The position numbers and the translations under genes were made by a program. A stretch of 64,000 nucleotides of DNA from Prevotellaceae bacterium (GTDB lineage: Bacteria > Bacteroidota > Bacteroidia > Bacteroidales > Bacteroidaceae): assembly GCA_031262085.1 (NCBI GenBank), contig JAISIN010000121.1:1-64000 (forward strand), in the 5' to 3' direction. Positions 1 to 64,000 of this stretch are shown piece after piece (within the stretch, counting starts at the first letter, position 1; every line of letters starts with the position of its first letter). The notes under the pieces were generated by a model. That model worked only from the letters and a program-made list of their open reading frames with translations. It did not search any database and was not told the DNA's origin.

Positions 1-281
1 GCTACACCTAAAAAATAACTTTACTGTGTTCTACATTGGCTTTTGGAGAACCAATCAACGGCTGGCATACCTGTGACGAGGAAAACTTTTTGAAAATTTC
101 TCAAAGTGGGAAAGTTGGGCCAAATCATTACCCATTCAAAACGTTATAGAGCCTTATTTTACAACGCTATCTTTAGCTACAGCCGGCACTGACTCATAAA
201 AACTTCTGGTGAAAGCAAATACAGAAGTGCTTCTCACTACGTTTTGGCTCTTGACAGGTATCTGAATAAGTAATCCAAATC

Positions 282-350
282 CGGAAGTGAGACAGCGCCA
301 AACTCGGAAGTGAAACAGCGCCAAACTCGGAAGTGAAGCTGGGCGAACCG
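282..350. repeat. Intergenic tandem repeat, 23-bp period, 3 copies (CGGAAGTGAAACAGCGCCAAACT)
   Basis: Units at 282-304, 305-327 and 328-350; units 1 and 2 differ at one base, unit 3 is partly degenerate. Confidence 0.85.
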
Positions 351-623
351 TCGTTTCTGTTGGTGCTTACGGGCGGGCAATATGCATACCGCAGAGAAGA
401 TGGCGTCTTGGTGGTGCCGATAGGATGTATGAAAGATTGATTGCCCGAACGTAATACCCCTATGATTGTGGATAGGCACAAAAAGAACAAGAGGGCAAGG
501 AGTGGTATCAATCCTCCTTGCCCTCAACTGAAAAACAACAATTTACCTAATCTAATAATAGCCTATTGAACTTGTTTGTTTTGTGTAATTATATGCTATG
601 ATTATATGTTTTGATTTTGTAAG

Positions 624-662
624 GTGTAGAGACGCAAGGTTGTTGCGCTTGCGCCTCTACAC
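624..662. repeat. Palindromic hairpin element GTGTAGAGACGCAAG-N9-CTTGCGCCTCTACAC
   Basis: 15-bp arms at 624-638 and 648-662 with one mismatch. It lies just beyond the 3' end of the GH10 gene, so it may act as a terminator or be a dispersed palindromic repeat. Confidence 0.6.
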
Positions 663-704
663 GCATGGTTTATGATATACTTAGACTATAATAGTTTTGT
701 TCTA

Positions 705-2945
705 TTATTGTTTTGACGGATAATCTACTCCGGCAAGTCCGTCGGCGAAGCCGCCGTAGGTGTGCTTGCGGGTACTATAATTGGTCGTCCATAGACCGAT
801 AGGCTGACCGGCGCGCCAACCGCTATCTGTGGGGCTGTCTGTGGAAGCCCACTGCGTAATGCCGTAGCGTTGATTAGCCGGAATAAGCCTGAAGTACTCC
901 TTGATGATGAAGTTATAAAACTTAGCCATACCTCTTGCCTGCTCATCGGTTACGTCAGGGGTCATGATGTCATTGCCGTTCGCATCAACAATACCCATAT
1001 CCAACTCCGAAATCTTGATGAGTTTGCCGCTGGAAGCCAGTAGTTCAAACATCTTTGTAATGGCAGCTTCCTTGCTGGCTTGTACGGTAGGATTCAGATA
1101 GTAAGATACGTGCATTTGCGTGCCGATACCGTCGATTTGGGTTATTCCATCGCTTTCCCAGCGTTTAATCCATTCAATGAGGCTCTTGAGCTTACCGTTG
1201 TCATCCCAATCCGATTCGAGATTGTAATCGTTGACAAAGAGCTTCAAGGGAACAGTGCTGTTCTCACGAGCCGATTTCACAGCGATACGAACGTAGTCGG
1301 GACCGAGATAGTCTTGCCAGTAGAAATTATTCTTAGCATCTCCATTAGAAGCCGATTGCAGATCGTATAAACCGTCTCCGTCGCTGTCGGCACCCGAAAG
1401 CGGTTCATTTACTACATCCCAAGCAGTGACGTAACCGTCGGTAGCTATCATCATGCCTGAAATCCAGTTGTTCATCGCCCAAGTCAGGGTGTCGGCTTTC
1501 TCTTCAGGGGTGAGCGGTATACCTCCTGTGCGTTCTATTTCCCAAATGATATCGTCAAAATAGTAAGTAGTGTTGTCCGACATCGCCAAGTTGAAAGCGA
1601 TAGTATTCATACCGGCAGCTGCATCGGGTACAGTCCCGTTATATGTATACTCTTGCCATTCGGTTGTAACACTTGGACTTCCAACGATAGACCAGTGAAG
1701 ATAACCTCCAGGACCGTTATGGGCTTGTGCTTCAAGAGTAACATTTTTATCAGCTTTCATTTTCATACTAAAATGGAAACCTTCGCCGGCTTCAAATACA
1801 TGATCCACTGTCACAAAGAACTGCGTATCCCATGTATTCACATGGCTGGCACCAGACTTAACTACAATTGCACGCCCTATACCGTCGGCACCGGTACCCG
1901 GACCGCTGAATGTAGGAGGTCCTTGTGCCCCTCCACCTTCGGCTACGGTATAAGACCCTCTATCATTGCTTTCGCAATCAGAGTTTGTTACGATGTTTTC
2001 CCACCAAGAGGTTTCCAATTGTTTTTCGTATTCGATTGACATGTCATCGAAATAGTAAGTTGTGGCTGTTCCTCCCAAGTCAAATACAAATGCTTGCCAT
2101 GGCTCAGTACCAGTCACAGTAGCTTCCCCTTCAAATGTTTGCCATTCGGTGGTTACCGGTAAGTCGGGTATTGGACTCCATTGCATCATGGTTCCCACCG
2201 TGGAATGTCCTTGTGTATGTACATTGCAAGCCACGTCAGCACGAACTTTAAATGAATATTTGTACTTTGCCCCAATAGGTGCCGGCTCTGTAAATACAGC
2301 TACAAATTGTGAACTCCAAAGATCTTGTGCTGTCGGATTAGTTACTGCAAACCCTGCACTTCCGTCTACACCTGTACCTTCTTTCCTTTCTCCGGATCCA
2401 CTATTGTTTACTAACCAGGCACCAACATTGCTGCTTTCAAAATCGCCGTTAGTTAATAATTGTACCCATTCGGTACCGGAATCTCCTTCCACAGGTTTGT
2501 CGGCAATTAAGCTCTTTAGATATTTGAGATTCTGTTGGGCATGCCACACCAATGTATGTCCATAGATGCTAACACCGGCTGCTTTAGCTGTCTTTACGAA
2601 GGTTTCTACCGGATCGAAAATCATGGTACCATTATCTTTCACTACCGAGCCATACTTCATGGCATTACCAGCCGTTACTTCGTCAAAATTGGTGTTGCTG
2701 ACACGATAGGCATAACCTAATGTGTTGTAGTCATTAACGTCGACGCCCGTCCCCAATTTGAAATTGGGATTGGTTGTGCGGTCAACGTATGATTTCAAAG
2801 CATCGTAGTTGTTCAGATACTCCATATCGGCTATGGAAGTCGGCTTATCAGTTACCTCGAACGACAGCGGAGTGTTATCGGCACACGATGTCAGCGCGGC
2901 AGTTGTGATAAGGAAAGCTCCTAAAATATAAGATAGATGTTTCAT
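705..2945 (-). CDS. GH10 endo-beta-1,4-xylanase lipoprotein with two CBM4/9-like modules inserted in the catalytic domain
   Basis: GH10 motifs YGHTLVWHAQ before and TAWDVVNEPL / ISELDMGI after two repeated NGDFES.../NSDCES... carbohydrate-binding-like modules, each ending in TYYFDD. Lipoprotein signal TSCAD. Confidence 0.92.
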   Translation of the reverse strand: MKHLSYILGAFLITTAALTSCADNTPLSFEVTDKPTSIADMEYLNNYDALKSYVDRTTNPNFKLGTGVDVNDYNTLGYAYRVSNTNFDEVTAGNAMKYGSVVKDNGTMIFDPVETFVKTAKAAGVSIYGHTLVWHAQQNLKYLKSLIADKPVEGDSGTEWVQLLTNGDFESSNVGAWLVNNSGSGERKEGTGVDGSAGFAVTNPTAQDLWSSQFVAVFTEPAPIGAKYKYSFKVRADVACNVHTQGHSTVGTMMQWSPIPDLPVTTEWQTFEGEATVTGTEPWQAFVFDLGGTATTYYFDDMSIEYEKQLETSWWENIVTNSDCESNDRGSYTVAEGGGAQGPPTFSGPGTGADGIGRAIVVKSGASHVNTWDTQFFVTVDHVFEAGEGFHFSMKMKADKNVTLEAQAHNGPGGYLHWSIVGSPSVTTEWQEYTYNGTVPDAAAGMNTIAFNLAMSDNTTYYFDDIIWEIERTGGIPLTPEEKADTLTWAMNNWISGMMIATDGYVTAWDVVNEPLSGADSDGDGLYDLQSASNGDAKNNFYWQDYLGPDYVRIAVKSARENSTVPLKLFVNDYNLESDWDDNGKLKSLIEWIKRWESDGITQIDGIGTQMHVSYYLNPTVQASKEAAITKMFELLASSGKLIKISELDMGIVDANGNDIMTPDVTDEQARGMAKFYNFIIKEYFRLIPANQRYGITQWASTDSPTDSGWRAGQPIGLWTTNYSTRKHTYGGFADGLAGVDYPSKQ

Positions 2946-2961
2946 AACTGTTTCTTATTTA

Positions 2962-3987
2962 TTATTTTGCTGCCACAGCGAACCACTCGGCTTTCATGCC
3001 GCGATCGCGTACTACGAGGGTATCGGTAGCGGCGCAGGTGATGCCATGATGCTGCAGTGTGTAGTCCAAATAGAGTACATCGCGGTCTTGGGCGCCCCAG
3101 CTGTTTTTGTCACCTTTGGCCACAAACTTGCCGCTACCGTTTGCTATCACACCTTCCGAGTCGGAAGATATGGTACATTCACCATTTTCATTGAATGTAA
3201 TGAGCAGTGTGCAGTCGATGATGTTACCGTCGGGATCTTTTGCATCATACGCCCAAGCGATGGTGTTGAGAGAACGGGTAGTGATGGCGTCAATTACTTC
3301 GTCTTTTTCAACATATTGATTGTGACGGATTACGGTACCGGTTTGCGCACCGCTATATACATCTTTGCCACGGCGCAGGTAGTTTGCATCGTATTTGTTG
3401 ATGTATTTCACGGCGTAGAGAATGTAATCCTTCGGCAATACATCCCAATCATTAACATCTACGCGGTTGGGATTGCTGACCAGTGGTTTACCTGCTAGAA
3501 TGGTATCCGCACCTGTCACATTTGTCATTACTATGGGGATGACATAGTTGGTTGTCAATGCTTTGGCGTCGGCAAAGAATGCGTCTGAAAGCTGTACTGT
3601 GACACCTCCTAACATTTTCCCTTTAGGAATAGTAATCCGGCTGTCCGACGAAAGTGAGTAGTAATTAGTTGGCATCGGTACGATGTCGACCCCCGTATTG
3701 GCAAACACGATGTTGTTACACAACGAGTTGTCTACACGGATGTCTATATCAATGTCCTTGGTGTTATCGTACACGCCGCCGATGGTTGCCATGATTTGAC
3801 ATTGATGTAGGTTGTCGAGCGTAGTGTCGAATACATCCTCACCCAAACAAATGGTACGTATAGGGCTTTGATAGGAGAAGTACACCGCACTATATTCATA
3901 GTTCGGGAACTCCCAGTCGCCGTTGTGGCAACCGCTGAAAGAGAGACCGGCGAGGGTCAGTAATGATAGTATAAATACTTTTTTCAT
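2962..3987 (-). CDS. DUF1735-type surface glycan-binding lipoprotein at the SusE/F position
   Basis: Lipobox LSFSGCHN; lies between SusD and GH10 in the same operon; sequence style of DUF1735 proteins (IPKGKMLGGVTVQLSDAFFAD). Confidence 0.75.
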   Translation of the reverse strand: MKKVFILSLLTLAGLSFSGCHNGDWEFPNYEYSAVYFSYQSPIRTICLGEDVFDTTLDNLHQCQIMATIGGVYDNTKDIDIDIRVDNSLCNNIVFANTGVDIVPMPTNYYSLSSDSRITIPKGKMLGGVTVQLSDAFFADAKALTTNYVIPIVMTNVTGADTILAGKPLVSNPNRVDVNDWDVLPKDYILYAVKYINKYDANYLRRGKDVYSGAQTGTVIRHNQYVEKDEVIDAITTRSLNTIAWAYDAKDPDGNIIDCTLLITFNENGECTISSDSEGVIANGSGKFVAKGDKNSWGAQDRDVLYLDYTLQHHGITCAATDTLVVRDRGMKAEWFAVAAK

Positions 3988-4017
3988 TGTGTCTTTTTAT
4001 TAATCGTTAGATAAGGA

Positions 4018-5817
4018 TTACCAACCCTCATTCTGAATTAGATTGCTAAATTTCAGTATTTCAGAGTAGGGAATCGGACCGTAGTACATATAATCTTTAT
4101 AGGCACGTTGTTCTACGCTGGGTAACATAGTGTAGGTAGTTCCGGTGATACTCATGCCGGTAGCTGTTTCGGTAATATCTGCTTTCCAGCGGCGAAGATC
4201 CCAAAAACGGAATCCCTCGAAACAGAGTTCCAAACGACGTTCGTTACGAATCAATGCACGCATTTTGACTTGGTCACCCTTGATGGACTCTAAATAAGCA
4301 TCACCATTGTCAAGTCCGATGCCGGCGCGTTTGCGGATTCCTTTAATCACATCGTAAGCCGAATAGCTATGACCACCTGTTCCTGTCGGTCCCCACGCTT
4401 CATTGGCAGCCTCGGCATAACTCAGGAATATTTCGGTATAGCGAATGAATGGTTTGTAGTGATACTGATTGGTCGTTGAATTAGGATTGGCATTTACCGT
4501 TTGGCACAACAATTTCTTCATATAGTAACCGGTACGGGTAGAGGTGACCGCTTTACCTAAGCCATCGTTGGTTGTTCCATCGGCAGCGGTAACAATAACC
4601 GTGTTGTCTTTACCGGCAGTTCCGCCATTGCGAAGAATGTAGAGATCAAGACGCGGGTCACGGTTGCTGTATGGGCTTGCGGCATTGTATTGGCTGGAAG
4701 CATCAGTGATAGGATAGCCATTTAGCATGGGAAAAGCATCTACTAAATTTTGGGTAGGGTTGATACGTCCTCTGCCAAAGAGGGTAGGGGGGAAGTTGTC
4801 TTGTTCCAATGATGCGCTTTCTTCCTTGTTGGAACGCCACAGAACCTCTAAGGGGTTTGTACCACCTACCATTTCACTGATAGTTTTGCTGTTTTCATAC
4901 CATCTGTTTCCGGTAGGGTCAATCTTACTTACCGGATCACTACCCAATCCGTCTAATACTTCCGCCATGCGGTTAGCGGCTTCTTCCCAAGTTACACCGG
5001 AAGCGTTGTTGTATGCCGGACTAGCTGCCATTAATGCTGCCTGAGCGCGAACGGCACGGGCAATGCGGGCACTCATGCGATTCTTGGCATTGTCGCCGAA
5101 TACACGGGTGTATTGAGCAGCTGTAGCACCGAGAGCTTTGTATTTTGCGGGCACAACGCTTTCAGAATTGATAGCTCCGTAATCTTCGGGTAACAATTCG
5201 ATAGCTGTTTCTACATCACTATTAAGTAGTGCGAGACACTCTTGGAAGGTATTTCGCGGTAAATTGAATTCAGATGTAACAGTTTCTGGTTCTGTCAGGA
5301 TGGGAATACCGAGCAATGTTCCGTCGGCAGCATAACCTGCATGATTCATCAATAGGTGATACATGTAGAGAGCACGCATGCCGTAAGCGTCGCCTTTCAT
5401 ACGTTGACGGAAAAGTTCAGCTACAATAGGGTCGTTAGCCCAATGTACATCATCTGCCATAGCAATAACCTGATTCAAATATTGCCATGAGGCACGCAGA
5501 TATTGCCAGCGATCCATCGGGTTATTGTCGGAGCGCCAGGCGCCACCAGCCATAAGGCGGTAGTTATTACCGGGATCATTAGATACGGCATCGTCAGTTG
5601 CGACATCGTTGAATTGCCATGACCCAAGCGGATTACTAATGTATGCATGTCCCAGTAATCCCGCTGTCCATGCAGGCATTGTGTATAGATTACCGGTCTC
5701 CTTTTGATTCTCTATGGCTGGATTGAACAAATCGTCGCATCCGGTCAGAGCAGAGAGTACAGGCACCATCAGTGCAAGTATTGCTATTTTCTTTATCTTC
5801 TTCATGATGATTTTCAT
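4018..5817 (-). CDS. SusD/RagB family starch-binding-like outer membrane lipoprotein (second pair)
   Basis: Lipobox LTGCDD; C-terminal FLSYAEAANEAWG, IRNERRLELCFEGFRFWDLRRWK and YGPIPYSEI motifs typical of SusD. Confidence 0.93.
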   Translation of the reverse strand: MKIIMKKIKKIAILALMVPVLSALTGCDDLFNPAIENQKETGNLYTMPAWTAGLLGHAYISNPLGSWQFNDVATDDAVSNDPGNNYRLMAGGAWRSDNNPMDRWQYLRASWQYLNQVIAMADDVHWANDPIVAELFRQRMKGDAYGMRALYMYHLLMNHAGYAADGTLLGIPILTEPETVTSEFNLPRNTFQECLALLNSDVETAIELLPEDYGAINSESVVPAKYKALGATAAQYTRVFGDNAKNRMSARIARAVRAQAALMAASPAYNNASGVTWEEAANRMAEVLDGLGSDPVSKIDPTGNRWYENSKTISEMVGGTNPLEVLWRSNKEESASLEQDNFPPTLFGRGRINPTQNLVDAFPMLNGYPITDASSQYNAASPYSNRDPRLDLYILRNGGTAGKDNTVIVTAADGTTNDGLGKAVTSTRTGYYMKKLLCQTVNANPNSTTNQYHYKPFIRYTEIFLSYAEAANEAWGPTGTGGHSYSAYDVIKGIRKRAGIGLDNGDAYLESIKGDQVKMRALIRNERRLELCFEGFRFWDLRRWKADITETATGMSITGTTYTMLPSVEQRAYKDYMYYGPIPYSEILKFSNLIQNEGW

Positions 5818-5835
5818 TTTAGCAGATTATACAGA

Positions 5836-8667
5836 TTAGAATGTGCCTTTTACACCTAAATTGTAGAAGCGTGTTTGCGGGGCACTTCCCACGTTCAACT
5901 CCAAATGCTTGCGCTCTTTGGAAATGGTAAGCAGATTGTATCCACTTACGTAAACACTTACGCCTTTTACGAAGGTTCCTTGCAGTACGTTTCTCGGCAA
6001 GTCATAAGTAAGTTGTACTTGCGACAGGTTGAAACGATCGCTCTTATACATCCAATAGTCGGAGTTGCGGAAATTATTTGTCCCACTTTTGGCCGTTAGA
6101 CGCGGGAAGGTTGCCGTAGCTGCCGTTTCTGGTGTCCAACGGTTGCGTACTACTTCACTGTATTTATCTTGAGCGTCTACCCAATAGTAATTGCTGTTTT
6201 TCAACCCATAGCCTCCGAAGTAGCCGTTTGCCATAGCAAAGAGGGTGAAGTTACGCCATTTCATACTGAGGTTTACGCCCAAACGGAATGGAATGTCCGA
6301 ACGCCCCAAGAATACTTCATCTTGATTGTTGATACTGCCGTCGCCATTTTGATCTTTGTATTTGATGTCGCCCGGTCGTACATCACCGAATGTTTGTGCG
6401 GGTGCAGCATCTACATCGGATTGGCTATTGAACAAGCCTTCACTTTCCAAGCCCCAAATAGCATTGATCGGACGACCGATACGGGTTTGATAGGCATCGG
6501 CATATGATTCGTCCTGTTTGGCTATCTCAGTGGTGTAATACATACCGCTCACACCCAATGTCAGGTCTACTTCGCTGATTTTCTTGTTGAGGTAAACGCT
6601 GAAATCGAAGCCCGAACGGTTGTATTTGTTGTAGTTCACAATGGGGATGATAGACGATGTGGGGTAGCCTACCTGCGTAAAGTAGTTGGGGTAGAGTGAC
6701 GATACGCGTGCCAAACCACCATCCATTTGGTTGGTGAAGTAGTTCAGGTCGAAGGTGATCAACTTGTTCCATAACGATCCGCGCAAGCCTACATTGATCT
6801 CTTTTCGTTTGATGAACGTCATGTCGGGATTGTCTCCACGTTGAAATTCGGTAGCAGCCTCACCACCCAAGTCAGCCCACGAATACCACCCGCCGCGTTG
6901 TAATACCGGTCGGTAGAGATAGTAGCCCATTCCACCATTTTGCGGGTCGGTGATGTCTAAGTCCTGCTCTATGATCCCAGCGGATGCCGTAATCATCAGA
7001 TCGTCGAAAGCAGTATTGGCAAAGAAATCTTCTTTCACCGGACGCCAGCCCAATGTGACGGTGGGAGAGAAGCCGAGACGGTTGGCGATAGGCAACTTGG
7101 CAGAGTAGGGCAAGGCAGCGCTAAAGTCTACATAGTACTTGTGCTTATAGTTATATGAAGCCTGAAAGCCCATGTTTACATTGGTGATGCGATGATATTG
7201 TCCGCTCTGCTGAGTCTGCCAAGCATTAGCAACCACCATACCGAATACATTGTGGTCGGTATTGAACGTGTGATTATAGTCGAACTGCATTGATATATTG
7301 TAGGTATATCGATATGCCGAGTTGCTTATAGTCTCAACACCACTTTTTCTATCCTTAGTTCCATAAGAGTTGACCGATGCAATCATGTCGTGACCGCCAT
7401 AGTTTGTCCATGTCGGTGTAAACGTGGCATAGCTGTTTGTATAGCCCTGATTGTATGTCGAGGCATAGTCAATACCATACTTAGCACGGAAAAAGAGACC
7501 TTGCAACAAAGGATGCAAGTTTACATCAAACCGTGTATTGAATTGGAACTGACGACTTACATATTTGCTGTCACCTCCGGCATACGAATCGGCTATCGGA
7601 TTGGTCATATCGAGCTGCGTTGCACCCAAAAAATACTTTCCGTCAACGATGTAGTTACTCGTATTGATGGCATTCCATGTGTTGATATCTCCCTCCTCAA
7701 TATAGCTCAGAGGAATAAGAGGCGCTATGCGGTCGGGAAGAATAGTCGAGGCATTCTCCCACCAATTACCGGCAGCTGTATATGAATCATAGAAGGTTAC
7801 ATTGGCATCGGCTTGTGCGGTGACCAAATCGTGTAACTTCATGTCAACATTACCGCGCACGAAGAAGCGACTGATGTAATTGTCAGCAGCATTGCCCACT
7901 TTTAGTACTGTTGATTCGCGATAGTATCCGGTCGAAGTATAATACTTCACGCGTTGGTTGCCGCCGCTGATTTCGGCGATAGCTTCCGAGCGATTGTACA
8001 TCTTGCGCAGAAAGTCCGATGAGTACATATCCAAGTTAGGATAACGATAGGGATTTTCACCCGAGCCATGATTGTATATCGTTTCGGCAGAGTATTTAAT
8101 GGGGTCACCGTCGTTAAGAAGTGCCTCATTGTAGAGTGTCATGTACTCAGCTGATCCGAGATACTTGGGGTACGATTTGGGTACAAACATACCGGTATTG
8201 GCAGTGATGTTGATGCTGATAGGTCCTGTTTGTCCACGTTTGGTGGTGATCTGAATCACACCTTTCGATGCGCGGCTACCGTAAAGTACTACTGCTGCCG
8301 CTCCCTTGAGAATGGTGATCTGTTGGATTTCGGTGGGGAGCACGTTGTTGGCATCGCGTACCATACCGTCTACCACAACCAGATATCCGTCCATACCCCA
8401 TATATTGCCGTTTACGCCACCTACTACGTTTTCAACGAAATCCAAACTATAAGTGGTATAGGCTTTCTTCGTCAAGTCGGCTACGTTGATCACAGAGATA
8501 CCTCCCATAAGATCTTGTTGATCAGCAGTGCGGAATGCAACCTGCACTTTAGACGAATCGCTCATCAAGTCCAATGCAGGGTCTATTCCCAAATTTTGGG
8601 AAAACGCGTGCATAGAGCCGAAAGCGAATGCGGCACAAAATGCGAGTCCTTTATATATATGTTTCAT
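5836..8667 (-). CDS. SusC/RagA family TonB-linked outer membrane protein, short form lacking the N-terminal carboxypeptidase-regulatory-like extension
   Basis: Plug motif ITILKGAAAVVLYGSRASKGVIQITTKRG; C-terminal YNLLTISKERKHLELNVG...RFYNLGVKGTF; adjacent SusD. Confidence 0.93.
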   Translation of the reverse strand: MKHIYKGLAFCAAFAFGSMHAFSQNLGIDPALDLMSDSSKVQVAFRTADQQDLMGGISVINVADLTKKAYTTYSLDFVENVVGGVNGNIWGMDGYLVVVDGMVRDANNVLPTEIQQITILKGAAAVVLYGSRASKGVIQITTKRGQTGPISINITANTGMFVPKSYPKYLGSAEYMTLYNEALLNDGDPIKYSAETIYNHGSGENPYRYPNLDMYSSDFLRKMYNRSEAIAEISGGNQRVKYYTSTGYYRESTVLKVGNAADNYISRFFVRGNVDMKLHDLVTAQADANVTFYDSYTAAGNWWENASTILPDRIAPLIPLSYIEEGDINTWNAINTSNYIVDGKYFLGATQLDMTNPIADSYAGGDSKYVSRQFQFNTRFDVNLHPLLQGLFFRAKYGIDYASTYNQGYTNSYATFTPTWTNYGGHDMIASVNSYGTKDRKSGVETISNSAYRYTYNISMQFDYNHTFNTDHNVFGMVVANAWQTQQSGQYHRITNVNMGFQASYNYKHKYYVDFSAALPYSAKLPIANRLGFSPTVTLGWRPVKEDFFANTAFDDLMITASAGIIEQDLDITDPQNGGMGYYLYRPVLQRGGWYSWADLGGEAATEFQRGDNPDMTFIKRKEINVGLRGSLWNKLITFDLNYFTNQMDGGLARVSSLYPNYFTQVGYPTSSIIPIVNYNKYNRSGFDFSVYLNKKISEVDLTLGVSGMYYTTEIAKQDESYADAYQTRIGRPINAIWGLESEGLFNSQSDVDAAPAQTFGDVRPGDIKYKDQNGDGSINNQDEVFLGRSDIPFRLGVNLSMKWRNFTLFAMANGYFGGYGLKNSNYYWVDAQDKYSEVVRNRWTPETAATATFPRLTAKSGTNNFRNSDYWMYKSDRFNLSQVQLTYDLPRNVLQGTFVKGVSVYVSGYNLLTISKERKHLELNVGSAPQTRFYNLGVKGTF

Positions 8668-8697
8668 TGTAATCTTTGTTTAAAGGTGTTCAAATGT

Positions 8698-10587
8698 TTA
8701 CCAGCCCGGATTTTGATAGAACTCGGGGTACATACTCACGTCAGCTGTTTTTAGAGGTAGCCAATAGTGTTTGCTCGACAGGTTGCGCGTAATAAGAGGT
8801 TCTTCGCGGAAGTTGCGTACTTCTGCCTCTTTGGGGTCGGCATCAGGGTTAAACTCTCCTACACGGTCGAATTCTTGGCTAGTCTTAACGTTATAGGGAT
8901 ACTCTGTAAGCAGTAGCCAGCGGCGCAGGTCAGTAAAGCGGTGACCTTCGAAAGCTAACTCTACGGCGCGTTCGCGACGCACTTCGCCCATAAAAGCTTC
9001 AGTTGAAGTCAGATATTCGTCGGCTACGTGTCCTACACCAGCACGGTCGCGAATTACGTTAATAGCATCGGCAGCAGTTCCTGTGTAAGTACTACTTTTA
9101 CCTATTGCGCCGCCGTAACCTTGTGCAGCAGCTTCGGCATACATCAGATAGACATCTGCCAAACGTAGCCATGATAAGTGTATGTGAGTAGCATAGCTAT
9201 ACCCCCAATTCTGATCCCATGCGTTAGCGGCCAGCGGAACGAATTTGTAATTCAGATAACCGGTACGGCTCGTAGAAGTGGGGTCTGCACGCCAATATGG
9301 GTTACCACTGTATAGGTTGGCATATCTGTACACTTCTTGATCCGGATTTTGAATGGTACCTGATACTACTTTTATTCCATCGTAGACGAAATTGCTGTAG
9401 AAACGCGGATCACGGTCTTTCCAAGGGTGATTCTTATCGAAGCCGGAAGCTCCGTCGGCGAGTGGACGACCGTTTGCCATACCAAAGTAGTTTACATAGT
9501 TAGCTGAAGGAAGCAAGATGATTCCGTCGCCTTGTGCCATAAGTGATATTTGGTAGGAGTTCGCTTGTCTCCAGTGCGAATCAGCGCCATAAGTTTGACT
9601 ACGTACAATAGCTTCGGTTCCGCCCGGCATTAACCAGTTTTGTTGTATTGTATAGAACAGCGTGTGGTAATCTTCGAAGGGAACTAACGAGTATTGAGTT
9701 TGTCCACTTTCTACCATTGTCAGTACCTCACCAAATGTGTCGGCTGCTTTTTTGCACATTTCTGCATCGTAGGTTCTGGGACCATTAATTCCATTTACCA
9801 TCAATGGGCTTCCTGCATAGAGATAGGTCTTTCCTAAATAGGAGAGTGCCCAAATCTTATTCGGACGAAGAGCATTGTTATTGGCAGTACGAAGTCCAAT
9901 TTCCGTTTGATCCCAATCTATCGGGAGTAATTCGGCTGCTGCTTTGAAGTCTGCTGCCATTTTCTCGGCATTCTCGCGATAAGTCTCGCGTGGTTGTTGC
10001 AAATATTGCTCTTCGGGCAACAGTACGTCTGTGATGTAGGGAAGTCCACCCCAATATTTGGTGAGTTGAAAGTAGAACCATGCGCGGCAGTATAGAAGTT
10101 GACCTTTTATAATATCGCGTTCGGCAGGTGTGGCATCAATCATTTTACCCTCTTCCAAGGCAGCCAAACCCATATTGGCGATGCGAATGGCGTACCACGA
10201 TCCACCCCAAACAGCTTTTGACATCTTATCACCGCCTACAGTCCAGTTGCGGTCGATAAAGCATGAAGTTTGAGTTGTACCACCATTGAAGTAGTCGCGG
10301 TAGTTACCACGGTCTACACTGTTACCAAAAAGGTATTCGCCGTTACCGGTGGTTATCACTTCATCTTCGCCCCAGTTAAAGGAGGATACCCAGTAAGCTT
10401 TGGCTATGTCGGGGATGACTTGATACATTCTTTCAACAAACCCTTGGAAGTTGCTAAAGTTTTTATAGGTATCGTCTGGCGCAATATCCGATTCCGGTGC
10501 TTTGTCTAAATAATCCGTGCAGGATGTGAGACCGAGCATAAGGGATGCTATTCCGCAAAGCAGATAGTGTATGAATTTTGTCTTCAT
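8698..10587 (-). CDS. SusD/RagB family outer membrane lipoprotein (first pair)
   Basis: Lipobox LTSCTDYLDKAPESD; VRRERAVELAFEGHRFTDLRRW; C-terminal YPEFYQNPGW. Confidence 0.95.
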   Translation of the reverse strand: MKTKFIHYLLCGIASLMLGLTSCTDYLDKAPESDIAPDDTYKNFSNFQGFVERMYQVIPDIAKAYWVSSFNWGEDEVITTGNGEYLFGNSVDRGNYRDYFNGGTTQTSCFIDRNWTVGGDKMSKAVWGGSWYAIRIANMGLAALEEGKMIDATPAERDIIKGQLLYCRAWFYFQLTKYWGGLPYITDVLLPEEQYLQQPRETYRENAEKMAADFKAAAELLPIDWDQTEIGLRTANNNALRPNKIWALSYLGKTYLYAGSPLMVNGINGPRTYDAEMCKKAADTFGEVLTMVESGQTQYSLVPFEDYHTLFYTIQQNWLMPGGTEAIVRSQTYGADSHWRQANSYQISLMAQGDGIILLPSANYVNYFGMANGRPLADGASGFDKNHPWKDRDPRFYSNFVYDGIKVVSGTIQNPDQEVYRYANLYSGNPYWRADPTSTSRTGYLNYKFVPLAANAWDQNWGYSYATHIHLSWLRLADVYLMYAEAAAQGYGGAIGKSSTYTGTAADAINVIRDRAGVGHVADEYLTSTEAFMGEVRRERAVELAFEGHRFTDLRRWLLLTEYPYNVKTSQEFDRVGEFNPDADPKEAEVRNFREEPLITRNLSSKHYWLPLKTADVSMYPEFYQNPGW

Positions 10588-10600
10588 CGTATTCCTAAGA

Positions 10601-13600
10601 TTATAATGTTATTCTTAATCCTAAATTAAAGCGACGCGCTGTCGGGTAGGAGGAGTTTCCGCCGGTGTTTGATTCGCGGTCGTCGGGCATCTTTGTCCAC
10701 AAGAAGAGGTTGTTGCCGTTGGCAAATACTTTCAGGCTGTTCAGTCCTACTCGTTTGATCCAGCTGGTTGCATCGAACGTATAGGAGATTTCGGCATACT
10801 TCAAGCGCACGTATGAACCGTCGTACAGATAACGGGTGCCAGGAGTGTAAGCACTTACTTGTGTTCCCCAGCGTGGCAAAGGTACGTCGGCATTCATGTT
10901 GTCTTTCGACCAATAAGAACCTTCATCGAAAGCAATGTCACGATATTGAGTTAAACTCTGTGTACCTACGTAGCGGGTTACGTTGTTTACACCGTAGAAC
11001 TGCACAAAGCAACTCCAACCCTTGTAGTCGAATCCGATTTGCGCATTGAAGGTGTTCTGAGGTACACCGGTATATCCGTAAGGAATGTTGTCTAATGAAG
11101 AAATAATACCGTCAGCATCGTAGTCCAAGATGATATAGTTACCAGGCATACGTGTATCATCATTAGAATCATGAGCAGTACTTCCATAAAGTTCGTCCCA
11201 GTTATTATAGTAACCTTTGTCCACATAGGAGTTGGTCTGGTTGATAGCCTTATCTTTCTTCTTTTGATATTCGGGCATCAATTTTGGGTCATCAGCTGCG
11301 ATAACTTTATTGGTAGCATGGGTTAGTGCGGCATTACCCCACAGACGCCAGTCGCGGTTGAGTTGTTTAGTCCAGCGTACTTCGATTTCGTATCCTTGGC
11401 TATTTACTTTGCCTAAGTTGGCAGTAGGAGCCGTAGCACCAAAGTATGACGGAATGGCGCGGTTGGATCCTGTCAGCAGAATGTCTTTGCGGCGTTCGCT
11501 GAAAAAGTCTACCGAACCAGTAATTACGCCGTCGAAAAGTCCAAACTCGGCTGCTATATCCAATTTTTTTGCTGTTTCCCAATGTACATCGGGATTACCT
11601 ATTTGTGATTCATAATAACCGGCATAGGGGCTGGCATTAGAGCTAACACCGGTAATCCCTTGCCAGAAGCCACCTCCAGTTGCCCATATGTCTTGAAAGA
11701 GCCAACGTTGATAAACGTTGTCATCACCAATTTCACCATAAGAACCTCTGAATTTTAGGTAATTAAACCATTTCAGATTAAGCTTTTTGAACCAAGGCTC
11801 TTCACTTACTGTCCATCCGAGTGCGCCCGATTGGAAAAAGGCAAAACGATATTTGGGAGCAAATCGTTCGGAACCGTTGTATGCACCGTTATATTCTAAT
11901 AGATAACGTTTGGCATAATCATACGTACCGCGGAATACCCAGTTCTCCCGATAGAACGGCTCTTGGCTACCCGAGGCGTACTGTTCGCGACTAAAGTTAC
12001 CCATGGCACTTACCGAGTGTGCACCGAAGGTATTAGCCCAGTTAACCTGTGCCGAGTAGTTGAGACGACGATAGGTAGCGCCATTGTTTACCGAACCGGC
12101 GCCGGTCAACCATGCAATGTTATTTTGATAGTCAAATTTGTTGTTGCTATCCAATGTTACATTGCTGTATTCTATACCAGTGTTGGGATCAATCCATTTT
12201 TGGGGATTATCTTCCCAATCGTTAGTATCGTCAATACCGCGACCGGTTTCTTGAAATGCATTGTCGAAAGCGAGGCGTCCCTGTACGGATAGACCTTTAA
12301 GAAGGAAGTCTAAATTCTGTACGAGGGTGAAGTCGGTGTTGAGGCGGTCATTGGTATTATAGCCTATACCGTTCACGCTAATATCTAACATGGAGTTAGC
12401 AGATGCTTGTGTAGGGCTAGGGTAGTAGAAGCCGAAAGTGCCGTCGCTATATTTGGGGCGGAAGGCATCGGGCGCCACGCCGTAGAAGGCTGCCCATACG
12501 GTGTATTCATAAGCATAGTTGTTGACGCCTCTGGTTACAGCATGCGATCCTGATAAATTGACACTGAGTTTGGTGGTCTTGGTCAGGTTAAAGTCGAGAT
12601 TGCTACGCACATTGATACGGTCGTAACCGTAGCCGGGTTTGTATCCTCGATTGTTGGTTACCTTCTTATAGATGTCACCTTCGTGTTGATAATCTGCGCT
12701 GGCAAAGTACTTCACAAAGTCGGTACCACCCGATATGTTCACGTTAGCATTATAAGAGGTGGCTACATCTTTCAGCAATTCGTCTACCCAGTCCACGTTG
12801 GGGTAACGCTCGAACTCTTCAAGGTTGGCAGGGTGACGGTACTTGTCCATGATGGCAAGGGGTTGATAGTCGCCCCAGTAGGAAGGCGTATACCCCAATT
12901 CACTCTCAATTACCTTGTTGCGCAGTCCGAATGTGTCGTAGGCATCTAACAGTGCGGGCAACTTGGAGTAGGTCTTCAGCGTAGTGCTTACATTAATATT
13001 AATGTTGGCTTTCCCTTGCTGACCGCGTTTGGTTGTGATCAGGATGACACCGTTGGCGCCGCGTACACCGAAGACGGCTGTGGCAGAGGCATCTTTCAAC
13101 ACGGAGATGGTGGCTACCGAGTTGATGTCGACGCTGTTCATGGGACGTTCGATGCCGTCGACCAATACCAGCGGGTCGCTGCCGTTCCACGAGCTGACGC
13201 CGCGGATGGTGATCTGCGGGTCTTCTTCGCCCGGTTTACCGGTAGTGGTCATGGTGACTACGCCCGGCAGGTTACCTGTGAGTGCCTGTCCCAAGCTGGA
13301 GACACCACCGGTTCGTTCCAATACTTTGGCAGAGGTCTGGGCTATGGCGCCTACAACGCTCTCCTTCTTCTGCTGACCGAAGCCAACTACAACCACTTCG
13401 TCCAGAAGTTCGGAATCTTCCTGTAGGGTGATTGTCAGGTCTCTGCCGGGAGTCAACTTGACTTCCTGCGTTTTCATACCGATGTAAGAGACTACAATTG
13501 TCGACTGTGCCGGTACGCCACTTAGCGTGAAGTGACCGTCGATGTCGGTAATTGTACCTACTGCATCATTTCCTTTGAGTCGAACAGAGGCTCCGATAAC

Positions 13601-13729
13601 AGATTCCCCTTTGCTGTCGACTACTGTACCCCGTACTGTGGTTTCTTGTGCCATCGCCGATAGGGAGGCGAACAACAAGAACATACAGAGGTACGTCGTT
13701 CGTTTGAATTGCTTAATTACATTTTTCAT
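10601..13729 (-). CDS. SusC/RagA family TonB-linked outer membrane protein (first pair, full length)
   Basis: N-terminal carboxypeptidase-regulatory-like domain (VRGTVVDSKGESVIGASVRLKG), LDEVVVVGFGQQ TonB-box region, plug and barrel, ending RRFNLGLRITL. Confidence 0.96.
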   Translation of the reverse strand: MKNVIKQFKRTTYLCMFLLFASLSAMAQETTVRGTVVDSKGESVIGASVRLKGNDAVGTITDIDGHFTLSGVPAQSTIVVSYIGMKTQEVKLTPGRDLTITLQEDSELLDEVVVVGFGQQKKESVVGAIAQTSAKVLERTGGVSSLGQALTGNLPGVVTMTTTGKPGEEDPQITIRGVSSWNGSDPLVLVDGIERPMNSVDINSVATISVLKDASATAVFGVRGANGVILITTKRGQQGKANININVSTTLKTYSKLPALLDAYDTFGLRNKVIESELGYTPSYWGDYQPLAIMDKYRHPANLEEFERYPNVDWVDELLKDVATSYNANVNISGGTDFVKYFASADYQHEGDIYKKVTNNRGYKPGYGYDRINVRSNLDFNLTKTTKLSVNLSGSHAVTRGVNNYAYEYTVWAAFYGVAPDAFRPKYSDGTFGFYYPSPTQASANSMLDISVNGIGYNTNDRLNTDFTLVQNLDFLLKGLSVQGRLAFDNAFQETGRGIDDTNDWEDNPQKWIDPNTGIEYSNVTLDSNNKFDYQNNIAWLTGAGSVNNGATYRRLNYSAQVNWANTFGAHSVSAMGNFSREQYASGSQEPFYRENWVFRGTYDYAKRYLLEYNGAYNGSERFAPKYRFAFFQSGALGWTVSEEPWFKKLNLKWFNYLKFRGSYGEIGDDNVYQRWLFQDIWATGGGFWQGITGVSSNASPYAGYYESQIGNPDVHWETAKKLDIAAEFGLFDGVITGSVDFFSERRKDILLTGSNRAIPSYFGATAPTANLGKVNSQGYEIEVRWTKQLNRDWRLWGNAALTHATNKVIAADDPKLMPEYQKKKDKAINQTNSYVDKGYYNNWDELYGSTAHDSNDDTRMPGNYIILDYDADGIISSLDNIPYGYTGVPQNTFNAQIGFDYKGWSCFVQFYGVNNVTRYVGTQSLTQYRDIAFDEGSYWSKDNMNADVPLPRWGTQVSAYTPGTRYLYDGSYVRLKYAEISYTFDATSWIKRVGLNSLKVFANGNNLFLWTKMPDDRESNTGGNSSYPTARRFNLGLRITL

Positions 13730-13773
13730 TACCTTAAAATAAGTATTAGTATAATAAAGGTGAAATTCTGCTG

Positions 13774-13781
13774 CAAAAGTA
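13774..13781 (-). promoter_or_regulatory. Putative Bacteroidales -7 element TACTTTTG of the SusC operon
   Basis: On the - strand, TACTTTTG matches TAnnTTTG about 45 bp upstream of the SusC start codon. No clear -33 element was seen. Confidence 0.5.
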
Positions 13782-13834
13782 GAATTAATATGTTAAGGAA
13801 GCTTTCTTTTAAATTGCAAAATGTTGCTTGTGCG

Positions 13835-13878
13835 TATCATGTGTGTAACAAAAACTTTGGTGTATGTAACATAGATGC
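13835..13878 (-). promoter_or_regulatory. Putative HTCS/AraC operator: GCATCTATGTTACATA-N13-GTTACA upstream of SusC
   Basis: GTTACA half-sites 21 bp apart on the - strand. About 34 of 44 positions are identical to the element at 18296-18339 upstream of GH43. Confidence 0.65.
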
Positions 13879-13948
13879 GCTCACAAGGTGTTCTGACGGG
13901 GGTTGGGGTATAATTTAACATTTCTTGTTTGGGGGGAGACAAAAAGGA

Positions 13949-14061
13949 CTTTTTAAGAGTCGATGAAGGGGTTTTTAAGGATCGAAAAGCGAGAACTTTG
14001 GTGGTCGAAGGCAGAAGCTTTGACGGTCGAAGGCAGAAACTTTGACGGTTGGGTGCAAGGT
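13949..14061. repeat. Intergenic tandem repeat, 22-bp period (CTTTGACGGTCGAAGGCAGAAA)
   Basis: Good units at 13996-14017, 14018-14039 and 14040-14061; weaker related units at 13949-13970 and 13971-13995. Confidence 0.8.
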
Positions 14062-14069
14062 TATACTGT

Positions 14070-14094
14070 ACGCGGGGTAATTTTTATCCCGCGT
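14070..14094 (-). terminator. Candidate terminator of HTCS1
   Basis: ACGCGGG / CCCGCGT inverted repeat immediately downstream of the HTCS1 stop codon (14101). Confidence 0.45.
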
Positions 14095-14100
14095 TCAGTA

Positions 14101-17100
14101 TCAATAAAGCGAGGGTACCACTCCGTACATCGCCTTGAATGACGACGTGAAGTGCGACTGGCTGAGGAAGCCGGTCATGACGGCAATCTCTTTGATGGAG
14201 TACTTGCGAGTCTTGAGCAGCATGGCAGCTTGTTTGCAGCGCATGTTGCGTACAAAGTCGCGAGGGGGAGAGCCTGTTAGTTCTTTGAGCTTGCGATAGA
14301 GATGCGTGCGACTGATACCTACCTCGATGGCGATGGTGTCGAGGCTGAACTCCGGGTCGGAGATGTGGCGGTTGATCGATTCCATGATGCGGTTGAGCAG
14401 GTACTCGTCGTTCGACAGGGTGTTGCTGCCGTCGATGTCTATGTTTTCATCGGGGACGGAGTTCTCGTTGAAGCTGTTGCGCATCAGGTCGCGGTTGTGT
14501 ATCAGGTTGAGGACGGCTTTGCGGATGATGTCGATATTGAACGGCTTGGTGAGGTAGAGGTCGGCGCCGGTGTCGATTCCTTCGAGCATATCTTCTTCGC
14601 AGGTGCGGGCGGTAAGCAGGATCACGGGCAGGTAGTTGATGCTGACGTTCTTCTTGATTTTGCGACACAGGGTCAAGCCGTCCATCTCGGGCATCATGAC
14701 GTCGCAGATAACCAAGTCGGGCGATTGGGTGAAGATGGCATTGAACGCCTCTTTGCCGTTGGCGTAGCTGCACACGCGGAAATCCTTGTGCAGCTCGCGG
14801 CAGAGATAGTTGCGTATCTCTTCGTCGTCCTCGACCACCATAATCTTATAGTGGGTGTTGGGTTGTCGGTAGGGGGTGGCGGGTGGGGTATCGTCGGTCA
14901 GGTTGTCGGTCTTTGCCTCCTCGTCGACCGGTTCGGGGATGGTGGTTTGGGGCAGTGTGTCGTCAATCTCCTCTTGGGTGAGATGCTCTTTGCCCAACGG
15001 CAGGCGGATGAGGAAGCAGGTGCCCGGCTTGCCGTCGGGGCATGCCTCGGCGCGGATGATGCCGTGGTGCAGCTCTACCAGCGAGCGGCAGAGGTGCAGT
15101 CCGATACCGGTGCCTACGGATCGGTTGTTGTAGTTGTTGTTGACCTGATAGAAGCGCTCGAAGATGCGCTCACGCTCTCCGTCGGGGATGCCGATGCCGC
15201 TGTCTTCGATGACTATCTCGAAGTAGTTTTGCAGCGGCGGCTTGGCGGCAGGGTCGTTGCCGGTGCGCAGGCGAATGGTGATGGCGCCTTCCTTGGGGGT
15301 GAACTTCAGGGCGTTGGAGAGCACGTTCATAATGACCTTGTCGAAGTTCTTGGGGTCGATCCATGCCTGCACTTGGTCGACTTCGGGCGCAAAGGTGAGG
15401 CTGATGTGACGGGAGGCAGCCTGTTGCCCGAAGATTTCGTAGATATTATCGATAAAGCCCTTGAGTTCCGTTTGGCGGAAGTGGAGGTGCATCTGTCCTT
15501 TGTCGAGCTTGCGCACATCCATCAGCTGGTTGACCAAGTGCAAGATGCGCTCGGCATTGCGGTAGATGGTGCGGTAGTTGTCGGTACGCGCCGGGTCGCG
15601 GTCGGTAGCCATGAGGCGTTGCAGCGGACTGATGATGAGCGACATGGGTGTGCGTATCTCGTGCGATATGTTGATGAAGAATTGTAGCTTGGCTTCGTTG
15701 ATTTGCTCGGCGTGGCGATGTTCGAGCATGCGTTGCCGGGCGCGGATGCGCTGACGCACCAGCATCACCATGCCGTAGAGGGCAAGCAGCAGGAGCAGTA
15801 GGTAGAGGGTCTTGGCAGCAGTAGAGGCATACCATGCCGGTTCGATGACGACTGTAACCTCCTTCGTGTCGGAGTAGGCATTGTAGGTACGCGACCTGAA
15901 GCGGAAGCGGTAGGTTCCGGGCGACAGGTCGCCGAACGATACGCGGTTGATGCCCTGTTGCAGGTCGGTCCACTTGCCGTCGTTCAGGGAGTACATGTAA
16001 TAGATATGGTCTTGCCCGTAGAACTCCATGGCAGAGACCTCAATGTCGAAGGTGTTGTCGTTGTGGGAGAGGTGAAACCGCGGAGCGTCCATCACGGCGG
16101 TGTCGACAATGTCGTATTTTCCCGACTTCATGCCCTTCTTCACCAAGCGGTTGTGCAGGTAAAAGCCGGTGATGCGTATGTTGGGTTTGCGGAAGGGCAT
16201 GCCTATCTCCGACGGATAGAAGTAGGTGACACCGCCGGTGCCGCCGAAGAAGAGCTGCCCGCCGGCGCCGGTATATGACGCCCGCTTGCTGAACTCGTTG
16301 CCTTGCAGTCCGTCGCTGGCGTAGAAGTTCAGGAAGGTGTGTGTGGCAGGTTGGAAGTGGCTGATGCCATATCCGGTGCTGAGCCAGATGCTGCCATGCT
16401 CATCTGCCTGAATGCCGCAGATCAGGTTGTTGGGCAGTCCGTCTTTGCGCGAGTATTCGTTGATGTGCAGGGTCTCCCAGTCGAGCTGCTTCAACCCGTC
16501 GGAGGTGCCTATCCACACGTCGCCGGAGGCATCTTCGTAGAGGCTGTACACCACGCTGCCTGCCAGCAGGCGGCGGGCGTTGAGCGGGCTGATGAAGTTC
16601 ATGGTGTGCAGGTCGAGGCATCCTATGCCGTCGAAGGTGCCGATGATGAGTTTGTCGTCGCGGGTGCGCAGCAGGCAGTTGATGTAGGAGTTGTGCAGTC
16701 GGTTGGTCTCTCCCCAGCCCACGTTCTCGATGGCTTCTACGTCGAAGGTGCCGGTGATGCGGCGGGTGGCAAGGTCGAGGCGGAACAGTCCGCCGCCCAT
16801 GGAGCCTATCCACAGATTGCCGTGCCGGTCTTCGGCAAAGGCATAGACATTGGATGCGGGGTTGCCCGAGGGGGTGCGCAGCGGGATGTATTCGCACCGC
16901 CCGCTCTGCGGGTCGAGGCGAGCCATGCCTTGCAGGTACGAGCCTATCCAGATGTTGTGCCGGCTATCTTCGAAGATGCTCATGATGGTGGCAGGCACGG
17001 CGTGCGGATCGCCCGGATGGGGTGCGAAGTGTCGGCGTTGGCTGCCGTCGGGGGCTATGCCGTACAAGCCGTCGTTGTCGGTAGCCACCCAGAGCATGCC

Positions 17101-18183
17101 GGTGTGGTCTTGGCAGAGCGCCATGACGCAGCCCGAGCCGATGAGGTTGCGGTCGTGCGACTTGTAGCCGATGTATCGGAAGCCGTTGTTCTCGGTAGGT
17201 ACCAGCAGCACGCCTTTCTGAAACAGTCCGTACCACAGGTTGCCGGCGCTGTCTTTCAGGATGGAATGCACCTTTACCTGCGTGGGGTTGAAGGTGGTGA
17301 TGTTGAGTATCTGGTCGGTCAACGCGTGGCGGCGGGTGTTGTACTTCTTCAACCCGCTGCCGTCGGTGCCTATCAGCAGTTCGTAGGGGGCTGCCGTGCA
17401 CAGGCTCTTCACCGGGAGGTTCTCGGAACGGGGAATCTGTACCAAGCGGTCGGCAGCAGGGTCGTAGCGCAGCAACCCGTGGGCAAGGCTGCCCAGATAG
17501 AGTGTGTGGTCGATGTCTTCGCAGATGGAGGAGACGAAGTTGTAGCCACTATACTGCTTGACGGATGAGTTCCGGTCGATGGGGCGGGTGACGTCGATGC
17601 AAAACAACCCGTTGTTCTCGGTACCTATCCAGAGGCGGTGCTGCCGGTCTTCGTACATGCAATTGGTAGAGTAGGCTTCGATGGTGCCTTGCAACTGCCC
17701 GGCGGATAGTCGGTTGCCTTCCGTCTTGCCGAGCATGAAGAGGTTGTGTCCGGAGGTGCCTATCAAGATGTCGCCGTTGGAGCAGACGATGAGGCTGCTG
17801 ACATTGGCTGCCACCTCCCTGCCGTCGACAAAGTAGAGCGGTACGGGCAGGAAGCGGTCGGTGGTGCGGTCGTAGAGTTGTAGCCCGCTCAAGCCCCCCA
17901 CAAAGAGGCGCCCGCGGGGATCTTCGTGGACAACGCGCACGTGGTTGTTGGCAAGCGAGTAGGGGTCGTCGGGGTCGTTGCGGTAAGAGGTGAACTTGGC
18001 GCCGTCGTAACAGTTCAGCCCGTCTTCGGTGGCCATCCAGATTATGCCGTTGCTATCTTGGTAAAGAGCGTTGATCATGCTGCTCGATAGTTCGTTGTCG
18101 GCAGTGAAAAGTTTGCCTTCCTGAGAACGAACGGGCATCGGACCAAGGAGTAGGATCATAAGAAGTAGAGTATGTGTTCTCAT
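14101..18183 (-). CDS. Hybrid two-component system regulator (HTCS1): Reg_prop/Y_Y_Y sensor, HisKA-HATPase, REC, AraC HTH
   Basis: Repeated IWIG.. beta-propeller motifs, FFINISHEIRTPMSL H-box, GTGIGLHLCRSLVELHHG G-box, DLVICDVMMPEMDG REC, C-terminal AraC HTH. The ORF extends to 18246; the start at 18183 is preferred because it gives a signal peptide. Confidence 0.95.
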   Translation of the reverse strand: MRTHTLLLMILLLGPMPVRSQEGKLFTADNELSSSMINALYQDSNGIIWMATEDGLNCYDGAKFTSYRNDPDDPYSLANNHVRVVHEDPRGRLFVGGLSGLQLYDRTTDRFLPVPLYFVDGREVAANVSSLIVCSNGDILIGTSGHNLFMLGKTEGNRLSAGQLQGTIEAYSTNCMYEDRQHRLWIGTENNGLFCIDVTRPIDRNSSVKQYSGYNFVSSICEDIDHTLYLGSLAHGLLRYDPAADRLVQIPRSENLPVKSLCTAAPYELLIGTDGSGLKKYNTRRHALTDQILNITTFNPTQVKVHSILKDSAGNLWYGLFQKGVLLVPTENNGFRYIGYKSHDRNLIGSGCVMALCQDHTGMLWVATDNDGLYGIAPDGSQRRHFAPHPGDPHAVPATIMSIFEDSRHNIWIGSYLQGMARLDPQSGRCEYIPLRTPSGNPASNVYAFAEDRHGNLWIGSMGGGLFRLDLATRRITGTFDVEAIENVGWGETNRLHNSYINCLLRTRDDKLIIGTFDGIGCLDLHTMNFISPLNARRLLAGSVVYSLYEDASGDVWIGTSDGLKQLDWETLHINEYSRKDGLPNNLICGIQADEHGSIWLSTGYGISHFQPATHTFLNFYASDGLQGNEFSKRASYTGAGGQLFFGGTGGVTYFYPSEIGMPFRKPNIRITGFYLHNRLVKKGMKSGKYDIVDTAVMDAPRFHLSHNDNTFDIEVSAMEFYGQDHIYYMYSLNDGKWTDLQQGINRVSFGDLSPGTYRFRFRSRTYNAYSDTKEVTVVIEPAWYASTAAKTLYLLLLLLALYGMVMLVRQRIRARQRMLEHRHAEQINEAKLQFFINISHEIRTPMSLIISPLQRLMATDRDPARTDNYRTIYRNAERILHLVNQLMDVRKLDKGQMHLHFRQTELKGFIDNIYEIFGQQAASRHISLTFAPEVDQVQAWIDPKNFDKVIMNVLSNALKFTPKEGAITIRLRTGNDPAAKPPLQNYFEIVIEDSGIGIPDGERERIFERFYQVNNNYNNRSVGTGIGLHLCRSLVELHHGIIRAEACPDGKPGTCFLIRLPLGKEHLTQEEIDDTLPQTTIPEPVDEEAKTDNLTDDTPPATPYRQPNTHYKIMVVEDDEEIRNYLCRELHKDFRVCSYANGKEAFNAIFTQSPDLVICDVMMPEMDGLTLCRKIKKNVSINYLPVILLTARTCEEDMLEGIDTGADLYLTKPFNIDIIRKAVLNLIHNRDLMRNSFNENSVPDENIDIDGSNTLSNDEYLLNRIMESINRHISDPEFSLDTIAIEVGISRTHLYRKLKELTGSPPRDFVRNMRCKQAAMLLKTRKYSIKEIAVMTGFLSQSHFTSSFKAMYGVVPSLY

Positions 18184-18295
18184 TCTGTTAAGTAGTAATT
18201 CAAAGTTAAAAGTCGGTAGTATGCGAACTGTTATTTTTCGACGCACAAAGGTATGTGAAAAGTAGTGAATATAGATGCTTTTATAACTGTTTTTT

Positions 18296-18339
18296 GCATC
18301 TATGTTACATATACAACAAAAAATGTTACATACGTGATA
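18296..18339 (+). promoter_or_regulatory. Putative HTCS/AraC operator: GCATCTATGTTACATA-N13-GTTACA upstream of GH43
   Basis: GTTACA at 18304-18309 and 18325-18330 (21 bp apart). The first 16 bases are identical to the SusC-upstream element on the opposite strand. Confidence 0.65.
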
Positions 18340-18402
18340 GTTTGTGTTCGGAATATGATGATTTATGACACATAATTGTAAGTCGTCTATCTAAAAGTTG
18401 TG

Positions 18403-18410
18403 TACCTTTG
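18403..18410 (+). promoter_or_regulatory. Putative -7 element TACCTTTG of the GH43 gene
   Basis: Matches TAnnTTTG and lies 73 bp from the end of the second GTTACA half-site. Confidence 0.5.
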
Positions 18411-18474
18411 CCGGATAAATCTCCTATCGTTTAAAATCCGGAATGATTATTCATACTATAAATTTCAAATTCAA

Positions 18475-19437
18475 ATGAAACGATATTTAGTTCCCAACGA
18501 CTACATGGCAGATCCTGCCGTGCATGTCTTCAACGGTCGCCTCTACATCTACCCGTCGCACGACTGGGAGAGCGGCATTCCCGAGAACGATAACGGCGAT
18601 CACTTCAACATGAAGGATTACCATGTGTTTTCTACCGACGACCCCCTGACGGGCGAAATCGTCGACCACGGTCTGGTGCTGAGCACCGACGACATCCCTT
18701 GGGCGGGTCGGCAGCTGTGGGATTGCGACGTGGCAGAGAAAGACGGGAAGTACTATATGTACTTTCCCCTGAAAGACAAGAACGACACCTTCCGCATCGG
18801 CGTAGCCATTGGCGACCGTCCCGAAGGTCCGTTCGTGCCGCAGCCCGACCCGATACGCGGCAGTTACAGCATCGACCCGGCTATCCTCTGCGAGGATGGC
18901 AAGTACTACATGTATTTCGGCGGATTGTGGGGCGGACAGTTGCAACGCTATCGCGACAACAAGTCGCTGGAGGCTGCCGCCTTCCCTGCCGACGACGAGC
19001 CGGGCATCCCCGCCCGCGTGGTGCGCTTGAGCGACGACATGCTGCAGTTTGCCGAGGAGCCGAAGCCGGTCGTGGTGGTCGACGAACAGGGCAACCCGCT
19101 CACCGCTGGCGACAACACCCGCCGCTTCTTCGAGGCGTCGTGGATGCACACGTACAACGGCAAGTACTACTTCTCGTATTCGACCGGCGATACGCACCGG
19201 CTGTGCTACGCCATCGGCGACAATCCCTACGGACCGTTCACCTATCAGGGTGTGATACTGACGCCGGTGGTGGGATGGACGACCCATCATGCCATCGTTG
19301 AGTATAAGGGGAAGTGGTATCTGTTTCACCACGACAGTGTGCCCTCGGGCGGACGTACCTGGCTGCGCAGCCTGAAGGTGTGCGAGCTGGAGTATGATGC
19401 CGACGGCAAGATTCAAACCATCGAGGGAACAGACTGA
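18475..19437 (+). CDS. GH43 family glycosidase (beta-xylosidase / arabinofuranosidase type), no signal peptide
   Basis: ADPAVHVFNGRLYIYPSHD, WDCDVAEKDGKYYMYFPLKD, SIDPAILCEDGKYYMYFGG and WMHTYNGKYYFSYSTGD are GH43 blade motifs. ORF is open from 18400; MKRYLVPND at 18475 is the likely start. Confidence 0.92.
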   Translation: MKRYLVPNDYMADPAVHVFNGRLYIYPSHDWESGIPENDNGDHFNMKDYHVFSTDDPLTGEIVDHGLVLSTDDIPWAGRQLWDCDVAEKDGKYYMYFPLKDKNDTFRIGVAIGDRPEGPFVPQPDPIRGSYSIDPAILCEDGKYYMYFGGLWGGQLQRYRDNKSLEAAAFPADDEPGIPARVVRLSDDMLQFAEEPKPVVVVDEQGNPLTAGDNTRRFFEASWMHTYNGKYYFSYSTGDTHRLCYAIGDNPYGPFTYQGVILTPVVGWTTHHAIVEYKGKWYLFHHDSVPSGGRTWLRSLKVCELEYDADGKIQTIEGTD

Positions 19438-19457
19438 TCCGATTGGTATCTAAAAGG

Positions 19458-19478
19458 AGGGGGGCTATTCGCCCCCCT
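19458..19478. terminator. Bidirectional terminator between convergent GH43 and HTCS2
   Basis: AGGGGGGC-TATTC-GCCCCCCT perfect 8-bp stem with A-rich 5' and T-rich 3' flanks; it overlaps the HTCS2 stop codon. Confidence 0.8.
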
Positions 19479-22400
19479 TATTTTGCATATACTCCTTGGG
19501 ACCTATGCCGTGCTGCTCTCTGAAGCAGGACGAGAAATGCGACAGGTTGGTGAATCCGGTGGCATAAGCCACTTCCGAAATAGAGTGCTTCTTTTCGCGT
19601 AGCAGGATGGCAGCCTGTTGCAGGCGTATGTATCGAATGTAGTTGCGCAACGACTGCCCGGTCAACTCTTTGATTTTGCGGTGGAGGTGTACGCGACTTA
19701 ATCCTACCTGCTCTGCCAGCATGTCGGCGCTGAGGTCGGGGTTGGCAAGGTTCTCGTTGATGGCTTTCATAAGCCTCTCCATCAGTTGGTCGTCTGCCGA
19801 CCTCACTTCGATCTTCTCTATCCTGTCTTTCTGTTGCTGCACGCCGCTGAACTTGTTCTTCAGTATTTGCCGGTTGGCAATCAGGTTGGCTATGGTGCCT
19901 TTGAGCAACTCCATGTTGAAGGGCTTGACGATGTAGGCATCGGCTCCGGTCTCCATGCCCTCTACGGTCTCTTCGGGCTTCGACTTGGCAGTGAGCAGAA
20001 CCACGGGGATGTGGTTGACGTTGAGGTTTCGTTTGACTTTCCGGCAGAGCGACAGTCCGTCTAACTCGGGCATCATGATGTCGCTGATCAGCAGGTCGGG
20101 CTTCTTGGTCAATATTTTGTCGTAAGCCTCTTTCCCGTTTACACAGATCATGATGCGGTAATCGCTTTCCAGCTCCTCTTTGACGTAGGTACGAATCTCT
20201 TCATCGTCTTCGGCAATCAGGATCAGGGGAACGGATGTGTCGCGGAGCGAGCGTTTGTGCGTTGTCGGGTGAGGTGTCTTTGCGGGCGTCTCTTCTTCGT
20301 GAAGGAGGTTGTTTACGCGGCTGTCCATTTGGCTGCTTCTCATCACCGGTTCCGCCTCGTCGGTTCGTTCCGGCTCGTTGGCGTGCAGTTGTTCGCCCTT
20401 CAGGGGGATGCGGATGATGATGCTGGTTCCGCTGACGCCGTCGGTGCGGTTTTCTGCCCGGATGGTGCCGTGGTGCAGTTCTACCAGTGAGCGCGACAGG
20501 TGCAGACCGATGCCGGTGCCGAAGTTCGATTCCGTCACGCCGTTGTCTATCTGGTAGAAGCGCTCGAAGATGCGTTCGATCTTATCTTCGTCGATGCCGA
20601 TGCCGCTGTCGGTAATGGTAATCTCGAAATAGTTGCGCAGCGGGTCGTGGCGATACGGGTCGTGTCCGGTGGTGAGCCTTACCACAATCTCTCCCTCTTC
20701 GGGGGTGTACTTGAAGGCGTTGGAGAAGATGTTCATCAGCACCTTATCGAAATTGTTCAGGTCGATCCACACGTTGAGCTGCGGGTCGTCGTGCAGGAAG
20801 GTGAAGCGGATGTGCTTCTTGCGCGCCATGACGTCGAAGGTGAGCATGACGTCGTCAATGAATCCCACCAGGTCGGTTTCGCGAAACTTCAGGTTCATCT
20901 GTCCTTTGTCGACCTTGCGGATGTCCATCAACTGATTGATCAGTCGCAGGATGCGTTGCGCATTGCGGTAAATCATGAGGTAGGTCTTTTGCAGCTCTCC
21001 GCCCGGTTTCTCTGCCAGCAGCTTTTCTAACGGGCTGATGATGAGTGTCATGGGTGTTCGTATCTCGTGCGAGATGTTGATGAAGAACTGCAGCTTGGCT
21101 TCGTTGAGCTGTTCGGCGTGTTCGCGCTTTGTGATTTCGCGGCGGTGGCGCATGCGTGTAAGGAGGTAGTTGATGGTGCTTGTCAGCATCAGGGCTATTA
21201 GCGCCAGATAGAGGGTATACGCCCACCACGTCTGGTACCAAGGTGGGGCAATGAAGATGCGTATGGTTCGTGTGTCGGAGTAGTTGCCGTGGGTTACCGC
21301 CCGGATGTGCAGGGTGTATCGTCCCGGCGGCAGGTTGTTGTAGGTCACGCGGTTCACGCCCGGTTCGGTGACGCTCCAGCGATTGCTCAACTCGTCGATG
21401 CGGTACTGGTAGGCTATCTGTTGGGCGTTGCCGTATTGCAGGGTCGAGAAGACCACGCTGAAGGTGTTGTCGTTGTGCGACAGCTCGAAGAGGTTGGTTT
21501 CGGATACGGCGGTGTGTGTCACCGTGTGGCTGCCCGAACGGCTCTCTTTGTGCACGGAGCGGTCGAAGAGGTAGAACTCGGTGATGAGTACCTGCATCTT
21601 ATTCGGCGTTTCGGTGATGGCGTCGGGCAGGAAGGCGGTGATTCCGCCTGTTCCGCCGAAGTACATCTTGCCGGTGCGGTTTTTGAAGAAGGCGCCGTGG
21701 GTAAACTCGTTGTCTTGCAATCCGTCGGCGGTGTAATAGTTGACGAAGCGGTTGTGGGTACGGTCGAAGCAGGAGATGCCTTTGTAGGTGCTGATCCACA
21801 GATTGTGCTGCCGGTCTTCGCAGATGCCGCAGATGATAGGGTCGGGCAGTCCGTCGGCTACGGTATAGTTGTGTATCTCGCCTGTCTGCTTGTCGAAGCT
21901 ATATAGTCCGTTGGTGGTTCCTGCCCAGATGGTGCCGGCATAGTCTTCCTGTACGACGTATCCTATGCTGCCCTCGAACAGGGTGTTGAGGTCGTGGTAG
22001 TTGATGAAGCTTTCGCTGACGGGGTCGAAGCAGCTGATGCCCCGGTAGTGTGCCAGCCAAATCATTCCCTCGCTGTCGCAGTAGATGTAATTCACATAGT
22101 CGTTGGGCAGCTCGTTGCGATGCAGGTCGCCCGTTTCGTCTCTGGACGATTCGTAGTGCTTCAGTTCGCGGGTGATGAGGTTGTAGCGATAGATGCCGGC
22201 GCCCAAGGTAGCGATGTACAGATTCTTACGTCGGTCTTCGGTGATGGAGAATATCTTTTCGGAGGCGAGCGCGAGCGGATAGTCGCACACGCCGTTGCTG
22301 CGGTTCATGCGTGCCGGTCCGCGTGTGTAGGAGCCGAGCCAGAAGTTGCCTTCGCTGTCTTCGTACATACATAATATGGTGTTAGCTACCGATGTGGAGG

Positions 22401-23580
22401 TGTTGAGGGGTTGGTAGTGGTGCACCCTTCTGCCTTGTGTGTCGAGTTGGAAGAGGCCTTCGTTGTCGCTGCCTACCCACAGATTGCGTTTGCTGTCTTG
22501 ATAGATCGACATGACGCACCCCTGTCCGATGGGGTTGTAGTGTTGCGACCGCTCTCCGTAGTACTCGAAGGGCGCCTTTTGGTGCGGAATGAGTGCGATG
22601 CCTTTCTGAAACAGTCCCAGCCAGATGTTCTTGTCGCGGTCTTCCATCACGGCATGTATCTTGCCGACAGCGTAGTCTATGGGGGCGGTGTTGATGAGGT
22701 AGTTGTCGATCCGGTCGGTGGTGCGGTTGTAACTCTTCAGTCCCTGCCCGTCGGTGCCGATGACCAGCTGCTCACCGACGGATGCCATGCAGTAGACCGA
22801 CAGGTTGCTGTCTTTTCCATCGGCGTATTTCAGGGAGACGAACGCTCCTCGTGTGCGGTCGTAGCGTGCTACCCCTTTCCGGGTGCCAATCAGCAGATTG
22901 CCGTATCGGTCGGCGTTGATGGCGGTGACGAAGTTATCGGTCAGCATGGGTGTTTGGAAGAGTTGCACTTGGCGGGTGTCGAGGGGGTATCTCACCAATC
23001 CGTTGTCTTCGGTGCCTATCCATACGGCGTGATAGTTGTCTTCGTAGATACACGACAGGAAGTTGGTCTCTATCTGTTCCATCAGTGAGTCGAGGGAGAG
23101 CGCTTCCTGTCGCTCTTCGTCGAGGCGGAAGATGCCTTGTCCGGAGGTGACCATCCACAGCTCGCCGTTGTGCAGTCGTTGCATCTGTACCACGTGGGGG
23201 TAGACGCGTTTGCCGCCGCGCAGCATGGGTATCTCGCGGAACGTATTGTAGGCGGCATCGTAGCGCATCAGTCCGTCGATGCAGCCCACGAGCAGGTTGT
23301 GGTGACTGTCTTCGCCGAGTGTGCGCACGTAGTTGCTCTTCAGGGCGGTGGTGTTGCCGGCGAGCTGCTTGTAGTCGGTGAAGTGCAACCCGTCGAACTT
23401 GTTCAGCCCGTACTCGGTGGCTATCCAGATGAAGCCTTGTTCGTCTTGATAGATCTGATTGATGAGTGTGCTCGACAGTCCGTCGTTGGTCGAATAGAAC
23501 TGTCCGGTTTGTGCAAGGAGGGTGCGTTGATTCAGGCATAGCACTCCAAGCAAGATGAGGTATGTGTAGTATCTTTTCAT
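19465..23580 (-). CDS. Hybrid two-component system regulator (HTCS2)
   Basis: Same architecture as HTCS1: propeller repeats, FFINISHEIRTPMTL, GTGIGLHLSRSLVELHHG, DLLISDIMMPELDG, C-terminal AraC HTH. Confidence 0.95.
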   Translation of the reverse strand: MKRYYTYLILLGVLCLNQRTLLAQTGQFYSTNDGLSSTLINQIYQDEQGFIWIATEYGLNKFDGLHFTDYKQLAGNTTALKSNYVRTLGEDSHHNLLVGCIDGLMRYDAAYNTFREIPMLRGGKRVYPHVVQMQRLHNGELWMVTSGQGIFRLDEERQEALSLDSLMEQIETNFLSCIYEDNYHAVWIGTEDNGLVRYPLDTRQVQLFQTPMLTDNFVTAINADRYGNLLIGTRKGVARYDRTRGAFVSLKYADGKDSNLSVYCMASVGEQLVIGTDGQGLKSYNRTTDRIDNYLINTAPIDYAVGKIHAVMEDRDKNIWLGLFQKGIALIPHQKAPFEYYGERSQHYNPIGQGCVMSIYQDSKRNLWVGSDNEGLFQLDTQGRRVHHYQPLNTSTSVANTILCMYEDSEGNFWLGSYTRGPARMNRSNGVCDYPLALASEKIFSITEDRRKNLYIATLGAGIYRYNLITRELKHYESSRDETGDLHRNELPNDYVNYIYCDSEGMIWLAHYRGISCFDPVSESFINYHDLNTLFEGSIGYVVQEDYAGTIWAGTTNGLYSFDKQTGEIHNYTVADGLPDPIICGICEDRQHNLWISTYKGISCFDRTHNRFVNYYTADGLQDNEFTHGAFFKNRTGKMYFGGTGGITAFLPDAITETPNKMQVLITEFYLFDRSVHKESRSGSHTVTHTAVSETNLFELSHNDNTFSVVFSTLQYGNAQQIAYQYRIDELSNRWSVTEPGVNRVTYNNLPPGRYTLHIRAVTHGNYSDTRTIRIFIAPPWYQTWWAYTLYLALIALMLTSTINYLLTRMRHRREITKREHAEQLNEAKLQFFINISHEIRTPMTLIISPLEKLLAEKPGGELQKTYLMIYRNAQRILRLINQLMDIRKVDKGQMNLKFRETDLVGFIDDVMLTFDVMARKKHIRFTFLHDDPQLNVWIDLNNFDKVLMNIFSNAFKYTPEEGEIVVRLTTGHDPYRHDPLRNYFEITITDSGIGIDEDKIERIFERFYQIDNGVTESNFGTGIGLHLSRSLVELHHGTIRAENRTDGVSGTSIIIRIPLKGEQLHANEPERTDEAEPVMRSSQMDSRVNNLLHEEETPAKTPHPTTHKRSLRDTSVPLILIAEDDEEIRTYVKEELESDYRIMICVNGKEAYDKILTKKPDLLISDIMMPELDGLSLCRKVKRNLNVNHIPVVLLTAKSKPEETVEGMETGADAYIVKPFNMELLKGTIANLIANRQILKNKFSGVQQQKDRIEKIEVRSADDQLMERLMKAINENLANPDLSADMLAEQVGLSRVHLHRKIKELTGQSLRNYIRYIRLQQAAILLREKKHSISEVAYATGFTNLSHFSSCFREQHGIGPKEYMQNKGGE

Positions 23581-25358
23581 GGGTATTCACTTAGTTCCAG
23601 CCACCGCATGCTCTTTTCGTCGATCTGTTCGGTGAGCGTGGGCAGTCGTTTGGAGTATTCCGTCAGTTTTTCTATGGGGAGCGTTCCGCTGCACAACGCC
23701 TCTTCGATGCGTGTTTTTTCGGCTTCGAGGGTGGCAATCTCCTGCTCTAATTGTTCAAATTCGCGCTGCTCCTTGAAGGTGAGACGGCGTTTTTCGTTTA
23801 CGCGTGTTTTGGAGGCTTTGGCTTCCGACGGTCGGTTGCCGGAGGTTGTTCCTTTGTCGGCGCGCTCCTTGAGGTCGCGCCATTCGCGGTACTGTGTGTA
23901 GTTGCCCGGGAAGTCGCGGATGTCGGCGTCGCCGTTGAACACGAGCAGGTGGTCGACCACCTTATCCATGAAGTAGCGGTCGTGGCTCACTACGATGAGG
24001 CATCCGCGGAAGTTTTGCAGATACTCTTCGAGCACGTTGAGGGTGATGATGTCGAGGTCGTTTGTCGGCTCGTCGAGTATGAGGAAGTTGGGATTGCGCA
24101 TCAGCACGGTGCAGAGGTAGAGGCGTCGGCGTTCGCCTCCGCTCAGCTTGTAGACGTAGTTGTGCTGGGTTTCGGGTGTGAAGAGGAAGTATTGCAGGAA
24201 TTGCGTGACGGTGAGTTGTTTGCCGTTTCCCAGCTCCACCACTTCGGCTATGTTCTGCACCACGTCGATCACCTTCATCTGCTCGTCGAATTGTAACCCC
24301 TCTTGTGCATAGTAGCCAAACCTTACGGTGCTGCCCACGTCTATGGTTCCGCTGTCGGGTTTGAGTTCGCCGGTTACGATTTTGATGAAGGTCGACTTTC
24401 CTGTTCCGTTGTTGCCCACGATGCCCATCTTTTCGTATCGGCTGAAGAGGTAGGAGAAGTCGTCGAGGATTTTCACCGTTCCGAAGGCTTTGTTCAGGTG
24501 GTCGGCTTCGAATATCTTGCTGCCGATGTAGGACGCTTTCACGTTGAGCTGTACGTTGTTGTCGGCATAGCGTCGTTTGGCAACCTTTTCCAGTTCGTAG
24601 AACGCCTCTTCGCGGTATCGCGCCTTGTGTCCGCGTGCCTGCGGCATGCGTCGCATCCATTCCAGCTCGGTGCGATATAGGTTGTTGGCGCGTGCCGTTT
24701 CGGCATGGGCAGCGTCGATGCGCTCCTGCCGTTTCTCCAAGTAGTAGCTGTAGTTGCCTTTGTACGGGTAGAGGCTTTGGTGGTCGATCTCCAGAATGGA
24801 GTTGCATACGCGGTCGAGGAAGTAGCGGTCGTGCGTCACCATGAGCAGGCTTTGGTTGCCGCGTCGCAGATATCCTTCGAGCCACTCGGTCATTTCGAGG
24901 TCGAGGTGATTGGTCGGTTCGTCGAGTATGAGCAGGTCGGGTCGGTCGATGAGCACGTTGGCAAGGGCAACCCGTTTGAGTTGTCCGCCCGAGAGCGAGC
25001 GCACGGGCTGTTCGAGGTCGTATATCTTCAGTTGGGTGAGCATCTGCGTGGCTTGCAGCAGTTGTGCTTCCGATACGGTGCCGTGATGGTGCATGCAGGT
25101 TTCGAGTATCGTCAGCTCATCCGGGTACACCGGGTTCTGTTCCAAGTAGCCGGTGCGTATACCGCGTCGGAAGACGATAGCGCCGCTGTCGTAGTCTTCG
25201 CGTCCGGCAATGATATTCAGTAAGGTGCTCTTGCCTGTGCCGTTTGGGGCGATCAGTCCGATGCGTTGTCCTTCGGCTATGCCGAAGGAGATGTTCTCAA
25301 AGAGTATCAGACTACCGAACGATTTGGTAAGGTTGTCTATTTGCAGTTGAATGTTCAC
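23577..25358 (-). CDS. ABC-F family ATP-binding protein (Uup-like)
   Basis: Two ABC cassettes with Walker A GPNGTGKST-like motifs (APNGTGKSTLLN, GNNGTGKSTFIK), LSGGQLKR and LSGGERRR signatures, LILDEPTNHLDLE / LILDEPTNDLDI, C-terminal coiled coil. Confidence 0.94.
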   Translation of the reverse strand: MNIQLQIDNLTKSFGSLILFENISFGIAEGQRIGLIAPNGTGKSTLLNIIAGREDYDSGAIVFRRGIRTGYLEQNPVYPDELTILETCMHHHGTVSEAQLLQATQMLTQLKIYDLEQPVRSLSGGQLKRVALANVLIDRPDLLILDEPTNHLDLEMTEWLEGYLRRGNQSLLMVTHDRYFLDRVCNSILEIDHQSLYPYKGNYSYYLEKRQERIDAAHAETARANNLYRTELEWMRRMPQARGHKARYREEAFYELEKVAKRRYADNNVQLNVKASYIGSKIFEADHLNKAFGTVKILDDFSYLFSRYEKMGIVGNNGTGKSTFIKIVTGELKPDSGTIDVGSTVRFGYYAQEGLQFDEQMKVIDVVQNIAEVVELGNGKQLTVTQFLQYFLFTPETQHNYVYKLSGGERRRLYLCTVLMRNPNFLILDEPTNDLDIITLNVLEEYLQNFRGCLIVVSHDRYFMDKVVDHLLVFNGDADIRDFPGNYTQYREWRDLKERADKGTTSGNRPSEAKASKTRVNEKRRLTFKEQREFEQLEQEIATLEAEKTRIEEALCSGTLPIEKLTEYSKRLPTLTEQIDEKSMRWLELSEYP

Positions 25359-25463
25359 GAGCGATGTATGTGTGTTACGAGCGGCAAACTTACGGATAAT
25401 TTCGAGAATATTCTGTACTTTTGCGCGGTTTTAGTATATGCGAAACCATAGAAATAGAGAAAT

Positions 25464-26636
25464 ATGCAATCAAAAACTCACAGTTACTTACTTACGTTGG
25501 GACATTTGTGCACCGATATCAACCAAGGTGCCTTGTCGGCCATGCTGCCTTTCATCATCTCCGCTTACGGTTTCAGTTATGCCCGTGCATCTATGTTGGT
25601 GCTGGGTTGCAGCATTGTTTCATCGGTTGTGCAACCGCTGTTTGGGTGGCTGGGCGACAAGCTTCAGCATCCTTGGTTTATGAGTCTGGGTATCTTTCTG
25701 GCAGGTCTGGGCATCTCTATGCTGGGACTGTTCGATACGTTCGTGCCGCTGTTTTGCTGCACGATGGTGACCGGTGTGGGGGTGGCGATGTTTCATCCCG
25801 AGGGCGGCAGACTTGCCAATGTGGTGGCAGGTGCGCACAAGGGCGAAGGTATCGGAAACTTTGCCGTAGGCGGTAATCTGGGGTTTGCCATGGGACCGCT
25901 GTTGGTGGCAGTCGCTTTTCCGTTGATGGGGATGAAGGGAGCACTTCTCTTTATGATTCCGGCAGCGATCTCTTCGTTGTTGCTGTTGTCGCAGGTGAAA
26001 AAGTTTGTGGCTTACACTGCCATCGAAGAGAAGCGCATCCGACAGGCACACCTCGTGTTGCGCGACAACTGGCGCGAGTTCTGGAAGGTCACGACGGTGA
26101 ACATGCTTCGTTCTATTATCACCCGCAGCCATCTGGTGTTTATTCCGCTCTATTGGGTGGCAGTTTTCTCCGAATCGGATGCACACGGTTCGCTCATGAT
26201 TACCTTGTTCACGTTTGTCGGCGCTTTGGCTACCTACGTGGGTGGCAGGGTTGCCGACCGCATCGGGTTCAAGAACTGCATTGTGATATGTGGCGGTCTG
26301 ATGACGCTAAGCATTCTGGGCTTCTTCTTTGCGCAGCACAGCAGCGTGCTGGCATGTGTGCTGATGCTGTGTACCTCTGTGTTCCTGAACTTTGCCTATA
26401 GTCCGGTCGTGGCGCTGTCGCAAGGCTATCTGCCCAATCATATCGGGTTGGCAAGCGGCATATCGCTGGGCGTGGTGGTGAGCATGGGTGCTCTTGCCGC
26501 TCCTTTCTTGGGGGCGGTGGGTGATGTCAATGGGTTGCCGGTGGTGTTCTTGATAGTGGCAGGTGTGAGCTTGCTGGCGCTGGTGCTGTCGTTCTTTTTG
26601 AAGAACGACCAGGCGGGTCTATCCGCCGACGTATAG
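25464..26636 (+). CDS. MFS transporter, fosmidomycin-resistance (Fsr)-like
   Basis: SYLLTLGHLCTDINQGALSAMLPFI N-terminus, about 12 hydrophobic segments, FHPEGGRLA motif seen in Fsr-type MFS. Confidence 0.85.
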   Translation: MQSKTHSYLLTLGHLCTDINQGALSAMLPFIISAYGFSYARASMLVLGCSIVSSVVQPLFGWLGDKLQHPWFMSLGIFLAGLGISMLGLFDTFVPLFCCTMVTGVGVAMFHPEGGRLANVVAGAHKGEGIGNFAVGGNLGFAMGPLLVAVAFPLMGMKGALLFMIPAAISSLLLLSQVKKFVAYTAIEEKRIRQAHLVLRDNWREFWKVTTVNMLRSIITRSHLVFIPLYWVAVFSESDAHGSLMITLFTFVGALATYVGGRVADRIGFKNCIVICGGLMTLSILGFFFAQHSSVLACVLMLCTSVFLNFAYSPVVALSQGYLPNHIGLASGISLGVVVSMGALAAPFLGAVGDVNGLPVVFLIVAGVSLLALVLSFFLKNDQAGLSADV

Positions 26637-27203
26637 GCAGAGTATGCCGATGTCGATACCCATTCCGGGTGGGAATAGCTCTTTCAGCTTCTTGAGTGCG
26701 CGCTGCATGGTGTTCTGCACCGATTGGTAGCGGATGCCGGTAAGCGTGCAGATGGCATCGATGTCTAATTCGTCGACGTAGCGCAGGTACATCACCTCTC
26801 TTTCGCGAGGCGACAGGCGGTCGAAAGCTTGCCGGATGTCGGCGCTCAGCCGGTTCTGCGCCTCTTGCATTTCGAGTTTCATCAGGGGGGTCTCGATGGG
26901 CTGACTTTCCACCTTTATTATATAGTCGCGGTAGGTCAGTTCTTTCTTGATGTGATTGAGGAGGGTGTTCTTCATGACCACGAAGAGGTAGAGCTTCAGG
27001 TTATCGGTGCTTTTGAGTTGTTGGCGTTTGCGGAGCAGGGTGACAAACATCTCCTGTATGGCATCCTTTGCCAGTTCGCGGTCGGCAGTGAACTGCATGG
27101 CATACGCAAAGAGCATCTGCACATATCGGGTGTAGATAGCTGCGTAAGCATCGTCGTCTCCTGATAGAAACGCTTCCCAAAGAGATAAGTCATGTTGATC
27201 CAT
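26619..27203 (-). CDS. RNA polymerase ECF-type sigma-70 factor
   Basis: Sigma region 2 (YTRYVQMLFAYAMQFTADRELAKDAIQEMFVTLLRKR) and region 4 (LSPREREVMYLRYVDELDIDAICTLTGIRYQSVQNTMQRALKKLKE). The start is inferred at M6 of the ORF. Confidence 0.92.
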   Translation of the reverse strand: MDQHDLSLWEAFLSGDDDAYAAIYTRYVQMLFAYAMQFTADRELAKDAIQEMFVTLLRKRQQLKSTDNLKLYLFVVMKNTLLNHIKKELTYRDYIIKVESQPIETPLMKLEMQEAQNRLSADIRQAFDRLSPREREVMYLRYVDELDIDAICTLTGIRYQSVQNTMQRALKKLKELFPPGMGIDIGILCLYVGG

Positions 27204-27296
27204 TCTACATTGCAACAAGTTATAAGCGTGTAGCTCATAGTTGTGGCAAAAATAGGGAATATTTTATCTAAAACGTATGATATACGGAGGTTTTTA

Positions 27297-28310
27297 TTAT
27301 CCGCCCCATTTGCGGATGCCTCTCCGAATCAGCCGGATGTTACGCTTGGTGCGTCCGAACATGCTTCCAAAGCTGAATTTGTGCGGGTCACAGATGCTGT
27401 TGACCCATATCCGTCTCTGGTCGAAGACGATAAAGATCTGCTCGCCCAATACCGATTGGCGTTTCTCCGGATTGGTGCGACAAGCATAATAATCGGTACC
27501 CGAATGGGTACATGTCCATTGTTCGCGCGCACCGAGTTCTGTGATAATCTTATAGATTTCGGTGACGGAGAGCTTGGTCGGGATCTTTTTGAAGTATAGC
27601 TTGCGGTATAGCATGATGGCTGTCATTACTGCCAAGCACGAAGGGACGACCATTAGCCCTATGATCAGGGTGTTCGGCACCAGCGGATTGTTTCGGAAAT
27701 GGGTGATGAGCATGTACATCCCTGTCAGGAAGGGAATCGACAGGAGTACGATAGGGATGATGAAGTAGTGGCAAATAGCTTTCACGCTGCGTATCCTGAT
27801 CCTGCCGGTCTTGAGGGCGTACTCCGGTAATTTCTTCTTGCGGTTTCTATACACGTGTATTCGTGAATAGAGATAGAGAAGCAAGGGCAGTATGACAACG
27901 GCGATCGCTACCCAAGGCGTGTTTGCCTGGCCGACCGTGAGGTGAATCGGGGTAATGGGATAGGGCACATTACAGAACGAGAGGTTGAGTGCAATATCGT
28001 AAGTACCTGCCTTTCGGGCATGCAAATGATACGTGTACACATACTTGTTCGGGGATGTGTTATGCGATATAGATACTATATCTAAACCGGCACACTTGAG
28101 GTCGGTCGTGTAAGGGTCGGGCTTATGGTCGCAAACGAGCGTAACGCTGAAGTTTTCGCCGGCATGCGGGTGTTGCGTATCGAGCGTAAACGAACAGTCG
28201 ATTTTGTCAAGCTCGCCGGTGGACACGGCGCTGTAAGCTACTTCAGGGAAGAGGCTTCTTCCCAATACGATCCAGATACAAATAGTTAAAAGCTTCTTGC
28301 TAAAAAACAT
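27297..28310 (-). CDS. Membrane protein of unknown function with an exported BatD/Ig-like N-terminal domain
   Basis: Signal sequence, beta-rich HAGENFSVTLVCDH... domain, three hydrophobic segments, then a C-terminal soluble domain. The start at MFFSKKLL (28310) is preferred. Confidence 0.6.
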   Translation of the reverse strand: MFFSKKLLTICIWIVLGRSLFPEVAYSAVSTGELDKIDCSFTLDTQHPHAGENFSVTLVCDHKPDPYTTDLKCAGLDIVSISHNTSPNKYVYTYHLHARKAGTYDIALNLSFCNVPYPITPIHLTVGQANTPWVAIAVVILPLLLYLYSRIHVYRNRKKKLPEYALKTGRIRIRSVKAICHYFIIPIVLLSIPFLTGMYMLITHFRNNPLVPNTLIIGLMVVPSCLAVMTAIMLYRKLYFKKIPTKLSVTEIYKIITELGAREQWTCTHSGTDYYACRTNPEKRQSVLGEQIFIVFDQRRIWVNSICDPHKFSFGSMFGRTKRNIRLIRRGIRKWGG

Positions 28311-28642
28311 TCTAAAGTAAAATCTCCGAGTTAGCGGGTGCATTTGCTGGGCGCAAAGATAATCAACTTTACGCATGTACAAAGCAACTTTGCATATATT
28401 AATTTGGAAAAGTTATCTCGTGCTAATGATATTCGGGATGGGGTGAAGCGGGACAGCTGTCTGAGTTCAGCGGACTGATATGCCATGTTGTCATGATAGC
28501 TGATAGCTCCAAAACTTTTTTTGCATTTTAAGCATGATTTTTGACCACTTATCCTACGGTTTGTGCACTTCAAGCACATCTTGCCATTCTGGCATTTTTT
28601 AGATTGAGATGAAATGTTCATCTTTGCGGGCAGAAAGAGAGG

Positions 28643-28678
28643 GATTTGTAAGCAAGGAGAGATTTGTAAACAGAGAGA
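28643..28678. repeat. 18-bp direct repeat x2 (GATTTGTAARCARRGAGA)
   Basis: GATTTGTAAGCAAGGAGA at 28643-28660 and GATTTGTAAACAGAGAGA at 28661-28678. Confidence 0.65.
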
Positions 28679-28679
28679 A

Positions 28680-28751
28680 ATGACGTATAATGAAGAAACT
28701 TTCAAGAAGCGTAATCACTCAGACAGAAGAGAAGCAATCATGCAAAGCTGA
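28680..28751 (+). CDS. Candidate small ORF (23 aa: MTYNEETFKKRNHSDRREAIMQS)
   Basis: ATG at 28680, TGA at 28749-28751, followed 13 bp later by a terminator-like hairpin. Not in the supplied ORF track because of its size. Confidence 0.3.
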   Translation: MTYNEETFKKRNHSDRREAIMQS

Positions 28752-28764
28752 CACGACAGACTGC

Positions 28765-28807
28765 ATTTCCCCGACCTCGTGCATGGACAACATGGGGTCG
28801 GGGAAAT
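28765..28807 (+). terminator. Terminator-like hairpin ATTTCCCCGACC-N19-GGTCGGGGAAAT
   Basis: Perfect 12-bp inverted repeat followed by ATTTTACTGAAGTTTTTT. Confidence 0.65.
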
Positions 28808-28922
28808 ATTTTACTGAAGTTTTTTGCATAATACATAATGTCCTCGTATACTACGTTAATAAAGTCGCCGTTATCAGTCTATTATGAGCCGATATGAATG
28901 CTATCTCCGGACGGTTATATTC

Positions 28923-29819
28923 TCAATTGTCAATCCTCTTTAGTATTTCTATATCAATATCATACAATCGGTTGCGTACCGGAAGCGGGAAATGGTCTTT
29001 GGCAGTATAGATCTTCTCTATACCATTTACAATCGTGTATAGTTTCAGATAAGGCAGTGTCGTTGATTCGTACAGATACATCACTCCCTCGAAGGTTTGT
29101 GCAGTGGTCTGCTTCAGGGTGACTTGCGAGTAGTTGATGAGTTCTTCCGGCGACAGGCTGAAGCCGGTACCGGGTACGAAGTAAGTGTACGGAGCCACAT
29201 CGTGCAGCTCGATGCGGTTGTTGGAGCCAATATCGGCAGGGTCGGTAAACGTAAGCGTGACGCGTATCTTGGCACAGGTACGTTGCAGCATCACGCGGAC
29301 GGGTAAACTTCCTTCGGTCAGGTCGACATTGGTCAGCATGCCGTACATGGGCAGACCGCGTTCTATCGTCAGGTTGTTGTTGACCAACAGCTTGGGCGTG
29401 GTGAGCGCTTCGAGGTCGGCAACGGTGGCGATAGCAGCGAGCTTGTCGGTATGATCGAAGTTGGCTACGACGTAGATGTCTTTGCGCACCAGAGCGCCGA
29501 TCTCCGACGGCAGCGTAACCTTTTGGCATCCGATGCAATCGCCATCGGTCGACGCAATCGGGGTCGACGGCTGATGAATAAACCGATCGGTGAACGTGCT
29601 TCCGCCTGCATCTGCCAGAAAGAAGCTGAGATTCAGGAGTGCATACTCTTCGGGCAGATTGTCGGCATCGCCGACGGCACGCGAAGGCGAGATCCACACA
29701 TCGACGCCCGTTGCGGGGTGGTGGTCGGGTTGTGACGACCTGTCGGGCACTTCGGCTGTACAAGCTGTGAGTAGCCATCCGGCGAGTGCACCTATTATAT
29801 ATATGTAAATGTTGCGCAT
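28923..29819 (-). CDS. FimB/Mfa2-family fimbrial accessory lipoprotein
   Basis: Lipobox LLTACTAE; LNLSFFLADAGGSTF..., VVANFDHTDKL and LPVRVMLQRTCAKIRVTLTF patterns typical of Bacteroidetes fimbrillin accessory proteins. Confidence 0.75.
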   Translation of the reverse strand: MRNIYIYIIGALAGWLLTACTAEVPDRSSQPDHHPATGVDVWISPSRAVGDADNLPEEYALLNLSFFLADAGGSTFTDRFIHQPSTPIASTDGDCIGCQKVTLPSEIGALVRKDIYVVANFDHTDKLAAIATVADLEALTTPKLLVNNNLTIERGLPMYGMLTNVDLTEGSLPVRVMLQRTCAKIRVTLTFTDPADIGSNNRIELHDVAPYTYFVPGTGFSLSPEELINYSQVTLKQTTAQTFEGVMYLYESTTLPYLKLYTIVNGIEKIYTAKDHFPLPVRNRLYDIDIEILKRIDN

Positions 29820-29841
29820 ACACTAATATGATTACGTTTGT

Positions 29842-31635
29842 TTACTCTACTTCTCTGACACAGCGCGACATGGTCGACGAGTAGTCGAACCGGTAGAATT
29901 CGCCGTACAGAATCTTATCATAATTCTCGTCTACATTGAAGTCGAGGTACCCGGCGTACCAGTAACCTTTCACCTGAATAGATACCTCCATGGGATACCA
30001 GCTCTGTCCGCTGTTGTTGGGCTTTCCATAGTAAGGCCAACTGCCGGCGGGATAATCGCTTTCGCTCACCCGAATGTCGCCGGGGGTGAAGAAACGGTCG
30101 AGGATGTTCAGCTTTTCGCTGCCGAAGTCGTCTATTCCGTTGTCGGTAGGAACAAATGCCGACATGTCGTAACCGGTGATTTTACCCAGTAGCTCTTGTG
30201 CCTCCTGTCGCATGGGTAGCGAGTAGTAGGTCAGTCCGCTGTTGATGCCTTGCCAAGTGTTCGATTGCCAGATGCGATAGGTCTGGTCGAACAGCTTCAG
30301 GAACGACATCAGCTCACAAGAGTTTACCAACCGCCATCCCTTGCCGTACTTCTTCTCGCAGTAGTAGGGCGCTTCGCCGGGTTTCACGGTAGGTCCTTGC
30401 AATACGGGGTCCCACCACACGATTTGGTCGCCGTAAGCTCCTTGCAACCCTTGTTGTAATACCTCGTTGACTGCCATCATCTCTATCTTGCCACACTCGG
30501 TGGCAATGATCAAGGTCGAATCGGTAGGTATAACGGGGGGAGCCACGATCACTTGATCTTCGTTTTGAAACATATATTTGTATGCCTCCGGATGCCAAGG
30601 CATGACGCAGGCTTGCAGTTCGATGCCACCCTCCGCTTCGCCATCGATGTAAGCGTCGATGAGGTAATGATAGTTGCGTATCACGCAGTAGTTCGACAGA
30701 TTGTCGAGTTGGCGTCGCTGTTCGTCCAGTCCGTTCAGATCGTCATCTGTTTCGAGCGGAAAGGTGCGGTCGTTGATGTGCAGCGTGGTATAGTTGACGC
30801 CATCGACAGGGTTGAGCAGTTCGGGGATGTACCAAGTCACCGAGCCGATAGAGTCGGCTTGATAGTCGAATCCGACGGGTTGTATCTGCTGCGACCCCGT
30901 TGTGCTGCCAGCATAGTAGGCGTCGATGGCAGGTACGGAATAGGTCTGCGCCACATTTTGCAGTTGCAGCGACTGTATAAATCCTTCGGGCACGGCGCTT
31001 CCCGATACCTTCTTGCGAAACACCACCTGCACCTTTGCCAGCGAACGGATGAGCTGCACCTTGTCGGTGGGCAACGGCAGCGGCAACGGATGGGTTTCTG
31101 TGCCGCCGCTGTGTACCGGAACGTCGTCATAGCGCGCCGACATCAGGAACATGCCGTCGGGTGTGGTGCCGTCGGGCATAAAAGCAGTCTGGTAGCTCAG
31201 GGCGGAGAAGCGGGCATCGGCAGTCAGTTCTGTCCGGTTGCGAAGGGTGGTCAGTGCAGCAACAAAATCGGCAGATGCCGACTTCTCGTTGGCTATGAAG
31301 TAGAAGTCGTATACGCCCGGCTTGAAGCGGATGGCGGCACTCGAAGCGCCGAATCCGGCGGGAAAGCTGAGGATATCGTTATATACCACCTCGCCCGTGG
31401 TGCCGAAAGCCAGCATGCGTACCTCTTCGACGCGGTCTTCCCACAACTCTTTGTCGACGTTGATGCCCGACGCAGAGGTGCCGAGCAGTAAATTGATTAC
31501 CGCCTCGTCGGTGGCTGCCGCCTCGTCGGACAGGTCGTTGCTACAACCCGACAAGGCGACGAATATAGAAAGCATCAGCACGATAGCCAGTAAGAGCGGG
31601 AAGAATAAATCGGATATTTTGATAAACTGCTTCAT
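29842..31635 (-). CDS. DUF4906-like fimbrial tip-type lipoprotein with a C-terminal FISUMP/C-type-lectin-like domain
   Basis: Lipobox ALSGCSND; fimbrillin-like N-terminus (VEEVRMLAFGTTGEVVYND...YDFYFIANE, LIRSLAKVQVVFRK); C-terminus GKGWRLVNSCELMSFLK...FYRFDYSSTMSRCVREVE. Confidence 0.65.
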   Translation of the reverse strand: MKQFIKISDLFFPLLLAIVLMLSIFVALSGCSNDLSDEAAATDEAVINLLLGTSASGINVDKELWEDRVEEVRMLAFGTTGEVVYNDILSFPAGFGASSAAIRFKPGVYDFYFIANEKSASADFVAALTTLRNRTELTADARFSALSYQTAFMPDGTTPDGMFLMSARYDDVPVHSGGTETHPLPLPLPTDKVQLIRSLAKVQVVFRKKVSGSAVPEGFIQSLQLQNVAQTYSVPAIDAYYAGSTTGSQQIQPVGFDYQADSIGSVTWYIPELLNPVDGVNYTTLHINDRTFPLETDDDLNGLDEQRRQLDNLSNYCVIRNYHYLIDAYIDGEAEGGIELQACVMPWHPEAYKYMFQNEDQVIVAPPVIPTDSTLIIATECGKIEMMAVNEVLQQGLQGAYGDQIVWWDPVLQGPTVKPGEAPYYCEKKYGKGWRLVNSCELMSFLKLFDQTYRIWQSNTWQGINSGLTYYSLPMRQEAQELLGKITGYDMSAFVPTDNGIDDFGSEKLNILDRFFTPGDIRVSESDYPAGSWPYYGKPNNSGQSWYPMEVSIQVKGYWYAGYLDFNVDENYDKILYGEFYRFDYSSTMSRCVREVE

Positions 31636-31651
31636 GGGTCATTCATTCATT

Positions 31652-32602
31652 TTATTTCAAGTCGGCGCTGTAACTGTGCACCAACCAATTGTTCACCCAT
31701 ATTTCCATCAGGGTGTATATACCGCAACCGCATTGGTCGGCAGTGGTAAAGGCGATGTTAAAATCGTGATCGCATGCCAAGTCGACGTCGGGATTCTTCA
31801 AGAGCAACGTGCCGAGCAGGTCGCCCCGATAGAGTTCGGTTCCGTCGGTGGTGCTGCGTACAACCAACGTCGTAGATAGGCCGGTCAGCAGTTTCAGCGT
31901 CGTAAACGATGCCTGCAACACGCCGTCGGTGGTGACTTGGGTGGCGGCAGGATACTCCACTAATTTGTCGGCAGCAGGCTTGCCGCCAACCGTCATTGCG
32001 CCGTTGCGCGATTCGATAACGACTTCGTAGTGCGTTGCTTCTGCCAATCCTTCGACCGTCACGTTGATGCGGTTGGTTTGCTCTTGCAGGTTAATGCGGG
32101 TCGTTTTGAAGATCGAACCATATTGCTCCGGGTTGGGTAGATAAACGATTTCGCTTTCGCCATAGTAGACCTTGTGGTCGCCCATTGCTACCGAACGTTG
32201 TGCGGTCCGCCGCAATCTGAACAGTACATCTTCGCGGGTTACTACGCTTTTCCCATCGGCAGGAGTGTCAAAATAAGTATCTTCCACGCCCATCCATGCC
32301 AATACGGTAAACAAGCCGTCCGACACCTGCAGGGTATGCGTATAATCGCGTCGGAGAGCCGCTTCTCCATCGTGCCCCGTAGCTACCAGCACACCGTTGT
32401 TGTCGAACACATACAGATGAAGTGCATTTCCTGCGGGGTAAATCGTATCCGTACTGCAAGGGGTAGCCGAATAGAGCTGTACATGAATGCCCTGCGGACA
32501 ATCTTCCCGGTTGTCGTGTATGCACGCCGAGAAGAGTGTCAACAGGCACCATGTACCCACGATTCCTGTCAGGTAACGGGTTGATTCGCTACTTATTTTC
32601 AT
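31652..32602 (-). CDS. FimB/Mfa2-family fimbrial anchor lipoprotein
   Basis: Lipobox LFSACIHDNREDCPQGI; NALHLYVFDNNGVLVATG; TNRINVTVEGL; C-terminal EIWVNNWLVHSYSADL. Confidence 0.85.
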   Translation of the reverse strand: MKISSESTRYLTGIVGTWCLLTLFSACIHDNREDCPQGIHVQLYSATPCSTDTIYPAGNALHLYVFDNNGVLVATGHDGEAALRRDYTHTLQVSDGLFTVLAWMGVEDTYFDTPADGKSVVTREDVLFRLRRTAQRSVAMGDHKVYYGESEIVYLPNPEQYGSIFKTTRINLQEQTNRINVTVEGLAEATHYEVVIESRNGAMTVGGKPAADKLVEYPAATQVTTDGVLQASFTTLKLLTGLSTTLVVRSTTDGTELYRGDLLGTLLLKNPDVDLACDHDFNIAFTTADQCGCGIYTLMEIWVNNWLVHSYSADLK

Positions 32603-32641
32603 TTTGCTGAAAGGGTTTAGGTGGGGTTAAAAGAGATGATT

Positions 32642-34093
32642 CTAAAGGTCTACTCCGTAAGAATGTACTGTCCAGTTGTTCACTTCGATGTCTACAGAGA
32701 TGTAAGTATCTACCGACGAGAGGGGATCTTCCGGGTCGATCGGATTATTGGGTTCCGGACCGTCGGGTTCCGGGTCGGGGTTGTTTACGTCGGGGGTCAA
32801 CGGGTTCCAGTTCGTACCTAATTGCTTGAACGAGTTGATGTTGATGTGGTAGATGTTGTTACGTATCACCGGCGATACTGTGGGGTTCTCTATGTTGTCG
32901 GGGTTGAGCCATACGTGGTAGAGCGTCTTTCCGCCTACGTAAGTCGATACATCCTGTCCTGAAACACCCGTAGCCGGATCCATGGCAGCTTGCAGCGAAG
33001 AGTAGATATTTCCGTCGGTACCACCTACGTAGAAGGTTCCGTCGGCTGCCAGTGTGCCACCGTCTTTAATAGCCTCGGCATGCGGGGTGAACTTGGCGCG
33101 TATCAGTACGTAAGCCGTGTTACCTTTCTGGTAGTTGGCATGGGTGTTCTCGAGCAACAGCTTGCCTTCGACGTTCAGGTAGGCTTGCGGATCGGAGGTC
33201 GTGGCAGGGTTGACAGGCACCAAGGTGGTTGTATCTTGCAGGTCTTCGTAGCAATAATGGGTTGCCGAGGTGCGCAGATAGTCGTCGGCAGCAACGTAGT
33301 CGTAAGCATACGTTTTGTAGAGGTCGCCTTCAACATTGGGTAGTAGATAGATGGACTTGCCGCCTTGTGCGATGGAGTAGGTGACGTCGGAGAAGGTACC
33401 CACTTCGGAACTGTTGGTGTTCAGGTCGGGCGACTGTGTGACGATGACACGCGACGGCAAACGGTCAACCGTGAGGCTGATGCGGTTGGCGCCGGCTTTT
33501 ACCTCGTCGGAGCTTACCCCGTCGGCTATGGTGGTGACTTCGCTCATGCCGCTCATCATCACTTTCAATACGCGTTGTCCTTCGTAGTCGACAAACTCTC
33601 CGATGGTAGAGAGCGGGAACTCAGTCGTAACCGAAACCAAGTCGACAGCAGTAGGTGCATAAGTCATCAAAGGGTAGGGGCTGTTGATGGTTACGATGGC
33701 AATCTTATCGCCTGCCGTGCTCAACATGGGTTCCTTGGGTTGAATGATCTGCATACCGTTCTCGTCGTAGAGCCATGTCAACTCACTGTAGTCGAAGCGG
33801 CGGCTCTCGAGCAGGCTCTGACCGTCGGCAGATACCAGATAGAGGTCTACGCGGGTGGTAATGTCGATACCTTCGTAGTTGCCGTCGTAATTGAAATCGC
33901 TCGAATCGTAGCGGGTAGAGGCTGTGCCCATCATGGCGCCCTTAGGCATTTTGATAGCGAATCCTACGCTGGTAGTTGCGGTAGAGTGTACATCCTCATT
34001 GATGGGTTGTTCGTCGTTGGTACAAGCAGTAGTCACAAACAACGTCAACAGAAAGAAAGGCATTAATGCGAAAAATGAATTCTTTTTCTTCAT
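32642..34093 (-). CDS. Mfa1-like major fimbrial subunit (type V pilin)
   Basis: Lipobox VTTACTND; SVGFAIKMPKG, RVDLYLVSADGQSLLESRRFDYSEL, RNNIYHININSFKQLGTNWNPLTPDVNNPDPEPDGP and terminal VEVNNWTVHS-type strand (VDIEVNNWTVHSYGVDL). Confidence 0.88.
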   Translation of the reverse strand: MKKKNSFFALMPFFLLTLFVTTACTNDEQPINEDVHSTATTSVGFAIKMPKGAMMGTASTRYDSSDFNYDGNYEGIDITTRVDLYLVSADGQSLLESRRFDYSELTWLYDENGMQIIQPKEPMLSTAGDKIAIVTINSPYPLMTYAPTAVDLVSVTTEFPLSTIGEFVDYEGQRVLKVMMSGMSEVTTIADGVSSDEVKAGANRISLTVDRLPSRVIVTQSPDLNTNSSEVGTFSDVTYSIAQGGKSIYLLPNVEGDLYKTYAYDYVAADDYLRTSATHYCYEDLQDTTTLVPVNPATTSDPQAYLNVEGKLLLENTHANYQKGNTAYVLIRAKFTPHAEAIKDGGTLAADGTFYVGGTDGNIYSSLQAAMDPATGVSGQDVSTYVGGKTLYHVWLNPDNIENPTVSPVIRNNIYHININSFKQLGTNWNPLTPDVNNPDPEPDGPEPNNPIDPEDPLSSVDTYISVDIEVNNWTVHSYGVDL

Positions 34094-34132
34094 GATTTCT
34101 CAAAGTTTAATGATTAGTAAAATAGTTATATA

Positions 34133-35380
34133 TTAATTGGTGAGTAATTCCTCGTAGGGTAGGGTATAATCAATGCGGTAAGTAGAGATGCGCAACGACG
34201 GATAGATTTCCTTCAGCAGGCGGGTATACACGGTTCCGCGTTTGTAGGCTTTCAGTTGTGCCTTGCGCTGCGCCACATCCCCGATGGCAAGTATTTGCTC
34301 CAAGTCGCGCTTCTCGGCGTGGGTAAGCTGTTGGGTGGCAGCAATAGCTTCGCGCAGTCCTTCCCAATTCTCTCCGCCCGAACAGGTGGTAAAAAGTGCG
34401 GGCGACAAGGCGTGGGTCTCCACCATGTAGTCGCGCAGGGCTGCGGCACGTTGCTCTGCCAGCAGGGCGTTGTGTTCGGCATCACCCTCGGGAGAGGCAA
34501 ACGATTCTATATGAATGGATTTGATTTCGGCATCGGCATGTTGACGTATCGCCTGCATGGAGCGTCCGATCGTTGCCAGCTCCATCCGGTTCTGTCCGTG
34601 GTCGGGGTTCAACACCGACCGGTTGACGGGGAAGAGTACATAAGCTCGTCCGGTTTCCTGCCGGTAGCGTACCACCGGTGTAGGAGCTACATACACCGTA
34701 TCTGTCTGTACTACCCGGACGGTATCTGTGCGTGGGGGCATATAAGGCAGCAGGTCGACTATCGGTTCGGGTTGCGGCGCGCTGACTTTTGTCTTCTTGC
34801 CGATGTTGTATATCAACGATACAGCCGCTTTGGTCACGCCCAGATAGTGCTTGTGCTCCGAGGCTACCAGTTCTCCGCAGCAGTGTTCGTCGTTCAGTTT
34901 GTAGCGGTCGTAGTCTATATAAGCATATCCCACACCGATCGAAGCCTCTATTGCCCAGTGATTGGAGAAGTTCCGGCGATACCCGTAAGCAATGCCCGCT
35001 CCTGCCAGCCAGCCTTCGTATTGCCTGTTGTTTGAGAAGATGCGTGCTACATTGAACAGTCCGGCATGTACATGCACTCCCCAGAACGAACCTTTGAACG
35101 CCTGCTTGTTCCAGTAGCGCCATTCGGGCTGTACCAGCCAATGCTTTAACTTCTTCCCGTCGGAATAGTTCCACGGATTGTAATTGAAAGGAATATCCAG
35201 TGTCCACTTCTTGTTCAGGCGAAATTCGGCACCCAGATTCAGCGTACCGGTCAAGTCGTACAGCAGGTTGGTCTTCAACGCTACTCCCGACCGGAATTGC
35301 AGGCTATCTTTTTCGTTGTGTGCGTAGGCACATTTAACAATGACAACAAATAGTGCTAAGGTTATGGCTTTTTTTATCAT
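34133..35380 (-). CDS. DUF3575/OmpA-like outer membrane protein of a fimbrial locus
   Basis: N-terminal VALKTNLLYDLTGTLNLGAEFRLNKKWTLDIPFNYNPWNYSD (DUF3575-like); C-terminal VLFPVNRSVLNPDHGQNRMELATIGRSMQAI...IHIESFASPEGD OmpA-like. Confidence 0.88.
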   Translation of the reverse strand: MIKKAITLALFVVIVKCAYAHNEKDSLQFRSGVALKTNLLYDLTGTLNLGAEFRLNKKWTLDIPFNYNPWNYSDGKKLKHWLVQPEWRYWNKQAFKGSFWGVHVHAGLFNVARIFSNNRQYEGWLAGAGIAYGYRRNFSNHWAIEASIGVGYAYIDYDRYKLNDEHCCGELVASEHKHYLGVTKAAVSLIYNIGKKTKVSAPQPEPIVDLLPYMPPRTDTVRVVQTDTVYVAPTPVVRYRQETGRAYVLFPVNRSVLNPDHGQNRMELATIGRSMQAIRQHADAEIKSIHIESFASPEGDAEHNALLAEQRAAALRDYMVETHALSPALFTTCSGGENWEGLREAIAATQQLTHAEKRDLEQILAIGDVAQRKAQLKAYKRGTVYTRLLKEIYPSLRISTYRIDYTLPYEELLTN

Positions 35381-35587
35381 TTCTGTTTACTGAAATTATT
35401 TATGCTTAATAGAACGCGGTAGCCTAACAAATGTTCAACTAAAAAAATAGATTTTGCAAAATAGTAATCAGCATGAGGATCAGCATGAGGAATAGTTAAT
35501 TCTGATTTAATTTATAGCTACGCAGTGAATATTGTGTATGTTTGCAGCTTGTTACATCCAAAATGAAAGAGATACAAACAAGAATCG

Positions 35588-36928
35588 ATGAAAATAGTCA
35601 TTGCCGGTGCCGGCGCAGTAGGCACCCACTTAGCCAAATTATTGTCGCGCGAAAGGCAAGACATCATCTTGATGGACGACAACGAAGAGCGATTGAGTAC
35701 GCTCGGTAACAACTTCGACCTGATGACTGTTGCTGCCTCGCCCACCTCTATTAAAGGATTAGAGGGGGTACGAACCCGTGATGCCGACCTCTTCATCGCT
35801 GTCACCCCCGACGAAAGCCGAAACATGACGGCGTGTATGCTGGCACACAATATGGGCGCACAGAAAACCGTTGCACGCATCGACAACTACGAATATCTGC
35901 TGCCCAAGCACAAGGAGTTCTTCAAACAACTCGGCGTCGATTCGCTGATCTATCCGGAGATGCTGGCTGCCAAGGAGATCGTATCGTCGGTCAAAATGAG
36001 CTGGGTCAGACAATGGTGGGAATTTAGCGGAGGGGCGCTCATCCTGATCGGAGCTACGCTGCACAGTAACTCGGAGATACTCAATATCCCGCTGTTTCAG
36101 TTGGCTGATGCCGACAAGCCCTATCATGTGGTAGCCATCAAGCGCGGAGCCGAAACCATCATTCCGCGAGGCGACGACATGATACGGCTGAACGATATTG
36201 TCTACTTCACCACTACACGCAAGTATATTCCCTACATCCGCAAGATTGCCGGTAAGGAGAACGAAGCCGATGTGCGGAACGTGATGATTATGGGCGGCGG
36301 ACGTATTGCCATACGTACGGCACAATATGTGCCCGACTATATGCAAGTGAAGATTATCGAGGAGAACATGGCGCGATGCAACCGGCTGACCGAGCTGCTC
36401 GATGACCGGACGATGATTATCAACGGCGACGGACGCGACATGGACTTGCTGCTCGACGAAGGAATCAAGAACACCGAAGCCTTCGTTGCCCTGACCGGAA
36501 ACTCCGAAACCAACATTTTAGCGTGCCTGGCTGCCAAACGAATGGGCGTTAGCAAAACGGTGGCAGAGGTCGAAAATATCGACTATATAAGCATGGCAGA
36601 AAGCCTCGAAATAGGTACCGTTATCAACAAAAAGCTGATTGCTGCCGGACACATCTATCAGATGATGCTCGATGCCGACGTGAACAACGTGAAGTGCCTC
36701 ACCTTTGCCAATGCCGACGTAGCCGAATTTACCGTGAAAGCCGATGCGCGTATTGCTAAACACTTGGTGAAAGACCTCGGACTGCCTAAGGGCATCAACA
36801 TCGGAGGATTGGTACGCGCAGGAGAAGGCATCGTCGTGACAGGTAACACCCAGATAAAAGCAGGAGATCACGTGGTGGTGTTCTGCATGAGTTCTATGAT
36901 TAAAAAAATAGAGAAGTACTTTAATTAG
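35588..36928 (+). CDS. trkA: Trk potassium uptake system peripheral protein TrkA
   Basis: Two TrkA-N/TrkA-C repeats: MKIVIAGAGAVGTHLAKLLSRERQDIILMD and NVMIMGGGRIAIRTAQY. Confidence 0.96.
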   Translation: MKIVIAGAGAVGTHLAKLLSRERQDIILMDDNEERLSTLGNNFDLMTVAASPTSIKGLEGVRTRDADLFIAVTPDESRNMTACMLAHNMGAQKTVARIDNYEYLLPKHKEFFKQLGVDSLIYPEMLAAKEIVSSVKMSWVRQWWEFSGGALILIGATLHSNSEILNIPLFQLADADKPYHVVAIKRGAETIIPRGDDMIRLNDIVYFTTTRKYIPYIRKIAGKENEADVRNVMIMGGGRIAIRTAQYVPDYMQVKIIEENMARCNRLTELLDDRTMIINGDGRDMDLLLDEGIKNTEAFVALTGNSETNILACLAAKRMGVSKTVAEVENIDYISMAESLEIGTVINKKLIAAGHIYQMMLDADVNNVKCLTFANADVAEFTVKADARIAKHLVKDLGLPKGINIGGLVRAGEGIVVTGNTQIKAGDHVVVFCMSSMIKKIEKYFN

Positions 36929-36933
36929 CCAAC

Positions 36934-38388
36934 GTGATTCACTTCAAAACCATCTTTCGCATCATCGGATTCTTGCTGCTATTGGAGACGGTGATGTTGC
37001 TTATCTGCACCGGCATCTCTATCTATTATGATGAGAGCGACCAACGGGCACTTTGGATTTCGTCGGCTATTACGCTGTGCGCCGGTGTCGCACTGCTTGT
37101 TGGGAACCGACGGACGGAACGTACCTTGACGCGACGCGACGGATACGTATTGGTGAGTTTCTCGTGGATTACATTTACCGTGTTCGGCATGTTGCCGTTC
37201 CTTCTCAGTGGATGCATTCCCAACCTTGCCAATGCTTTCTTTGAAACCATGTCGGGTTTGACTAGTACCGGCGCCAGTATCCTTAGCAACATTGAATCGC
37301 TTCCCCACGGCATTCTGTTCTGGCGTAGCATGACCAACTGGATAGGCGGACTGGGTATCATCATGTTCACCATTGCCGTGCTTCCTATCTTCGGTGTCAA
37401 CGGGCTGCAGGTCTTCGCTGCCGAAGCCAGCGGACCGATACACGACAAGGTGCATCCCCGCATCGGCATCACTGCCAAGTGGCTTTGGGTGGTTTACACC
37501 GGACTTACTGCCGTTCTTGTGGTGTTGCTCATGGCCGGAGGAATGAACTGGTTCGACAGTATCTGTCACGCCTTTGCCACTACCGGAACAGGTGGATTCT
37601 CTACCCGACAAGCCAGCATTGCCTACTATCACTCACCCTATATAGAATATGTTATTTCTCTATTTATGTTTATATCGGGCATAAACTTTACATTAATGTT
37701 ATTGCTCATCAACCGAAAATTCAAGAGGGCGATACACGATGCCGAGTTGCGGTGGTATTTCTGGTCGGTGGTGCTCTTTACGCTCGTGATAGCTGTCATC
37801 ATCTATAATACGGTGCCGGGTACCGATGCCGAAGGGGCGTTCCGCAAATCACTCTTCCAAGTAGCATCCCTGCACACCTCTACCGGCTTCATTACCGATG
37901 ACTACATGCAGTGGCCCTCTATGGCTTGGGGATTGCTCACGATCGTTATGCTTATGGGCGCTTGTGCCGGCAGCACCACCGGCGGGCTGAAGTGCATCCG
38001 TTTGATCATTTTAGGAAAGGTGGCACGCAATGAGTTCCGACGCATTCTGCACCCCAACGCCGTGTTGCCGATACGTATCAACAAGCAGGTTATCTCGCCG
38101 ACACTTCAATCGACGGTGTTGGCATTCAGCTTTATCTATACCATGGTGATTATTATCAGCGTGCTGATATTGGTCTCTATGGGGCTGAACTTCGAAGAGT
38201 CGATGGGATGTGCCATCTCGGCTGTGGGTAATATGGGACCGGGATTGGGCAAAACAGGACCTACTTACTCATGGGCGTCACTGCCCGAAGCAGCTAAATG
38301 GCTGCTCTCCTTCCTCATGCTGCTGGGGCGATTGGAACTCTTCACGGTGTTGCTGCTGTTGACGCCCGATTTCTGGAAGAAGAATTAG
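36934..38388 (+). CDS. trkH: Trk/Ktr-type potassium transporter membrane subunit TrkH
   Basis: Selectivity-filter-like TGLTSTGASI, TTGTGGFST, HTSTGF, AVGNMGPGLG motifs; directly downstream of trkA. Confidence 0.95.
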   Translation: MIHFKTIFRIIGFLLLLETVMLLICTGISIYYDESDQRALWISSAITLCAGVALLVGNRRTERTLTRRDGYVLVSFSWITFTVFGMLPFLLSGCIPNLANAFFETMSGLTSTGASILSNIESLPHGILFWRSMTNWIGGLGIIMFTIAVLPIFGVNGLQVFAAEASGPIHDKVHPRIGITAKWLWVVYTGLTAVLVVLLMAGGMNWFDSICHAFATTGTGGFSTRQASIAYYHSPYIEYVISLFMFISGINFTLMLLLINRKFKRAIHDAELRWYFWSVVLFTLVIAVIIYNTVPGTDAEGAFRKSLFQVASLHTSTGFITDDYMQWPSMAWGLLTIVMLMGACAGSTTGGLKCIRLIILGKVARNEFRRILHPNAVLPIRINKQVISPTLQSTVLAFSFIYTMVIIISVLILVSMGLNFEESMGCAISAVGNMGPGLGKTGPTYSWASLPEAAKWLLSFLMLLGRLELFTVLLLLTPDFWKKN

Positions 38389-38477
38389 ATGAAGGGAATA
38401 GTCGTAGACTGTATTTCTTGCAATTCCAGACCTAATGATACGAGAAACAGGGCAAAGAGTTTATGTAACAACGAAAT

Positions 38478-38609
38478 CTCCCTTTGATGTGAGGCAAAAC
38501 TCCCTTTCATCTGATGCAGATCTCCCTTTCATCTGATGTAGATCTCCCTTTGATCTGATGCAGATCTCCCTTTGATCTGATGAAGAACTCCCTTTGATAT
38601 TCAGACAAA
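38478..38609. repeat. Intergenic tandem repeat, 22-bp period, 6 copies (CTCCCTTTGATCTGATGCAGAT)
   Basis: Units start at 38478, 38500, 38522, 38544, 38566 and 38588; the inner four are nearly identical. Confidence 0.92.
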
Positions 38610-38834
38610 ATTCTCTTCCTACGTAGATTACACTGATTTTGCATATATACACAACGGCATCAAACAACTTTATGCCTTGCAATGGTTGCTTGGCGAAGAG
38701 TAGTCATCCCTCCTCAAACGTCTATCAATACGAGAATCTCGTAGAACTTTTGCTTTATTAACTATTTATTTTTGCATCGATTACGAAACACTCGTAGATT
38801 TGCAGCATCGTAATAACCCTTTATTTCACTAACA

Positions 38835-39197
38835 ATGGAAAAGCTGACACTACAAGAAGAAGAAGCTATGATTTATATCTGGGAATCGGGTAACTGCTTT
38901 ATCAAAGATATCGTAGCCAAGTACCCCGTACCGGCACCACCCTATACTACCGTGGCATCTATCGTGAAGAATCTCGAACGAAAGCGCTATGTCACTGCCC
39001 GACGTGTGGGGAATACCTATCAATATGCGCCTGCCATTGCCGAGAGCGAATACAAACGAACTTTCATGAGTGGTTTTGTGCGCAACTATTTCGAGAACTC
39101 CTACAAGGAGATGGTCTCTTTCTTCGCCCGCGAACAGAAAATTTCTGCCGACGACCTGCAAGACATCATCGCCATGATAGAAGAAAGCCGAACGTAA
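38835..39197 (+). CDS. BlaI/MecI/CopY family transcriptional repressor
   Basis: EKLTLQEEEAMIYIWESG...YTTVASIVKNLERKRYVTARRVGNTYQYAP winged helix. Confidence 0.93.
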   Translation: MEKLTLQEEEAMIYIWESGNCFIKDIVAKYPVPAPPYTTVASIVKNLERKRYVTARRVGNTYQYAPAIAESEYKRTFMSGFVRNYFENSYKEMVSFFAREQKISADDLQDIIAMIEESRT

Positions 39198-39220
39198 GAA
39201 TCTCCTAACGTAACACCCTT

Positions 39221-40993
39221 ATGCTTGCCTACTTCATCAAAGTCAATATCGCGTTGGCATTGTTTTATGCCTTCTACCGACTATTCTGCTACCGCGATAC
39301 CTTTTTCGGCTGGCGACGCACGGCGCTGCTCTGCTTCTTTGCCGTTTCGGTTCTCTATCCGTTGCTGAATATTGAAACATGGATGGTAGAGCAGGAACCT
39401 ATGACAGCTATCATTACGCTCTATTCCACAGTCATATTGCCCGAGCTGACGGTCGGCACTACTGCCGACGGCAGTATTGATTGGAACAACGTGATACCTG
39501 CGGTACTCCTTATTATATATATAGGTGTGGCAGCTATGCTGCTGATGCGTATGCTGATGCAGCTCGTCAGTCTTGCCCGATTGACGCTTCACACCCCGGT
39601 CGCAAAGGTCGACGGCATCCGCGTACATCTGCTGAAACAACCGAGTGCACCATTTTCTTTCTTTCGATTGATATTTGTATGTCCCGAACAGCATACCGAT
39701 ACCGAACTGTATGAAATACTCACCCACGAACAAACCCACGTCACCCAATGGCACTCGGTCGATGTACTCATCGGCGAAATGGCATGTGTGTTGTGTTGGT
39801 TCAATCCGTTTGTCTGGCTCATGAAGCGCGAGATTCGCGTGAACCTTGAGTATCTGGCAGACAACCGCGTACTGGAAACAGGATGCGACTGCAAGGCTTA
39901 TCAGTATCATCTGTTGGGACTTGCCCACCCTAAGGCTGCAGCAACCATTTATAATAGTTTCAACGTTTTACCATTAAAAAAAAGAATTAGTATGATGAAT
40001 AAACAACGAACCCGAAACGTGGGACGCACCAAGTATTTGATGTTCATTCCACTCGCTGCCCTGCTGATGCTGGTCAGCAACATCGAAACGGTGGCGCGCT
40101 CCATACAGACAGCGGAGCAAAACGATGATCTCTCTCTTAGTCCGGACACCGTCTCACCGGTCGTAGTTATGGGCGTGGGAAAAAGCTCGGACAAGGTGTT
40201 CGAGATCGTCGAACAGATGCCCGAATTTCCCGACGGCGGCATGTCGGCGCTGATGACATTCCTTGTCAGAAACATCAAGTATCCCACCAATGCGGTGAAT
40301 AATAAGACGCAAGGTCGTGTCGTGGTCTCTTTCGTCGTCGAAAAGGACGGCTCTATTACCAGCGAAAAGGTGACCCGAAGCGTCGATCCCGAATTGGATG
40401 GCGAAGCGCTTCGTGTCATCCGTCTGATGCCCAAATGGAAGCCGGGCATGCAACGCGGCGAAAAGGTACGCGTGCAGTATACGGTGCCGGTGATGTTCCG
40501 CTTGGATGCGGATAAGAAATCGGTGCAACAGCCCCAAGTGGTCGGCGCCAAAGTACTCGACGACGACGGAAAGCCCTATATGGTAGGTGTTAAAGCCAAC
40601 AATAATCTTGAAGAGGTTGTGGTAGTAAGCTATGATGACGGGAAACTTGCCGAGAAAATTTATACCGTAGTAGACAAGATGCCCGAATTTCCCGATGGCG
40701 GTATGCAGGGATTGATGCGATATCTTTCGATGAACATCAGATACCCGATTAACGCGATGAAGCAGAAGGTTGAAGGCAGAGTGATCGTACAGTTTGTGGT
40801 CGACAAAGACGGAAGCATCTCCGAACCATTTGTGGCCAAAGGCGTTGATGCCGACTTGAATAACGAAGCGCTGCGGGTAGTAAAGGCTATGCCCAACTGG
40901 ATACCCGGCACCATGAAGGGCGAGCCGGTACGTGTAAAGTATACGATGCCCGTATCCTTTAAATTATCGAAGCCTGCTAAATCTCAGAAGTAG
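39221..40993 (+). CDS. M56 (BlaR1-like) membrane metallopeptidase with two tandem TonB C-terminal domains
   Basis: HEQTHVTQWHSVDVL...CWFNPFVWLMKREIRVNLEYLADNRVL M56 motif; two repeats of MPEFPDGGM..LM.....N I.YP.NA....GRV.V.FVV.KDGSI. Confidence 0.94.
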   Translation: MLAYFIKVNIALALFYAFYRLFCYRDTFFGWRRTALLCFFAVSVLYPLLNIETWMVEQEPMTAIITLYSTVILPELTVGTTADGSIDWNNVIPAVLLIIYIGVAAMLLMRMLMQLVSLARLTLHTPVAKVDGIRVHLLKQPSAPFSFFRLIFVCPEQHTDTELYEILTHEQTHVTQWHSVDVLIGEMACVLCWFNPFVWLMKREIRVNLEYLADNRVLETGCDCKAYQYHLLGLAHPKAAATIYNSFNVLPLKKRISMMNKQRTRNVGRTKYLMFIPLAALLMLVSNIETVARSIQTAEQNDDLSLSPDTVSPVVVMGVGKSSDKVFEIVEQMPEFPDGGMSALMTFLVRNIKYPTNAVNNKTQGRVVVSFVVEKDGSITSEKVTRSVDPELDGEALRVIRLMPKWKPGMQRGEKVRVQYTVPVMFRLDADKKSVQQPQVVGAKVLDDDGKPYMVGVKANNNLEEVVVVSYDDGKLAEKIYTVVDKMPEFPDGGMQGLMRYLSMNIRYPINAMKQKVEGRVIVQFVVDKDGSISEPFVAKGVDADLNNEALRVVKAMPNWIPGTMKGEPVRVKYTMPVSFKLSKPAKSQK

Positions 40994-41009
40994 CGGGATG
41001 TCGTTCTTC

Positions 41010-42107
41010 TTAATGAACCCTGACAATCTTTGTTGGCGCCTGCTCGGCATTGCGCCGTTCTACCTGCTGTACCATGTTGCGGGCTAACTGTCGGAACGCC
41101 CATCCGGTGATGCTATCCTCGTTGAGCGCTACGGGCGTGCCGTTGTCGCCACTCTCACAGATGCTTTGCACCAAGGGTATCTCTCCCAATAGGGGCACTT
41201 GCATCTCTTCCGCCAGCCGCTTGGCGCCTTCGCGTCCGAAGATGTAGTAGCGGTTGTCGGGCAACTCGGCGGGTGTAAACCACGCCATATTCTCCACCAG
41301 TCCCAGTATGGGCACATTCACCTTATCGTTGGTAAACATGTTGATACCTTTGCGGGCATCCGCTAAGGCTACGGCTTGTGGTGTGCTCACCACCACCACG
41401 CCTGTGAGCGCCAAGGTTTGCACGATGGTCAGGTGAATGTCGCTCGTGCCGGGAGGCAGGTCGATGAGGAAATAGTCCAGCTCGCCCCAGTTGGCATCGC
41501 CGATGAGTTGCTTGAGCGCGTTGCTCGCCATGCCGCCGCGCCACAGGGTGGCTTGGTCGGGGTCGACGAAGAAGCCGATGGAGAGCAGCTTCACACCATA
41601 GCGCTCGATGGGGACGATGAGGTCGCGTCCGCCTATCTCTTCGGAGTAGGGGCGGGCATCTTCCACCTGAAACATCTTGGGCATGGAGGGTCCGAAGATG
41701 TCGGCATCAAGCAACCCTACGCGGTAGCCCAAGCGGGCGAGCGACACGGCGAGGTTGGCTGCCACGGTCGATTTGCCCACGCCACCCTTACCCGACGATA
41801 TGCCGATGATGTTTGCCACCTGCGGCAGTAGTTTGCCTGTCTCCGGGCGTGGAGCTTGTCGGCTTTCGGGGGTGATCAATACTTCGACCTCTTTGGATAT
41901 TCGGGTGTGGATGGTGGCTTCTGCCGACTTGATGACCGACTTCATAAACGGGTCGGTGGGTTTGTCGAAGATGATGGAAAAGCTCACCTTCATGCCGTCG
42001 ATGCGGATGTTGTCGGCAATCATACCGGCTTCGACGAGGTTCTTACCGCTACCCGGATAGCGTACGGTAGCGAGTGAATCGAGTATAAGTTGGGGATAGA
42101 GAGACAT
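41010..42107 (-). CDS. mrp: Mrp/ApbC family iron-sulfur cluster carrier ATPase
   Basis: Walker [45 protein letters not shown]-terminal MIP18-like domain. Confidence 0.95.
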
Positions 42108-42159
42108 TTGAAATAATTAAAAATGAAAGATTAAAAATTAAAAGGCGCGGTTACGGCTG

Positions 42160-42918
42160 CTATTTGCTTGTTGATAGCTCGCTGCGCTTGTTGCGTCCGT
42201 AGCTGCGATAGTCGTCGAGTTCAATCTCTACATCGGGTTCGTGCAGCGCTACGTTGGGCGGCAGGCGGAAGCGGATGTACTTGATGTTCAGTCCGCGTGC
42301 CAGCCATTGCTGCTCGTAGTAAGTACGGATGCTAAGAATCTCGTCGGCTTTGCCGGAGTGGTAGAGATCTTCAGTCATCACCTCGGCAGGGAGATGGTTG
42401 GCTTCGAGCATACAGCGGGTATATTCGTACATAAAGCGGCTGTCGGTTTTGAGGTGAATCATGCCGTCGGGCTTTAGAAAGCGGCGGTAGCGCTCCATGA
42501 ATCCGGTCGAGGTGAGGCGTTTGGTAGGCTTCTTCATCTGCGGGTCGGAAAAGGTGAGCCAGATTTCGCTTACCTCATCGGGTGCAAAGAAGCGGTCGAT
42601 GATTTCGATGTTGGTGCGTAGAAAGGCAACATTCTTCATACCGTCGTTCAACGATTCGGTCGCTCCCGACCACATCCGCGCGCCTTTGATATCGACGCCA
42701 ATGAAGTTCTTTTCGGGAAACAGGCGTCCTAACCCCACGGTATATTCGCCTCGTCCGCAACCCAACTCCAAGACGATGGGGTGGTCGTTTCCGAAGAATG
42801 ACACACCCCATTGACCTTTTCCTTTGAAGGGCACCTCTTCGGCTACCGAGAACGGGTACTCGAAGACGTGCGGATAGCTTGCCATGTCGGCAAATTTTGC
42901 CAGTTTGCCTTTACTCAT
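42160..42918 (-). CDS. trmB: tRNA (guanosine(46)-N7)-methyltransferase
   Basis: [45 protein letters not shown]. Confidence 0.94.
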
Positions 42919-43591
42919 CGGCAGGTGTTACTATCTCGGTAGCCATCTCCTCTTTCAAGTTTTCATAGAAGGCGGCTTCCGTAACATATTCATAAGGATA
43001 CAAGAAGAAGAATCCTATACCCAATGTCAAGATGCAGAGTAATGCCCATCCAATGAAACTCAAATGCAGTAGAAAGAGTTTCCATTTGTGCCATTTCATC
43101 ATGCGCATACTTTCTTCAATGGCGGCATTGTAAGACAGATCCGGACGGTCTTTTAGAATGTAGTTGGTCATAGAGTAAGAAAGATACTTTATGATTCCCG
43201 GAATAATAAACAGCAACGACCACAAGAAAATGTATACGTCTCGCAGTAAGTTCGTTAAGAAAATGCGTTCGTAATCTTTAAACCCACTAAACAGAACACC
43301 GACTTCTGCCTTTCCACCACGCTTGATCTGAAGCATGGCTACTTGAAAGCCATAATAGACAGGGATAAGTATTAGCCATCCAATTATGGAAAAGAATGTC
43401 AACCAAAGAGGGTTGTATTCTATTTGCACATAGGGATATATTTCAATCCTTACCACAGTTGATTGGTAACCTTGACCACAAGAGATAGCCCATGCAATAA
43501 GGGCTATGATTAGTGTTATCAGTGCACTCTTCAGCCACTTGCCTTCCAAGGCATAGATGGCTTCGTTTTTTAGTTCGGATATTCGTTTCAT
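42911..43591 (-). CDS. DUF975 family integral membrane protein
   Basis: [100 protein letters not shown]. Confidence 0.9.
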
Positions 43592-43597
43592 AAAAGA

Positions 43598-44617
43598 TTA
43601 TTCGACTATTGTTATCCAGCCGTGCGTATCGGGTTCGTCGCCGTACTGTATAGCTCTCAGTTTGTTGTAGAGCTTGAGGCACATCGGTCCCGGTTTGCCG
43701 TCTTTGGCAATGAGGTAAGAGTGTCCGTTTTCGGGGTCGTCGATGCGTTCGATAGGACTGATGACAGCAGCTGTTCCGCAGGCGCCTGCCTCTTCGAAGG
43801 TGTTCAGCTCCTCTTCAGGGATGGGTCGTCGTTCTACCTTCATGCCCAAGTCTTCTGCCAGTTGCATCAGACTCTTGTTGGTGATCGATGGGAGTATGGA
43901 AGTCGAGAGCGGTGTGATATAGGTGTTATTCTTGATGCCGAAAAAGTTGGCTGCGCCACATTCGTCGATAAACTTTTTCTCTTTGGCGTCGAGATAAAAC
44001 TCGGCAGAGTATCCGCCCGCATGTGCTTCCTGGCTGGCACGCAGACTGGCGGCATAGTTTCCGCCTACTTTAAATGTGCCGGTTCCGAGTGGGGCTGCAC
44101 GGTCGTACTTGCGTGTGATTACATACGGAGTAGCAGCAAATCCACCTTTGAAGTACGGACCTACGGGAGTGACAAATATCAGGAAGAGATATTCGTCGGC
44201 AGGTTTGACACCTACCTGTGCGCCGGTACCGATGAGTAACGGGCGGATGTAAAGCGATGCGCCGCTTTCGTAAGGGGGTACAAAGTGCTCGTTCAGCGTC
44301 ACGGCTTTCAACACCGCTTCGCGGAAGCGTTCGGTAGAGAGTTCGGGCATCATAATGCCGCGACAGGTCGATTGCAGGCGGGCGGCGTTTTCTTCGAGAC
44401 GGAAGATGCGTATCTGTCCGTCTTTACCGCGGAAAGCTTTCAAGCCTTCGAAAGCCTCTTGCCCGTAATGCAAGCTGGTGGCTGCGATATGTAGGGGGAT
44501 GGTTTCTTCGCTGCTGATCTCCAGTTCGCCCCATGCGTGGTTGCGGTAGTATATCCGCACGTTGTAATCTGTCTTCATATATCCGAATGACAGGTTAGAC
44601 CAATCAATATCTTTCAT
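43598..44617 (-). CDS. ilvE: Branched-chain amino acid aminotransferase
   Basis: SLHYGQEAFEGLKAFRGKDG, LGTGTFKVGGNYAASL, EAGACGTAAVISPI. Confidence 0.95.
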   Translation of the reverse strand: MKDIDWSNLSFGYMKTDYNVRIYYRNHAWGELEISSEETIPLHIAATSLHYGQEAFEGLKAFRGKDGQIRIFRLEENAARLQSTCRGIMMPELSTERFREAVLKAVTLNEHFVPPYESGASLYIRPLLIGTGAQVGVKPADEYLFLIFVTPVGPYFKGGFAATPYVITRKYDRAAPLGTGTFKVGGNYAASLRASQEAHAGGYSAEFYLDAKEKKFIDECGAANFFGIKNNTYITPLSTSILPSITNKSLMQLAEDLGMKVERRPIPEEELNTFEEAGACGTAAVISPIERIDDPENGHSYLIAKDGKPGPMCLKLYNKLRAIQYGDEPDTHGWITIVE

Positions 44618-44680
44618 ACTATGACTTATTTATATTATAAGTTATTAAAGTGTGTTTAACGACGACAAAAGTAACGATTA

Positions 44681-44887
44681 TTATTCAGTATTCTGTTTAT
44701 CTGCCAACATTTTCTCTATTTGGCTGTCGGCTTTGGTGAGTTTGTCGTTGCAGAAGCTTATCAGTTGGTTGGCTTCTTCGAGGGCTTGCGACAGGGCATC
44801 GATTTCCAGTTCGTTGCTGTCTATCTGTTTGACAATCTTCTCTAAGCGGATCAGCGCTTGAGAGTAAGTCATTGGGGGAGTATCCAT
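44681..44887 (-). CDS. xseB: Exodeoxyribonuclease VII small subunit
   Basis: TYSQALIRLEKIVKQIDSNELEIDALSQALEEANQLISFCNDKLTKAD. The start is inferred inside the ORF. Confidence 0.88.
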   Translation of the reverse strand: MDTPPMTYSQALIRLEKIVKQIDSNELEIDALSQALEEANQLISFCNDKLTKADSQIEKMLADKQNTE

Positions 44888-44903
44888 TGTCGATGGGAGG
44901 GTG

Positions 44904-45890
44904 TTATTTCTGTGCAAAAGCTTTTACTACTTCGCCGATGTACATACGCGGCTGTCCTTCGAGCGGTGCTTGCGAGGGCAGCTTTTCACATTCGAGCACT
45001 ACGGTAGGTTGGGTGGCTCCGGTGGGATAGAACCTGACGGTGTAGGTGTCGGCTTTGTCCATCTGTTCGTGAGGTTGGTCGGGCGCCAGCAGGGTGAATA
45101 CGACTGTTTTCCCCGACATCTTACCTAGCGAACCGCCGGCGTTGGCAGTCATGGTAACCATGTTGAACGCGTCCTTGCCTATGGCGATCACCAATCTACC
45201 GGCTCCCATTGCGATCAGGTCGGCAGAGAGATTGGCAGGCGATACCTCTTTCAGAGTAACAGGCGCCGACGGGGTTGTTACGGGGGCGGCAGGTTGGGCT
45301 GGCTGCGTCACGGGTGCAATGCTTAGCGCTGCGGCTGCCGAGCCGAACATATCGGTAGCAAAGTCAACGGTTTTTCTTCTCCACTTGGCAAGTCCCCGCA
45401 CCAATTTGGTTTTGGCTTTGTTCAGGGCATATTTGTCGGTTACCCACTCCTCTGCGGTATATTTCTCGGCTCCTTCGCGGTAGATAAAGCTGATTCGTTC
45501 CATCTTCACCGTGCACTGTCCGGGTGCACAGACAGCCGAAAGTTGGTACAAGATGCGCGTACGGTCGAGCGACAGTACGGTCGATTGAAAGACGATCCAT
45601 TCGTCGCCCATACCTACGATCTCTCCTTTGTCGGGGTTGGTGTAAACGATGCGGCTGTTGTTGTCGTTTTGTTTCAGGCGGGCTTCCATCCATCGGAGCA
45701 TGCGTTGGTATATTTGTTCTTGCGACATGCCGGCAACGGCAAACTCTTGCGAATAGACCACTTTGCCGTTTACTTCGGGTACGGCGCCCGCTAAATAGTT
45801 GCTGTCGTCTCTATCTTGCTGGGCATAGACAGATGTTACGGGCAGACAGATACACAAGAAAAACCAGAGTAGGGGAGATACTTTTTTCAT
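44904..45890 (-). CDS. DUF4468-type exported protein
   Basis: Signal peptide MKKVSPLLWFFLCICLPVTSVYAQ; YSQEFAVAGMSQEQIYQRMLRWMEARL. The start was adjusted to give a signal peptide. Confidence 0.75.
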   Translation of the reverse strand: MKKVSPLLWFFLCICLPVTSVYAQQDRDDSNYLAGAVPEVNGKVVYSQEFAVAGMSQEQIYQRMLRWMEARLKQNDNNSRIVYTNPDKGEIVGMGDEWIVFQSTVLSLDRTRILYQLSAVCAPGQCTVKMERISFIYREGAEKYTAEEWVTDKYALNKAKTKLVRGLAKWRRKTVDFATDMFGSAAAALSIAPVTQPAQPAAPVTTPSAPVTLKEVSPANLSADLIAMGAGRLVIAIGKDAFNMVTMTANAGGSLGKMSGKTVVFTLLAPDQPHEQMDKADTYTVRFYPTGATQPTVVLECEKLPSQAPLEGQPRMYIGEVVKAFAQK

Positions 45891-45992
45891 AATGACGTTG
45901 AATTGATTCATTGTTGTAATATGGAGATGCAATATTACAAAAAGTTCTCCCACACTCTGTGTTATCAAGCGTGAGTTTAAGAAAGATTAATT

Positions 45993-46697
45993 TTACATGC
46001 GCACTTCTATCAGCAAGATGTGCGATTCTTTGAGTGTCTGGATGGTCACTTCGCGCGTGTCGTACACACCCATGCCGTCGCGTCGCGACAGGGTGGTATC
46101 GCCCACCTTCACTTCGCCTTCGATCACGAAGATATATACGCCGGTTGCTTCGCGATGCATTTGGTAGTCGATGGTTTGTCGGGCATCAAATTCACCGATG
46201 GAGAACCATGCTTGTTGCAACATCTTGGCAGGTACGTCGCCGTCGGGCGATACAATCAGCGCCAGCTCGTTGCGGTGGAGTAGGGGGCGGATGTCGTAAT
46301 CTTTATAGGCTGGCGGTGTGTTTTGCCGTTCGGGTATCACCCATATTTGCAGGAACTCCACCTGTTGGTCGTCGCTTCCATTCATCTCGCTGTGCCAGAT
46401 TCCAGTGCCGGCGCTCATGGTTTGTATATCGCCGGGGGTGATGATGCGACTGTTCTTCTGGTTATCTCCGTGTTGCAGCTTCCCGCTCAGTGGTATGGAA
46501 ATGATTTCCATATTCTTATGCGGATGCATGCCAAATCCTTCGCCGGGCACGACGCGGTCGTCGTTCAACACCCGCAATGCGCCGAATCCCATACGTGCGG
46601 GATTGTAGTACTGATCAAAGCTGAATGTGTGGCGGCTGTCCAACCAATGGGTGCGCGAACGTCCACGGGTATTTGATCTGTCAATAACTGTTTTCAT
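45993..46697 (-). CDS. Pirin family protein
   Basis: WLDSRHTFSFDQYYNPARMGFGALRVLNDDRV, GFGMHPHKNMEIISIPLSG, MSAGTGIWHSEMN. Confidence 0.95.
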   Translation of the reverse strand: MKTVIDRSNTRGRSRTHWLDSRHTFSFDQYYNPARMGFGALRVLNDDRVVPGEGFGMHPHKNMEIISIPLSGKLQHGDNQKNSRIITPGDIQTMSAGTGIWHSEMNGSDDQQVEFLQIWVIPERQNTPPAYKDYDIRPLLHRNELALIVSPDGDVPAKMLQQAWFSIGEFDARQTIDYQMHREATGVYIFVIEGEVKVGDTTLSRRDGMGVYDTREVTIQTLKESHILLIEVRM

Positions 46698-46883
46698 TGA
46701 TTTTGTCCTTTCTTTTTAAGTGGGTTATGTGCTTCCAAACAATATCGGGCTGCTGAATGTTTGTCGGCTTATGCTACATTTAGTTTTATTAGTAACTGTC
46801 TAACCCTTTGGTTTATCTATTTTTCTTGTATGAGAAGGTGGGAAAGGGTAACGATTGAGTAAGAACTGCTCTTCAAAAACAAA

Positions 46884-46905
46884 AGGGCAGACGCAAGTCT
46901 GCCCT
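46884..46905 (-). terminator. Rho-independent terminator of the SPOR gene
   Basis: AGGGCAGAC-GCAA-GTCTGCCCT 9-bp stem with a tetraloop, followed on the - strand by TTTTGTTTTTG. Confidence 0.85.
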
Positions 46906-46929
46906 CATTCGTTGTACATTCTTCAATCT

Positions 46930-47460
46930 TTATTTAATGCGGTAGAGTAACCACGACGACTGAAAATCTTTGCGATTGGAATAGCGGTTTTTGAAATCAT
47001 CGCGTGCTTTGGCTGCCGAATATCTGTCGGCAAAAGTAGCAACAATCACCCGATACATGGCTGCTTCGGGATTAAAGGCGATAGCGGCATCCCGATAGCC
47101 TTGATTGATTAAGAAATCTTTCAGTCCCTCGGCATTGGCTTTTACACCGAAGCTACCGCATACAATGCTGTAATCCTTGAGTGCGGCGCCCGAAACGACT
47201 TCAACCTTTTCTTGACGTACACCGGTGCCAACCGAGGTGGTTTCTACTACGCGCGGAGGGGTAGTGACGGTAGGTGTGGTAGTAGTTACCTGATTGGTAG
47301 GCGTAGTAACGACCGGCGTCGGTGTAGCTGCCTGCGCTTCTGCCAGTTCTTGTTGTTTGGCTTTCTCGTAGGCTTTTTTGTAAGCGCTTTCGCTCGACTT
47401 GCAGGAGAAGAAGGAGAAGGCAATACATAATCCCATTCCTGCGACAATTAATTTTTTCAT
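46930..47460 (-). CDS. SPOR-domain lipoprotein
   Basis: Lipobox FSFFSCKSSE; SPOR pattern YSIVCGSFGVKANAEGLKDFLINQGYRDAAIAFNPEAAMYRVIVATFADRYSAAKARDDFK. Confidence 0.9.
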   Translation of the reverse strand: MKKLIVAGMGLCIAFSFFSCKSSESAYKKAYEKAKQQELAEAQAATPTPVVTTPTNQVTTTTPTVTTPPRVVETTSVGTGVRQEKVEVVSGAALKDYSIVCGSFGVKANAEGLKDFLINQGYRDAAIAFNPEAAMYRVIVATFADRYSAAKARDDFKNRYSNRKDFQSSWLLYRIK

Positions 47461-47513
47461 ACTCATACTCTTTATTTATTAATAATGTTATTATTTTATG
47501 TTGGTACATCCAT

Positions 47514-47939
47514 TTAATATGAACGAAACGAATAGTGAATGTCCGTATAGGTCAGTAACAGTGTCGATTCGCTAAGCTCCTCGATCGTGAATGTTCGCTT
47601 GCCCTGTTCCCAACCGATGTAGCGTTCATAATACGGGTCGGCTACGGCATCGACCAACAAAACGATCGACAGGGTGGTTCCTTTGAACGAATAGTTCCCG
47701 AAAAAGGTTCGGTACGTATCGTCGGGCAACAAGCAGATAGCAGAGAAACTACCTTTCTGAAAGTTATAGAACACACTGTCGACACGTATTGTAGTTCCGT
47801 CACTATATTGATACTGTTGCAGTTGCCATTTATTCTCTAAACGTTTCTCGTCGTTCGTACATGCTGCTGTCAAGACCATCAGCATGAATAAGCAACCCGT
47901 CAGCCACCTTTTTTGTTCTATCTTGCTAAATCTTTTCAC
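47514..47939 (-). CDS. Lipocalin-like lipoprotein
   Basis: Lipobox LTAACTNDEKRLENKWQLQQYQYSDG; small beta-rich protein. Confidence 0.65.
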   Translation of the reverse strand: MKRFSKIEQKRWLTGCLFMLMVLTAACTNDEKRLENKWQLQQYQYSDGTTIRVDSVFYNFQKGSFSAICLLPDDTYRTFFGNYSFKGTTLSIVLLVDAVADPYYERYIGWEQGKRTFTIEELSESTLLLTYTDIHYSFRSY

Positions 47940-48067
47940 GCTGCATACTCCACTAAATTACGCCGCAAAAGTACCTATCTTTTCGCTATTATCAAAAAAA
48001 CTCCCTCTTCTTTTCATGGTTTCAAAGAAAGATGTATCTTTGCACCCCGTAATCCGAAAGGGAATCC

Positions 48068-48140
<73 letters not shown>

Positions 48141-48143
48141 CGT

Positions 48144-48203
48144 ATCGGGAGAAGACGAAAAGGAGTGCTCAACGCGCTATGTATCGGCTCTCCCGATGTT
48201 TTT
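48144..48203 (+). terminator. Terminator downstream of tRNA-Thr
   Basis: ATCGGGAGA (48144-48152) pairs with TCTCCCGAT (48189-48197), followed by GTTTTTT. Confidence 0.6.
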
Positions 48204-48488
48204 TGGGGGGATATACGAGAGTGGGTGATGTTCGCTATCCATCGGTTTAATGCTACATTAATAAGCTCTTGAGCCTTCGAATAGTCCTTTTTCGCATACG
48301 CCAATGCCGCGCAGCTTTTGAGCAAAGCGGTTGCCCTGATAAAATTCCGCCAAATACCGCAATTGAGAATAAATTCGTAGCTTTGTGCCATAAATACGCG
48401 GAAGCTCACATGCCCGCATGGAATCCGATGGAGTTTGGTGGTTCCGGTGAGCACGTTACGCGATTAATAATAGCCAAACATTTACACC

Positions 48489-51194
48489 ATGAAACCCCTC
48501 CTACTACTTGGTTGCGCAACTGTACTCCTACTACTTACAGCCTGTCGCCCTTCAGCTCCGCGGTACATCATCGGCGTTTCGCAATGCAGCGATGATGAAT
48601 GGCGACAGCAAGTCAATCGCGAAATCTTGCGTGAAGCATTCTTCTACGACGGTGTAGAGGTAGAAATCCGTTCTGCCCACGACGACACCGAGCAACAAAA
48701 AAAAGATATACGCTACTTTATCGATAAAAAAGTAGATGTGCTGGTAGTAGCGCCCAACGAAGCTGCCCCGCTCACCGCCGTCGTGGAGCAGGCGTTCGAT
48801 CGAGGCATTGCCGTCATCACGTTCGACCGAAACATCCTCTCCGATAAATATACCGCTTATGTGGGTGCCGATAATTACGAAATAGGACGCAGCGTGGGAA
48901 ACTATATCGCTGCGCTACGGCACGGACACGCCCGTGTGGTGGAGATAAGCGGACTGACCGGCTCCACATCTGCCATGGACCGACACCAAGGCTTCGCCAA
49001 TGCCATGGTCTCTTACCCCGGCATACAGATTCTTACCGCCAAAGATGCCGGGTGGTTGCGCGAAGAAGCCGATAAACAAATGACGCAATTGCTGAAGGAG
49101 TATTCGCACATCGACGTGGTATATGCCCACAACGACCGCATGGCTGCCGGCGCCTACGATGCTGCCCGAAGAGTTGGGCGCGAACAACAAATTACGTTCA
49201 TCGGCGTAGATGCACTGTCGGGCGATGGATACGGATTAGATATGGTGAACCAAGGCATTCTGGGAGCTACCTTTCTGTATCCCACCGGAGGAGACCGTAT
49301 TGTGCAGATAGCCATGGAGATTCTGCAACGAAAGAGATTCCCGCGCGAAACCATTTTGAATACAGCCGTTGTCGATTCGACCAATGCCCGCGTGATGCTG
49401 ATGCAGACTGCCGAAATCGATCAACTCGACAGCAAGATAGAGACACTCAACAACCGTATCGGCATCTACCTCTCGCAAAGCGACACACAACGAATCATCA
49501 TTCTGGGAGGTCTGTTGTTTATCTTGGTGGTAGTAGGGTTGCTGCTGATTGTTTATCGCTCACTGCAAACCAAGAGTCGGCTCAATAAAGAGCTGGTAAC
49601 GCTTACCCAACAATTGGAAGAAGCTACACAAGCCAAATTGCGCTTCTTTACCAACGTGTCGCACGACTTCCGCACACCGCTCACATTGGTTGCCGACCCC
49701 GTCGACCGCTTGCTGGGCACATCCGATCTGACCGATGAACAACGCCGGATGTTGCAAGTCATCAAACGCAACGTGAACATCCTGCTGAGGCTCGTCAATC
49801 AAATACTCGACTTTCGCAAATACGAAAACGGGAAATTGGAACTTACGCTCTCACGTATCGACTTCATCGCCGGATTGCAAGCATGGAGCGATTCGTTCCT
49901 GCCTGCGATGCGCGCCAAGCACATCCGGTTCCACTTTGAACATCCGGTTGATACCCCATGCCCGCTCACGGCAGATGCGGAAAAGATTGAGCGCATCTAT
50001 TTCAACCTGCTTGCCAATGCCGTGAAGTTCACGCCCGAAAACGGGAAAATAACCGTAACCCTCGCTGTTCAACCGGACACATATCTCTTGTCGGTAGCCA
50101 ACACCGGCAGCCTTATTACTGCCGAGCACATTCACCACATCTTCGATCGCTTCTATCAAGCAGAGCGCTACCACGCCGGATCGGGCATCGGATTGGCACT
50201 TGTCAAAGCATTTGTGGAGCTGCATGGGGGTACCATCTGCGTGGAGAGCGACGAGAAGCGAGGCACCTGCTTTACCCTCGAATTGCCAAAGGGTGCGGCT
50301 ACCTCTACCTTCGCTTCTATTCCTGCCTCAATAGATTCCGTATCTGCCCTTTCCATCATTCAAACGGAACCGAAAGAGAGGCTTGATTCGAACCTTCCCG
50401 TATCTGCCTCTGTCTCTGCCAACGACAACCCCGTCATTCTGATTATCGACGATAATCCCGATATCCGCGCTTATATCCGCGACATCCTGCAAGCAACCTA
50501 TACGGTAATAGAAGCAGTCGACGGTCTCGACGGTATTCATCAAGCCATGACGTATGTACCCGATGTGATTGTGTCGGACATCATGATGCCCGGCATCGAC
50601 GGTACCGAATGTTGTCGCCGCCTGAAAAGCGAACTGCAAACCAGCCATATCCCCATCATCCTGCTCACCGCCTGCTCACTCGACGAACAACGTGCCGAAG
50701 GTTACGATTGCGGTGCCGATTCGTACATTGCCAAACCTTTCGATTCGCGGGTATTGCTGTCGCGCATACGCAATTTACTCACTGCCACGCAACGCATCCG
50801 GCAATCCATGCAAAGCAACACACTCATCACCCGCGAGGATGTGCGCGACATCGATAAAGAATTTGTGGAAAAATTCAAGCGCCTCATTGAAGAACGCCTC
50901 GATCATTCGGATTTGAACGTGGAAGAACTGGGTAGCGAAATGGGGCTAAGCCGCGTACAACTCTATCGTAAGATAAAATCGCTTACCAACTATGCCCCCA
51001 ACGAATTGCTGCGTATTGCCCGTTTGCGAAAAGCGGCATCGTTGCTTGCCTCTTCCGGCTTGAGTATCTCCGAAATATGCTACGAAGTAGGGTTTACCTC
51101 ACCCTCTTATTTTGCCAAATGCTACAAAGCCGAATATGGTGAAAGCCCGTCGGAAATCGTGAAAAGACGCGGCAGCCCAACAGGCGGGCTGTAA
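48489..51194 (+). CDS. PBP-type hybrid two-component regulator (LacI-like sugar-binding domain, HK, REC, AraC HTH)
   Basis: YIIGVSQCSDDEWRQQVNREI periplasmic-binding domain, TM, FFTNVSHDFRTPLTL, GSGIGLALVKAFVELHGG, DVIVSDIMMPGIDG, C-terminal AraC HTH (YFAKCYKAEYGESPSEI). Confidence 0.94.
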   Translation: MKPLLLLGCATVLLLLTACRPSAPRYIIGVSQCSDDEWRQQVNREILREAFFYDGVEVEIRSAHDDTEQQKKDIRYFIDKKVDVLVVAPNEAAPLTAVVEQAFDRGIAVITFDRNILSDKYTAYVGADNYEIGRSVGNYIAALRHGHARVVEISGLTGSTSAMDRHQGFANAMVSYPGIQILTAKDAGWLREEADKQMTQLLKEYSHIDVVYAHNDRMAAGAYDAARRVGREQQITFIGVDALSGDGYGLDMVNQGILGATFLYPTGGDRIVQIAMEILQRKRFPRETILNTAVVDSTNARVMLMQTAEIDQLDSKIETLNNRIGIYLSQSDTQRIIILGGLLFILVVVGLLLIVYRSLQTKSRLNKELVTLTQQLEEATQAKLRFFTNVSHDFRTPLTLVADPVDRLLGTSDLTDEQRRMLQVIKRNVNILLRLVNQILDFRKYENGKLELTLSRIDFIAGLQAWSDSFLPAMRAKHIRFHFEHPVDTPCPLTADAEKIERIYFNLLANAVKFTPENGKITVTLAVQPDTYLLSVANTGSLITAEHIHHIFDRFYQAERYHAGSGIGLALVKAFVELHGGTICVESDEKRGTCFTLELPKGAATSTFASIPASIDSVSALSIIQTEPKERLDSNLPVSASVSANDNPVILIIDDNPDIRAYIRDILQATYTVIEAVDGLDGIHQAMTYVPDVIVSDIMMPGIDGTECCRRLKSELQTSHIPIILLTACSLDEQRAEGYDCGADSYIAKPFDSRVLLSRIRNLLTATQRIRQSMQSNTLITREDVRDIDKEFVEKFKRLIEERLDHSDLNVEELGSEMGLSRVQLYRKIKSLTNYAPNELLRIARLRKAASLLASSGLSISEICYEVGFTSPSYFAKCYKAEYGESPSEIVKRRGSPTGGL

Positions 51195-51215
51195 CGACCG
51201 CCGCTTGTATCGCTC

Positions 51216-52925
51216 CTAAGCCTTCTTCTCTTTCGTCACATCGAAGCAGGCTTCTACCACGTTCACTACATAATCGCCTAACTTTTCGCACTCGCAGATA
51301 ATATCCATGTAGTGCACACCCATCTGATAATCGTACTCCTTGCTGTTGATATCCAGAATGTTCTGGGTCTTCAACTGGTTGCGGTAATTATTGATCTCAT
51401 GCTCAATGTTATAGGCTTTGTTTATGATATCACGGGGGTCACGGGATTGCTGTTCGGGATACTTCAAGTCATCTACCATGGCGGCAAGAGCATTGTCGGT
51501 CAGCTTCATCATGAAATGAATATGGTCGTACTGCTTTTCGGTAAAGTCCTGATTGGTCTGGCGTTTGCGATTGATGGTACGCGCCAGATTATAACAACTG
51601 TCACCAATGCTTTCTATTTCGGTAACTTCGCGCAGCATGGTACGTATCTGCAACTTACTTTCCGAACTCAACCGCCCGTCCGAAACCTGATTCAGGTAGT
51701 TGGCTATCTCCACTTCCATGCTGTCGCTGATGTTTTCGTACTTTTCTATGCGGCTGAACAGCTTGTTGAAATCATCGTCCTTCTCGGTGTGTAGTAATTC
51801 GTATACCAGATTGAACATGCGATGAGTACGTTGTGAAAAGAGGTGAATCTCCTGATGTGCCTGTACAATCGATAACTCTGCCGTCGAGAGCATACCGCCG
51901 GAGATGAAGCGCAAGCGATACTCTTCGTCTATCTCCTTCTGCGGAATGATGGCACATACGGTGCGTTCGATAAACTTCACCATCCAAATCATGATCAGTA
52001 CGTTGCATACATTAAAGCAAGTATGGAATGCCGACAGCTTGAACGATACGGCTACGGCAGGGTCTTGAGCGCCAAACAGCGTATCGACCAGCCACGATAC
52101 CCCTTCGGTGAAAGGTTTGAAAAGGCAGAGCACCCATACTACGCCAAACACGTTGAACACCAGATGCGCCAGCGCCGCTCGTCGTGCCTGTGTATTACCG
52201 GTCAGTGCCGCCAAGTTGGCAGTAATCGTGGTTCCGATATTCTCGCCCAGCACCAGCGCCGCCCCCAGCTCGAAGCTGATCCAGCCATTGGCGCACATGA
52301 TGAGCGTGATAGCCATTGTTGCAGCCGATGCCTGCACAATCATCGTAAGCACGGTACCTATAAAGACAAACAACAAAATAGAGAAAACTCCCATATCGGT
52401 ATAGCTCTGCACGAAAGCCAGCATGTCGGGATTGGCTTCCAAATCGGGTGCGTTGCTCTTCAACTGTGCTAATCCCATGAAGAGGAAAGAAAAACCAAAC
52501 AGAAACTCGCCTATCGACTTGCGATTGCTTCGATGAGAAAAGATCAGGGGGATGGCAAATGCCAACAACGGAAGCGCAAATGCAGCTATATCAACTTTAA
52601 AACCTAATGCAGAGATAATCCATGCCGTGACAGTGGTGCCAATGTTGGCACCCATAATGACACCGATTGATTGAGTAAGCGAGAGCAAACCGGCATTCAC
52701 GAAGCTTACTACCATAACGGTGGTGGCTGATGAGGATTGAATCAAAGCAGTAATCAGCATACCCGTCAAAACACCGGTTACACGATTGGTAGTCATTGCC
52801 GTAAGAATCCTGCGCAAGCGGTCGCCCGCAAACTTTTGAAGCCCCTCGCTCATGATCTTCATTCCGTAAAGGAACAGTGCCAATGAGCCGAGTAGCTTTA
52901 AAAAATCATAAAAAGAGTAGTCCAT
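51216..52925 (-). CDS. Na/Pi cotransporter family protein with C-terminal PhoU-like domain
   Basis: LALFLYGMKIMSEGLQKFAGDRLRRIL, ALIQSSSATTVMVVSFVNAG and QASAATMAI repeats. Confidence 0.94.
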   Translation of the reverse strand: MDYSFYDFLKLLGSLALFLYGMKIMSEGLQKFAGDRLRRILTAMTTNRVTGVLTGMLITALIQSSSATTVMVVSFVNAGLLSLTQSIGVIMGANIGTTVTAWIISALGFKVDIAAFALPLLAFAIPLIFSHRSNRKSIGEFLFGFSFLFMGLAQLKSNAPDLEANPDMLAFVQSYTDMGVFSILLFVFIGTVLTMIVQASAATMAITLIMCANGWISFELGAALVLGENIGTTITANLAALTGNTQARRAALAHLVFNVFGVVWVLCLFKPFTEGVSWLVDTLFGAQDPAVAVSFKLSAFHTCFNVCNVLIMIWMVKFIERTVCAIIPQKEIDEEYRLRFISGGMLSTAELSIVQAHQEIHLFSQRTHRMFNLVYELLHTEKDDDFNKLFSRIEKYENISDSMEVEIANYLNQVSDGRLSSESKLQIRTMLREVTEIESIGDSCYNLARTINRKRQTNQDFTEKQYDHIHFMMKLTDNALAAMVDDLKYPEQQSRDPRDIINKAYNIEHEINNYRNQLKTQNILDINSKEYDYQMGVHYMDIICECEKLGDYVVNVVEACFDVTKEKKA

Positions 52926-53006
52926 TTTGCTATAATTAAACGATTTATATCACATTTGTCACTTTGTGTTCTTCTTTATGTCTAACCACTTAACTTTAAG
53001 CGATAT

Positions 53007-54680
53007 ATGAATAATAAGGTGAAAATTTGGTGCAAAAATAACAATATTTATGAAGAATTCCCTATTGGGAGTACACTTTTAGATGTTTACAACGGATTTA
53101 ATCTCGATTTCCCTTATCGGGTAGTGAGCGCCAAGGTAAACAATCGGTCGGAAGGACTGAACTTTAGGGTTTACAACAACAAAGATGTAGAGTTTCTCGA
53201 CGTGCGTACAGCATCGGGCATGCGCACGTATGTACGATCGCTCTGCTTTGTGCTCTACAAGGCTGTTAGCGAGCTTTACCCGGAGAGCAAGCTCTATGTG
53301 GAGCATCCGGTATCGAAAGGCTATTTTTGCAACTTACAGCTCGGTCGTCCGGTGACGCAGGCAGATGTAGATGCCATCAAACAACGCATGGAAGCCATCG
53401 TAGCTGCCGATATGCGCTTTTGTCGCACCGAGTGTCATACCGAAGAGGCCATGCGCATCTTCAGCGAACGGGGAATGAACGATAAGGTCAAGCTGCTTCA
53501 GACCTCGGGTAGCTTGTACACCTATTATTATACGTTGGGTCATACGGTCGATGATTACTACGGCAACTTGTTGCCCAGCACCGGCTACCTCAAGCTGTTC
53601 GACCTGGTGCTCTATGACGACGGCTTGCTGTTGCGTGTGCCCAATCGCGAGAATCCCGATCGCCTCGAAGAGGTGGTGAAGCAAGAGAAGATGCTCGACG
53701 TGTTCAAAGAGCACGTCAAGTGGAACCACATCATGGGGTTGAGCAACGTAGGCGATTTCAACATGGCTTGTGCTGCCGGACATGCTACCGACCTGATCAA
53801 GGTAGCCGAGGCTTTGCAGGAAAAGAAGATTGCCCGCATTGCCGACGACATTTACCAGCGCGGACAAGAAGGCAACCCCGTAAAGGTGGTGCTCATTTCC
53901 GGTCCGTCGTCGTCGGGGAAGACCACCTTCAGCAAACGGTTGTCGGTGCAACTGATGACCAACGGACTGATACCTTACCCCATCTCTTTAGACAACTACT
54001 TTGTAGAGCGCGAACAGACACCCCGCGATGCCAACGGTGACTACGACTACGAATCGTTTCACGCTCTCGACCTCGACCTCTTCAACCGGCAACTGCAAGC
54101 GCTGCTGAAGGGCGAAGAGGTGGAGTTGCCCCGCTTCAACTTTGCCCTCGGCAGTAAAGAGTATAAGGGCGATAAGTTGCGCCTCCATGATAACATGGTA
54201 TTGATTATGGAAGGCATACACGCCCTGAATCCCGAACTCACTCCACAAATATCTGTCGAAAACAAGTACAAGATATACGTCTCGGCGCTCACGACCATCT
54301 CGCTCGACGATCACAACTGGATACCTACCACCGACAACCGGTGGGTGCGCCGCATCATTCGCGACTTCAACTACCGGGGCTATTCGGCGCAAGAAACCAT
54401 CTCGCGCTGGGAAAGTGTGCGCGCCGGCGAAGAGCGTTGGATATTTCCTTATCAAGAGCATGCCGACGTGATGTTCAACTCTGCCCTACTCTTCGAGTTT
54501 GCTGTGCTACGCTCGCACATAGAACCCATCCTGAACAACGTACCGCGCAACTGTCCGGAATATGCCGAAGCCTGCCGGTTACTGAAATTTGTCAAATATT
54601 TCACCTCCGTGCAAGACAAAGAGATACCACCTACATCGTTGCTACGTGAATTTCTGGGAGGAAGTAGTTTTAAGTACTAA
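53007..54680 (+). CDS. Uridine kinase-like nucleoside kinase fused to ThrRS-like TGS/SAD domains
   Basis: N-terminal TGS-like domain, ThrRS second-domain-like RRP-VTQADVDAIKQRMEAIVAADMRF region, and P-loop kinase VVLISGPSSSGKTTFSKRLSVQLM...YPISLDNYF. Confidence 0.88.
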   Translation: MNNKVKIWCKNNNIYEEFPIGSTLLDVYNGFNLDFPYRVVSAKVNNRSEGLNFRVYNNKDVEFLDVRTASGMRTYVRSLCFVLYKAVSELYPESKLYVEHPVSKGYFCNLQLGRPVTQADVDAIKQRMEAIVAADMRFCRTECHTEEAMRIFSERGMNDKVKLLQTSGSLYTYYYTLGHTVDDYYGNLLPSTGYLKLFDLVLYDDGLLLRVPNRENPDRLEEVVKQEKMLDVFKEHVKWNHIMGLSNVGDFNMACAAGHATDLIKVAEALQEKKIARIADDIYQRGQEGNPVKVVLISGPSSSGKTTFSKRLSVQLMTNGLIPYPISLDNYFVEREQTPRDANGDYDYESFHALDLDLFNRQLQALLKGEEVELPRFNFALGSKEYKGDKLRLHDNMVLIMEGIHALNPELTPQISVENKYKIYVSALTTISLDDHNWIPTTDNRWVRRIIRDFNYRGYSAQETISRWESVRAGEERWIFPYQEHADVMFNSALLFEFAVLRSHIEPILNNVPRNCPEYAEACRLLKFVKYFTSVQDKEIPPTSLLREFLGGSSFKY

Positions 54681-54741
54681 AAAGATTGCTTACATTTGCA
54701 ACCTCAATTATTGCACATAAACATTGCATTAGATTATAGTT

Positions 54742-56250
54742 ATGAAAAAGATCATTATCTTTCTGGTTGCGGCTATTTATAGCGCTACTACGCTTATCGG
54801 ACAAACATCGAGTCGAGCCGAAGACCTGCTGAAACAGGCTCAAAGCCAGTTAGCCCAAAACGAATTTGTCAAAGCCCGTTCTATTTACCTCAAAGCTTAC
54901 GAACAATTTGCCGGCATCGGGAACTATGAAAAGTTGGTAGAGTGTGGGTTACAGGTAAGCGCCCTATACCGACGCGAAGGGTTGTACAACAGTGCCAACC
55001 AACAATGTATCGGCATAGATTATCAGCTGCAAACCGGAGAGAAGAAGCGCGGAAAAGCCATGCCGCGCTTGCGCTTTCTGCTTAACGAAGAGCGCATGCA
55101 GCTTGCCATCGCCCAGCACAAAGCCGATCAGGCACAAGGTGCGCTTGCCGCACTCGAAAGCAATGCCAAGGCTGCGAAAAACGATACCATCAACGAGAAG
55201 CTGCTCTACACCAAAGCGGTGTACTACTACGCATTCGGAATGAACAAACGGGGCGACGACTGCTTCAAGGAGTTGGTCACCAAGTATAAGGAGCAGAACA
55301 ACCGCGAAAAACTCGACGAGGTGTATCGCAACTTCATCGACATTGCCGTCAAGGCAGGCAACGCATCGCTCGTGGCAAACATCTATAAGGAATACACCGA
55401 CTGGAAGGCGGTTGAAACAACCGCAGCCAACGAGAAAGCACAGACCGAATTGCAAGCCCAGCACAACGAAGACATACAGATCATTCAAGATAAAGACCAT
55501 TCGCTGAGTGTGAAGCAGTATATCATCATCGGTCTATGTGTGCTGGCTGGTCTGCTCATTGTGGCGCTCATACTCACGGCACTCGTATTGCTACGCTTCA
55601 TTATGCTGACAAAGAAGCAGAAGAAAGCCATTTATATCGCTCACGAGCACAATGAGTTGAAGAACGGTTTCATTCATAACATCTCTGCACAGATAGAGCC
55701 TACCCTCGATACGCTGGATGCCTCGCAACCGGGCGTACAGGCGTTGCGTACCTTCTCTGCACATATTCAGGAGCTGTCGATGTTGGAAAATTCGCTCTCC
55801 GATACTTATGAGATGAGCACGGTCAACGTCCATACCTTCTGCGAGATGCTGATAGATAAAGTCAAAACCCCCGTCAAACCCGAAGTGGCAATCACCGTCA
55901 ATGCTCCCAAACTGTCAATCAAAGCCAACCCCGAGCAATTAGAGCGTGTGTTGCTCCACCTGCTGAACAACGCTGCCGAGTTTACTCCCGAAGGAGGCAA
56001 GATCTGGATAGACTATAAAAAGCGTGGGGCGCACACCCAACAGTTCATCGTCAGCGATACCGGTCCGGGCGTTCCCGAAGAGAGGCAAGACAATCTCTTC
56101 AAACCATTCACCGAGGTGCGCGACCTGACTAAGGGCGATGGATTGGGACTGCCCATCTGTGCACTGATTGCTACCAAAATGAATGGTAGCCTTACCTTAG
56201 ACAGCGACTATAAAAAAGGGTGCAGGTTCATATTGGAACTGCACCCCTAA
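54742..56250 (+). CDS. Membrane histidine-kinase-like protein with TPR-like periplasmic region and altered H-box
   Basis: Signal peptide, helical repeats, TM segment, HATPase boxes LLHLLNNAAEFTPEGG, VSDTGPGVPEE, GDGLGLPICALIATKMNGSL. Confidence 0.88.
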   Translation: MKKIIIFLVAAIYSATTLIGQTSSRAEDLLKQAQSQLAQNEFVKARSIYLKAYEQFAGIGNYEKLVECGLQVSALYRREGLYNSANQQCIGIDYQLQTGEKKRGKAMPRLRFLLNEERMQLAIAQHKADQAQGALAALESNAKAAKNDTINEKLLYTKAVYYYAFGMNKRGDDCFKELVTKYKEQNNREKLDEVYRNFIDIAVKAGNASLVANIYKEYTDWKAVETTAANEKAQTELQAQHNEDIQIIQDKDHSLSVKQYIIIGLCVLAGLLIVALILTALVLLRFIMLTKKQKKAIYIAHEHNELKNGFIHNISAQIEPTLDTLDASQPGVQALRTFSAHIQELSMLENSLSDTYEMSTVNVHTFCEMLIDKVKTPVKPEVAITVNAPKLSIKANPEQLERVLLHLLNNAAEFTPEGGKIWIDYKKRGAHTQQFIVSDTGPGVPEERQDNLFKPFTEVRDLTKGDGLGLPICALIATKMNGSLTLDSDYKKGCRFILELHP

Positions 56251-56270
56251 GTGTTTGCATCAACCGAACG

Positions 56271-57602
56271 TCAATCGGTTTTCTTCTTCCCTAAGGGAAT
56301 GGACAATCCTACGTAGGCATTGACATGCTTTGAGTTCTTCCCGAAGAACATATAATCGGTGCCTACCATCAACGGTCCTAACTTCAAAGCCAAGCCAAAC
56401 GTGTCGTTACCCTCCAATAGCGAGTAACTCAGACTGGCATTTATCAGGGTGTTGGGACGCCAACTGGCAGCAACCGTCAACTCAGAGTAGTTGTATAGCT
56501 CGCCGAAGCGGGTTGTCGACAACACACCTACCCCCAGCTTGTTGCGAAACAGAGCATATTCGCCTCCCAACACCAGCGTGGGTGACAGCCTGCTGCGGTG
56601 TGCATCGAACTCGTTTGCATCCAAGCCCTTCAAACCGTACAGCCCGAAGTCGAACATATCCGGTGAATAGTTATCCTTATCTATATGAATATCTTTTTGA
56701 GATTGGGCAACCCGCGTGCTCTCTTTCGACCAGTTGATAAAGCCCAGATCGAGTAGCGATGCCGACAGGTTCAGGTGATCGAACAACTGTAACCCTATTC
56801 CCAAGTCAACGCCTGCCCCATAACCGGCTATCCCATGCTCGCCGTCGAGGTCTAAATCGGTCACGTAGTTGTCATGGTCTCTGTCTAACTCCAGCCCCTT
56901 AAACGAAGCCCTCATGTAAGCATCCGTCTGCAAATCGAACGAAGAGTTCATGCCATCGACAACCCCCTGTATATGTAGACGGTTGATTTGCAAATCCAAG
57001 TTGGCTGCACCCAGCAGCAGCTTGGGGCGGACACCGATAGTAACATGCTTGCCGATGCTGCGCGAATACCCCAGCGCTACCTCCACATACGAATTCAACC
57101 GGATGCGTTGATTTTCGACATTGAATTGCTGCGTAGGCGACCAGACAAAGTTGTCCTGATTCATCTGCCTGATGACCTCGAACATGCTTTTAGGAATATC
57201 GGCATCCACATCCATGCGTGCACCGATCGTAGCCGACCAGAAGTTGTTCCCCCGGTGCCACCCTATGCCGAGTATGTCGATCTTGGCGTTGACATTCACC
57301 CGGTTCATATCAGCCAGCTTATCTATGAAGAGCGGCGAATTGAGGAAATCGGTACCCGACTGAACGATGTCTATTACATCTTGTATTCCTAATGAATTGG
57401 AAGATACCTCGGGTAATACAGAGCCGATAGCGGGCAAGTTGATATAGCCGCGTCGAGGCGACAGAGCAGGATTAAGGTAGTAGCGGGCGCTTGTCCCATC
57501 CATGAAGTAAGAAGTGCGAAGATACTGCGCCTGCATGGTGACAGGCATCCAAAGAGATGCAGCAAGGCATCCCAGCAAAACAAGTGTAATCCTCTTTTTC
57601 AT
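56271..57602 (-). CDS. DUF5723-type outer membrane beta-barrel protein
   Basis: Signal peptide; RYYLNPALSPRRGYINLPAIGSV; alternating beta-strand pattern; LKLGPLMVGTDYMF...VNAYVGLSIPLGKKK C-terminus. Confidence 0.75.
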   Translation of the reverse strand: MKKRITLVLLGCLAASLWMPVTMQAQYLRTSYFMDGTSARYYLNPALSPRRGYINLPAIGSVLPEVSSNSLGIQDVIDIVQSGTDFLNSPLFIDKLADMNRVNVNAKIDILGIGWHRGNNFWSATIGARMDVDADIPKSMFEVIRQMNQDNFVWSPTQQFNVENQRIRLNSYVEVALGYSRSIGKHVTIGVRPKLLLGAANLDLQINRLHIQGVVDGMNSSFDLQTDAYMRASFKGLELDRDHDNYVTDLDLDGEHGIAGYGAGVDLGIGLQLFDHLNLSASLLDLGFINWSKESTRVAQSQKDIHIDKDNYSPDMFDFGLYGLKGLDANEFDAHRSRLSPTLVLGGEYALFRNKLGVGVLSTTRFGELYNYSELTVAASWRPNTLINASLSYSLLEGNDTFGLALKLGPLMVGTDYMFFGKNSKHVNAYVGLSIPLGKKKTD

Positions 57603-57734
57603 TGTTTAACAGTGTTTTATTATTAGTAGCAAAATGAATTCATAAACCGTGTGCAAAGTTAAAAAGAATCATCAACTATTGCATCTACGTGACAAGAAAA
57701 TGATAGCCGTTTCTTCACTATGGGTTAGAACGAC

Positions 57735-57770
57735 GAACGCGGGCCTTATCGAATGATAAAGTCCGCGTTC
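57735..57770. terminator. Hairpin GAACGCGGGCCTTATC-GAAT-GATAAAGTCCGCGTTC
   Basis: 16-bp imperfect stem with a tetraloop, downstream of the small wHTH gene on the - strand. Confidence 0.5.
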
Positions 57771-57811
57771 ACTCCTGTTTGTCGGTATATCGATTCAATA
57801 CACCGTTGGTA

Positions 57812-58012
57812 CTATACCAACTTGATCAACAGGTCGCCTTCTACTTCTTCAGCAGAGATTTTGTCTTCGCGCAATAACCAGCCCAAACCCAAATAGAGTT
57901 CTTTGTCTACCAGCTTCGTTGCTTTTTTTAGTTGTTTGGAAGTCAAGCCTGTGGTTCCATTCAATGCATTCCAGATTTTTCCGGCAGTTTCTCCGGCTTT
58001 CTCTTTAAACAT
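57812..58012 (-). CDS. Small winged-helix DUF2582-type protein
   Basis: AGKIWNALNGTTGLTSKQLKKATKLVDKELYLGLGWLLREDKI wHTH pattern. Confidence 0.85.
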   Translation of the reverse strand: MFKEKAGETAGKIWNALNGTTGLTSKQLKKATKLVDKELYLGLGWLLREDKISAEEVEGDLLIKLV

Positions 58013-58179
58013 GTCAGTTTCGTTTTTTAATTAAACATACGCAGCCTTTCTTTGATCGGAAAGGCTACAAGAAATCTTTTCGAGCGCAAAGGTAGTTGAT
58101 ATTTATGTTATAAAACATATTATCGTGCTTCTTTTTGTCTTTTTTAATTGAATCGTGTGCGGCAACGCTATTTTAGAAG

Positions 58180-58232
58180 GTGCTTATTCGCCTTTAGCGG
58201 GTGCTTATTCGCCTTCAAAAGGTGCTAATCAG
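58180..58232. repeat. Tandem repeat, 21-bp period, about 2.5 copies (GGTGCTTATTCGCCTTTAGCG), overlapping the 3' end of mntH
   Basis: Units 58180-58200 and 58201-58221; partial unit from 58222 lies in the last codons of mntH. Confidence 0.8.
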
Positions 58233-59474
58233 CAGCATGATGTTCAGCACTGTCACTATGGTAGCGATGGTGTAGAGCACAGAGCTGTTCCATCGGCTAT
58301 TGGCATACTTTCCCATCACCCGCTTCGAGGAGGTCAGTCCGACTTGCAGGAAGACGGTGAACGGTAGCTGAATGCTGAGTACCATTTGCGAGATCAGCAA
58401 TCCCTTAAACGGGTCGCCGATGAAGCAGATCAGCAACAACGCTATTCCCAGCGAGATCAGTACTCCCACCTGCGAGTGGCTGTCTTTGATGTGATAGGAT
58501 TCGCCAAACATCCCCGCAAAGATCGAACCGGCAGCCATGCCGCTGGTGATGGTCGACGAAATGCCTGCCATGAGCAGCGCCAGTGCAAAGATGATAGCCG
58601 CACTATTGCCCAACAGCGGTTCGAGGAGCGACTTGGCTTGTTGCAGCTCTTCCACAGGCAGGCTGTCTTGGAAGAAGGTGGCAGCAGCCAGCAGAATCAT
58701 AGCGCTGTTGATTGCCCATCCCACAATCATGGAGAAGAGCGTATCAAACAGCTCGTATTTCAACACTTTGCGGATGGAGGCATCGTCTTGCTTGTTGTAT
58801 TCGTGACTTTGAATCACCTCCGAATGGAGAAACAGGTTGTGGGGCATGACCACTGCCCCCAACACACTCATGATAATCAACATGCTTCCTTGCGGAAACG
58901 TGGGCTTTACCCATCCTACGGCGGCTGCGTCCCAGTTGATCTTGACCAGAAACAGCTCATAGATAAACGACAGACCGATGACAGAGACAAAAGCGATGAT
59001 GGAGCGCTCTATCTTCTTGTAGGAATTGGTAAAGAGCATGACGACGACAAAGATCGTCGTCAATACCGCTCCTGCCACGATGGGTATATCGAACAGCATC
59101 TGCAAAGCAATAGCACCTCCCAGTATCTCTGCCAGCGAAGTTGAAATAGATGCCAGCACAGCCGAACCCAGTATGGGACGCGAGATCCATTTGGGAGCAT
59201 ATTGCGTGGCAGCTTCCGAAAGGCATAATCCGGTCACAATGCCTAAGTGAGCCACGTTGTGTTGCAACACGATCAGCATAACGGTAGAGAGCGTGACCAC
59301 CCAGAGCAGTGCATAGCCATACTCCGAGCCTGCGGCAAAGTTAGACGCCCAGTTACCCGGATCGATAAACCCGACGGTGACCAATAATCCGGGACCTATA
59401 TAGCGAAAGATATCCAAGCCGCCCAAGTGGCGTTTGTGGTCTTTACGCTGCAGGTCTTTGATAATATTCTTCAT
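58215..59474 (-). CDS. mntH: NRAMP family Mn2+/Fe2+ transporter
   Basis: GPGLLVTVGFIDPGNWASNFAAGSEYGYALLWVV, VVMPHNLFLHSEV. Confidence 0.95.
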   Translation of the reverse strand: MKNIIKDLQRKDHKRHLGGLDIFRYIGPGLLVTVGFIDPGNWASNFAAGSEYGYALLWVVTLSTVMLIVLQHNVAHLGIVTGLCLSEAATQYAPKWISRPILGSAVLASISTSLAEILGGAIALQMLFDIPIVAGAVLTTIFVVVMLFTNSYKKIERSIIAFVSVIGLSFIYELFLVKINWDAAAVGWVKPTFPQGSMLIIMSVLGAVVMPHNLFLHSEVIQSHEYNKQDDASIRKVLKYELFDTLFSMIVGWAINSAMILLAAATFFQDSLPVEELQQAKSLLEPLLGNSAAIIFALALLMAGISSTITSGMAAGSIFAGMFGESYHIKDSHSQVGVLISLGIALLLICFIGDPFKGLLISQMVLSIQLPFTVFLQVGLTSSKRVMGKYANSRWNSSVLYTIATIVTVLNIMLLISTF

Positions 59475-59508
59475 ACGATGCTATCGATACATTACCCATG
59501 CGAAGCGG

Positions 59509-60789
59509 TTAATAGGCAAACAGCGGATACTCTTTCATGGTGCTGTTGACGCGTGCCCGAATATCGGCGATGACCGTTTCGTCTTCTACGTTCGAGAGCA
59601 CGGTTTCAATCATCTCGGCTATCTCGAGCATGAGGTTCTCCTTGGCTCCCCGCGTAGTGATGGCAGGCGTTCCCAGTCGGATGCCCGATGTTTGGAATGC
59701 CGAACGTGTGTCGAAAGGCACCATGTTTTTGTTCACGGTGATATCGGCAGCTACCAATGCCTTTTCTGCAATCTTACCGGTGAGGTCGGGGTACTTCGAG
59801 CGTAGATCGACTAACATGGAGTGATTGTCCGTACCTCCCGACACGATGGTAAATCCGCGGTCTATCAAGGCTTGTGCCAGCACGGCAGCGTTCTTTTTCA
59901 CCTGCATGGCATACTCTTTGAACTCGGGTTGCATGATTTCGTTGAAGGCAACCGCCTTGGCAGCGATGATGTGCTCCAACGGTCCGCCTTGTATACCCGG
60001 GAAGACAGCCGAATCGAGCAGTTGCGACATCATTTTGATTTCGCCTTTGGGTGTTTTTTTGCCCCACGGGTTGGGGAAATCTTTTCCTATCAAGATGATA
60101 CCTCCGCGCGGTCCGCGCAAGGTTTTGTGGGTAGTCGAGGTTACGATATGCGCATACTTCACCGGATTGTCGAGCAGTCCGGCAGCAATCAGTCCGGCGG
60201 GATGTGCCATGTCGATCATCAGGATGGCCCCCACCCTGTCGGCAATTTCACGCATGCGCTTGTAGTCCCACTCGCGCGAATATGCCGATCCGCCTCCGAT
60301 AATCATTTTCGGTTCTTCGCGCAGTGCGATCTCTTCCATCTGGTCGTAGTCTACCTGTCCGGTTTCGCGGTTCAGGTTGTACTCGCAGGGGGTATATATA
60401 ATGCCCGAAGTGTTTACGGGGGATCCATGCGACAAGTGTCCGCCATGCGACAGGTTTAATCCCATAAACTTATCTCCCGGGTTCAGCACCGCCAGGAAGA
60501 CGGCTGCATTGGCTTGCGCTCCCGAGTGCGGCTGCACGTTCGCCCATTCGGCATCGAATATCTTCTTGATGCGGTCGATGGCGATTTGTTCGCTTTGGTC
60601 AACCACTTCGCAACCTCCATAATAGCGTTTTCCGGGATAGCCTTCGGCGTACTTGTTGGTCAGGCACGACCCCATGGCTTGCATCACCTCGTCGCTTACA
60701 AAGTTTTCGGAAGCAATCAGCTCCACCCCTTTGAGTTGTCGTTGATGTTCTTTTTCGATGATATCGAAAATCAGATTGTCTCTTTTCAT
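59509..60789 (-). CDS. glyA: Serine hydroxymethyltransferase
   Basis: [58 protein letters not shown]. Confidence 0.98.
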
Positions 60790-60819
60790 TACAATTGTTA
60801 TTTATTAGGGTTACTGTTT

Positions 60820-61578
60820 TTAAAAGAATACGCCGAGCGAGAAGCTTAGCACATTGTCGCGTCGGTTGAATCGCAATTCGTCGGCAGGCATCGGCTTGTC
60901 GTCGGTGGCGGCAGGCGCATCGTAGGTCACCTGCCGGGAGATGTTGTGCAGACCGATGTCGTATCGGAAGTCGAAGAAGATGCGCGAGATGGTAACAGCC
61001 ACACCCAGCGTAACACTCAGGTTGAGCGGGTTCAGTTCTTCTTTGATGCCGGGGTGGTCGAAATTGTCGAAGTCGACCTTGCTTTGTCCGTTCAGTACAT
61101 ATCTCAGCTTGGGACCTCCGAAGATCGCCATGCCGTAGGGTCCTTCCTTGATAATGTTGTATCCATAGATGATAGGCACATCAATGCTGTGTATAGAGGA
61201 GGCGATGGATGCTATTCCGGCATTGGCACCTTCGACAGGGGGTTTGACAAACGTGATGTCGCACCGGTTGATGGTGTATGAGATTTCGGGTTGCAGGAAG
61301 TGCTTTTTGAAGTTGATGCGCATAAAGAGCGACCCGAAATAGCCCAGCTTATAGTTGTTTTGTACTTCGTCGACGCCGATGTTGTTGAGCGCCAGCTTCG
61401 ATACCAGAAACAGCGAAGAGGTAAATCCGCCTTTAATACCAAAATTGATAGGGCGGTCGTGGTGATGCGTGTGTGCAGGCGCCCTTTCGACCGTGTTGCC
61501 GGGTATAGGCATTCCCTGTCCCCACAGCAGCAAGGGGAAGAAGCAAAGTATGATTACAGAAGTGCACCGCATCAGCAT
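60820..61578 (-). CDS. PorT-like outer membrane beta-barrel protein
   Basis: Signal peptide; NFGIKGGFTSSLFLVSK, YKLGYFGSLFMRINFKKHFLQPEISYTI, C-terminal RRDNVLSFSLGVFF. Confidence 0.82.
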   Translation of the reverse strand: MLMRCTSVIILCFFPLLLWGQGMPIPGNTVERAPAHTHHHDRPINFGIKGGFTSSLFLVSKLALNNIGVDEVQNNYKLGYFGSLFMRINFKKHFLQPEISYTINRCDITFVKPPVEGANAGIASIASSIHSIDVPIIYGYNIIKEGPYGMAIFGGPKLRYVLNGQSKVDFDNFDHPGIKEELNPLNLSVTLGVAVTISRIFFDFRYDIGLHNISRQVTYDAPAATDDKPMPADELRFNRRDNVLSFSLGVFF

Positions 61579-61582
61579 CGTT

Positions 61583-62152
61583 TTATCTCTTTTTCTTCTC
61601 TACCGACCAGCCAAACTTGCCTATCTTCTCTCCCAAACCGTAGTATCCTCCGTGCACGTAGACCAGCGGATGGGCGTCGGTCAGTTCGAACTTGCCGGTT
61701 TGTGGGTTCATATAGCGTTCGTCTGCCCGAACATTGACCACATCTGCCACAAACATGTCGTGCGATCCGAGGGCTACGATCTCTTTTACGCGGCACTCTA
61801 TGCACAGGGGCGATTCCTCAATGAGTGGGGCTTTCACCAGACTGCTTTTGCCGGGAGTGAGCTTCATCTCCTTAAATTTATTGTAGTTCTTACCCGAGCG
61901 CACGCCGCACCAGTCGGTCTCGCGTGCCATCTCGGTGGTGGTGAGGTTGATGACAAATTCGCGGTTCCGTACCAATATGTCATACGAATATCGTTCGGGG
62001 CGCACCGAAATGTAGCATATAGGCGGGTCACTGCATAGGGTTCCTGTCCATGCTACGGTGAGGATGTTATACTCTTCGGGCGTACTTCCGCAACTCACCA
62101 ATACGGCGGGCAGCGGATAGATCATGGTGCCCGGTTTCCAGTCTACTTTCAT
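61583..62152 (-). CDS. Flavin reductase family protein
   Basis: NILTVAWTGTLCSDPPICYISVRPERYSYDILVRNREFVINL. Confidence 0.93.
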   Translation of the reverse strand: MKVDWKPGTMIYPLPAVLVSCGSTPEEYNILTVAWTGTLCSDPPICYISVRPERYSYDILVRNREFVINLTTTEMARETDWCGVRSGKNYNKFKEMKLTPGKSSLVKAPLIEESPLCIECRVKEIVALGSHDMFVADVVNVRADERYMNPQTGKFELTDAHPLVYVHGGYYGLGEKIGKFGWSVEKKKR

Positions 62153-62153
62153 T

Positions 62154-62633
62154 TTATTTAATGATTTCTATATCTTCTCTTTTTTGTTCCTTTTCACAGT
62201 AGTGGCACCTGATAATGCACTGCTCTTTGTCGACTACATGGAAGTGTGTAGGCATGGGTTCATGGTTAGTGATACATACGGGGTTCGAGCATTTCACGAT
62301 GCCATGCAGCTCGTCGGGCAGCCCTACTTCCCGTTTTTCGACCACTTCATAGTTTCGTATGATAGCGAGTTTGACATGTGGCGCTACCACTGCGATTCGA
62401 TTTATTTCGACGTCGTTAAAGAACTTGTCGGCAATTTTGATGATGCCTTTCTTTCCTAATTTTTGGCTGTTGAGGTTGAATCCGATGGTGATGTTGTTGT
62501 TCATGTGTTCAAGTCCCAACAGCGAGACTACGGTAAACAGTTTGTCCGACGGTATGTGGTCGATCACCGTTCCGTTTTCGAGCGCTGCCACTTGCAGCTT
62601 CTGCTTTTTATTTTCGAGCATAATCTTTTCCAT
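62154..62633 (-). CDS. pyrI: Aspartate carbamoyltransferase regulatory subunit
   Basis: [29 protein letters not shown]; zinc site CSNPVCITN...C..CHYCEK. Confidence 0.97.
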
Positions 62634-62641
62634 TGAGCTAA

Positions 62642-63556
62642 TCAGATTTTAATTCCCAGCACATCGCACAGTATGGCTTCGCGTGCGTACAAGCCGTTTT
62701 GTGCTTGTTGGAAGTAATAAGCTTTGGGGTTATCGTCTACGTCGTAGGCAATTTCATTGACGCGTGGTAGTGGATGGAGTATGCGCAGGTTGGGGCGTGT
62801 TTGTTCGAGCATGCGATTGCGCAGTACATATACGTTTTTCACCCGTTCGTATTCGCGCAGGTCGGTAAATCGTTCGCGTTGTACGCGGGTCATATACAAG
62901 ATGTCGGCATCGGCAATGACCTCTTCGTTGAATGCGGTATGTTCTACATATCTGATGCCTTGTTGTTGGCAGTAGATTTTGTACTCTTCGGGCATCTTGA
63001 GTTCATCGGGTGCGATGAAGTGGAAGGTAGGGTCGAAGTGTCGCATCGCCATGAGAAGTGAGTGTACGGTTCGTCCGTATTTCAAATCTCCTACCAGATA
63101 GATATTGAGGTGTTCGAGTGTTCCCTGTGTTTTGTAGATGGAGTATAGGTCGAGCATGGTTTGTGAGGGGTGCTGATTCGCTCCGTCGCCTGCATTGACA
63201 ATAGGAACGGCAGTCACTTCGCTTGCGTAACGTGCCGCTCCTTCGAGATAATGCCGCATCACGATGATGTCGGCGTAGTTGCTTACCATAATAATGGTAT
63301 CTTTGAGCGTTTCGCCTTTGGAAGAGCTGGTTGCTTTGGGGTCGGCAAATCCGATGACGCGAGCGCCTAATCGGTTGGCTGCCGTTTCGAAGCTCAGTCG
63401 GGTGCGGGTAGAGGGTTCAAAGAAGAGTGTGGCAACAATTTTCCCTTCCAGCAGCTTGCTGTTGGGATTCGCTTCAAAATGTCTGGCCATCTCGATCATA
63501 TAGAGGATTTTCTCCTTGCTATAATCTGCAATGGTCACTAAACTTCTGTTTTCCAT
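62642..63556 (-). CDS. pyrB: Aspartate carbamoyltransferase catalytic subunit
   Basis: [43 protein letters not shown]. Confidence 0.98.
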
Positions 63557-63623
63557 TTATTCGTCTGGTTATTGCTTGTTTTGGGGGGCGAAGTTATGAA
63601 AAAAAGGAATAGGCGCTCTTGGT

Positions 63624-64000
63624 TTACTTGACATATTTTTCTAACCACGCATCCTGTTCGTAGAGCAGATGTAAAATGTTCTCGCGTGCCGCATATCCGT
63701 GGCTTTCGAGCGGGAGCACTACATATCTCACCGTAGCTTTGTTTCCTTTCAATGCTTGATAGAATCGTTCGCTCTGCATGGGGAAGGTTCCCGTATTGTT
63801 GTCTAACTCGCCGTGTACCAACAGCAAGGCTCCGTGTAGCTTGTCGGCATACATGAAGGGCGACATGGTGTTGTAGACCTCTGGTGCTTCCCAGTAGGTG
63901 CGCGTTTCGGCTTGGAAGCCAAAGGGTGTGAGGGTGCGGTTGTAAGCTCCGCTGCGTGCAATGCCGGCTTTGAACAATTGGGTGTGCGTCATCAGGTTGG
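63624..64000 (-). CDS. S9 family (prolyl oligopeptidase) peptidase, C-terminal part, truncated by the window edge
   Basis: LLLVHGELDNNTGTFPMQSERFYQALKG and LESHGYAARENILHLLYEQDAWLEKYV alpha/beta-hydrolase C-terminus. Confidence 0.88.
   Translation of the reverse strand, partial: NLMTHTQLFKAGIARSGAYNRTLTPFGFQAETRTYWEAPEVYNTMSPFMYADKLHGALLLVHGELDNNTGTFPMQSERFYQALKGNKATVRYVVLPLESHGYAARENILHLLYEQDAWLEKYVK

Follow-up and report, generated by a model that had tools for sequence, protein, structure and literature searches.

A 22-bp intergenic array between trkH and blaI as a probable copy of a species-specific dispersed minisatellite in a Prevotellaceae gut bacterium

Introduction

Bacterial minisatellites are usually regarded as isolated slippage products. 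An array of six 22-bp units between trkH and blaI, found in a window of 64,000 nucleotides (the whole stretch of DNA analysed here), raises the question of whether such an array arose where it stands or belongs to a larger population of related sequences, and of what the arrays of similar period in the same window have to do with it. We hereby describe the anatomy of this array, its relatives in the genome of its host, the corresponding DNA of the nearest relative, and the distribution of arrays of this period in other genomes.

Results

The array and its neighbours in the window

The six units run head to tail and without spacers from 38478 to 38609, as direct reading of the window shows; TRF calls the array at 38476-38598, with a period of 22, 5.6 copies, 89% match and a score of 183. 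Both readings bear out the six-unit, spacer-less array described in the initial annotation. A CRISPR array is ruled out, the units standing head to tail with no unique spacers between them. The array starts 90 bp after the trkH stop and ends 225 bp before the start of blaI (Table 1), and units 1 and 6 are those that depart most from the consensus.

Three further arrays that had been reported in the window are also present, both by TRF and by direct reading, and dinucleotide-shuffled intergenic DNA of the window yielded no such array in 5 trials. By simple ORF calls, the array at 275-343 lies under a 105-aa ORF whose reality is doubtful. Right after the array that starts at 13993, positions 14063-14101 hold a 39-nt inverted repeat, 82% self-complementary and similar to a terminator hairpin.

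Table 1. Features of the trkH-blaI gap and the other tandem arrays of the window
Feature	Position	Strand	Remarks
trkH, potassium uptake	36934..38388	+	Pfam TrkH, 1.1e-71
Leader AAGAGTTTATGTAACAACGAAAT	38455..38477	+	identical over 24 bp with the leader of the copy at G000:C49 (L049:8740-8763)
Unit 1, first-unit type CTCCCTTTGATGTGAGGCAAAA	38478..38499	+	the family's most frequent first unit
Units 2-5, CTCCCTTTSATCTGATGYAGAT type, unit 5 ending GAAGAA	38500..38587	+	CTCCCTTTCATCTGATGCAGAT is the most frequent middle unit of the family (n=25)
Unit 6, end module CTCCCTTTGATAT, then divergent sequence	38588..38609	+	family ends [GTC]TCCCTTTGATAT
blaI-type repressor gene	38835..39197	+	Pfam Penicillinase_R, 8.4e-29
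23-bp x3 array	275..343		TRF; single copy in genome; unrelated sequence
22-bp array, 3 clear units from 13993 (13993-14058) and 2 weak units before	13949..14058		single copy in genome
21-bp x2.6-3 array	58172..58234 (TRF 58172-58226, x2.6)		single copy in genome

A dispersed family in the same genome

With the array as query, the whole genome yields 37 places (E<=0.001, both strands), and a 17-base unit pattern allowing at most 2 mismatches gave 85 matches (44+41), against 0 for the reversed control. With arrays of 44-176 bp, a period that is not a multiple of 3, and 37 places, the family is short, non-coding and multi-copy. Each copy has 2-8 units, mostly 5-6, and in the copies that were fetched the blocks follow one order: a leader, a first-unit type, variable middle units, a penultimate unit and an end module. 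The first unit is CTCCCTTTGATGTGAGGCAAAA or a close variant and the middle units are mostly CTCCCTTTCATCTGATGCAGAT; the penultimate unit CTCCCTTTGAAGTGAGCCGGAT is fixed in 17 copies, the end [GTC]TCCCTTTGATAT occurs in 18 of 36 copies, and the end module TTCCCTTTGATAT/GTCCCTTTGATAT, that is [TG]TCCCTTTGATAT, in 16. Across the family, positions 1-8 of the unit are near-invariant and the second half holds most of the variation.

Leaders and tails are common to copies at unrelated loci, with tails that differ by subgroup. The leader of the trkH-blaI copy ends in GAAAT, as in one further copy, other copies having alternative leaders that end in AAATTAT; the trkH-blaI copy is also without the fixed penultimate unit CTCCCTTTGAAGTGAGCCGGAT and without tail repeats. 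Many copies of the family continue into further small repeats that are rich in hairpins. The hairpin CCATTGAAAACGTTATAGCGCCGGATAAATCCCCTTG is one of these tail repeats: both of its arms, each about 37 bp long, are complete in L057, where the inverted repeat follows the array directly, and other copies have lost one arm. Another tail type is a 9-bp repeat block around an AT-rich core, with inverted ends; at L031:10075-10230, L061, L066 and other loci of this genome the 9-bp repeats GTAGACGAA and GTGGACGAA flank such a core in inverted orientation downstream of family copies. The intergenic array periods of this genome have a second peak at 9. In the sampled sequence of the genome, tail repeats were found solely near arrays, and many family copies lie at contig ends, probably because of these repeats. 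The copies with callable neighbours stand between genes, but short ORFs, most likely not real genes, overlie some copies.

Had replication slippage produced the trkH-blaI array at its present site, with no link to any other, it would be a local minisatellite. The number of units does vary among the copies, as slippage would allow, but 37 places share this sequence, with its order of units, leader and tails, and slippage alone makes no prediction of a shared period of 22-23. The 37 places refute a local origin, which we consider extremely improbable for this array, although it fits the other three arrays of the window, each present in single copy. The proposal that the window holds four independent local arrays is thus true of those three, which match only themselves, and fails for the array between trkH and blaI.

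The same recurrence bears on a second explanation, that the array is a set of binding sites specifically regulating trkH or the blaI operon. An array that ends 225 bp ahead of the blaI start would suit such a role, but the same array stands in about 36 other gene neighbourhoods, and the sister species, whose syntenic gap has conserved blaI-proximal DNA, has no such array there; we regard specific regulation as very unlikely.

Limits of the family

The family has no match in 36 genomes of the same genus and 24 of other families, nor in plasmids, and the unit pair, sought as an exact pattern, is absent from the GTDB and viral contigs scanned. The nearest relative, a Prevotellaceae MAG whose TrkH is 90% identical, has no copy of the family. 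That the family has spread is demonstrated by its copies: about 37 places, a preserved order of units, the same leaders and tails in unrelated neighbourhoods, and absence from relatives.

A TIR search found no terminal inverted repeat common to the copies of the family, and for this reason the family is not filed as a MITE; no transposase could be tied to it. At the trkH-blaI gap no precise empty site is readable against the relative, because the flanks of the gap are too diverged to align.

Families and structure in the sister species

The relative has dispersed 23-bp families of its own, with 26 and 6 matches, none of them in the genome of the window. The larger one consists of AACGTGAGTTCGA, a leader, 5-9 units of TTTGATATGACCATATCACGATG, a tail and TCGAACTCACGTT, and it looks like a well-formed MITE. 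Loci of this TIR-enclosed family in G061 are L252-L257 and L116:12902-13120, with TIRs of 13 bp (AACGTGAGTTCGA/TCGAACTCACGTT). The exact TIR core has 24 matches in the genome of the relative, 0 for the reversed control and 1 in the genome of the window. No consistent target-site duplication flanks the TIRs in the sister copies that were read, and no autonomous element bounded by the exact TIR pair at a distance of about 1-2 kb turned up in the incomplete genome of the relative. The same TIR, with one mismatch, also adjoins a second 22-bp array of unrelated sequence (L132:6447-6511).

The syntenic trkH-blaI gap of the relative contains no CTCCCTTT array. It contains five units of 22-bp periodic DNA of different sequence, in which 39 of 66 positions match at lag 22, against a 99.9% limit of 36 for shuffled DNA over lags 8-60. 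A second gap (L063 / L130) likewise carries unrelated arrays in the two species. Blocks of unrelated sequence with the same 22-23-base rhythm in the sister species suggest that the rhythm has been kept and the sequence replaced; two arrays in one gap may nevertheless be a coincidence, because the arrays of the relative are so dense. A 23-bp x6 array (GTGGGTACCGGTATTTACTGTTC) also lies downstream of a blaR-like gene of the relative (L075:8871-9016), and there is none at the matching place of the window.

The arrays of the relative fold far better than shuffles, with mean z of -4.3 and -4.1 on the two strands. Their unit mostly includes an inverted repeat: 15 of 23 arrays have a stem of 5 or more, where 2.9 would be expected. 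The length of their dyads varies (10-20), with a constant dyad spacing of 22-23. Compensatory changes in the dyads number 7 against 5.0 by chance (p 0.19), so that covariation, tried as a proof of selection for structure, is not significant. In 25 copies of the trkH-blaI family, mean z is -0.19 on one strand and +0.89 on the other, and the array itself gives -1.5 and +1.1; selection for RNA structure, which the initial annotation had offered as one cause, is therefore unsupported for this family. The arrays of the relative are structured and this family is not, so the period is common to all and the hairpin is not.

Tandem RNA hairpins at gene ends, acting in termination, RNA stability or as small RNAs, would account for the strong folding of the arrays of the near relative (a mean z of about -4.2 for either strand, and the excess of stems), but they leave the unstructured trkH-blaI family out, the dyads lack significant covariation and Rfam has no match for the array; as an explanation of this array the hairpins have very little probability. 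Smaller still is that of REP/BIME-type repeats whose spread depends on a Y1 (RAYT) transposase. The repeats are indeed short, dispersed and intergenic, and those of the relative contain dyads; however, Y1_Tnp (PF01797) has no match in the genome of the window or in that of the array-rich relative G019 (91% and 74% complete), against matches in 17 other genomes, and as far as these assemblies allow, Y1/RAYT is excluded as the agent.

Arrays of similar period across genomes

The sample of the genome of the window amounts to 570 kb picked around family copies, and its array densities are biased because it was chosen in this way; the window alone and contigs C1-C20 of the relative are free of that bias. 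With the family set aside, 23 of 44 intergenic TRF arrays in this sample have periods of 20-24 bp or multiples, against 0-1 in shuffled DNA. The corresponding figures for the relative (G061, which seems to be identical with the genome G019) are 23 of 26 in 225 kb, again against 0-1, at a density of about 100 arrays per Mb. In G028 the class comprises 8 of 11 intergenic TRF arrays; several distant genomes have 0-11 arrays per Mb, and G026 has 40 per Mb, from four arrays only. Samples of 20 kb from other genomes of the genus contain 22-23-bp arrays of unrelated sequence in about half of the cases.

Intergenic DNA matches itself with peaks at lags 22/44/66 in the first sample (family included) and at 23/46/69 and 22 in the relative. 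The clustering of intergenic TRF periods at 20-24 bp and multiples, in the genome of the window and in sister species, runs against the lack of a 21-23 bp excess that the initial annotation had named as a refutation, and together with the lag peaks it supports the reading that the common feature of the arrays is their period and not their sequence. The 75 non-family arrays form only nine sequence-sharing pairs, all but one within one species. One array sequence is common to both species, L031:2138-2338 in the genome of the window and L130:9168-9381 in the relative (84% over 197 bp), with no other detectable similarity there. At L062:1541-1802 in the genome of the window, two inverted 22-bp arrays surround a third, palindromic 22-bp array, and together they could fold into a hairpin whose arms measure 64 nt and are 86% complementary.

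Non-family arrays are found in divergent gaps in 7 of 61 cases, against 49 of 154 in the background (Fisher p 0.002), figures that are approximate because the genes are simple ORF calls. This avoidance would be expected if the arrays were functional and constrained in period, a nucleoid or transcription protein binding once per two helical turns and the sequence families being interchangeable. The period excess over shuffles in several species, the 22-bp periodic DNA of other sequence in the trkH-blaI gap of the sister species and the constant spacing of dyads of varying length all agree with such a function. Against it stand the density of arrays in the relative, with which a shared gap may be a coincidence, and the lack of a candidate protein; moreover, avoidance of divergent gaps may mean merely that promoters are left undisturbed. 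We consider this function improbable, though clearly less so than the explanations discussed above.

Discussion

The array between trkH and blaI is, in our judgement, probably a copy of a species-specific, non-coding dispersed minisatellite, a member of a clade-wide class with a period of 22-23 bp, and largely neutral or selfish. The element comprises a leader, 2-8 ordered 22-bp units and variable, hairpin-rich tails, and the block may spread as a unit, non-autonomously and probably in a MITE-like manner, its number of units then changing by slippage or unequal recombination. The spread presumably took place in its own species after the split from the sister species, and families would turn over quickly between such species, the period staying the same. 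The array itself is most likely DNA tolerated between genes.

A MITE mechanism for this family would be an analogy drawn from the sister family, no common TIR having been found in its own copies. Transposition alone does not explain the constant period, and the period of two helical turns most likely reflects a geometric constraint, set either by a bound protein or by an enzyme that builds or moves the arrays. More tentatively, and with the odds against it, the class may be defined by the period itself: each species of this Bacteroidales clade would build and spread its own families, the same gap would come to hold unrelated arrays of equal period in sister species, and a dedicated process or binding protein that measures two helical turns would maintain them.

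A genome-wide preference for one period in several species, with unrelated sequences and rapid turnover of families, makes a testable case. Either there is a class of non-autonomous elements that carry minisatellites, with BrickBuilt as one case among many, or the shared period comes from a geometric constraint that acts on DNA between genes. The arrays would also account for some of the breaks in assemblies of such genomes.

Comparison with known systems

The literature holds no paper that we could find on intergenic arrays of 22-bp units from Prevotella or from Bacteroidales of the termite gut, nor a report of a genus-wide preference of period across unrelated arrays with family turnover; the BrickBuilt papers are the sole close match. 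BrickBuilt is a 23-nt minisatellite-MITE of Porphyromonas gingivalis (Klein et al. 2015, PMC4596501), and in anatomy the trkH-blaI family is the same kind of thing. Both have spacer-less tandem units of 22-23 nt in variable copy number, a first part of the unit that is the most conserved, a leader and a tail, and about 20-40 dispersed copies (about 20 for BrickBuilt) in one species and its nearest kin, intergenic in the trkH-blaI family where neighbours are callable. The likeness is one of anatomy, with a unit of 22 nt against 23 nt. Unlike BrickBuilt, the trkH-blaI family has no TIRs that could be found and no predicted long stem-loop, and the hairpin repeats in its tails are others. The leader and tail of BrickBuilt, which is likewise intergenic, have measured bidirectional promoter activity.

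REP/BIME sequences with RAYT are likewise short dispersed intergenic repeats, but they form inverted pairs, whereas the arrays described here run head to tail in a genome where no Y1 transposase was found. VNTR-141 and VNTR-105 of Wolbachia contain 23-bp hairpins within the period, which are thought to promote slippage (Riegler et al. 2012, PMC3287509); they too are intergenic bacterial arrays, but their periods are 105-141 bp, their loci are few and they show no 22-23 period class.

P. gingivalis also has MITE239/MITE700 and ISPg3, of the IS5 family (Table 2 of PMC4596501). No minisatellites are reported inside MITE239/700, and the trkH-blaI family is without the ACGTGAGTTCGA TIR. The 23-bp family of the sister species is bounded by ACGTGAGTTCGA, a sequence identical with the left TIR given for MITE239 and different from ISPg3 by one base (PMC4596501), and with these TIRs an IS5-type route becomes plausible for the class.
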